Assembly (NCBI GenBank): GCA_007695095.1
Contig: REEL01000173.1
Coordinates: 1-35,788, forward strand
Direction: 5' to 3'
DNA length: 35,788 nt
Origin: Chitinophagaceae bacterium
GTDB lineage: Bacteria; Bacteroidota; Bacteroidia; Chitinophagales; REEL01
A program made the position numbers and the translations under genes. Position 1 is the first letter of the stretch; every line of letters begins with the position of its first letter. Of the stretch, positions 1 to 35,788 are shown in pieces. The notes under the pieces were generated by a model that saw only the letters and a list, made by a program, of their open reading frames with translations, was not told where the DNA came from and ran no database searches.

Positions 1-1
1 T

Positions 2-23
2 AACCGAAAGGCGAGCGGTTTTT
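2..23 (+). terminator. Hairpin followed by T-run at window edge (terminator or part of an attC-like site)
   Basis: AACCG (2-6) pairs with CGGTT (16-20) around a 9-nt loop and is followed by Ts to position 23. This could end a gene lying to the left of the window. The surrounding 60 bases are more GC-rich than the following gene and end in GACGTTAGCC, so the hairpin may instead be part of a larger recombination-type structure cut by the window edge. Confidence 0.3.
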
Positions 24-92
24 AACTTCGCCACAAAGCTTATGCGCGGGACGTTAGCCACCATATTAAAAACCGACAGTACAAGACGAAAA

Positions 93-3000
93 ATGATACT
101 AAACAAGTACCAGACATACGGACAAATTCAAAAAAGGGGCTACTCATTGACAGCGCAAGTTGAAAATGAAAATGGTGAAGTTTTTTTTGCGAAATGGATA
201 AGTGGCATAAAGCGAAACTCTCAACCAAGTAAAATCTTATTTGACAAACTTCGACACTTAAAGAAAGCGGTACATCCATCGTTACCAAATATTGTTGAAT
301 ACGAATGGGATGAAAGTAAAGACGCTTACTGTATTATTTTTGAATACAAAAATGCTCAATCACTCGAAGAACGAATTTGGGACATTAAGCCAACTTTCTT
401 TCTTAAAGGAATAGAGCAGATTATCAGCTGTCTTCAACAACTCCAACAAAATCACAGATTATCGCACGGAGACATAACTCCTGCAAACATATTAGTAGAT
501 GAAAATCTTGATTTTTATCTGATTGACTTTGGTATTTCCGATATATCATCAACATTAAGTCAAGAACAAAACCTCGAAATTTTTGCCAAAGAATTTGCAG
601 CACCTGAAAAATGGAATAGAAAAATACCAAGAGGTTTTCCATACCAAACTGACATTTATTCAATGGGGAAAGTAACTGAATGGTATTTCGGACAAAAAGA
701 CCTTACAGAATACCATGACATTAAACTATTAATAGATAGCACTTGCAGACAAGAACCATCTAGCAGAATTAACTATAACTCTTTATCCGAATTATTAGGA
801 AGAATTTCCTCAACTATTGTTTTCGACAATGAAAACGTTGTTTTTGTTACTGATGGCAATAAAGATATATTGAATGAGTTAAATAATCCAGAAATAAGAC
901 CCAAGTTTGATGTTAGTCCTAAATCAGGGGATAACATTTTACTTGATATTGCAACAGAAAACTATTGGCTTCATTGTCTGTGGCTCATTGGTGAACAGAA
1001 ACTTCTAATTAGAAGTAGTGAACGCAAAGAACAAAATCCATCAAAATACTCAAGAGTGCAGAAATACGGAGTAGATTTCGGACTGCCTTTGAATTTTTCA
1101 GAACCTTCATATTCATACCGGCCAAGTTTTAATCTAACAACAATCTTAAAGAAGGCACAGAAGGAAAAACAACACGAAGGAGAATACAGAAAAGGGAAAA
1201 TTGAGATCAATAAAGAACTTCTTTTTTTCAAAGAACTACTTGAAAAAGAATTGAAAGTCTTGGAAGAAAATTCTCTGAGATTGAGATATGACACTTTTGA
1301 AAAGAAAGGAGAATTTGAAATTTGGTTTAAAATTCAAGAGAACGAAAAGTATTCCAGGAACGGACATATATTTTCTCACATTGACAAAGCAACACCACCA
1401 AACCCAGAAGAATTTGAATACATTTTGAGTCAAACGGCTGATAAAAAGCAAATGAAAGAGCCTTTGAAATTTTCGGGTGTTGCTTTTGACTTTAATACAA
1501 AAAGTAGAGTGTTCAAATTCAAAGATTGTGAGCGTTTAGACTTTGAGAAAATACCCAAAAATGGGTATCTCTTTGAGAACATAAGTAAACAAGAAGAAGA
1601 AAAAAAGCGGCAACAGGAAGCAATAAGAAAAGTTGAATATAATGAAGTTCAAAACAGAGATTTAATTCACTTCTTATTTAATCCAACGGACTTGCAAGGA
1701 AAATATTTAGAGCAATATGAACTTGAAAAAGTCTTTCAAACAGATAAAGAAGGAACTAAATTAAGTTATAGTTCAAACCAAACTAGAGCAATTTTAAATG
1801 CGATTCAAAGAGAACCATTAACCGTAATACAAGGTCCTCCGGGAACAGGTAAGACCACAGTAATTACAGAAATTGTATTTCAAATTCTAGACAAAAATCC
1901 TGATGCAAAAATCCTCATTACATCACAGACAAATGATGCTGTTGACAATGTATTGGATAACCTTTTAGAAAAAGAAATTCCAATAGTTCGATTGAGTGGA
2001 GTAAGAAAACCTAAACAATCATTAAAAAAGCACACTTTAGAACGAAAAATTGAAGGTTGGAAAGAAGAAGTTAAGAAAAAAGCACAAAACGAATGGAAAA
2101 AATTGGAAACCAACTTTCTTCAAGAAATTGAAAAAGAAAATGTATTGCTCAAATCAATAGTGAATATTCTGATTGATAAAAAAGATTGGAAAACCAAAAA
2201 AGCACAAATAGAGAAATTGCTCGAACGCATTAAAGGATTTGAAAGTATAAACAACTCACTTCAAAATCAAGACACCTTACTTAATGCTCTTGACAAACAA
2301 ACTAATTGCGGAATTTTATCTTTTTTCAGAAAACTGCAAATTCAAATTGATTGGCTTGCTGCTATAAGTTCATTAGATGAGAATAGCACCGTAAATCAAA
2401 AACTGATTGATAGTATTAGAGTTATTGGAGCAACAACAAATCATATCGCATCAAAAAAATATGCTAAGTACAACTTTGAGTTTGATTATGTGATAATGGA
2501 TGAGAGCGGAAAGGCAACAACCGCAGAAGCATTGATTCCAATTGTTTTAGCTGAAAAATTGGTTTTAGTTGGAGACCATAGACAATTAAGACCAATGCTT
2601 ACCGCAAACCGTGAAGTTGAAAAATGGCTAAGAAATAAATTCAAATCAGATTCAGATGATTTTGACAGTTGGGATGATTACTTCAATAGACCAAGTATTT
2701 TTGAGCAAGTCATTACTCGAATAGATGAAGATTTCAAAAGCCAACTCGAAGAATGTAGAAGAATGCCCGAAGATGCCGTTCTACTTACCTCTAAATGTTT
2801 CTATGAGCCATATAATGAACGAATTGAGCCTATCAAGAGAACTAAGGATAAAGAACATAACCTTGACATTAAAGTGGACAGCTCCATTATATTTTTAGAT
2901 ATTGGTAATACTCATAAAAGCGAAATTGATAGTAGTGGTTCGTCTCGTAATAAATTAAGCTCAAGTTTTATCCCAAAATTGATTTTGGAGCTAGATAAGT

Positions 3001-3416
3001 ATGACAAAGTCAAAGACTATTCTCTTGGAGTCATAACAGGTTATACGGCACAGTTAAGAGAGATTAAAAAAATTGTTCGGAAAGAGCTTTATAACAAGCA
3101 ACTTAAAAGAATTAAAACATCTGATATAGCTATTTCGGTTGTTGACAAATTTCAAGGCTTAGAAAAGGATATTATCATTTTTGATTTAGTTAGAAGCCAG
3201 CAAAACACGCTAGGATTTTTAGCTAATGCAAACAGAATAAATGTGGCACTTTCGAGACATAAAAAACTACTCATTATCATTGGGAATTATGATTGGCTTG
3301 TTCAAGTAAAGTCAAATTCAAACAATGATTGTACTCCTTCTATTCCACCTCTTCAAAAATACTTAAAGGAGATAAAAAAGGAGTGGATTGTGAAAAATAT
3401 TCAACAGATATTCTAA
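93..3416 (+). CDS. mkoA: Kinase-helicase fusion protein, type I Mokosh MkoA-like anti-phage protein
   Basis: Two-domain protein; residue numbers count from the upstream ATG at 42. The N-terminal third is Ser/Thr-kinase-like, with Lys51 in FAKW, the catalytic-loop HGD at 142-144 with Asn149, and DFG at 162-164. A middle region rich in Glu and Lys links it to a superfamily 1 helicase of the COG1112/UPF1 type: Walker A GPPGTGKT at 598-605, motif II DESG at 820-823, motif III GDHRQL at 844-849, KFQGLE at about 1036-1041, and motif VI NVALSR at 1067-1072. All key ATPase residues are present. I prefer the ATG at 93 (residue 18) because the kinase fold begins there and the first 17 codons lie in GC-rich upstream sequence; the ATG at 42 is possible. 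The next gene, a PLD nuclease, overlaps the stop codon. Kinase+helicase followed by PLD is the published type I Mokosh layout, and that assignment is made from architecture only. Confidence 0.78.
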   Translation: MILNKYQTYGQIQKRGYSLTAQVENENGEVFFAKWISGIKRNSQPSKILFDKLRHLKKAVHPSLPNIVEYEWDESKDAYCIIFEYKNAQSLEERIWDIKPTFFLKGIEQIISCLQQLQQNHRLSHGDITPANILVDENLDFYLIDFGISDISSTLSQEQNLEIFAKEFAAPEKWNRKIPRGFPYQTDIYSMGKVTEWYFGQKDLTEYHDIKLLIDSTCRQEPSSRINYNSLSELLGRISSTIVFDNENVVFVTDGNKDILNELNNPEIRPKFDVSPKSGDNILLDIATENYWLHCLWLIGEQKLLIRSSERKEQNPSKYSRVQKYGVDFGLPLNFSEPSYSYRPSFNLTTILKKAQKEKQHEGEYRKGKIEINKELLFFKELLEKELKVLEENSLRLRYDTFEKKGEFEIWFKIQENEKYSRNGHIFSHIDKATPPNPEEFEYILSQTADKKQMKEPLKFSGVAFDFNTKSRVFKFKDCERLDFEKIPKNGYLFENISKQEEEKKRQQEAIRKVEYNEVQNRDLIHFLFNPTDLQGKYLEQYELEKVFQTDKEGTKLSYSSNQTRAILNAIQREPLTVIQGPPGTGKTTVITEIVFQILDKNPDAKILITSQTNDAVDNVLDNLLEKEIPIVRLSGVRKPKQSLKKHTLERKIEGWKEEVKKKAQNEWKKLETNFLQEIEKENVLLKSIVNILIDKKDWKTKKAQIEKLLERIKGFESINNSLQNQDTLLNALDKQTNCGILSFFRKLQIQIDWLAAISSLDENSTVNQKLIDSIRVIGATTNHIASKKYAKYNFEFDYVIMDESGKATTAEALIPIVLAEKLVLVGDHRQLRPMLTANREVEKWLRNKFKSDSDDFDSWDDYFNRPSIFEQVITRIDEDFKSQLEECRRMPEDAVLLTSKCFYEPYNERIEPIKRTKDKEHNLDIKVDSSIIFLDIGNTHKSEIDSSGSSRNKLSSSFIPKLILELDKYDKVKDYSLGVITGYTAQLREIKKIVRKELYNKQLKRIKTSDIAISVVDKFQGLEKDIIIFDLVRSQQNTLGFLANANRINVALSRHKKLLIIIGNYDWLVQVKSNSNNDCTPSIPPLQKYLKEIKKEWIVKNIQQIF

Positions 3417-4765
3417 TGAAAATACAAGAAATACATCAAAAACTTGAAAAGCAGTGTGCTAGTGATTATAGAATCAATGAAATAATTCTATTTGCATATC
3501 CATTTAGACGTATTCGGATCAATGCAACTGTTAACAAATCACCTGAAAAATCAATACAGCAGATTTACTCTGTTTTGTTAAAAACAATTTTAGAAGGATA
3601 CACCAAAGAAGATGACCTGATAAAATTTTTGGGTTTACATAAAGAAGATTTTATTTTGCGTGAACTCTATTTTTTAAGAGAAAGGGGCTTTGCAGATTTA
3701 ACATCAGGTAATTGGATTGTAACGGACCAAGGCAAAGACTTTATAAAAGACAACTCGATTCTTAAAATTCTTGAAGAAGAAGAATTTGAGTTCTTATTTG
3801 ATACTGTTTCAAATGATATAGTGTCAAAAGAATTCAGACTTAATTCTCAAAAAGACATTGAAAACAAACTTTCCTCTGAGTTTGATTTTGAACATAAAAG
3901 CCCTGAACTTTTAAATGATAAAAACGAACAGTTGTCTGACATTTACAAACGGCAAAATAATGGGAAGGCTTTTCTTGTTGACTATGACAAGAATAAAATT
4001 CTCTTTGACAAAAAAGAGTATAACGACTATTACCTAATTGAATACATTCCACGCAAAGGCAAAGAGAATGAACTTGAACCATTTATTGAAGTAAGAAATT
4101 TTGAGAAGGAAATTAAACTTGAAAAGCGGCTCACAAAGGTTCTATCGAAGAAATACCCCACAATACTTTACCAGTTTTCTAAATCAGAAAGAACAGTTTT
4201 AGCTGAAATCGAAGAAGACGATTATGAAGTTTTAGAAGAATTCCAAGCCAAAGAAACAGCTCAAACTAATATTTCAACCACAGAAACTCTTTCTGTTTGG
4301 GAAACACAAGCGAAATTTGAAGAAGCACTAAGAACTGTAAAAAACAAAATACTTATTGAAAGCCCTTGGATTAAGAAAGCAACTTTGAAGTACATTCAAT
4401 CAATCGAAAATGCTTTAGAAAAGGGAATTTCAGTAATTATTCTATATGGCATTGAAAGTAATGACGAACACCATTTTGGCACTATTGAAAAACTTAGAAA
4501 CCTTGAAAGAAAATACAACAAGAATTTTTACTTAATTCATTTGCCAACACACTTCCAGAGTAAACAAAACTACCAAATGACAGGTACTCACAGAAAATTA
4601 GTTATCAAAGATGACGACTATTACATACAAGGTAGTTTTAACTTTTTGTCTTTCAATAAGAAGGAAGGGCAAAAAGTTGCCAATGAAGAAAGTGTATTAA
4701 TAAATAATGATGTGTCTAATAAATGGGAGTCAGTATTTAAAGGCTATGAACTAGATAAAAGATAG
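3416..4765 (+). CDS. mkoB: Phospholipase D-family nuclease, type I Mokosh MkoB-like
   Basis: 449-residue protein. The C-terminal part (about 300-449) is a PLD-like domain with a textbook HxKx4Dx6GSxN motif: His392, Lys394, Asp399, Gly406-Ser407 and Asn409. There is only one such motif, so an active enzyme would need to dimerise, as single-HKD nucleases do. The N-terminal 120 residues look like a winged-helix region, and the middle is acidic and unrecognised. An open frame runs upstream to 3329, but the ATG at 3416 shares its A with the stop of the helicase gene (TAATG). That is classic translational coupling, so I chose it. The protein probably acts with the upstream kinase-helicase as the nuclease arm of a Mokosh anti-phage system. 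The family link is established knowledge; function here is inferred. Confidence 0.78.
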   Translation: MKIQEIHQKLEKQCASDYRINEIILFAYPFRRIRINATVNKSPEKSIQQIYSVLLKTILEGYTKEDDLIKFLGLHKEDFILRELYFLRERGFADLTSGNWIVTDQGKDFIKDNSILKILEEEEFEFLFDTVSNDIVSKEFRLNSQKDIENKLSSEFDFEHKSPELLNDKNEQLSDIYKRQNNGKAFLVDYDKNKILFDKKEYNDYYLIEYIPRKGKENELEPFIEVRNFEKEIKLEKRLTKVLSKKYPTILYQFSKSERTVLAEIEEDDYEVLEEFQAKETAQTNISTTETLSVWETQAKFEEALRTVKNKILIESPWIKKATLKYIQSIENALEKGISVIILYGIESNDEHHFGTIEKLRNLERKYNKNFYLIHLPTHFQSKQNYQMTGTHRKLVIKDDDYYIQGSFNFLSFNKKEGQKVANEESVLINNDVSNKWESVFKGYELDKR

Positions 4766-4779
4766 AAATTTAATAACAA

Positions 4780-4807
4780 AATCCATTCTTAGGATTCCTT
4801 TTTTAAA
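4780..4807 (+). terminator. Weak terminator after the Mokosh operon
   Basis: AATCC (4780-4784) pairs with GGATT (4792-4796) across a 7-nt loop, followed by CC and a run of six Ts. The stem is only 5 bp and AT-rich, so this is a modest candidate. Its place, 15 bases after the nuclease stop, supports it. Confidence 0.4.
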
Positions 4808-4842
4808 TAGTTTTTATAATTGTAATCGAAAAAAAATTTAAA

Positions 4843-5391
4843 ATGCCCATACTGGATAAAGCAACTAAGGAGCAAATTAAAAAACTGGATCACTCGACTC
4901 TTCAAGATATAGTAGTTAAACTTGCTTCTAAAGAAAAATTAGTTTATGATTATATTTTCATCAACTATCTCGATAAAGAGCTTGGAGAAAATGAATTGTT
5001 TGAAGCTACAAAAAATGATCTGGAAGTGATTTTTCGAAAAAGATTTAAAGGTTTTTCACAGGAACTGCAATTGGCAAACATGTTGGGAGCCTGTATTAAA
5101 AGAATTAATGAATTTACTAAAATCTCAAAAAACAAAGCTTTAGAGGCAGATTTGTTATTATATGTGCTGGAAGTTCCTTTTTCTTTGACACCCATGATGT
5201 TTGGAACTTGTTTTACGCAATACGATACTAAGGTCGCTATGATTCTTAAACGCTTGATAAATGTGGTAACCAAAAAACTTCATGAGGATTATAAAATTGA
5301 ATATCAGGAAGCAATAAATGACTACCTTCAAATTCTTCATCACAGATCAAACCATATTGATACTGTTTATCATTTACCAAAATCAATTTAA
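4843..5391 (+). CDS. Hypothetical protein, possibly DUF6155-like
   Basis: 182-residue soluble protein with no signal peptide or membrane segment. It reads as mainly helical: a charged N-terminal third beginning with a pattern like K-x-L-x-x-L-[DS]-x-x-x-L-x-x-I, a middle segment with Phe-Arg-Lys-Arg, and a hydrophobic stretch around residues 103-125 ending in FGTCFTQYD. The general layout recalls small Bacteroidota proteins of the DUF6155 type, but I cannot confirm that. Its stop codon overlaps the start of the next gene (TAATG at 5389-5393), so the two are translationally coupled. It begins 77 bases after the Mokosh nuclease gene on the same strand with a weak terminator between them, so a role in defence is possible but unsupported. 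Confidence 0.6.
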   Translation: MPILDKATKEQIKKLDHSTLQDIVVKLASKEKLVYDYIFINYLDKELGENELFEATKNDLEVIFRKRFKGFSQELQLANMLGACIKRINEFTKISKNKALEADLLLYVLEVPFSLTPMMFGTCFTQYDTKVAMILKRLINVVTKKLHEDYKIEYQEAINDYLQILHHRSNHIDTVYHLPKSI

Positions 5392-5687
5392 TGGAAAATC
5401 AACCGGAAATTAAGCTTAATGCCTTTCAGATTAATATCTTGCTAAATGATGAAGAAAAGGAGACTTTAGAATTCATGCTTGATAATAATAACGTCTTTTG
5501 TAGTACTTGTCTCAGTTCTTGTAAAAAAGGAGTGGAAATCAAAGAATATATATTGGATTCGCGAAATGACATCATGATTGAAGGCAACTGCAAAGTTTGT
5601 AATGGTAATGTATGCCGGATAATAGAATTTGGAGAAAATCCGGATTTCAACAAAAAAGCAAATGATTTTAGAAAGTCTGTCAGATAA
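5391..5687 (+). CDS. Small cysteine-rich, probable zinc-binding protein
   Basis: 98-residue protein with six cysteines. Two CxxC pairs (Cys37/Cys40 and Cys67/Cys70) plus Cys44 and Cys75 suggest a zinc-ribbon-like knuckle. The rest is acidic and polar, with no transport signal. The start ATG overlaps the stop of the preceding 182-residue gene, so the two proteins are probably made together and may interact. I do not recognise a family. A regulator, or a metal-stabilised partner of the upstream protein, are both possible; the sequence does not decide. Confidence 0.6.
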   Translation: MENQPEIKLNAFQINILLNDEEKETLEFMLDNNNVFCSTCLSSCKKGVEIKEYILDSRNDIMIEGNCKVCNGNVCRIIEFGENPDFNKKANDFRKSVR

Positions 5688-6118
5688 GTTTTAAGTCAAA
5701 AATCCACTATCCTTTTTTAGCCATAATCTTTGTTAAGCACATAAAAATAAACCTCTCCGGTATCTTATTCAATGAGTTTCATATTACATCTTGCAGTATA
5801 CATTCCTATAAGAGCTTCTTTACAAATCTTATCATTTTTCTTCAAATTAGTCATTATTTTTTCCCCAGATAAGACAATTAGCATAAATATACAAAAGATG
5901 TAATTTATTTCAGTAATCATATAACACTGAAGGCAAGTTTCACATTCATCTTTGTATAATTAATTAGCTAAAATCCAAAGCCCTGTTTGAGATGTAAGAT
6001 TTTACAATGATTGCCGGCAAGATAAACGCTGATAAAGTAAAAGCTTACAAGAGCAATGCAGTAAGCAGCAAAATTGTATAAAAGAATCACAGTATCGAAA
6101 TTTATTAATCAAAAAAAA
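5688..6118. other. Gene-poor gap with a possible minus-strand gene remnant
   Basis: 431 bases with no convincing gene on either strand. On the minus strand a frame starting at 5854 reads about 29 plausible codons, hits an in-frame TAA at 5767-5765, then continues with DTGEVYFYVLNKDYG to a second stop at 5719-5717. This might be a decayed small gene. The plus strand just before the next gene holds CATCTTTG (about 5947), one base off the TAnnTTTG promoter box. Nothing else stands out. Confidence 0.4.
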
Positions 6119-6670
6119 ATGAAAATGGAAAATTTAAAAGATGACAGAAATTCAGAAAAAAGAGTAATGACAGGTATGTTTAGTGACCGTAAAAGTACTG
6201 AAAGTGCCTACAATACGCTAAACGAAAGAGGGTATACTAAAGATGAAATTAATTTACTGATGTCTAAAGATACCCGAAAAACCCATTACGAAGATGATGT
6301 AACCAAAAAAACTGAAATCGGAACCAAAGCGGCAGAACATGCCGGTAAAGGCTCTGCTATCGGTGGTACAATTGGTGCAATTGGTGGTGTAGTAGCTGCC
6401 ATAGGAACCAGTGTGCTAATCCCGGGATTAGGAATTATAATCGCAGGCCCAATAGCTGCAGGATTAGCAGGAGCCGGAGCAGGTGGGCTTGCAGGTGGTG
6501 CTATCGGTGCAATGGTTGGTCTTGGAGTTCCGGAAGCAAGAGCAAAACTTTATGAGTCGGGCATTAAAGAAGGCAATGTAGTTATTTCGGTAACTCCTAA
6601 AAATGAAGAAGATGCCAAATATTTAGAAGACAACTGGAAGACGAATAAAGGCCATGAAATTCACAGATAA
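6119..6670 (+). CDS. Glycine-zipper general stress protein (YflT/GSP17M-like N-terminus)
   Basis: 183 residues from the ATG at 6119; a second ATG at 6125 is equally possible, and the frame extends to a TTG at 6074 that I discount. The N-terminal segment (about 15-50) has the pattern VMTGMFSDRKSTESAYNTL followed by a Gly-Tyr turn and helix, as in the YflT/heat-induced stress protein family. The middle (about 75-135) is a long run of Gly/Ala/Ile with repeated GxxxG spacing, a glycine zipper able to insert into or associate with membranes. The C-terminal segment, VVISVTPKNEEDAKYLED, resembles the closing strand of the fold. Such proteins are usually linked to envelope or osmotic stress, and the DUF4142 lipoprotein that follows fits this. 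A strong terminator separates the two genes. Confidence 0.75.
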   Translation: MKMENLKDDRNSEKRVMTGMFSDRKSTESAYNTLNERGYTKDEINLLMSKDTRKTHYEDDVTKKTEIGTKAAEHAGKGSAIGGTIGAIGGVVAAIGTSVLIPGLGIIIAGPIAAGLAGAGAGGLAGGAIGAMVGLGVPEARAKLYESGIKEGNVVISVTPKNEEDAKYLEDNWKTNKGHEIHR

Positions 6671-6691
6671 AATCTTAAAAAATTCACTTAA

Positions 6692-6728
6692 GCAAGGGGG
6701 TTTAGATAATCCCTTGCATTTTTTTATT
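6692..6728 (+). terminator. Intrinsic terminator after the glycine-zipper gene
   Basis: GCAAGGG (6692-6698) pairs perfectly with CCCTTGC (6711-6717) and is followed by a seven-T run. It lies 21 bases after the stop codon. Confidence 0.8.
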
Positions 6729-6747
6729 CTCAATAAAACAATTAATA

Positions 6748-7356
6748 ATGTTTAATCTAACAAATGTAAAAACAACCCTGATACACACTTTATGTATTAC
6801 AGGTGTCTTATTCCTGGCAACATCTTGCACTCAAAACAAAACCCTGGATTCAAAAAAGGTCGCAGAGAGAGAAAATCTCGCAAAAATGACTTCTGATGAT
6901 TTTAATGTCGTTATTGTTAAAAGTGAAAATGACGCTAAGTTTTTGGTGGAAGCCGCTGAAATGCAATTGGAAATGATCAGCTTAGGAAAATTAGCCCAAA
7001 AAAAAGGTACTATTAGTCATGTCAAAGAAATGGGCATAAAAATGGAAGAAGAGCATGGCAAATCTTTTAGTGAACTTCAGTTACTGGCAAGATCTAAATC
7101 CATTTCAATTCCAACGACTATCACGCACGACTCTCAGGAGGCTTGGGATAAGCTTAATAAAAAGTCAGGAAAAGATTTTGATCAGGCATATAGCAAGCTG
7201 ATGGTTGATAGCCATGAGGACGCAATTGATATGTTTGAAAAAAACTCTGAAGAGTCTAAAGATCAGGAAATAAGAGCCTGGGCCAATAAAAGTCTTCCGG
7301 TTTTAAGAAGTCACCTTCAACATGCGAAAACTTCTAAACGAGTTGTGACAAATTAA
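6748..7356 (+). CDS. DUF4142 domain lipoprotein
   Basis: 202 residues. The N-terminus is a lipoprotein signal ending at Cys27 (LFLATSC), so the protein should be anchored in the envelope. Residues about 50-190 match the DUF4142 pattern: four long helices with a ferritin-like look, the segment KFLVEAAEMQLEMISLGKLA and the later SHEDAIDMFEKNSEES. DUF4142 proteins are common and often paralogous in Bacteroidota. Their biochemical role is not established, though they are frequently stress-induced. It sits directly after a glycine-zipper stress protein but is separated from it by a terminator, so it is probably an independent unit. The domain assignment is strong; function is unknown. Confidence 0.88.
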   Translation: MFNLTNVKTTLIHTLCITGVLFLATSCTQNKTLDSKKVAERENLAKMTSDDFNVVIVKSENDAKFLVEAAEMQLEMISLGKLAQKKGTISHVKEMGIKMEEEHGKSFSELQLLARSKSISIPTTITHDSQEAWDKLNKKSGKDFDQAYSKLMVDSHEDAIDMFEKNSEESKDQEIRAWANKSLPVLRSHLQHAKTSKRVVTN

Positions 7357-7416
7357 AATCACATTTCATAGTAGAAGACAAAAAGTGTGAAACCAAGTAT
7401 TAAAAATACTTAAAAT

Positions 7417-7453
7417 AGAAAAGTGCAGTGAACAATGTTTGCTGCACTTTTCT
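7417..7453 (+). terminator. Intrinsic terminator after the DUF4142 gene
   Basis: A perfect 12-bp inverted repeat: 7417-7428 (AGAAAAGTGCAG) pairs with 7442-7453, with a 13-nt loop. The descending arm contains TTTT and is followed by TGTTTT. It lies 60 bases past the stop codon. Confidence 0.75.
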
Positions 7454-7540
7454 GTTTTAACTTTCAAAATACTAATAATGGCTTAGGTTTAAATTATTTT
7501 CCTATTTTTAATTTGTATTTTCTTCACAATTTATAACAGT

Positions 7541-8305
7541 ATGAAAAAAGTATTTTTAAAAGACAAAGCCTCATTACTGAAACGAAACAAGTCCCACAAA
7601 ACAGAAATATTTACTGAAGAATTAATAAGCGATTTACCGGAAACTCTGAAAAACTATCTTCGAAACTGTGGCTATCTGAATACACCTGTACCGGTGAATG
7701 CAAATGTTTACTGGACAGAAAGCTACTTAAGAATGTCACCCAAAAAAGATTGGGGCAAATTGAATACTACTCAGTTTAACTCCGTAAAACCCATAGGACG
7801 GGTTGCTCACATGAAATTTACAACTATGCCGGTGGCTGCTCGCGACTTATACCGGGATGGCTATGGGGAAATGAATGGAAAACTGCTGAATCTTATTCGG
7901 GTAGTTTTTGACAATAGCAAAGAAACGGCTCAGGCAGCTTTGATTACAACATTCTGCGAATTTATGTTTATCCCCGGTTATCTTTTATCCGATAATGTAA
8001 AATGGGAACAAATCAGTGAAAATGCAGTCAAAGGAACACTTCTTGACGGCGGATTGGAAGTAAGAGGTATCTTTTATTTTGATGAAAATGGATTATTTAC
8101 ACATTTTGAGACAGATGACCGGCCTTTTTCCATAGGGAAAAATAAATATAAAAAAGTGAAGTTTTCAGCTATAGTGGAAAGCTATAAAATGCAAGGAGAT
8201 TTAAAAATAAACGAGAAAGTGAAAGTTGTGTGGCATCTACCGGAAGGTGATTTTGAATATTACAAAGGAACTGTTGACAGAATTAAATTTAATGTTTTTG
8301 AGTAG
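7541..8305 (+). CDS. DUF6544-like protein
   Basis: 254 residues, soluble, no signal peptide. The layout matches the DUF6544 group as I know it: an opening LPETLKNYLRNCGY segment, a strand with W/Y-x-E-S-x-L-R, a central RDLYRDGYGEMNGKLLNLI block, then EFMFIPGYLLSDNVKWEQI and a C-terminal beta-rich half with GLEVRGIFYFDENGLFTHFETDDRPF. These proteins are found in many bacteria and have no known activity; the fold looks like a closed beta structure that could bind a hydrophobic ligand. It stands alone between a terminator and a 346-base gap. The family call is by pattern memory and is moderately sure. Confidence 0.7.
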   Translation: MKKVFLKDKASLLKRNKSHKTEIFTEELISDLPETLKNYLRNCGYLNTPVPVNANVYWTESYLRMSPKKDWGKLNTTQFNSVKPIGRVAHMKFTTMPVAARDLYRDGYGEMNGKLLNLIRVVFDNSKETAQAALITTFCEFMFIPGYLLSDNVKWEQISENAVKGTLLDGGLEVRGIFYFDENGLFTHFETDDRPFSIGKNKYKKVKFSAIVESYKMQGDLKINEKVKVVWHLPEGDFEYYKGTVDRIKFNVFE

Positions 8306-8651
8306 TTCTACAAAAAGTAACTAAATTGATTTCGCTTGCTTTTTCTAATACAAACTGCCGGTAACCTCACCTCCCCCGAAATTCCTTTGGAAGCATATGT
8401 TTTTTATATATTTCAGCTTATTCGTAATTTTGCTGATGGATTCTAAGTTTAATAACTTAAAAAATCGTAATAAGCCGGTAAAAAATAATTATGTGAAAGT
8501 TTCAGTAATCCCTGCCCCGGAATGGAAGAGTGCATAAAAGCATCTTTGACTTATCATAAAGTAAAACACCTGATAACTTTAGGGATTTAAAAAATTGAAC
8601 ATTGATGGAGATAAAAAACAAACGCTGAAATTTTTAAATAAAACAAACACT
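8306..8651. other. Intergenic region, nothing recognised
   Basis: 346 AT-rich bases between the DUF6544-like gene and the small lipoprotein gene. There are no convincing hairpins, repeats or promoter boxes. A frame from a TTG at 8595 runs into the lipoprotein gene but lacks the features of a real start. Confidence 0.4.
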
Positions 8652-9176
8652 ATGTACAAAACAGTTACCATAACATTCTTGATGCTGCTTTCCATTACTT
8701 TTTTTTCCTGTAAAAAATTGACACAGTTCGAAATAGAATACGATCAAACAGTTGTAATACCCTCCTCCTCCGGTTTAAATTTGCCTTTAAACATTTTCTC
8801 TCCAGAAGTGGAAACGGATGCTGAGTCTAAGTTCAGGGTAAATGACACCAGAAAAGACCTCATCAGAGAAATTCTATTGCAAGAACTTACACTTACCATT
8901 ACTTCTCCTCAAAATGGAAACTTTGACATCCTCAAATCAATCACTATCTATATAAATGCCGACGGCCTTTCTGAAAAGAAAATAGCCTGGAAAGAAGACA
9001 TACCCCAAAATGCATCAAGCGTCCTTGAACTTGAAACCATTAATGAGGATTTGCAGGAATACATTAAAAAAGATGAATTTTCCATTCGGGTAAATACCAT
9101 TAACAGACAATTTATTGATCAAAATCATACGGTTAATGTAAATTCTGTGTTTTGGGTGGATGCGAAATTGATTTAA
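8652..9176 (+). CDS. Small predicted lipoprotein, function unknown
   Basis: 174 residues from the ATG at 8652. This start places a classic lipoprotein signal at the N-terminus, with a hydrophobic stretch ending at Cys20 (ITFFSC). The open frame extends upstream to a TTG at 8595, but that would bury the signal. The mature part is rich in polar residues and alternating hydrophobics, suggesting a beta-sandwich of about 150 residues exposed on the envelope, with QELTLTITSPQNGNFDILKS and later VNTINRQFI as probable strands. No enzyme motif is visible. It is not obviously linked to its neighbours. Confidence 0.7.
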   Translation: MYKTVTITFLMLLSITFFSCKKLTQFEIEYDQTVVIPSSSGLNLPLNIFSPEVETDAESKFRVNDTRKDLIREILLQELTLTITSPQNGNFDILKSITIYINADGLSEKKIAWKEDIPQNASSVLELETINEDLQEYIKKDEFSIRVNTINRQFIDQNHTVNVNSVFWVDAKLI

Positions 9177-9223
9177 GCAAAATACTATTTTAAAAGACTT
9201 ATCATTTTAAGTAAAATAAAAAT

Positions 9224-9565
9224 ATGAAAAACAATCTCATCAATTACGTTGAATTTAAAGCGGGTAATCTGGATGAAATAAAAGACTTTTACAGCCAAAC
9301 TTTTGGTTGGAAATTTACAGATTACGGTCCGACTTATGTGGCATTTTCTGAAAGCGGCCTCGAAGGAGGTTTTGAAAAAACTGACAAGGAAATAACACAA
9401 GGGGCACTGGTTGTTTTATATCATGAAGACCTGGAAAGTATTCAAAAGAAAATAGTACAATTTGGCGGAAAAATTTCAATAGATACTTTCTCCTTTCCCG
9501 GCGGAAAAAGATTTCATTTTATCGATCCGGCAGGAAATGAATTAGCTATTTGGTCTGATAGGTAA
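9224..9565 (+). CDS. VOC-family (glyoxalase/bleomycin-resistance fold) protein
   Basis: 113 residues forming a single VOC domain with two beta-alpha-beta-beta-beta units. The first runs from YVEFKAGNLDEIKDFYSQTFGW, and the second ends in FIDPAGNELAIWSD, the hallmark closing strand of the superfamily. Potential metal ligands include Glu10 or nearby residues, His in VLYHEDLE, and Glu near the C-terminus. Members of this group are often annotated as glyoxalase-like or lactoylglutathione-lyase-related, but substrates vary widely and cannot be read from sequence. The stop codon lies two bases from the convergent pth stop, so the two genes collide tail to tail. Confidence 0.85.
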   Translation: MKNNLINYVEFKAGNLDEIKDFYSQTFGWKFTDYGPTYVAFSESGLEGGFEKTDKEITQGALVVLYHEDLESIQKKIVQFGGKISIDTFSFPGGKRFHFIDPAGNELAIWSDR

Positions 9566-9566
9566 A

Positions 9567-10130
9567 TCAACTATTATTCAACTGCGACATAGTTCTGTCA
9601 ACTCCTATGCTGACAAAAGATTTTACGAAATCAACGGCAATTTGATTGCGCTCTTCGAGTATTACTTCTTCTTCTTTGCTCCATTTTCCCAATACAAATT
9701 CTACTTGCCTGCCTTTGGGAAAATCGTTGCCTATTCCATAGCGGAGTCTGGCGTATTCTTTAGTGTCCAGGCAATTTTCTATGTCTTTTAGTCCATTATG
9801 ACCTCCGTCACCGCCTTTTTTGCGGAGTCTTATTTTACCTAAGGGTAAAGACAGGTCATCCACTATAACTAAAAGGTTTGAAACCGGAATTTTTTCCTGT
9901 TGCATCCAATATCTTACAGCCTTACCACTCAAATTCATAAAAGTATTCGGCTTTATAAAGTATAAACTTCTTCCTTTGTACTTTGCCATACAAACATCCG
10001 CAAGTCTGTCAGATGAAAATGAAACGCCCATTTCCGCAGCCAAAAAATCAAGTACTTTAAAACCTATATTATGACGGGTGTTATCGTAATCGGCTCCCGG
10101 ATTTCCCAAACCTGCTATTAAGTATTTCAT
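9567..10130 (-). CDS. pth: Peptidyl-tRNA hydrolase
   Basis: 187 residues, the normal length for bacterial Pth. It cleaves the ester bond of peptidyl-tRNAs that drop off ribosomes and so recycles tRNA. Diagnostic residues are all visible: Asn10 in GLGNPG, catalytic His20 in TRHNIGF, Asn66 in TFMN, Asp91/92 in VIVDD, and Asn112 in GGHNGL. It lies downstream of prs and rplY on the same strand, but a strong terminator sits between rplY and pth, so most transcription may stop before it. The prs-rplY-pth order is common in bacteria. Confidence 0.96.
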   Translation of the reverse strand: MKYLIAGLGNPGADYDNTRHNIGFKVLDFLAAEMGVSFSSDRLADVCMAKYKGRSLYFIKPNTFMNLSGKAVRYWMQQEKIPVSNLLVIVDDLSLPLGKIRLRKKGGDGGHNGLKDIENCLDTKEYARLRYGIGNDFPKGRQVEFVLGKWSKEEEVILEERNQIAVDFVKSFVSIGVDRTMSQLNNS

Positions 10131-10163
10131 ATTTTATTCAATGCTTTATAAAAATCAAATATG

Positions 10164-10197
10164 CAAAAAAAAGCCCGAATATAAAATCCGGGCTTTT
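10164..10197 (-). terminator. Intrinsic terminator between rplY and pth
   Basis: Read on the minus strand, AAAAGCCCG pairs with CGGGCTTTT (10189-10197 with 10169-10177), and the T-run continues to about 10165. It lies 46 bases after the rplY stop and 34 bases before the pth start. Confidence 0.85.
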
Positions 10198-10242
10198 CCA
10201 ATTGGCTTAGCTCTTTTAAAATGAAGATACTTTATTCGCTTC

Positions 10243-10890
10243 TTATTCTGCTGCTTTTGCTTCTTCTTCTCCGGAAGCCACTTCTTCAGTTCCTTCTTCT
10301 GTATCTGCCTCATCTGCCTGAGCTTGTTTGCTTTGAGAACTTCTAAGAGCTCTTGGTATTTCAACTGAAGCTACCGGTATGGTAGGTGAATTTAAAATTT
10401 CTAAGTTTCCGGCATCTATAGAAGCTACTTTTATAGATTTCCCCAATTTCAATGGGGTTACATCAATTGTTAGCTCATCAACTAAATCAGCAGGAACAGC
10501 TTTTACTTTTACTTTTCTAAGCTTGGTGATTAATTTACCACCGGTTTTTACTCCTACAGGTATACCTTTCAAGCGAACCGGTATGTGAGTAATTAGTTTT
10601 CTGCCTTCTACCAACAATTGAAAGTCAACATGAATCACCTTATCTGTAACCGGGTGAAACTGAACTTCTTTTAAAATTGCCTCATAGTTTTTTCCATCTA
10701 CACTTATATCAACTTTGTGAAAGTCGCCGGTATAAATCAAATCTCTGAATGCAAGTGCAGGAGCTGCGAAGTGAACAATAGTATCTACTCCGTAAATAAC
10801 AGCAGGAATGTTTCCGGCTCTTCTTACTTCTTTTGTTGCGGACTTACCTAAATCTTTACGTAAGCTTCCTTCAATTTTTATGGTTTTCAT
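10243..10890 (-). CDS. rplY: 50S ribosomal protein L25 / general stress protein Ctc
   Basis: 215 residues, the long Ctc/TL5 form of L25. The N-terminal domain (about 1-95) binds 5S rRNA and opens with the pattern IEGSLRKDLGKSATKEVRRAGNIPAVIYG. The C-terminal beta domain (about 100-185) contains VRLKGIPVGVKTGG. The last 30 residues are an acidic Ala/Glu tail, usual in Bacteroidota homologues. The start lies 11 bases after the prs stop on the same strand, so the two are co-transcribed, and a terminator follows. Confidence 0.95.
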   Translation of the reverse strand: MKTIKIEGSLRKDLGKSATKEVRRAGNIPAVIYGVDTIVHFAAPALAFRDLIYTGDFHKVDISVDGKNYEAILKEVQFHPVTDKVIHVDFQLLVEGRKLITHIPVRLKGIPVGVKTGGKLITKLRKVKVKAVPADLVDELTIDVTPLKLGKSIKVASIDAGNLEILNSPTIPVASVEIPRALRSSQSKQAQADEADTEEGTEEVASGEEEAKAAE

Positions 10891-10901
10891 CTTTGCTTTT
10901 T

Positions 10902-11846
10902 TTATGAATTTATGAATAATGATGTGATTGACTTATGGTCGTGAACATTTCGAATGGCTGTAGCAAAAATCTTTGCAACAGATAAAACATTTATTTTTTC
11001 TAAATCCTCTTTAAGAGGTATAGTATCACAAACCACAAGTTCTGTTAATTTACTGTTTCTTATGTTTTCATAGGCTTTTCCTGATAATACAGGATGCGTA
11101 ATAATTGCCCTTACACTTTTTGCACCTTTTTCCATCATGACGTCTGCGGCTTTACACAAAGTTCCGGCAGTATCAACGATGTCATCGACCAAAACGATAT
11201 CTTTATCCGTAACATCCCCGATTATCGTCATTCCGGAGACTTCATTTGCTTTCTTTCGATGCTTATCGCAAATCACTAAATCAGCATTAAAATACTGAGA
11301 GTAAGTTCTTGCTCTGTTTGTTCCTCCTACATCCGGAGAAGCAAAAGTTATATTCCCTAAATTAAGTTTCTTTAAATAAGGAATAAATATCGCTGAACTA
11401 TTCAAGTGATCCACCGGTATGTCAAAAAATCCCTGTATCTGTCCTGCATGCAAATCCATCGTCATGACTCTGTCCGCTCCTGCTGCTGTAATCAAATTCG
11501 CAACCAACTTTGAACCGATAGACACTCTCGGCTTATCTTTACGATCCTGCCTTGCCAGACCAAAATAAGGAATTACCGCTGTGATATAACTGGCCGATGC
11601 CCTTTTCAATGCATCAATTATCATAAGCAATTCCAGTAAATTATCCGCAGGAGCCGGAGTTGACTGTATAATAAATGAATAGCTGCCTCTCACTGACTCA
11701 AAAATCACCGGCTGAAACTCCCCGTCGCTAAAGTTAGTTACAGAAAGATCCCCTAGAGGCTGGTCATAATGTCTGGCAATTTTTTCTGCCAAATATTTTG
11801 AACCTCTTCCTGAAAACAATCTTATTTCCGATCCGGTTTTTTGCAT
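10902..11846 (-). CDS. prs: Ribose-phosphate pyrophosphokinase (PRPP synthetase)
   Basis: 314 residues, the standard class I length. It makes PRPP from ribose-5-phosphate and ATP for nucleotide, histidine, tryptophan and NAD synthesis. Hallmarks seen are FSGRGSKYLAEKIA near the N-terminus, FSDGEFQP, the flexible-loop segment YFGLARQDRKDKPR, MDLHAGQIQGFFDIPVDHL (the metal/ATP region), and the PRPP-binding loop DIVLVDDIVDTAGT. It leads the prs-rplY unit and has a TAnnTTTG box 17 bases upstream of its start. Confidence 0.97.
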   Translation of the reverse strand: MQKTGSEIRLFSGRGSKYLAEKIARHYDQPLGDLSVTNFSDGEFQPVIFESVRGSYSFIIQSTPAPADNLLELLMIIDALKRASASYITAVIPYFGLARQDRKDKPRVSIGSKLVANLITAAGADRVMTMDLHAGQIQGFFDIPVDHLNSSAIFIPYLKKLNLGNITFASPDVGGTNRARTYSQYFNADLVICDKHRKKANEVSGMTIIGDVTDKDIVLVDDIVDTAGTLCKAADVMMEKGAKSVRAIITHPVLSGKAYENIRNSKLTELVVCDTIPLKEDLEKINVLSVAKIFATAIRNVHDHKSITSLFINS

Positions 11847-11863
11847 GTTTTATAAATGGAGTG

Positions 11864-11871
11864 CAAAAATA
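11864..11871 (-). promoter_or_regulatory. TAnnTTTG promoter box for prs-rplY
   Basis: On the minus strand the box reads TATTTTTG, a full match to the Bacteroidota -7 consensus, 17 bases upstream of the prs start. No clear -33 TTG was found. Confidence 0.55.
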
Positions 11872-11913
11872 GTATATTTTTTAAAGAGATTTAAATTTCC
11901 TTTCTTAAAATAT

Positions 11914-11944
11914 AAAGGGAAGTCGCAAAAAACGACTTCCCTTT
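11914..11944 (-). terminator. Intrinsic terminator of tRNA-Gln
   Basis: A perfect 12-bp inverted repeat (11914-11925 with 11933-11944) with a 7-nt loop, placed directly after the 3' end of the tRNA on the minus strand. A TTT run and AT-rich sequence follow. Confidence 0.85.
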
Positions 11945-11945
11945 G

Positions 11946-12018
11946 TTGTCCGACTAGGGCTCGAACCTAGACTCTTCTGGACCAAAACCAGACGTGTTGC
12001 CAGTTACACCATCGGACA
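11946..12018 (-). tRNA. tRNA-Gln, anticodon UUG
   Basis: 73 nt including the discriminator base. All four arms fold: acceptor TGTCCGA with TCGGACA, D stem GTGT/ACAC, anticodon stem TCTGG/CCAGA with loop TTTTGGT giving anticodon TTG (reads CAA), and T stem CTAGG/CCTAG with TTCGAGC loop. The U1-A72 first pair is typical of bacterial tRNA-Gln. The 3' CCA is not encoded. A TAnnTTTG box sits upstream and a terminator directly follows. Confidence 0.96.
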
Positions 12019-12030
12019 AAATTGATTTTG

Positions 12031-12038
12031 CAAAAATA
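12031..12038 (-). promoter_or_regulatory. TAnnTTTG promoter box for tRNA-Gln
   Basis: TATTTTTG on the minus strand, 12 bases before the mature 5' end of the tRNA; a full -7 consensus match. Confidence 0.55.
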
Positions 12039-12160
12039 CACTTTTTTGAAAAAAGGAAAAAGTTTTTCAAAAAAAACATTCTGCTATTTCACAGCATCCA
12101 TTTACATTTTACAATTTAAACAGCTCTTTTAGCATTATTTTAATGTCTTATAATTATTTT

Positions 12161-12168
12161 TAACTTTG
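12161..12168 (+). promoter_or_regulatory. TAnnTTTG promoter box for the GT-C/TPR gene
   Basis: TAACTTTG matches the -7 consensus, 34 bases upstream of the ATG at 12203. Confidence 0.5.
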
Positions 12169-12202
12169 ATTTTTATTTAAAAAACCTGAAACACTTGTGG
12201 GG

Positions 12203-14953
12203 ATGCACAAACAAAAAAATCTGAAAAAAAATAAACCGACTGAGAACAGTAAACTAATATCATTTTTGTTTGCCGCAAGCTCCGACTCCGATACCCTTCG
12301 CACATTTTATGAACAAGCGGCAAATTATCCGGCAAATAACGGCTATAAAACTGAATTTCTAGCCGCCACTACTAACGGAAAATTACCGGATAGTGAAAGT
12401 GAACGAGTGAAAGTTTCAGAAAAACAGTTTTCGAACAGAGCAGATGCATTGACAGCCCTTACAAAAGAAGCTAATGGTGATTATTTAGTCATAGTTGGTG
12501 AAAATATCCCGCTTTCATTACCCAAAGCAGATAAACTGATTAAAGAAGCAATCCGAAAGAAAAGCTTTGGTATTCACGTTGCCACAAGGTCAAATCCTAA
12601 AAAAGGAAAAAAGAATTTAAGCCGAAAATTGGGAAATTTTGGAATCAGAATTTTGACGTCTTTAGAAACCACAGATATATTCTCCGGTTTATCTATAGCG
12701 CCGGCAGCAACCATGAAATCTGTTTTTAGCAATCCGCCTCTGAAAAAATACCCCGAAGCAGGAGCTTTAAACATGGCTGCTCAAGCAGGATATGCAATCC
12801 ATGAAGTAGATATACCGGATGAAAAACAAGTCCCTTCAGGTATTAATAAACTTCTGTTTTTCTTTTCAGTTCTGGCATTTGCCTTTTCTTCCCGAATCAG
12901 GTGGTACATTAGCGAGCCTCTGAAAGAATTAAGCGGCAAAACACATACAAAAGCTGTTGGAGCAGCCAACAAAGGAATCTACCGTTTAGGATTTGCTTTT
13001 ACTTTTTTGGCTTTGCTTTGCACCATGCTTTTCCTCAGTAAAGACTATGGAATTTCCGGAGATGAATGGATTCAACATAAATACGGAAATGAAATTTTTG
13101 ATTTCTTTGCAAAAGGAGATGATAGCGCCACTAAAGAAACAGGCAGAATTCAAAGCTATGACGACATTTTTTATTATTCCGGTGGCTTTGAATTGTTTTA
13201 TACCATTTTCGTCAGAGCTTTTCCGGATATAGACCCCTATACAATCCGGCATTTCTGGAATGCCTTTGTGGGTTTTCTGGCTATCTTTTTTGCGGCTATG
13301 GTGGGCCGGTTTTTTGGCGGTTGGCGAATGGCATTGGTCGTTTTGCTATTGATGGCTGTATCTCCCCGATTTTTCGGACATGCAATGAATAACACAAAAG
13401 ATATTCCTTTTGCTTTTGCATACATTATGGGCGTATACTACATACTGGAATTCACTAAACGACTTCCGAGAATCAGCAGTAAATATGCCTTCTTTATGTT
13501 GCTCAGTATTGGACTTGCCATAAATGCCCGAATTGGCGGTTTATTGGTGCTTATCTATATGTTCTTTTTCACAGGACTGGCTTTTCTGGAGCTTTTGAGA
13601 AGAAAAAAAATCACCTTTAATAAATTGACCTCAAGCATAGTGCCGGTTGGCGGGACACTGGCTGTAGTGGGTTTAGCCGGATATATAATAGGTATCATTT
13701 TCTGGCCTTACGCTTTACAAGACCCTATAAATAACCCTTTGTATTCTCTTTCAAAAATGACAGATTTTCATACTGTTCTGAGTATACTTTATAAAGGGGA
13801 ACACATATCTTCAAATCAGGTGCCTCCGGATTATATTTTCCACTGGATATACATTACTGTGCCTGAAATTGTATTGATAGGAGGGATTATCTTTTGTATT
13901 TCAATCCCGGCTTTACTTAAAAAAACAGGGCTTATTCCGGTTTTTATCCTCTTGTTTTCGTTTTTGTTTCCTCCGCTATATGCCATTTATCAAGAATCAA
14001 ACCTTTATGACGGTTGGAGGCACTTTTTGTTTATTTACCCGTCTTTAGGGGCTATCGCAGGTATAGGAATTGCGAATTTGTTACAGACAAAAAATAAGAA
14101 TTTAAAAATCGGAGTCTGGATAATCTTGGCAATTGGAATGATATTCCCTCTGAGATATATGATTGCCAATCATCCGCATCAGGTAACATATTTTAATGAT
14201 TTAAACGGCGGTATAAAATCTGCTTACGGCAATTATGAAACCGACTATTATATGAACTCTCTTAAACCGGCTTCGTTTTGGCTGATAGATGAAAAAGGAT
14301 TGAGAAACACTCCTGATTCTGTAGCTATAACTACAAACTGCTGGAAAGAAGTAGGGCATTACTTCCGGGAAAACACTATTAACACAACGGTTCCATACAC
14401 GCATTATAACCGTCGCTCAGAGCTGGAATGGGAATATGCTATTTTTTATACCCGTTTTATAAATCGAAATCTTTTACTAAATGCTTTTCCTCCGGCAGGA
14501 ACCATACATATAGAGGAAGCAGATGGAGTGCCGCTTACAGTAGTCGTTAAAAGAGTTTCTAATGAAGATTACCTGGGGATACAGGCTTTGAACAGAAATG
14601 ACTTTTCAACAGCTCTTCAGCATTTCCGGAGTTATCTTGAAAAAGACCCTTTGAATGATGTGGTGCTGGAAAGAGCTGCATTAGCGGCATTAAATACGGG
14701 AGACTTACAATTGGCACAATCCTATTTGAACAATTTGCTTGCTATTCATCCGGAAAGTTTTAACGGGCTTTACTATGCAGGAGTCGTCAGCTCTCAGCAG
14801 GGAGATTTAAATAATGCGATCATTTACCTTGAAAGGGCTTTGGATATTAATCCGAATGTGGGTCAGATTTACCAGTTATTAGGAGAATTGCACCAGGCTT
14901 TGGGCAATACTGCCGAAGCAAACAGGTACTTTCAGGCAGCAGGTGGAAGATAG
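12203..14953 (+). CDS. Polytopic GT-C-type glycosyltransferase with degenerate GT2 head and TPR tail
   Basis: 916 residues from the ATG at 12203; an in-frame GTG lies two codons upstream. Three parts are visible. Residues about 15-210 resemble a dolichol-phosphate-mannose-synthase-like GT2 domain: it keeps a DIFSGLSIAP segment, but where such enzymes carry DxD the sequence reads VGENIP, so it may not bind metal-sugar. Next come about ten or more membrane helices, with a GT-C/PMT-like first loop (SKDYGISGDEWIQHKYG) containing Asp-Glu. The last 120 residues are TPR-like repeats (ALNRNDFSTALQHFRSYLE and two further units). It probably moves a sugar from a polyprenyl carrier to a periplasmic acceptor. 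It precedes the DUF2723 gene, which has a similar design. The acceptor is unknown. Confidence 0.75.
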   Translation: MHKQKNLKKNKPTENSKLISFLFAASSDSDTLRTFYEQAANYPANNGYKTEFLAATTNGKLPDSESERVKVSEKQFSNRADALTALTKEANGDYLVIVGENIPLSLPKADKLIKEAIRKKSFGIHVATRSNPKKGKKNLSRKLGNFGIRILTSLETTDIFSGLSIAPAATMKSVFSNPPLKKYPEAGALNMAAQAGYAIHEVDIPDEKQVPSGINKLLFFFSVLAFAFSSRIRWYISEPLKELSGKTHTKAVGAANKGIYRLGFAFTFLALLCTMLFLSKDYGISGDEWIQHKYGNEIFDFFAKGDDSATKETGRIQSYDDIFYYSGGFELFYTIFVRAFPDIDPYTIRHFWNAFVGFLAIFFAAMVGRFFGGWRMALVVLLLMAVSPRFFGHAMNNTKDIPFAFAYIMGVYYILEFTKRLPRISSKYAFFMLLSIGLAINARIGGLLVLIYMFFFTGLAFLELLRRKKITFNKLTSSIVPVGGTLAVVGLAGYIIGIIFWPYALQDPINNPLYSLSKMTDFHTVLSILYKGEHISSNQVPPDYIFHWIYITVPEIVLIGGIIFCISIPALLKKTGLIPVFILLFSFLFPPLYAIYQESNLYDGWRHFLFIYPSLGAIAGIGIANLLQTKNKNLKIGVWIILAIGMIFPLRYMIANHPHQVTYFNDLNGGIKSAYGNYETDYYMNSLKPASFWLIDEKGLRNTPDSVAITTNCWKEVGHYFRENTINTTVPYTHYNRRSELEWEYAIFYTRFINRNLLLNAFPPAGTIHIEEADGVPLTVVVKRVSNEDYLGIQALNRNDFSTALQHFRSYLEKDPLNDVVLERAALAALNTGDLQLAQSYLNNLLAIHPESFNGLYYAGVVSSQQGDLNNAIIYLERALDINPNVGQIYQLLGELHQALGNTAEANRYFQAAGGR

Positions 14954-14999
14954 AAAATTTTTTCAGGAGTATATTTAATCGCTTTTAAGTATATAATTT

Positions 15000-15007
15000 T
15001 AATTTTG
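15000..15007 (+). promoter_or_regulatory. TAnnTTTG promoter box for the DUF2723 gene
   Basis: TAATTTTG, 53 bases before the ATG at 15061. It matches the -7 consensus but lies in AT-rich sequence where chance matches are likely. Confidence 0.4.
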
Positions 15008-15060
15008 CATCGAATTTGTTATAATTTAGCCTTCAGTTTTAATAGAAATAAACGAAATAA

Positions 15061-18000
15061 ATGAAAAGTTTTAAGTTGTGGAACAACATAATTGGTTGGG
15101 TATTTTTTTTCATTGCCTTTGTAGTATACACCCTAACTGCCGAGCAAACAACCAGTTGGTGGGATTGCGGTGAACGTATTTTAGCAGCGTATAAGCTTCA
15201 GGTAATGCACCCTCCCGGAGCGCCCTTTTATATGATTGTAGGCAGAATATTCAGTTTATTTGCTCCAAATCCGGATTTGGTCGCTTTTTCGGTTAATTTA
15301 CTATCCGTATTTTCAGCTTCTTTTGCTGTATTATTTATCTTTTGGATTACCACACATTTCGCCCGTAAGCTGGTTATGCAGGATGGTGAAGAGTTTACTA
15401 AACCTAACTTATGGGTAATCTTTGGAGCCGGTGCTATTGGTGCACTTAGTTGCACATTTCTTGATTCTCTTTGGTTTATCGCTGTAGAAAGTGAGGTGTA
15501 CGCATTTTCTACCTTTTTTATGACGCTTGTATTCTGGTCAATGGTCAGATGGTATAATCATGAAGACAGAGTGTATGCTGACAGATGGTTGCTTTTCATT
15601 GCTTTAATGATTGGCCTTTCCATTGGAGTTCACCTAATGAGTATACTTGTGGTTCCGGCAATTGCCATGATGTATTATATAAAGTATTACAAAACAAACC
15701 TGAGAGGAATTATTACCGCTTTTATAATCGGTACATTTGTTTTAGCCTTTATTTTCACCGGTATAGTTTCTAACCTTTTAACCCTCGTCAGACCATTTGA
15801 ATTATTAACTGTAAACACTTTTGGCTGGTTTATCGGCTCGGGATTGGTAGTTTTCATGATTCCTCTAATGGGTCTGTTAATTTACGGCGTTTATTACGGA
15901 ATAAAAAATAACAAAAGGGAAGTTCAAATTGTCTCTTTATGTATGATGCTTTTGCTGGTTGGATTTTCAAATTACTTCGCCATTTCTATCAGAGCAAATG
16001 CCAATCCACCAATCAATATGAATAAGCCCGGAGATGTATTTAGTATGTATTCATACCTAAACCGGGAGCAATACGGCGACAGACCATTAGTTTACGGACC
16101 TCATTTTGCTTCTTTTCCGGAAGATGTAATTGAAGGCAGTAAGCGTTGGTTTAAAGTAGGTGACAGATATGAGCACATCGGAAATAGAATTTCTTATGAA
16201 TTTCCGGCAGAGGATAAAATGATTTTTCCGAGACTTGGCCACTGGCAGGAGGAAAGGCATGACAGAGCCTATAGAGCTCACTTAAACTTAGGGGCTAATG
16301 AAAATCCAAGCCTGAACGACAACTTTAAATATTTCTTTAATTATCAGCTTGGATATATGTATTTCCGCTATTTTATGTGGAATTTCTCAGGCCGGCAAAA
16401 TGATATACAGGGGACTTTCCAAAACAACCATGGGAACTGGATAACCGGCATTCGCTTTATAGATGAAAGTAAAATTGGCCCCTTAGATAAGTACCCCGAT
16501 CACTATAAAAACAATAAGGGTTATACGAAGTTTTATGCCTTACCATTTTTACTTGGATTTTTAGGTTTAGTATTTCAATTCAGGCAAAACAGAAAATATT
16601 TTTATGTCATTTTAGGAATGTTTTTATTTACAGGGGCTATCTCTATAATTTATTTTAATCAGCCTCCTGTAGAGCCCCGTGAAAGGGACTACTCGACAGT
16701 TGGTTCTTTTATAACTTACTCAATTTGGCTCGGTTTGGGGGTTGTCGCAATAGCCCATATTTTAAAGAATTATGTTTCTAAACTATTGGCCTCTCAACTT
16801 GCAATCGTAATTGCGCTTATAGCTCCTGTATTGATGGGTGTTAATGGTTGGGATAATCACGATCGCTCAAAAAGAACTGTCGTAAAAGATTTTGCTACCA
16901 ATTATTTAGAATCGCTGGCACCTAATGCAGTTATCTTTACCCAGGGGGATAATGACACATACCCATTGTGGAATGTTCAGGAAGTCAATGGGGTTCGTCC
17001 TGATGTACGTATAGTTAACCTAAGCTTATTGGGAGTGGATTGGTATATAGACCAGTTAAACTACTACATAAACGAAGCTCCTCCATTAAAACTAAGCTTT
17101 GAAAGAGAACAATACTTATCAAATCGCCGGGATGTTGTAAGGTTCACCGAAAATCCTGCTTTAGGGCTTGATCAAAGTCGCTATTACAATATAAAAGAAA
17201 TTATGCGATTTATCGCCAATGATGAACCAAGAACAAGAATACCTGACAGAGGCAGAGGTGGAAATATGGTTGATTATCTTCCGGTTAGAAGATTGTCTAT
17301 TCCGGTTGACAGACAAGAAATTTTAGATTTAGGTATTGTTTCTTCAAACTTTGAAGATGAAATCATAGATGAAATTCGTTGGGAGTTGCCTAAAACTACC
17401 TTATTAAAGAATGACCTGATGACGCTTGACATTATTGCTAATAATCTTTGGGAAAGACCTATTTATTTTGCAGTATCCGTTAGTCCTGACACCTATCTCG
17501 GTTTAGAGAATTATTTTCAGCTGGAAGGGATGGCTTACCGCTTAGTTCCTGTTGAAACCCGTGCAGGTCAACATCAGGCCGGCAGAGTTGCTACTGATAT
17601 CATGTATGATAATGTGGTGAATAAGTTTGCTTATGGAAATGCTCAGGATGGTGATGTATATTTAGATGAAACGACGCTGAGAATGGTGATGAATATAAGA
17701 AGCAACTTAGCCAGATTGGCAGAAGCTTTAGTGAATGAAGGCGAGAAAGAAAAAGCTACCGAAGTATTGGATTTATCCTTAAGGCAATTTCCAAAGGAAA
17801 ATGCACCTTACAATATGTTCATGCTGAGATATCCGGAAATCTACTACAGAGCTGATGAAATAGAAAAAGCCAGAAGCCTTACCCGTGATTTAGCAACTAT
17901 GTTTGAGCAGGAATTTTACTATTATTCTGCACCGGAAAACAGATCTCCGGCAAAATCCAGAAATGCTCAGCAAGCGGGTGCCGTTATTCAGGAATTGCTA

Positions 18001-18084
18001 AGAATTTCAAGCCTGTATAATGATGAAGAAATGTCCGATGAATTAACACAGAAATTTTCGCAAATGCAAAATGTAATGCGATAA
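15061..18084 (+). CDS. DUF2723 (TMEM260-like) membrane protein, putative protein O-mannosyltransferase
   Basis: 1007 residues. The N-terminus is a membrane helix followed by the family signature SWWDCGERILAAYKLQVMHPPGAP, where the conserved acidic residues mark a GT-C-like active site. About ten to twelve membrane helices follow to residue 600. A large soluble C-terminal half begins near the second signature, FTQGDNDTYPLWNVQEVNGVRPD, and ends in a helical, TPR-like region. DUF2723 proteins are very common in Bacteroidota; the human relative TMEM260 has been reported as a protein O-mannosyltransferase. The bacterial substrate is inferred, possibly secreted proteins. The rlmB gene starts 8 bases later, so the two are likely co-transcribed. 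Confidence 0.93.
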   Translation: MKSFKLWNNIIGWVFFFIAFVVYTLTAEQTTSWWDCGERILAAYKLQVMHPPGAPFYMIVGRIFSLFAPNPDLVAFSVNLLSVFSASFAVLFIFWITTHFARKLVMQDGEEFTKPNLWVIFGAGAIGALSCTFLDSLWFIAVESEVYAFSTFFMTLVFWSMVRWYNHEDRVYADRWLLFIALMIGLSIGVHLMSILVVPAIAMMYYIKYYKTNLRGIITAFIIGTFVLAFIFTGIVSNLLTLVRPFELLTVNTFGWFIGSGLVVFMIPLMGLLIYGVYYGIKNNKREVQIVSLCMMLLLVGFSNYFAISIRANANPPINMNKPGDVFSMYSYLNREQYGDRPLVYGPHFASFPEDVIEGSKRWFKVGDRYEHIGNRISYEFPAEDKMIFPRLGHWQEERHDRAYRAHLNLGANENPSLNDNFKYFFNYQLGYMYFRYFMWNFSGRQNDIQGTFQNNHGNWITGIRFIDESKIGPLDKYPDHYKNNKGYTKFYALPFLLGFLGLVFQFRQNRKYFYVILGMFLFTGAISIIYFNQPPVEPRERDYSTVGSFITYSIWLGLGVVAIAHILKNYVSKLLASQLAIVIALIAPVLMGVNGWDNHDRSKRTVVKDFATNYLESLAPNAVIFTQGDNDTYPLWNVQEVNGVRPDVRIVNLSLLGVDWYIDQLNYYINEAPPLKLSFEREQYLSNRRDVVRFTENPALGLDQSRYYNIKEIMRFIANDEPRTRIPDRGRGGNMVDYLPVRRLSIPVDRQEILDLGIVSSNFEDEIIDEIRWELPKTTLLKNDLMTLDIIANNLWERPIYFAVSVSPDTYLGLENYFQLEGMAYRLVPVETRAGQHQAGRVATDIMYDNVVNKFAYGNAQDGDVYLDETTLRMVMNIRSNLARLAEALVNEGEKEKATEVLDLSLRQFPKENAPYNMFMLRYPEIYYRADEIEKARSLTRDLATMFEQEFYYYSAPENRSPAKSRNAQQAGAVIQELLRISSLYNDEEMSDELTQKFSQMQNVMR

Positions 18085-18092
18085 ACCTAAGT

Positions 18093-18839
18093 ATGGCAAA
18101 AAATAATGATTTAATCTTCGGAAGGCTTCCGGTGCTCGAACAGTGTGAAGCCTCTGCACCTATTGAAAAAATATGGGTTCAAGCCGGTATGCAATGGAAA
18201 GACATGCCTGCCGTAAGGAAATATGCTGCAGATAATAACATTCCCTTACAAAGTGTACCTTTTCAGAAACTAAACAAAATGGTTAAAGGCAATCATCAGG
18301 GGGTTGTAGCTCAGATGGCTTTAGTCGATTATGTTAGTTTACAACAGCTGATAAATCATATTTATGATAAGGGTGAGGATCCTTTTTTAATCGTTTTAGA
18401 AGATGTTACGGATACCCGGAATTTAGGTGGGATTGCGCGCACAGCCCTTTGCAGTGGCGCTCATGGCATTGTTATTCCTAAAAAGGGTACTGCTATAATT
18501 CATGGAGAAACGGTAAAAAGCTCTGCCGGAGCTATTTTAAATATTGAAATTGCAAGGGAAAATACAATTTCTGATATTTTAGACATTTTAAAAAGCAATG
18601 GAATACCTGTTTATGGAGCAGATGCCGGCAGTAAAGAAAGTATGTATGATATAAACTGGAAAGAACCTTCAGCTATAGTTATGGGTGGAGAACAACACGG
18701 AATTTCACAAAAGGTAAAAGACGCTTGTAAAAGCATATTTTCTATCCCGATGCCCGGAAAGTTTGACTCTTTAAATGTAGGTGTTGCAACCGGTGTGGTT
18801 GCTTTTGAAGTAGTAAGACAAAGATTTTACCCTTCTTAA
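18093..18839 (+). CDS. rlmB: 23S rRNA (guanosine-2'-O-)-methyltransferase RlmB (SpoU family)
   Basis: 248 residues, the usual RlmB length. The N-terminal 80 residues form the substrate-binding domain (FGRLPVLE and NHQGVVAQMA), and the rest is a SPOUT knot. Motif 1 RNLGGIARTA has Asn110 and Arg116, motif 2 has GGEQHGIS with Glu200, and motif 3 is MPGKFDSLNVGVATGV. It should use SAM to methylate G2251 (E. coli numbering) in the peptidyl-transferase region. It follows the DUF2723 gene by 8 bases and ends 5 bases from the convergent threonine dehydrogenase gene. Confidence 0.95.
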   Translation: MAKNNDLIFGRLPVLEQCEASAPIEKIWVQAGMQWKDMPAVRKYAADNNIPLQSVPFQKLNKMVKGNHQGVVAQMALVDYVSLQQLINHIYDKGEDPFLIVLEDVTDTRNLGGIARTALCSGAHGIVIPKKGTAIIHGETVKSSAGAILNIEIARENTISDILDILKSNGIPVYGADAGSKESMYDINWKEPSAIVMGGEQHGISQKVKDACKSIFSIPMPGKFDSLNVGVATGVVAFEVVRQRFYPS

Positions 18840-18844
18840 TAAAC

Positions 18845-19789
18845 TCATGCTTTTTCACTTAAAGCTTCCAACATCACTTTCGTCATTTTCTCCAGATCAA
18901 ATTCATTCTTCCAGCCCCAATCCTTTGCAGCCTGCGAATCATCAATACTTTGAGGCCATGAAGCTGCAATTTGTTGCCTAAAATCAGGATTGTAAGTGAT
19001 TTTAAATTCAGGATAAAACTTTTTAATGGTATTGTAAATTTCCTTTGGTGTAAAAGAAATAGCTGTAACATTATAAGAAGTCCTCACTTTTATATTTTCC
19101 GAAGGACTTTCCATTAACTCAATGGTAGCCCGGATTGCATCATCCATATACATCATTGGCAATCTCGTATCTTCTTCTAAAAAACACTCAAAATCTTCGC
19201 CTTTTACCGCTTTGTGAAAAATATCTACGGCATAATCAGTAGTACCTCCACCCGGCAAAGTTTTGTGACTTATTAATCCCGGATAACGAAGTGAACGTAT
19301 GTCCAGACCAAATTTATGATAATAATAGTTGCACCAGCCTTCCCCTGCCAACTTACTAATTCCATAAACTGTTGTAGGTTCTGCTACCGTAAATTGTGGA
19401 GTATTATTTACCGGTGTGGTAGGGCCAAAAACAGCAATAGAGCTGGGCCAAAAAACTTTTTTAACCTCAAACTTGCGTGAAGCTTCCGCTATGTTAAAGA
19501 AGCCATTCATATTTATCTCCCATGCTCTTTGAGGATTCTCCTCCCCTTTTGCAGACAATAAGGCCGCTAAATGATAAATATGATCTACTTCCTCAAACTT
19601 CAAAATATCATCTAATCGCTTTCTGTCTAAAACATCCAGCTTGTAATGCTTGCCCTCTTTAAAAATCTCATTTTCCGGTTCTTTAAAATCTGAGGTAACT
19701 ACATTTTCATCTCCATAGCGCTTCCTAAGCGTTAAAGTCAGCTCTGTACCAATCTGTCCACATGCACCTGTTATCAAAACTTTAGGCAT
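18845..19789 (-). CDS. SDR-type L-threonine 3-dehydrogenase / NAD-dependent epimerase
   Basis: 314 residues. The Rossmann glycine motif GACGQIG is at 8-14, Asp34 is at the end of strand 2 (consistent with NAD preference), Ser116/Ser117 are candidates for the catalytic serine, and YxxxK is Tyr142-Lys146. The later segments LRYPGLISHKTLPGGGTTDYAVDIFHKAV and the C-terminal ASWPQSIDDSQAAKDWGWK are hallmarks of the short-chain threonine dehydrogenases common in Bacteroidota. These oxidise L-threonine to 2-amino-3-oxobutyrate for conversion to glycine and acetyl-CoA. A TAnnTTTG box lies 20 bases upstream. No partner ligase gene (kbl) is in the window. Confidence 0.9.
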   Translation of the reverse strand: MPKVLITGACGQIGTELTLTLRKRYGDENVVTSDFKEPENEIFKEGKHYKLDVLDRKRLDDILKFEEVDHIYHLAALLSAKGEENPQRAWEINMNGFFNIAEASRKFEVKKVFWPSSIAVFGPTTPVNNTPQFTVAEPTTVYGISKLAGEGWCNYYYHKFGLDIRSLRYPGLISHKTLPGGGTTDYAVDIFHKAVKGEDFECFLEEDTRLPMMYMDDAIRATIELMESPSENIKVRTSYNVTAISFTPKEIYNTIKKFYPEFKITYNPDFRQQIAASWPQSIDDSQAAKDWGWKNEFDLEKMTKVMLEALSEKA

Positions 19790-19808
19790 AATTTTATTTT
19801 TTGTACTG

Positions 19809-19816
19809 CAAAAATA
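19809..19816 (-). promoter_or_regulatory. TAnnTTTG promoter box for the threonine dehydrogenase gene
   Basis: TATTTTTG on the minus strand, 19 bases before the start codon; a full -7 consensus match. Confidence 0.55.
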
Positions 19817-20006
19817 AGAAGCTTCACCATTTCCTTAACTTTATTTAAGAATAGTTGTTTTAATTTTTTGATAAATTCTAAATCCAAGCCCATTCATTAA
19901 ACTAAAATCACCAATTCTTTTGTTTTAAAACTCCGAAAAATAAAAGGCCTTTTGCATCATGTTTTTAAAACTTCCTTTTCCTTTGCATGAAATTAACTAG
20001 TTAAAA

Positions 20007-22115
20007 ATGCCTCCAAATAAAGTATTTTTCCCTCTTTTAATTGCTACCATCTTTTACTTTTTGAATCTCAAAGTATCTGAAGCGTCCGTCCAATGGAAGA
20101 TAGAGATTGATAATGATTTGGTTTATATCTCCATAGAGGAAAGTGATTTTGAGTTGACACTCCCTTTAAATGCACTTTTGGAAACTGCACGTTCAACAAT
20201 ATATTTTAGGGAACAACACGCATCCTATCATTTTCAGCCGAAGCTCAAAGAAAGGTGCGATTATAACTTCCATGAATTTAAAATCAATGATAATAAGCTT
20301 GAAATTATCACGATTTCTAAAAACCGAAAATGTGCAGGCGATAAAAAAACAATACTGTTGGAAAAGCATGAAAACAAGGTGAAGCTCACTGTCCAATCTG
20401 ACAGAAATTATGTACGTCTGAATCTTGCCTCAGAAAACAAAACACATTTTTACGGAGCCGGTATGCAGTTTTCGCATTTCAGATTAAACGGACATAGAAT
20501 CCCGGTTTTTGTGGAAGAGCAGGGAATCGGAAGGGGTGATATGCCCTTGAGTTTGTTGACTGCATTTAGTGGAATAAAAGGGAATGCCTATTCAACCTAC
20601 TTTCCTTTACCCTGGCTAATCGGCATTTCTGAAAAGAGCATGGGTTATGATTTGAAAAATAACGGATTGAGTTATCTCAATCTGACGGTAGATGATTTAG
20701 TTTCTTTTGAAGTTTTTTCTAATCAAATTGAAATAGATATTCTTTTTGCCAAAAATCCTGCTGATATACTCAGAAACTACACTCAAAAAAACGGAAGAAT
20801 GAGAGAATTGCCTGAGTGGGCTTACGGCACATGGTTGGGTTTACAAGGAGGTAAAGAAAAAGTTATTGAAGTCACGGAAAGTGCATTGGCTGCCGGAAAC
20901 CCGGTTACGGCTGTGTGGATTCAGGATTGGGTAGGAAAAAGACAAACGCCTATAGGTTCAAGACTTTGGTGGACCTGGAAAGCAGACTCCCTTTCCTATG
21001 GAAACCTCAAAGACTTCAATCAACACATGAATGAGAAAGGAGTTAAAGTACTGGGATACATAAATCCCTTTTTTACGGATACGGGTATCTATTTTGAACA
21101 GGGCATTAAAAACAGCTATTTTGTAAAAGGCAAAAATGGTGAACCCCTGGCATTCAGAAATCCGGGCATTACATTTTATCTGCTGGATATTTTTAATGAA
21201 GAAGCTAAAAAATGGATGAAAGAAATAATCAGAACTGAACTAATTGGTAATGGTTTCTCCGGATGGATGGCAGATTTTGGCGAGTGGTATCCTATTTCCG
21301 GTATTAAAAATATAGCCAACAATAATCTCACAGAATTACATAATTTATATGCGACTAAGTGGATAAAACTTAATTATGAAGTGATTCAGGCCTCGGAAAA
21401 TCCTTCAGACATAGTTTTCTTTAACCGTTCAGGGTTCAGAAATACAGCCCATTATGCCGCTGCAATCTGGATGGGCGATCAGACTACAGATTTTGGAGAA
21501 AATGACGGTCTTCCCTCGGTAGTCACAGCTATGCTTTCTTCTGCAATGTCAGGCTTATCGAATGTCCATAGTGATATTGGAGGGTATACAAATGTTCATT
21601 TACCATTTCTGAGCATTATACGAGAGAAAGACCTGTTAAAAAGGTGGATAGAGTTAAACACTTTTAATATGATTTTCAGAACTCACGAAGGACTAATGCC
21701 TGACAGGAATCTACAAGTTTATGATAATACTGAAATTGAAAGTTTTTTTGCAAAATTCGGAAGTATACATTTTGAACTTCGTTTTTTGTTTAAAGAGCTT
21801 ATGCAGCAATATGTAAATGAAGGGTTACCGGTTATCCGGCCATTATTCTGGAATTTTCCGGAAGATTCATATACCTATACCTTAAAAAATCAATTTATGC
21901 TTGGCAATGACTTGCTTGTAGCTCCTGTTCTGGAAGCTTTTCAGTTTACTAAAAAAGTCTATTTACCCAAAGGGGAATGGTACCATCCCTGGACTCAACA
22001 GCGAATAAACTCAAGTGGTGAATACATTCAGATAGACTGTCAATATGGAAATCCACCGGTATTTATACTTTCTGAAAGCCGGCATTTTGAAAAACTTCGG
22101 GCAATCTTTATATAG
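20007..22115 (+). CDS. Secreted GH31 glycoside hydrolase, sulfoquinovosidase (YihQ-like)
   Basis: 702 residues with an N-terminal signal peptide (hydrophobic 7-22, cleavage near SEAS-VQ). Residues about 260-620 form the GH31 barrel. The nucleophile is Asp423 in GWMADFGEW and the acid/base is Asp491 in WMGDQ. Compared with E. coli YihQ from memory, the sulfonate-recognition residues fall at matching spacing: Gln280 (Gln262), Gln306 (Gln288), Arg319 (Arg301), Trp322 (Trp304) and Tyr527 (Tyr508). This supports hydrolysis of sulfoquinovosides, the head groups of plant, algal and cyanobacterial sulfolipids. YihQ is cytoplasmic whereas this enzyme should leave the cytoplasm. No other sulfoquinovose catabolism gene is nearby, so it appears as a stand-alone gene. 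Confidence 0.85.
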   Translation: MPPNKVFFPLLIATIFYFLNLKVSEASVQWKIEIDNDLVYISIEESDFELTLPLNALLETARSTIYFREQHASYHFQPKLKERCDYNFHEFKINDNKLEIITISKNRKCAGDKKTILLEKHENKVKLTVQSDRNYVRLNLASENKTHFYGAGMQFSHFRLNGHRIPVFVEEQGIGRGDMPLSLLTAFSGIKGNAYSTYFPLPWLIGISEKSMGYDLKNNGLSYLNLTVDDLVSFEVFSNQIEIDILFAKNPADILRNYTQKNGRMRELPEWAYGTWLGLQGGKEKVIEVTESALAAGNPVTAVWIQDWVGKRQTPIGSRLWWTWKADSLSYGNLKDFNQHMNEKGVKVLGYINPFFTDTGIYFEQGIKNSYFVKGKNGEPLAFRNPGITFYLLDIFNEEAKKWMKEIIRTELIGNGFSGWMADFGEWYPISGIKNIANNNLTELHNLYATKWIKLNYEVIQASENPSDIVFFNRSGFRNTAHYAAAIWMGDQTTDFGENDGLPSVVTAMLSSAMSGLSNVHSDIGGYTNVHLPFLSIIREKDLLKRWIELNTFNMIFRTHEGLMPDRNLQVYDNTEIESFFAKFGSIHFELRFLFKELMQQYVNEGLPVIRPLFWNFPEDSYTYTLKNQFMLGNDLLVAPVLEAFQFTKKVYLPKGEWYHPWTQQRINSSGEYIQIDCQYGNPPVFILSESRHFEKLRAIFI

Positions 22116-22282
22116 ATAAGCGTTAACCTCTCTTAAGTTTCAAAGCACAAATATTTTGCTCAAACACTTAATATTTATTAATCCTCTGCTAATTTTTTAA
22201 TTAAATTCTAAAAAATTGTTTGCTTCATGATTATATTTTAATTTTATGTTTTTACATAGGCTTACTTCTTAAAAAAGCACAA

Positions 22283-23773
22283 ATGAAAGGTGAAAACTTT
22301 ATTGAAGAGTTGATAAATGCGTTAAATCCTTCCGAAAAGCGATATGTGAAACTTTACTTAAAGCGGAATACTCCGGAAAGTAAGGACAATAACTACTTGA
22401 AGTTGTTTTTGATTTTGGAAAAGAATATTGATATTACAGACAAAGAAATCATACGTCAATTCCCCAAAAAATTTACAGCGAATCAACTTTCAGTTACGAA
22501 ATTCTACCTGACGAATCAAATTTTAAAAGCACTTGAAAACTTTCAGTATGAAAAAAGTAAAGAGCAAAAAATCCGAAGTGGTTTAAGTCATGTATCTATT
22601 CTTTTTTCAAAATCCATGTATGATCAAAGCCTCAAATTATGTAAAAAGCTTCATCAGGCTGCAATAAAAAATGACTTGTTATTTTATCAGTTGGAAATAA
22701 AACTTTGGGAAGCAAAAATTCTATCAAAAAAAGTAGAATCAAAAAATCCGGAGGCAATCATTGAAAAAACTTTCCGGGATTTAAATGCCATTTCTGACTC
22801 ATTAAACACTTATATAAAACTTCAGGAAATAGATTATTTGATTCTATTGCAAAATCAGCGAGGCGGACTTACCAGAAAACCTGAAGAAGAGCTGAAAATA
22901 AAGGAATGGGTGAAAAAAGTAGAAGCCTCTAAAACCGAAACGCTGGGAAGCTTTAAAAATGAATACCTGTATCATCACATTCTAAGCCTTGGCTACTACC
23001 AACTTCAGGATACCGATAAAAACTTTCAGCATAGAAAAGGCCTGATAGAGTTATTTGATAAGTATGAGGAAATGAAAACCACCTTTGCTGATGAGTATAT
23101 TTCTACTTTAAACAACTTTATCTTAGTCTGTGGCATTCAAAAAAAAGAAGAACAGTTTTTTGATTATCTGCAAATACTAAAAAGCTATACCTCAAATGAT
23201 AGGAATTTAATCACTAAAGTACTTTATACCGCCTACACTCAGGAATTACTTTATTATTATAATAACAAAAACTATACTGCTGCTCTGGAGCTTATTCCAA
23301 AAATCGATACCTTTCTAATTGAGCATGAAAAAGGAATTCCACTTTCCAGCAAAATGCTTTTTATGTTTTTAATAACGGGTATATATCTGGGTTCCGGTAA
23401 AAAGGAAAAAGCTCTGGAATGGAATAACCGTTTTTTAAACTATCCGGATGCAGAAAAAATTTATGACCTGTACCTCTATTCCAGAATTTTTCAAATAATG
23501 ATACATTTTGAAATGGGGAATCAGATATTGGTAAACTCTCTGTTGAAATCAATTTACAGACATTTACTTCAAAATGAGCGACTTTATCTTTTTGAAAAGA
23601 AACTTATTGCCTTTTTAAAGAACATCCTTAAGGATAACAACAAAATCAAACAATACTTTCTGGAGATGTTGAACGATATCAAAACACTAAAAAAAGACCC
23701 TTACGAGAAAAAAGCTTTTCAGTACTTTGATTTTGAAACCTGGTTATCTAAAAAAATAGAATTGCTGAATTAA
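22283..23773 (+). CDS. Bacteroidota-specific helical repeat protein, function unknown
   Basis: 496 residues from the ATG at 22283. The open frame runs back to a TTG at 22220, but that part looks unlike the rest. The start region FIEELINALNPSEKRYVKLYLKR followed by NNYLKLF is a pattern I associate with a widespread Bacteroidota family of about 500-residue proteins. The whole protein is helical and rich in Lys, Leu and Tyr, with repeated 30-40 residue helix pairs that suggest a TPR-like solenoid. No signal peptide or enzyme motif is seen. It converges with the following lipoprotein gene, and their stop codons overlap by four bases. Function cannot be inferred. Confidence 0.75.
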   Translation: MKGENFIEELINALNPSEKRYVKLYLKRNTPESKDNNYLKLFLILEKNIDITDKEIIRQFPKKFTANQLSVTKFYLTNQILKALENFQYEKSKEQKIRSGLSHVSILFSKSMYDQSLKLCKKLHQAAIKNDLLFYQLEIKLWEAKILSKKVESKNPEAIIEKTFRDLNAISDSLNTYIKLQEIDYLILLQNQRGGLTRKPEEELKIKEWVKKVEASKTETLGSFKNEYLYHHILSLGYYQLQDTDKNFQHRKGLIELFDKYEEMKTTFADEYISTLNNFILVCGIQKKEEQFFDYLQILKSYTSNDRNLITKVLYTAYTQELLYYYNNKNYTAALELIPKIDTFLIEHEKGIPLSSKMLFMFLITGIYLGSGKKEKALEWNNRFLNYPDAEKIYDLYLYSRIFQIMIHFEMGNQILVNSLLKSIYRHLLQNERLYLFEKKLIAFLKNILKDNNKIKQYFLEMLNDIKTLKKDPYEKKAFQYFDFETWLSKKIELLN

Positions 23774-24570
23774 GGAACGACTATATTAAAATCCCTGTCT
23801 CTGATTGTAAGGGTGGCATTTCCATTGCAATCGCCGTTACCATAATCAATAGTTCTTTCATCTAAGCCGTCAGGTCTGATTTCCAATATGCCTTGTCTTA
23901 CCCAGCGACACCCGACTTTAACATTCAGGGGGGCAATAATTTCAAGATCATAGTCTCTGCCATTTGCATCTGTCCCCTCAGCCGTACCGGTAATATTATA
24001 GACATCATCCCAGGGAGTAGCAGTGTCTGAACCCTCAACCCATTCTCTGATTCTGTTTGAGTTCCAAAAAATCTGTCCATCCGGAGAGTGAATAATACCA
24101 TTCGTTTCTGTTATTGCAAAATGTAAATTTCCGGCAGCATTTAAACCTAAGTTTTCAACCTCCTGCAGCCCCTCAACCAACATATCATTTACATAGTAAT
24201 TTTCAGGTACTATAGAAATAAATGTACCCGGCTCAGTATAGGGCCCGGACATATCAGCTATTAACTTGCCTCTTCTTTGCCTGCCATCTGCACCCGGACA
24301 ATTAACATTCCCAAAATCTACCTCTATGGTAATCGGGAAAGTACCATCAAATGGACTGATAGTAACAGTTGGACAGGAAGAAGAGCTTTTAAAATTATCT
24401 CCGCCCAAAGTGGCAGAATTCAGTACCTGACCGTAAATATCAGCAAAAATAGCTTCTGACAAGCTGCTATCCTGTGCGGTACTGGTATCCCATCTGTCAC
24501 GAAGATTACCATCACAAGCTGTTAAAAGAAACAAACACAAGACCGGCAAAATTTTAATTTGCTTTTTCAT
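23770..24570 (-). CDS. Predicted envelope lipoprotein, function unknown
   Basis: 266 residues with a lipoprotein signal ending at Cys19 (LFLLTAC). The mature protein is beta-rich and carries paired cysteines (in SSSCPTVTI and NVNCPGADG, plus VGCRW and NGDCNG), suggesting disulfides or strained loops. The block CPTVTISPFDGTFPITIEVDFGNVNC followed by GRQRRGKLIADMSGPYTEPG occurs in many Bacteroidota lipoproteins as I recall, but no function is known. It is a single-gene unit whose stop overlaps that of the convergent helical protein gene. Confidence 0.7.
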   Translation of the reverse strand: MKKQIKILPVLCLFLLTACDGNLRDRWDTSTAQDSSLSEAIFADIYGQVLNSATLGGDNFKSSSSCPTVTISPFDGTFPITIEVDFGNVNCPGADGRQRRGKLIADMSGPYTEPGTFISIVPENYYVNDMLVEGLQEVENLGLNAAGNLHFAITETNGIIHSPDGQIFWNSNRIREWVEGSDTATPWDDVYNITGTAEGTDANGRDYDLEIIAPLNVKVGCRWVRQGILEIRPDGLDERTIDYGNGDCNGNATLTIRDRDFNIVVP

Positions 24571-24727
24571 AATTGATATATTAAGGTTGATAAAACTAAG
24601 AATTCTTTTGGTTTTTTATTCTTACAACTAAAAATTATTATCAATTTTGATGCCAAATCATTCAGTCAATTTTGGCTGATTTTTTGGTCAAACCCAAACA
24701 TATTTAGTATTTTGTTAAAAAAAGAAG

Positions 24728-26170
24728 ATGTTAAAAATTCAAAACTATATAAACGGCAAACTCATTGATCCCATATCGAATAATTATATAGATAATTATG
24801 AACCGGCAACAGGAAAGGTATTCAGCCAAATAGCCCAATCCGGTGCCACGGATGTAGAAAATGCTGTTGAAACTGCCCGAAAAGCTTTTCCTTCATGGTC
24901 TGAGCTGAGTGCTGACGACCGGGCAGTGTGCATGGATAAGATTGCGGATTTGATATTAAAAAATCTGGATGAGCTTGCCCTGGCTGAGTCTAAAGATAAT
25001 GGGAAACCGATTTGGATGGCTAAACAAGTAGACATTCCCCGGGCATCTAAAAACATGTCCTTTTTTGCCTCTGCAATTCGTCAGTTTCACAGTGAATTTT
25101 ACCAAAGCAGCAATCAAATTTATAACTATGTGTTGCGTCAACCCCTTGGAATTATTGGAGCTATTTCTCCCTGGAACCTGCCATTATATCTTTTCACATG
25201 GAAAATAGCTCCGGCTCTGGCTGCCGGCAACTGTGTAATTGCCAAACCCTCAGAAGTTACCCCTTACACCGCTTATCTCTTTAGCAAAATTTGCATAGAA
25301 GCCGGTTTGCCGGCAGGGGTTCTGAATATAGTTCACGGGTATGGAGGAGAAGTTGGTGAAGCTATTGTAAAACACAAGGAAATTAAAGCCATAACCTTCA
25401 CCGGAGGCACCTCCACCGGAAAACATATTGCAGGCATTGCCGCACCCATGTTGAAGAAACTCTCACTGGAACTGGGAGGAAAAAACCCTACCATCGTTAT
25501 GGATGATTGCAATTATGAAAAAACAGTAAAAGAAACTGTCAGAGCAGCTTTCGCCAATCAGGGAGAAATCTGTCTTTGCGGCTCCAGAATACTTGTTCAT
25601 GAAAAAATTTATGAGCAGTTTAAAAAAGATTTTATTGAGGAAACAAAAAAACTCAAAACCGGCTCTCCCTATGATGACAGCAGTAAAATAGGAGCCATAG
25701 TTTCGGAGCAACATTTTAAGAAAATTCTTTCTTATATTGAATTAGCCGAAGAAGAAGGCGGTAAATTGCTCACCGGAGGCAAAGCGTTTAATCCGGGAGG
25801 TGAGTTTAAAAATGGTTGGTATATTGAGCCGACTGTTTTTGAAGGACTACCACAAAATTGCCGCACAAATACTGAAGAAATTTTTGGTCCGGTAGCAACT
25901 TTACAATCTTTTAAAAATATACAGGAAGCAATTGAATTGGCTAATGGAACTGAATATGGACTGGCAGCAAGCATCTGGACAGAGAATCTGAGCGCGGCCC
26001 ATCAGTTAGCGGCTAAAGTAGATTGCGGAATCATATGGATTAATGCCTGGTTAGTCAGAGATTTGCGCATCCCCTTTGGAGGCATGAAACAATCCGGTGT
26101 GGGTCGGGAAGGTGGAGAAGAAGCACTAAAGTTCTTTACTGAACCTAAGAGTGTTTGTATGAAATTTTAG
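24728..26170 (+). CDS. NAD-dependent aldehyde dehydrogenase
   Basis: 480 residues, a full-length ALDH. The general base is Glu248 in LELGGKNP, and the catalytic nucleophile is Cys282 in GEICLCGSR. The cofactor-binding ISPWNLPLYLFTWKIAPALAAGN and FTGGTSTGK segments are intact, as is the C-terminal PFGGMKQSGVGREGG signature. The closest remembered matches are 2-aminomuconate and 2-hydroxymuconate semialdehyde dehydrogenases, because of the NLPLYL motif. This could place it in tryptophan/kynurenine or aromatic catabolism, but none of those genes are in the window, so the substrate is uncertain. The corA gene follows 43 bases later. Confidence 0.92.
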   Translation: MLKIQNYINGKLIDPISNNYIDNYEPATGKVFSQIAQSGATDVENAVETARKAFPSWSELSADDRAVCMDKIADLILKNLDELALAESKDNGKPIWMAKQVDIPRASKNMSFFASAIRQFHSEFYQSSNQIYNYVLRQPLGIIGAISPWNLPLYLFTWKIAPALAAGNCVIAKPSEVTPYTAYLFSKICIEAGLPAGVLNIVHGYGGEVGEAIVKHKEIKAITFTGGTSTGKHIAGIAAPMLKKLSLELGGKNPTIVMDDCNYEKTVKETVRAAFANQGEICLCGSRILVHEKIYEQFKKDFIEETKKLKTGSPYDDSSKIGAIVSEQHFKKILSYIELAEEEGGKLLTGGKAFNPGGEFKNGWYIEPTVFEGLPQNCRTNTEEIFGPVATLQSFKNIQEAIELANGTEYGLAASIWTENLSAAHQLAAKVDCGIIWINAWLVRDLRIPFGGMKQSGVGREGGEEALKFFTEPKSVCMKF

Positions 26171-26213
26171 TTCTTATCATTTATTTCTCTATTTTTAAGA
26201 CCTCCTATCTATT

Positions 26214-27287
26214 ATGAAAAAAAGAAAGTATAACAAGGTTAAAAATATTAAAGTCGGTATGCCGCCGGGAAGCCTTGTATTCACCGGCCAAAAGAAAATG
26301 GATAGCAGCCTTATTACCTTAATACAATATAATGAGCAGGAGTATTTTGAAAAGCAGTATGAAAATATTGAAGATGCTTTGGATTCAATGAATGAATTTA
26401 CCGGTGTAAACTGGCTAAACATAGATGGCTTGCACGATGAAGAACTGGTTGAAAAAACCGGGGCATACTTTCAAATTCACAAACTTTGTCTGGAAGATAT
26501 TTTGAGCATCAACCAAAGACCTAAGCAAGAAGATTATAAAAGCTATTTATTTATAGTGCTCAAAATGATTTCATTAGATAAAGACAATCAGGAATTGGAT
26601 CCGGAGCAGGTCAGTCTTTTATTAAAAGAAAATCATCTGGTAACTTTTCAGGAAAAAAGTGGAGATGTTTTTCAGCATGTACGCAAAAGAATACATGAAG
26701 GCAAAGGGAATATTAGAAAAAAGCAAACAGATTATCTGATGTATGCCTTACTGGATGCAATAGTTGATTATTACTACGTAATACTTGAACATTACGGAGA
26801 AAAAATTGATGAAATTGAATCGCAGTTGTTAGACAATAGTGAAAAAAACATCATGCACCAAATTCATCATGTACGAAAAGAGATTTTATTTATAAGACGC
26901 TCTGTATATCCTCTCAGAGAAATGATTCATCAACTGCAGCAATATGAAACGGAATTTATTAAATCTGAAAACAAGGTTTTTCTTAGAGATTTGTACGATC
27001 ACACCATACAGATTATAGAAACCATAGAAGTTTTCAGAGATATGGCTTCCGGTTTATTAGATATTTATATGAATACCCTTTCCCACAGGATGAACGCCAT
27101 AATGAAGACTCTCACAATCATAGCGACTATTTTCATTCCATTGACATTTATCGTAGGTATTTATGGGATGAACTTTGAGTACATGCCTGAATTGGCCTGG
27201 AGGTGGGCTTACTTTGCAATTTTGGGGTTTATGACTTTAGTCGTCATGGGTATGCTCTTTTATTTTCGAAAAAGAAAATGGCTTTAG
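26214..27287 (+). CDS. corA: CorA-family Mg2+/Co2+ transporter
   Basis: 357 residues. The large N-terminal cytoplasmic domain and long coiled helix (about 200-290) lead to two C-terminal membrane helices. The GMN pore signature is Gly318-Met319-Asn320 in IVGIYGMNFEYMPE, and the C-terminus is the usual positively charged RKRKWL. CorA forms pentamers that admit Mg2+ by channel-like flow, closing when cytoplasmic Mg2+ is high. It is the downstream neighbour of the aldehyde dehydrogenase on the same strand and is probably functionally unrelated to it. Confidence 0.95.
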   Translation: MKKRKYNKVKNIKVGMPPGSLVFTGQKKMDSSLITLIQYNEQEYFEKQYENIEDALDSMNEFTGVNWLNIDGLHDEELVEKTGAYFQIHKLCLEDILSINQRPKQEDYKSYLFIVLKMISLDKDNQELDPEQVSLLLKENHLVTFQEKSGDVFQHVRKRIHEGKGNIRKKQTDYLMYALLDAIVDYYYVILEHYGEKIDEIESQLLDNSEKNIMHQIHHVRKEILFIRRSVYPLREMIHQLQQYETEFIKSENKVFLRDLYDHTIQIIETIEVFRDMASGLLDIYMNTLSHRMNAIMKTLTIIATIFIPLTFIVGIYGMNFEYMPELAWRWAYFAILGFMTLVVMGMLFYFRKRKWL

Positions 27288-27355
27288 CTTCCTTTAAGAG
27301 GCTGAAAAGCATGAAATAAAAGTCCATTTTTATTTCCTGTTATTGAAAAAAAACC

Positions 27356-27363
27356 TATCTTTG
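27356..27363 (+). promoter_or_regulatory. TAnnTTTG promoter box for the rpsP operon
   Basis: TATCTTTG, full -7 consensus, 56 bases before the rpsP start. Confidence 0.65.
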
Positions 27364-27418
27364 CGACCACCTTTTTTAAAAGGGTTATTTTTAACAATCA
27401 AAAGATTAATTAAAACTT

Positions 27419-28201
27419 ATGTCTGTAAAAATTAGATTACAGCGACACGGTAGAAAGAAGAGGCCCTTCTATTTTATAGTAATAGCCGATTCCCGTGCAC
27501 CAAGAGACGGAAAATTTATTGAGAAAATAGGAACGTATGATCCTACCACTGTACCAGCAACAATTGAGTTGAACGGTGACAGTGCGCTAAATTGGCTAGA
27601 AAAAGGCGCTCAGCCTACACACACAGCGAGAGCAATTTTATCGTACCGGGGTGTTATGTACAGAAAGCACTTAGCACGCGGAATTCGTAAAAATGCGCTT
27701 ACTCAGGAAGAAGCAGATAAATTATTTGAAAAATGGATTGAACAGAAAGATTCAAAAATCAATAATAAAATTGAGACGCTTCAGGAAACCATGAATAAGG
27801 AAAGACAGCAAAGAGAAGAAGCGGAAGAAAAAAAGCGTCTTGAAATCTTAGCTCAGCAACAACCACCTCAGGAAGAAGCAGCAGAAGAAGAAGTTGCAAC
27901 TGAAGAGCCTGCACAGGAAGAGGCTGCTCCGGAAGCTGCAACAGAAACTACTGAAGCACCTGCAAAAGAAGAAGCTACAGAAGAGCCTAAAGCTGAAGAG
28001 CCTAAGGCAGAAGAAGCTAAAACTGAAGAGCCTAAGGCAGAGGAAGCTAAAGCTGAAGAAGCTCCTGTTGAGGAAAAGAAAGAGGAGAAAAAATCAGAGG
28101 AAGCACCGGCTGAAGAGAAGAAAGAGGAAAAAACTGAAGAGCCTAAAGCTGAGGAAACTCCTGCTGAAGAAAAGAAAGAAGAGAAAAAAGAAGATAAGTA
28201 G
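27419..28201 (+). CDS. rpsP: 30S ribosomal protein S16 with long acidic tail
   Basis: 260 residues. The first 80 or so are a standard S16 ([30 protein letters not shown]), followed by an extension to about 130 with a helical linker. The final 120 residues are low-complexity Glu/Ala/Lys/Pro, built from repeats such as EEPKAEE and PAEEKKEEK. Long S16 tails are known in Bacteroidota, but this one exceeds the ribosomal domain in length. It leads the rpsP-rimM-trmD-rplS operon, whose products assemble the 30S subunit and modify tRNA. Confidence 0.95.
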
Positions 28202-28217
28202 TTTTAAATATAATCCT

Positions 28218-28757
28218 ATGGAAGCAGTAAATCATACCCCCATAGGTAAAATTACGAAAACGCACGGTTTAAAAGGTGAAGTTCGCATAAAGCTGAACTT
28301 CACCTTTTTATTTCCTGAAAACTATGCACCTGAAGTACTTTTTTTAGGTGACAATCACACCAAGCCTATCCCCTTTTTTGTAGAAAACTTCAATGCTGTC
28401 AAGGAAAATGAAGCGATCGTGAAATTTGAAGACATTTCTGACAAGGACGATGCCGAAAAATTAAAAAACTTGTATTTCTTTACTGATGAAGAAGAAAGCC
28501 GACTCTTTATAGTAGAAAATGAAGAAAGCAAACTGAGCTACCTGTCAGGATACCGTTTGCTGGATGAACAACAAAACATCATTGGTACCATAGATACTAT
28601 CAGAATTTTACCGGCTCATCCGGTTGCTGTCTTACACATTAAAAATGAAGAGGTTTTAATTCCCTTACACAATGACTTGATACTAGAGATTAGAAAAGAA
28701 TCAAAGGAAATTGTAATAAAAATTCCGGATGGTCTTTTATCCTTATATAATCTGTAA
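28218..28757 (+). CDS. rimM: Ribosome maturation factor RimM
   Basis: 179 residues from the ATG at 28218, 16 bases after the rpsP stop. An open frame reaches back into rpsP, but that part is a shadow of the S16 tail. The N-terminal barrel opens with HTPIGKITKTHGLKGEVRI, the diagnostic RimM start, and the C-terminal PRC-barrel contains the HPVAVLHIKNEEVLIP strand pair. RimM binds S19 and helps mature the 30S head. A 14-bp inverted repeat lies within codons 18-31 of this gene. It ends 3 bases before trmD. Confidence 0.95.
   Translation: MEAVNHTPIGKITKTHGLKGEVRIKLNFTFLFPENYAPEVLFLGDNHTKPIPFFVENFNAVKENEAIVKFEDISDKDDAEKLKNLYFFTDEEESRLFIVENEESKLSYLSGYRLLDEQQNIIGTIDTIRILPAHPVAVLHIKNEEVLIPLHNDLILEIRKESKEIVIKIPDGLLSLYNL
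28271..28310 (+). promoter_or_regulatory. 14-bp perfect inverted repeat inside rimM, terminator- or attenuator-like
   Basis: AAAAGGTGAAGTTC (28271-28284) pairs perfectly with 28295-28308 around a 10-nt loop and is followed by TATTT. It starts 53 bases after the rimM ATG. The strength and T-rich end resemble an intrinsic terminator, but it lies inside coding sequence, so it may act when translation of rimM stalls. Confidence 0.5.
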
Positions 28758-28760
28758 GAA

Positions 28761-29438
28761 ATGCATTTTGATATAATAACAGCCCAACCCGATTTACTTA
28801 GTGGACCTTTTTCTCACTCCATACTTAAACGGGCTATAGACAGAGGTTTGGCAAGTATAAAAATTCACAACCTGAGAGATTATGGTATTGGACCTCATAA
28901 TCAAATTGATGATTATCAATACGGAGGCGGGGCCGGAATGGTCATGATGATAGAACCCATAGCCGCGATTATTGAAAAACTGAAATCTGAGAGAAAGTAT
29001 GATGCCGTAATTTATATGACTCCTGACGGTGAAAGGCTAAATCAACAAAAAGCAAACCGCTTATCACTTTTAAAAAATATCATTATTTTGTGCGGGCATT
29101 ATAAAGGCATAGATGACCGGATTCGTGAATTATTTATAAGTGATGAAATATCTATCGGTGACTATGTTCTATCCGGCGGAGAACTGCCGGCAGCTGTATT
29201 AGTTGATTCAATCATCAGATTATTGCCGGGTGTATTAAATGATGAAACTTCTGCTCTTTTTGATTCTTTTCAGGATAATCTGCTGGCACCTCCTGTTTTT
29301 ACCCGTCCGGCAGAGTATAAAGGCTTAAAAGTTCCTGAAATATTGCTTTCCGGCCATGAAAAGAAAATCCAGGAATGGCGGCATCTGGAAGCGATAAAAA
29401 AAACAAAATCAAAAAGACCGGATTTACTTGATGAATAA
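28761..29438 (+). CDS. trmD: tRNA (guanine-N1-)-methyltransferase TrmD
   Basis: 225 residues, the usual TrmD length. It methylates G37 of tRNAs using SAM, preventing +1 frameshifts. It is a SPOUT protein. The SAM knot is seen in [29 protein letters not shown] and [26 protein letters not shown], and the substrate domain in LDEFSxx-type positions near the end ([11 protein letters not shown]). It follows rimM by 3 bases and is followed by the rplS promoter region. Confidence 0.96.
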
Positions 29439-29473
29439 TTCAAAATAAATATTCAAAATTCAAAAGAATAATT

Positions 29474-29481
29474 TATCTTTG
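29474..29481 (+). promoter_or_regulatory. TAnnTTTG promoter box for rplS
   Basis: TATCTTTG, full -7 consensus, 22 bases upstream of the rplS ATG and 35 bases after trmD. It suggests a second promoter within the operon. Confidence 0.6.
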
Positions 29482-29503
29482 CAAACTCTTAAAAGAATCA
29501 ATC

Positions 29504-29851
29504 ATGGATATAATAAAAACCTTAGAAAAGGAATTAATACAAGACAAGAAACTACCTGACTTCAAAGCAGGTGATAATATTACTGTCAATTATAAAATTG
29601 TAGAGGGTGATAAAGAGAGGCTTCAGCCTTTCCGTGGTGATGTTTTACAGAGAAAAGGATCCGGATTATCGGCAACTTTTACTGTTAGAAAAATATCCAG
29701 TGGTATTGGTGTTGAGCGTATTTTTCAATTACACAGCCCAAACATTGACAGCATTGAGATAAATAAGAAAGGTAGAGTAAGAAGAGCTAAAATTTTCTAT
29801 TTAAGAAATTTAAGAGGTAAAAAAGCTCGTATTCAGGAAAAAAGAAGATAA
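29504..29851 (+). CDS. rplS: 50S ribosomal protein L19
   Basis: 115 residues, standard length. The [34 protein letters not shown] segment and the C-terminal [21 protein letters not shown] are diagnostic. L19 sits at the 30S-50S interface. The operon position after trmD is the classic rpsP-rimM-trmD-rplS order. It has its own promoter box and is followed by a strong terminator. Confidence 0.97.
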
Positions 29852-29909
29852 GCACTTCAGTATTTATCATTACATTACTGATACTTCATCTGCTTTAACA
29901 GATATATTT

Positions 29910-29941
29910 AGCCGGATTTTAAATAATCCGGCTTTTTTTTT
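29910..29941 (+). terminator. Intrinsic terminator of the rpsP-rplS operon
   Basis: AGCCGGATT (29910-29918) pairs perfectly with AATCCGGCT (29925-29933) around a 6-nt loop, followed by eight Ts. A strong terminator 58 bases after rplS. Confidence 0.92.
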
Positions 29942-30153
29942 GATAAATTTTTCCAAATTAAATTGATATGCAATTCTTTTATCACATAATAGATATATTA
30001 AAGATTTTCACAACCAATTCATTATAAAATAGCTGCTTCAAATCATTATACTCTTACAATCCTTTTACTGATGTGCTGTAAAGCTTGTGAAAAATGCTTA
30101 ACAATTTATTAACTTAGTGCAGTTTAAAATCTTAATTAAATTAAAATCTAAAA
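29942..30153. other. Upstream region of the esterase gene
   Basis: 212 AT-rich bases after the operon terminator. The only notable element is TTAACAATTTATTAAC at 30098-30113, which nearly repeats at 35675-35690 upstream of the last gene. No standard promoter box was found. Confidence 0.4.
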
Positions 30154-31374
30154 ATGAAACAAATAGCAAGCTTTTTCTTTGCAATGACTGTGTTTTTAAG
30201 CCCTTCATTTGCTGACTGTAGCGGCAACAGATACGCTGCGGAAATCTTCTCTGATGTTAATGTTACAACAGACATAGAGTATGGATACAACCCAAATTCA
30301 GAAACGACCCTGCGACTTGATTTTTATGAAGGCATGGGAGATACTGAAACCAACAGACCGTTAATCATAATGATACACGGCGGAACCTTTATTACCGGCT
30401 CCAAAAGTGCAGCTGACATGGTTTATATGTGTGAAAACTTTGCAAAAAGAGGCTATGCTGCAGCTTCTATTAACTACAGTCTTGGAATTTCCGGAATTTC
30501 TGAAACCGATTTATTTGTGGCCGTTGTAAAAGCTGTTCATGATGCTAAAGCAGCTATCCGCTTTTTCCGAAAAGAGGCTGCAGAAAATGCAAATCCTTTT
30601 GGAATAAATCCTGATAAAATTTTTATTGGCGGATATTCTGCCGGCGCTATTACTGCCGTGCAAGTAGCTTACTTAAAAGATGACAGCAGTCCAATCAGCT
30701 CAAATTTACAAACAGCTTTAGATAATCAAGGTGGAACTTTGGAAGGTGAGTCCGGAAATGCAGGTTATTCAAGTAGTGTTGCCGGTGTTTTTAACATCTC
30801 AGGCGGAATACATAAATTAGACTGGATGGAAGTTGGCGATGTACCAATTGTGAGTGTACACGGAGACAGCGACAATACCGTTCCTTACGGATTTGGAGAT
30901 GTGGGTGTAGGCGGCATTAACCTCACTACCCTTCATGGTGGCTTTGACATCAATGAGCACGCCCCAACATTAGACATTCGCTCAGCTTTATATACTTATG
31001 GAGGCGGCGGACACGAAGCTCCGATTATAGCAGATAGTCTTAATACTACCTTTACTTTTGGTGCAGACTTTTTATATGATGAGGTTTGTGTAGGTACTTC
31101 TGTTGAAAACTTTATCCATTCTAGTACTTCAAACATTACAGTATATCCAAATCCATCTAATGGTACATTTAATCTGAATTTTATAAATACTCAGGAGTCT
31201 AAAACCTATGAGTTGTCTCTTTATAACCTGGAAGGTCGCTTGCTCGAAAACAAGCAAATAAATGCAACAGATAACACAAAACTTGATTTCAGCAACTACA
31301 ATAACGGATTATACTTATTACAGTTAACCGATGCTGACGGAAGTACTATTACTAAGAAATTACAAATACAATAA
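30154..31374 (+). CDS. Secreted alpha/beta-hydrolase esterase with T9SS sorting domain
   Basis: 406 residues. A signal peptide covers about 1-20. The hydrolase body carries the oxyanion HGG (in MIHGGTFITG), the nucleophile elbow GGYSAG with Ser162, Asp238 or Asp240 in VHGDSDN, and His287 in GGGGHEAP, which together make a full catalytic triad of the carboxylesterase type. Residues about 325-406 are a type A T9SS C-terminal domain (ITVYPNPSNGTFNLNF to KKLQIQ), which is cleaved on export through the outer membrane. The protein therefore should work at the cell surface or outside, probably on acyl esters. A terminator follows. Confidence 0.88.
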   Translation: MKQIASFFFAMTVFLSPSFADCSGNRYAAEIFSDVNVTTDIEYGYNPNSETTLRLDFYEGMGDTETNRPLIIMIHGGTFITGSKSAADMVYMCENFAKRGYAAASINYSLGISGISETDLFVAVVKAVHDAKAAIRFFRKEAAENANPFGINPDKIFIGGYSAGAITAVQVAYLKDDSSPISSNLQTALDNQGGTLEGESGNAGYSSSVAGVFNISGGIHKLDWMEVGDVPIVSVHGDSDNTVPYGFGDVGVGGINLTTLHGGFDINEHAPTLDIRSALYTYGGGGHEAPIIADSLNTTFTFGADFLYDEVCVGTSVENFIHSSTSNITVYPNPSNGTFNLNFINTQESKTYELSLYNLEGRLLENKQINATDNTKLDFSNYNNGLYLLQLTDADGSTITKKLQIQ

Positions 31375-31408
31375 ATTTTACGACAGAAAATGTCGCAAAA
31401 ACATTATT

Positions 31409-31446
31409 AAAAACAGGCTGTCTTACGTAAAGATGGCCTGTTTTTC
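31409..31446 (+). terminator. Intrinsic terminator after the esterase gene
   Basis: AAAAACAGGC (31409-31418) pairs with GCCTGTTTTT (31436-31445), with an extra inner TCTT/AAGA stem. A smaller hairpin (CGACA/TGTCG, 31381-31395) sits just after the stop codon. Confidence 0.8.
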
Positions 31447-31488
31447 GTTTATGCTATTATAAGTTGATTAGCTTTACCCTTTGAAAAA

Positions 31489-32985
31489 TTGGCTATTTTT
31501 AAAAACAATCTGTTAAAAGTGACGAATCTCAGGTATGATATAATTATAGTAGGAGCCGGTTTTGCCGGAATTGGTATGGCTATTTCACTTTTAAAAAATG
31601 GCATCACGAATTTTGCGATACTTGAAAAAGAAGATGAAATTGGAGGCACCTGGTATGTAAATACTTATCCCGGATGTGCCTGTGATGTTGAGTCTCATTT
31701 ATACTCATATTCTTTTGAACCAAAAACTGACTGGACAAAGACATTTCCCGATCAAAAAGAGATATTGGAATACCTGAAGCATTGTGTAGAAAAGTATAAT
31801 CTTCGGGAAAAAATTCAAACGAATACCATAGTTACCGAAGCTTTATATGAAGAAACAAATGCAGAGTGGCAAATCAGGACAAATACGGATGCACTTTTTT
31901 CCTCAAAAATCTTTATCCCGGGAACGGGTGGATTAAGCAAAGCTGCTTATCCGGATATCAAAGGAATGCACACATTTCAGGGTGTCAGTTTTCATACTCA
32001 AAAATGGAATCATGATTATTCATTAAAAGGAAAAGATGTAGTTATAGTCGGCACAGGAGCCTCAGCCATTCAAATAGTGCCTGAAATAGTAAGGGAAGTA
32101 AAACAACTTTATATCATACAAAGAACTCCTCCATGGATATTACCCAAAAAAGATAAAAACTTTTCAAACTTCAAAAAAAACATTTTTAGAAAAGTGCCAT
32201 TTTTTAGATACCTCTACAGAGAACGTTTATATTGGTTACATGAGATAGTTGCCTTTGGTTTTGTCAAAAAACCAATAATTCTAAAATGGGCTTCATTTAT
32301 ATCCAAAAGATTTATTAAAAAAAGTGTAAAAGACCTTGATTTACAGAAAAAGTTAATTCCGGATTATACGATGGGGTGCAAAAGAATTTTACTTTCCAAC
32401 GACTACTACAAAAGCCTGAATGCCGAAAATGTAAAACTGATAGCAGAGCCTGTGACTGAGATAAATGAAACATCTGTAATCACTGATTCGGGTAAAAATA
32501 TAAAAGCAGATGCAATTATTTATGCCAGCGGATTCAATGTTACGGAATACTTATCGGACATTAAAATTAGAGGGAAAGCCGGGTTGCTGCTGAGTGATTT
32601 ATGGCAGGGATCGGGTACGGCATATTTAGGTACAGCTGTCCATGGTTTCCCAAATATGTTTATGCTCACGGGTCCGAATACGGGCTTAGGTCACAATTCT
32701 ATCATTCACATCATAGAATCACAAGTCAATTACATTTTGCAGGGAGTAAAAAAGATTCTCTCAAAACAATATGCAGCATTAGAAATTAAAGAGGAAGTGC
32801 AAAATAACTACAATCAGAAACTGCAGAAAAAAATGAAAAAAACGGTATGGCAAACCGGCGGCTGCATCAGTTGGTATCAGGACGATCGGGGCAACAACCC
32901 GACCTTATGGCCCGGATATACGGTAACATTCCGGAAAAAAACGGCTAAATTTAAAGAGGATGAGTGGTTGAAAGAGAAAATATAA
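31489..32985 (+). CDS. Flavin-containing / Baeyer-Villiger-type monooxygenase
   Basis: 498 residues from a TTG at 31489; there is no usable ATG, and the alternative is a GTG at 31519. The FAD Rossmann motif GAGFAG lies at 22-27, followed by EDEIGGTWYVNTYPGCACDVESHLY, and the NADPH motif GTGASA at 188-193. The Baeyer-Villiger fingerprint FxGxxxHxxxW is present as Phe163, Gly165, His169 and Trp173, but the last position is Asn rather than Pro or Asp. It should use NADPH and O2 to oxygenate ketones or related substrates. It stands alone, after the esterase terminator and before a repeat-rich region, so its substrate is unknown. Confidence 0.9.
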   Translation: MAIFKNNLLKVTNLRYDIIIVGAGFAGIGMAISLLKNGITNFAILEKEDEIGGTWYVNTYPGCACDVESHLYSYSFEPKTDWTKTFPDQKEILEYLKHCVEKYNLREKIQTNTIVTEALYEETNAEWQIRTNTDALFSSKIFIPGTGGLSKAAYPDIKGMHTFQGVSFHTQKWNHDYSLKGKDVVIVGTGASAIQIVPEIVREVKQLYIIQRTPPWILPKKDKNFSNFKKNIFRKVPFFRYLYRERLYWLHEIVAFGFVKKPIILKWASFISKRFIKKSVKDLDLQKKLIPDYTMGCKRILLSNDYYKSLNAENVKLIAEPVTEINETSVITDSGKNIKADAIIYASGFNVTEYLSDIKIRGKAGLLLSDLWQGSGTAYLGTAVHGFPNMFMLTGPNTGLGHNSIIHIIESQVNYILQGVKKILSKQYAALEIKEEVQNNYNQKLQKKMKKTVWQTGGCISWYQDDRGNNPTLWPGYTVTFRKKTAKFKEDEWLKEKI

Positions 32986-33051
32986 TTTCATCATTTAAGT
33001 CGTAATTGTTTTAAAATTTAAGCTAATTCGGATTTGTAACCCAAAATTTTG

Positions 33052-33218
33052 GTAGAATTCTACACTATTACAAATGATCTGATAATGGTTAAAATTGAAT
33101 TTGATTTTGCTGATATGACTGTAATTTGTTCGTTTTGGTGGTAGGTGTTGAATGTTGTAGTGTATTTTGTGAATGTAGAGACGTTGCATGCAACGTCTCT
33201 ACACCGCAACGTCTCTAC
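33052..33218 (+). repeat. MITE-like dispersed repeat, copy A
   Basis: 167 bp. It begins GTAGAATTCTAC and ends in a perfect 30-nt palindrome (33174-33203, half-site GTAGAGACGTTGCA) followed by a further half-site ending CTCTAC at 33206-33218. A second copy lies at 35264-35434 in the same orientation, with roughly 80% identity by eye across the full length. The ends GTAGA and TCTAC form short inverted repeats. No coding capacity is evident. Confidence 0.75.
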
Positions 33219-33439
33219 TGCTAAACGACAGGGTCACGAAAATGTACAGTTTTTTGTATTGTTCTAATTCTGCGTAAATTAAATTAGCTAAATAAAAATT
33301 TTCAGCATTTTATATTATTTTCCTTATAGTAAATTTAATTTTTTTACCCTCTGGTAATTTGTGAAATGTTTTTTTTATGTATTTTATTACGTTCTATGTT
33401 TAGTTTTTTTTAAAATTCAAACCGGTTTGGCAATAGATA

Positions 33440-33469
33440 TTGGTTGATGATTAAATTTTATTAATTTTG
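33440..33469 (+). promoter_or_regulatory. Full Bacteroidota promoter for the DUF433/DUF5615 pair
   Basis: TTG at 33440-33442, a 19-base spacer, then TAATTTTG at 33462-33469, 16 bases before the ATG at 33486. Both boxes and the spacing fit the -33/-7 consensus. Confidence 0.6.
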
Positions 33470-33485
33470 TTTAAAGCATTTTAGC

Positions 33486-33710
33486 ATGATCGATTATAAG
33501 TCAATAATAAAACGAAACCCAAATAAAAGATTTGGGAAGCCATGTGTACGTAATACGAGAATCACTGTATTTGATGTGCTTGGATGGTTAGCGGCAGGAA
33601 TGACGCATGAAGAGATTATTATAGATTTCCCGGAACTTACTGTTGATGATATTAGAGCCTGTCTGGCCTACGCAGCTGACAGAGAGCATAAACTAAAACA
33701 TGCTTCATGA
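33486..33710 (+). CDS. DUF433 antitoxin-like protein
   Basis: 74 residues. The signature GKPCVRNTRITVFDVLGWLAAG is the DUF433 core, with the usual Gly in RGTRI replaced by Asn. The C-terminal helices with FPELTVDDIRACLAYAADRE complete the family fold. DUF433 is a small winged or helix-turn-helix-like domain found as the antitoxin partner of DUF5615 PIN-like proteins. The stop overlaps the downstream start by four bases (ATGA at 33707), showing tight coupling. It likely represses its own operon and neutralises the partner. Confidence 0.9.
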   Translation: MIDYKSIIKRNPNKRFGKPCVRNTRITVFDVLGWLAAGMTHEEIIIDFPELTVDDIRACLAYAADREHKLKHAS

Positions 33711-34048
33711 AATTTCTGTTTGATCAAAACATTTCATTTCGCATAGTAAAAAAAATAATTGACCATTTCCCTAAGTGTAAGCATGTCTCTGAATGCGGAT
33801 TAATGGATTCTGAAGATTCTGATATTTGGAATTATGCTAAATCAAATTATTACTCAATCGTCACTTTTGATTCTGATTTTTATGATATCAGTTTAATTAA
33901 TGGACATCCTCCAAAAATTGTTTGGATTCGTGCCCGAAATCTGACAACAGAAGAAATAGCCAAACTTTTGATTCTAAATAAAAATGTTATTGACAAATTT
34001 TTACATGATGAAGACTACAAAGAATTGTCATGTATAGAAATTGAATAA
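33707..34048 (+). CDS. DUF5615 PIN-like toxin
   Basis: 113 residues with the acidic positions of a PIN-type nuclease: Asp6 in LFDQN, Asp39 in EDSDIWNYA, and Asp55/Asp57 in TFDSDF. The middle reads FPKCKHVSECGLMDSEDSDI and matches the Mut7-C/DUF5615 family. It pairs with the overlapping DUF433 gene, the standard VapBC-like layout. It is predicted to be an RNA-cleaving toxin restrained by the antitoxin; activity is not proven for most family members. It lies between two repeat elements, in keeping with a mobile accessory gene pair. Confidence 0.88.
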   Translation: MKFLFDQNISFRIVKKIIDHFPKCKHVSECGLMDSEDSDIWNYAKSNYYSIVTFDSDFYDISLINGHPPKIVWIRARNLTTEEIAKLLILNKNVIDKFLHDEDYKELSCIEIE

Positions 34049-34348
34049 ACCATCACTACCACCTTTCGTCATAGTCTTCATTCTACTCCTCTCAGTTGGG
34101 CTTATGCTTGAATAATTTTGAAATTAATTTGTTCCATTTTGTATTCTTGAGTTAACAACATAAGCTTCATTTCAATACTGAAAAAAGTTTCATAACCTGA
34201 TGATTAGAATATTTCAAGTTTTCCAGGAATACTTTCAGACAGAGGATAGCCTTTAAATTCAAATTAAAGCCCACCAGACTTGGGTGGCAGCTACAATTAA
34301 TTTTTTATTACTTCATTCAAAAAAAACAAACTCGATTTCGAATTCGCA
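34049..34348. other. Intergenic region, nothing recognised
   Basis: About 300 AT-rich bases between the DUF5615 gene and the first REP-like element. A small hairpin (CCACC/GGTGG, about 34274-34290) is the only structure noticed. Confidence 0.4.
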
Positions 34349-34440
34349 CCAATCCCGAAGGGATTAAAATAACCCCGTATGAAATGCGGGGCTAATACCC
34401 ATCAGTCCACCACAACCCGTGGAGCGGGTTGAACTTAAAG
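34349..34440 (+). repeat. REP-like three-hairpin element, copy 1
   Basis: Hairpin 1 is AATCCC-GAA-GGGATT (34351-34365). Hairpin 2 has an 8-bp stem with a GAA loop (34373-34391, one G-T pair). Hairpin 3 is CAACCCG-TGGAG-CGGGTTG (34413-34431). The element overlaps the transposase stop codon at 34435-34437. It is nearly identical in its second half to copy 3. Confidence 0.85.
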
Positions 34441-34881
34441 TAAATATTCCTCTTTGTATTCAACTCCATGTTCTTTCAGAAGCTCAATGAAATCAGATTT
34501 GAAAGAAACTTTTTTGTGGTGTTCTTCCTGGTTTTTGATGTATTCAATCAACCTGTCTTTTTCACTATAAGAGTATGTAAAAGCACCATACCCCTCCTGC
34601 CAACCTCCAAAATTTGTAAACAATTGTTTTTCCTTAATATAATCACTGCTTGCCAATTTGATATCTTTCACCAGGTTGGACAATGAAACTGTAGGGTGAA
34701 TATGTGTTAAAATATGCAAGTGATCTTCTACTCCATTGATTCGATAAAGATGACAGTTTTTCTTTTCTAAAATCCCCCAAATGTACTTAAAAAGTTTAGG
34801 TCGGTTTTCTTTAAAAAGAACTCTTTCTCTGCTTTTAGTACTAAAGACAATTTGATAAAGAATTTGTGTGTATGTACTCAT
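34435..34881 (-). CDS. REP-associated (IS200-like, Y1/HUH) tyrosine transposase
   Basis: 148 residues. The HUH motif is His54-Leu55-His56 in EDHLHILTH, and the catalytic tyrosine is Tyr114 in IEYIKNQEEHH. The intermediate segment GGWQEGYGAFTYSYS is typical of Bacteroidota members of the IS200-like Y1_Tnp family. Such RAYTs are single-copy domesticated relatives of IS200/IS605 TnpA that act on REP hairpins rather than on their own ends. The gene is intact and is framed by REP-like elements: copy 1 overlaps its stop, and copy 2 starts 12-17 bases before its start in inverted orientation. Confidence 0.92.
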   Translation of the reverse strand: MSTYTQILYQIVFSTKSRERVLFKENRPKLFKYIWGILEKKNCHLYRINGVEDHLHILTHIHPTVSLSNLVKDIKLASSDYIKEKQLFTNFGGWQEGYGAFTYSYSEKDRLIEYIKNQEEHHKKVSFKSDFIELLKEHGVEYKEEYLL

Positions 34882-34892
34882 AATGTCACTTT

Positions 34893-34986
34893 TTATTCAA
34901 CCCCTCTCCGGGGGTTGGTGCTGTATGTATGTCACTGCCACCCGTTTCACAGGTGGTTTTTCACATTGAAGCCCTTCGGGCTTCCG
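34893..34986 (-). repeat. REP-like three-hairpin element, copy 2 (inverted, sequence-divergent)
   Basis: Read on the plus strand it carries hairpin CAACCCC/GGGGTTG (34898-34917), then an 8-bp stem with a TTC loop and one mismatch (34938-34956), then GAAGCCC-TTC-GGGCTTC (34968-34984). This is the same order and geometry as the reverse complement of copies 1 and 3 but with different stem bases. Confidence 0.75.
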
Positions 34987-35135
34987 CTCATTTTTTAATA
35001 GTTTGTTATGAAAAACAATTACATTAAATGCTAAATTATTATATAAATATACATATAAATTATTAATAGGCTTTATTTTATTCTGACTTTTCATTAAGCT
35101 AGTTTTATTAAAATCTGTTTAGCCGGGCATTACCA
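34987..35135. other. Spacer between REP-like copies 2 and 3
   Basis: 149 very AT-rich bases with no gene or hairpin of note. Confidence 0.4.
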
Positions 35136-35224
35136 AAACCGAAGGGATTGAAATAAACCCGCATGCAATGCGGGGCTAATACCCAACAGTGCAACACAAC
35201 CCGTGGAGCGGGTTGAACTTAAAA
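35136..35224 (+). repeat. REP-like three-hairpin element, copy 3
   Basis: Hairpin 2 is CCCGCAT-GCA-ATGCGGG (35158-35174), a perfect stem where copy 1 has a G-T pair. Hairpin 3 (35197-35215) is identical to copy 1. Hairpin 1 is decayed. The second half is nearly identical to copy 1. Confidence 0.85.
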
Positions 35225-35263
35225 AGCAATTTATTGACTTACTTGAAAATTTCCGAGAGCTTA

Positions 35264-35434
35264 GTAGAGTTCTGCATCATTACATATGACCTTATAATGG
35301 TTGAATGTAAATATGATTTTGGTGATATAGTTGCAATTTGTTCGTTTTTGTTGGTAGGTGATAAAAGTGGTGGTAGTGTATTTTGTGAATGTAGAGACGT
35401 TGCATGCAACGTCTCTACACTGCAACGTCTCTAC
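35264..35434 (+). repeat. MITE-like dispersed repeat, copy B
   Basis: 171 bp, beginning GTAGAG and ending CTCTAC, with the same perfect 30-nt palindrome (35390-35419) and trailing half-site (35421-35434) as copy A at 33052-33218, in the same orientation and with only scattered changes. Confidence 0.75.
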
Positions 35435-35529
35435 AATTGATGCATAGTGCAATGCATGAGATCCACCTAGTTTACAATACCCAAAACCTTCGAAATTATT
35501 CCCCAAAAATTCATGTCCATATTCCAACC

Positions 35530-35628
35530 CGGGCAGCAGCCCCCGCGTGAGGGATAGTAGCGGAAAGCCCGGAGCGACGGAGGAGCGAGGACTTGGAGCG
35601 GATAGCCCGACCCGAAGGGGCACGCCCA
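35530..35628 (+). ncRNA. GC-rich structured element resembling Flavo-1 RNA
   Basis: About 100 bases far more GC-rich than the surroundings. GCGTG (35545-35549) pairs with CACGC (35621-35625) as a closing stem. Inside are a direct repeat of GCGGAAAGCCCG / GCGGATAGCCCG and a CCC-GAA-GGG hairpin, and a GGGC-AGCA-GCCC hairpin flanks the 5' side. I recall this layout as a conserved Bacteroidota motif, probably Flavo-1, but cannot verify the name or strand. It lies upstream of the last gene. Confidence 0.45.
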
Positions 35629-35711
35629 AATTCCGTTAAAGATTCAGGGTCTTCTACTGTAGAAAAAACAATCCTTAACAATTCGTTAACACATTTGTGT
35701 GATGATGTCTG

Positions 35712-35719
35712 TACCTTTG
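35712..35719 (+). promoter_or_regulatory. TAnnTTTG promoter box for the last gene
   Basis: TACCTTTG, full -7 consensus, 16 bases before the ATG at 35736. Upstream lie two inverted repeats, TTAAC-N6-TTAAC-like (35675-35690) and ACACA-TT-TGTGT (35690-35701), which may be operator sites. Confidence 0.5.
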
Positions 35720-35735
35720 TGGAAAATATCTATAC

Positions 35736-35788
35736 ATGATGAGTTTTGAATTATCAATGAGCACTAAAAAGTGGCAATTTAATTTCCG
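35736..35788 (+). CDS. Start of an unidentified gene, cut by the window edge
   Basis: An open frame of 17 codons from the ATG at 35736 (MMSFELSMSTKKWQFNF) with no stop before the window ends. The upstream promoter box and repeated TTAAC motif support a real start; a second ATG directly follows. Too little is visible to name a family. Confidence 0.4.
   Translation, partial: MMSFELSMSTKKWQFNF

What the first reader, a model, noticed from the sequence alone, without database searches (positions are those of the whole stretch)
93..4765. Two-gene kinase-helicase plus PLD nuclease operon: a type I Mokosh-like defence system
The order STK-like domain, SF1 helicase, then a separate PLD nuclease matches the published type I Mokosh layout. 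All catalytic motifs appear intact (kinase HGD/DFG, Walker A/B, HKD). The joined stop/start suggests fixed stoichiometry. It sits beside housekeeping genes on its right, so it is probably an acquired cassette.
Basis: partly seen in the sequence, partly recalled or inferred. Interest (0 to 1): 0.75.

Follow-up and report, generated by a model that had tools for sequence, protein, structure and literature searches.

The report
Mokosh-type phage defence pair, cassette-derived
Two adjacent bacterial genes (a kinase fused to an Upf1-like helicase, followed by a nuclease) form a predicted Mokosh-type anti-phage system; close relatives are carried as swappable integron-type cassettes in Bacteroidota, and the first protein has a fast-changing 100-residue segment that may decide what it recognises.

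Summary
mkoA (93-3416) and mkoB (3416-4765) overlap by one base (TAATG), and the catalytic motifs are intact and conserved in 18-19 relatives. PADLOC's MkoA profile covers the first protein end to end (E 7e-141); MkoB matches more weakly (E 6e-33). I file the pair as a Bacteroidota branch of type I Mokosh. No NERD domain, listed for type I, was seen.

(1) MkoA residues ~256-355 are hypervariable: the closest copy is 97% identical elsewhere but 44% there, and the segment's tree conflicts with the rest. I read this as a swapped specificity module. (2) In six Bacteroidota genomes the pair is bounded by attC-like sites; in five the cassette ends are complementary. The window keeps the 5' cassette end (53-62) but lacks the 3' attC. 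(3) mkoA is 91% identical to the Alkalitalea copy, while two housekeeping proteins are only 37-58% identical: transfer between distant Bacteroidota, unless the contig is chimeric.

In passing I found a ~507-kb one-strand attC array in a Bacteroidota chromosome, headed by a Xer-type recombinase that fails the IntI test; it may be the larger discovery. Phage defence itself is inferred, not shown.

The parts
1..52 (+). Putative 3' half of an attC-like site of a lost upstream cassette, cut by the contig edge
   Evidence: Ends ...GCGGGAC|GTTAGCC, as attC R' sides do. The model cannot score this half-site (2.8 bits), so the assignment rests on the cassette boundary shared with L033.
53..62 (+). Cassette 5' end (R' core) GTTAGCCACC
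   Evidence: Same sequence starts the L033 Alkalitalea contig; perfectly complementary to GGTGGCTAAC after L033 mkoB.
93..3416 (+). mkoA: Ser/Thr-kinase-like domain plus Upf1-like SF1 helicase, 1107 aa
   Evidence: PADLOC MkoA E 6.9e-141; Pfam Pkinase, AAA_11, AAA_12; Upf1/IGHMBP2 in PDB.
93..842 (+). MkoA kinase domain (aa 1-250)
   Evidence: Pfam PF00069 52.7 bits; conserved catalytic residues.
858..1157 (+). MkoA hypervariable module (aa ~256-355), predicted small alpha/beta domain
   Evidence: 44% identity to L033 against 96.8% elsewhere; AU test rejects a clade supported by the rest of the protein; AF2 pLDDT ~74-89 per block over residues 251-340.
1755..3413 (+). MkoA helicase core (aa 555-1107)
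   Evidence: AAA_11/AAA_12; best solved relatives Upf1, NAM7, SMUBP-2, Sen1.
3414..3418 (+). TAATG stop/start overlap
   Evidence: Sequence; same kind of junction in most relatives.
3416..4765 (+). mkoB: 449-aa protein, N-terminal part of unknown role (winged-helix-like stretch inferred) and C-terminal PLD-family nuclease domain
   Evidence: PADLOC MkoB E 5.6e-33; AF2 model matches Nuc, NucT and Zucchini.
4589..4642 (+). Single HKD motif, HRKLVIKDDDYYIQGSFN
   Evidence: H392, K394, D399, G406, S407 and N409 invariant in 19 sequences.
4751..4842 (.). Right junction: homology to the Alkalitalea cassette ends; the expected 3' attC is absent
   Evidence: blastn alignment stops at 4750; no attC model hit in the window.

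Best explanation
A type I Mokosh-family anti-phage operon in a Bacteroidota bacterium, derived from an integron-type gene cassette. Proposed working: MkoA surveys nucleic acid or a phage product with its Upf1-like helicase and the swappable module at 256-355. Kinase and ATPase activity then switch the complex, and the co-translated MkoB, a dimeric Nuc/Zucchini-like PLD nuclease, cuts phage RNA or DNA. Shown by sequence: gene pair, motifs, conserved linkage, hypervariable module, cassette ends in relatives. Inferred: defence activity, complex formation, nuclease target, and the module as sensor. The window copy is probably a truncated cassette that lost its 3' attC.
For: PADLOC full-length MkoA and partial MkoB matches; conserved pair in 19 of 20 loci plus G097, where MkoB follows at 47% identity; conserved catalytic residues; PLD fold; Upf1-type helicase. 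Defence-gene neighbours of relatives: NsnA and type I restriction enzyme (L035), type I restriction enzyme (L051), PDC-M16B (L041), HmaB (L045). Module swapping. Cassette ends and array test. Transfer: MkoA 91% against PRPP synthetase 58% and RlmB 37% to the same genome.
Against: No phage assay. No NERD domain, listed for Mokosh type I in PMC10952713, was seen among the Pfam matches shown (the 9 weakest of 34 were not printed). The MkoB profile match is partial, and the PLD Pfam score is below its gathering cut-off (19.1 against 27). The helicase part alone matches housekeeping helicases. The window's 5' attC is only a half-site and scores 2.8 bits. The locus lies at a contig end, so a chimeric contig cannot be excluded.
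Confidence: 0.82

Rival explanations
1. The pair is a non-defence nucleic-acid processing unit, a Upf1/IGHMBP2-like helicase with a PLD nuclease for RNA turnover or repair that merely resembles Mokosh.
For: The helicase half matches housekeeping helicases strongly, and TIGR00376 gives 186 bits.
Against: Transfer between distant hosts, cassette carriage, defence-gene neighbours and rapid module divergence are not typical of housekeeping RNA decay.
Confidence: 0.08
2. The variable module is not a sensor but a surface diversified to escape phage-encoded inhibitors, or a regulatory substrate of the kinase. (This rivals only the module's role, not the Mokosh filing.)
For: Diversification with recombination fits either pressure; the module lies directly after the kinase.
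Against: Not separable by sequence from the sensor reading.
Confidence: 0.35
3. The left 4.75 kb of the contig is a chimeric assembly from another organism's integron array, so Mokosh is real but not in this genome.
For: Contig starts inside an attC-like half-site; homology to the Alkalitalea cassette ends abruptly at 4750 without an attC; hosts are distant; no array found in the own genome.
Against: Low GC continues past the junction to ~6 kb, with no composition step at 4750; recent transfer explains the same facts.
Confidence: 0.2

Closest known systems
Mokosh type I (MkoA + MkoB; Millman et al. 2022, known here through PADLOC profiles and PMC10952713/PMC11291487)
   Same: Kinase plus SF1 helicase in one protein, PLD nuclease as the next gene; full-length MkoA profile match.
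   Different: No NERD domain seen in MkoA; MkoB 449 aa against a 610-position profile; hypervariable module and cassette carriage, neither of which I found described.
Mokosh type II (MkoC, helicase fused to PLD)
   Same: MkoC profile matches both proteins in part (E 5.8e-35 and 4.3e-17).
   Different: Here two genes, with a kinase domain.
PLuB system helicase-like protein (NF040671)
   Same: Helicase region similarity, 154 bits.
   Different: Far below its cut-off (999).
Sedentary chromosomal integrons as defence stores (Darracq et al. 2025, cited in PMC13064858)
   Same: A defence operon carried as an attC-bounded cassette in a chromosomal array.
   Different: Here in Bacteroidota, with attC-like sites of ~122 nt between cores and Xer-type recombinases below the IntI cut-off.
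Nuc / NucT / Zucchini single-HKD PLD nucleases
   Same: Fold of the MkoB C-terminal domain (TM by target about 0.5-0.6).
   Different: MkoB adds a ~290-residue N-terminal part.

Membership tests
Mokosh type I | MkoA: kinase and SF1 (Upf1-like) helicase in one protein | tested here: met
   Pfam Pkinase, AAA_11, AAA_12; PADLOC MkoA over 8-1102/1112.
Mokosh type I | MkoB with PLD nuclease domain encoded next to MkoA | tested here: met
   PADLOC MkoB E 5.6e-33; PLD fold; pair conserved in 19 of 20.
Mokosh type I | Catalytic residues of kinase, helicase and PLD intact | tested here: met
   Conserved in A3 and A4.
Mokosh type I | NERD domain (listed for type I in PMC10952713) | tested here: inconclusive
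   Not among the printed Pfam matches up to E 0.1 (9 of 34 not shown). Whether every member must have it is unclear: PADLOC holds two MkoA models (1112 and 1607 positions) and the window protein spans the shorter one end to end.
Mokosh type I | Protection against phage | not testable with these tools
   Needs a plaque assay.
Mokosh type II | Helicase and PLD fused in a single protein | tested here: not met
   Two separate ORFs.
Integron gene cassette (window copy) | Cassette bounded by R' at the 5' end and attC at the 3' end | tested here: inconclusive
   5' core GTTAGCCACC at 53-62 present; no 3' attC.
Integron gene cassette (relatives L033, L036, L043, L044, L049) | Complementary cassette ends and attC hairpin | tested here: met
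   the L033 and L036 mkoB-side sites were held out of the model and still scored 34 and 102 bits.
Canonical integron (IntI integrase) in the relatives' genomes | IntI over the family cut-off with the IntI-specific insertion | tested here: not met
   178-209 bits against cut-off 265, two-part match skipping about 180-238; box I to HxLRH spacing 93 residues in five of seven, Xer-like by my own knowledge.

The most novel reading that the evidence does not exclude
Bacteroidota possess large integron-like platforms run by Xer-type recombinases without the IntI-specific insertion. These spread two-gene defence operons such as Mokosh as ~5 kb cassettes across orders, while MkoA swaps a specificity module by recombination. 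One chromosome (L049, CP058707.1) holds about 270-335 attC-like sites over ~507 kb on one strand.
Probability: 0.5. Interest if true: 0.82.

Novelty: new variant of a known kind. Interest (0 to 1): 0.6.

Why it matters
Mokosh's trigger is unknown to my knowledge. A naturally swapped module between kinase and helicase gives a ready-made experiment: two alleles 97% identical outside it. The cassette evidence explains how a two-gene defence operon could move between distant Bacteroidota. It also points to a large attC-based reservoir in a phylum where a survey of more than 20,000 complete genomes reported complete integrons only rarely (Salinibacter; PMC9024848).

Tried and rejected
The 92-bp left flank is not repeated in the own genome and has no significant match in 13 relatives' genomes. 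The attC covariance model cannot score the window half-site. TIGR02249 finds no IntI over cut-off in the own genome or in 7 relatives. DNA folding of single attC-like sites was at best weakly below shuffles (z +0.1 to -2.3), so the attC claim rests on the covariance model and the cassette-end test, not on fold energy. PDB sequence search with MkoB found nothing real; only the fold search did. No close full-length relative on known plasmids or phages; one IMG/VR contig carries a partial relative (L185). The type II (MkoC) and PLuB assignments were considered and rejected. Holding window+L033 together in the module tree is not rejected (p 0.22), and holding L037+L051 together in the rest tree is not rejected (p 0.19). 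The swap claim rests on the rejected L034-L035-L036-L037 clade (p 4e-5) and on the identity contrast; the clade was named after the identities had been seen.

Full report
Observation. mkoA runs 93-3416 and mkoB 3416-4765, sharing one base in TAATG. The start codons agree with those of relatives. Kinase K34, HGD 125-127, N132, DFG 145-147; Walker A 580-589; DESG 803-806; and the MkoB HxK...D...GSxN at 392-409 are invariant, or at a few positions nearly so, in 18 MkoA and 19 MkoB sequences.

Identity. PADLOC's MkoA model covers MkoA end to end (E 6.9e-141); MkoB matches its model over 8-399/610 (E 5.6e-33). The helicase half alone is not diagnostic: at E 1e-30 the MkoA family rings in 10 of 14 control genomes and in many ~640-aa ORFs matched by the helicase part only. 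What is diagnostic is the full-length kinase-helicase plus the partner. Twenty full-length relatives (46-91%) were found, all Bacteroidota by their titles; in 19 MkoB follows directly, and the twentieth contig ends at mkoA. One more relative, in the window's own order, has the same pair (L004). The closest solved helicases are Upf1, NAM7, SMUBP-2 and Sen1. The MkoB model (mean pLDDT 77) matches Nuc, NucT and Zucchini, single-HKD nucleases known to act as dimers (own knowledge). A NERD domain, listed for type I in PMC10952713, was not seen in the printed Pfam matches.

Surroundings. To the right come unknown proteins, DUF4142, DUF6544 and a glyoxalase, then L25, PRPP synthetase, tRNA-Gln and RlmB. 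I ran the defence library only on the two Mokosh proteins of the window, so other defence genes in it are not formally excluded, but none was suggested by the Pfam and NCBIfam matches seen. Several relatives outside cassettes lie among defence genes: L035 has NsnA and a type I restriction enzyme, L051 a type I restriction enzyme, L041 PDC-M16B, L045 HmaB. This is the main independent support for a defence role.

Hypervariable module. Window and L033 MkoA are 96.8% identical outside residues 240-360 and 44% within 256-355; the flanking 60-codon blocks are 87-99% identical in DNA, against 51-62% inside. The contrast recurs: L034/L037 93% against 54.5%, L036/L037 94% against 60%. Other pairs share the same module (L035/L036, L041/L052, L042/L043). 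The module data reject the clade L034-L035-L036-L037 (AU p 4e-5) that the rest of the protein supports (SH-aLRT 98). Two further tests were not decisive (p 0.22 and 0.19). The segment folds in the model as a discrete alpha/beta domain with better confidence than most of MkoA (whole model only 66.8). I infer replacement by divergent alleles; sensor or inhibitor-escape surface are both open.

Cassette. L033, a 4874-bp contig, begins CGTTAGCCACC and, just after mkoB, carries GGTGGCTAAC and a ~122-nt imperfect hairpin. Similar sites follow mkoB in L034 and L036. A covariance model from 18 sites, leaving those three mkoB-side sites out, finds them at 34, 85 and 102 bits and finds many more, nearly all on one strand within a locus. 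The two ends of the mkoAB cassette are complementary in L033, L036, L043, L044 and L049; L034 is near-complementary. In L049's chromosome a separate script found 269 sites on one strand, 0 on the other and 0 after shuffling. Each cassette's 5' end pairs with its own 3' end (4.42 of 6 positions) but not with neighbours' (2.3-2.5), which is the signature of excision and insertion at the core. The covariance model gives 336 hits at E 0.01 over those stretches and one Alkalitalea stretch. The SSA2 mkoA is interrupted in frame, and its stretch translates with ambiguous residues, so it may be a sequencing error or a broken gene.

Recombinase. Xer-type recombinases stand at or near the array heads: SSA2 (3,985,786-3,986,913), Winogradskyella and Maribacter. 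Three that were scanned score 178-209 bits to TIGR02249 against a cut-off of 265 and skip the profile at ~180-238. Their role is inferred from position only. Reviews list Bacteroidota among integron hosts (PMC8618304, PMC9668308), and IntegronFinder 2.0 reported a complete one in Salinibacter (PMC9024848), so integrons in the phylum are not new as such. The size and the recombinase type may be; the held library does not cover everything.

Window copy. The 5' cassette end is identical to L033's, but homology stops at 4750 and no attC follows. MkoA is 91% identical to Alkalitalea's, whereas PRPP synthetase is 58% and RlmB 37%. Recent transfer with loss of the 3' end is the simplest reading; a chimeric contig remains possible.

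Verdict. A type I Mokosh-family pair (confidence 0.82), a new variant because of the module and cassette carriage.

Noticed in passing
L049 / L142-L168 (CP058707.1, G106:C1:3,475,867-3,982,375): About 270-335 attC-like sites on one strand over ~507 kb, with cassette-end complementarity, headed by a Xer-type recombinase at 3,985,786-3,986,913: a superintegron-like array in a Bacteroidota chromosome.
   Followed up: partly
L104 15559-16731, L105 8204-9367, L106 3479-4582, L168 5786-6913: Tyrosine recombinases of 368-391 aa with an N-terminal extension sit near attC arrays; those scanned miss the IntI cut-off and the IntI-specific insertion.
   Followed up: partly
G000:C117:2125-2261 (L119): One good attC-like site (49.6 bits) in the window's own genome, with no array found around it.
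   Followed up: no
L049 7001-10335: mkoA in the SSA2 array is interrupted in frame; may be sequencing error or a broken gene.
   Followed up: no
L169 (G100:C53), ORF of 676 aa: An Alkalitalea protein that looks like two tandem tyrosine-recombinase units in one ORF, with an attC-like site at the contig end.
   Followed up: no
window 4843-5687: Two AT-rich genes of unknown function right after mkoB; the low GC extends past the junction to about 6 kb.
   Followed up: no
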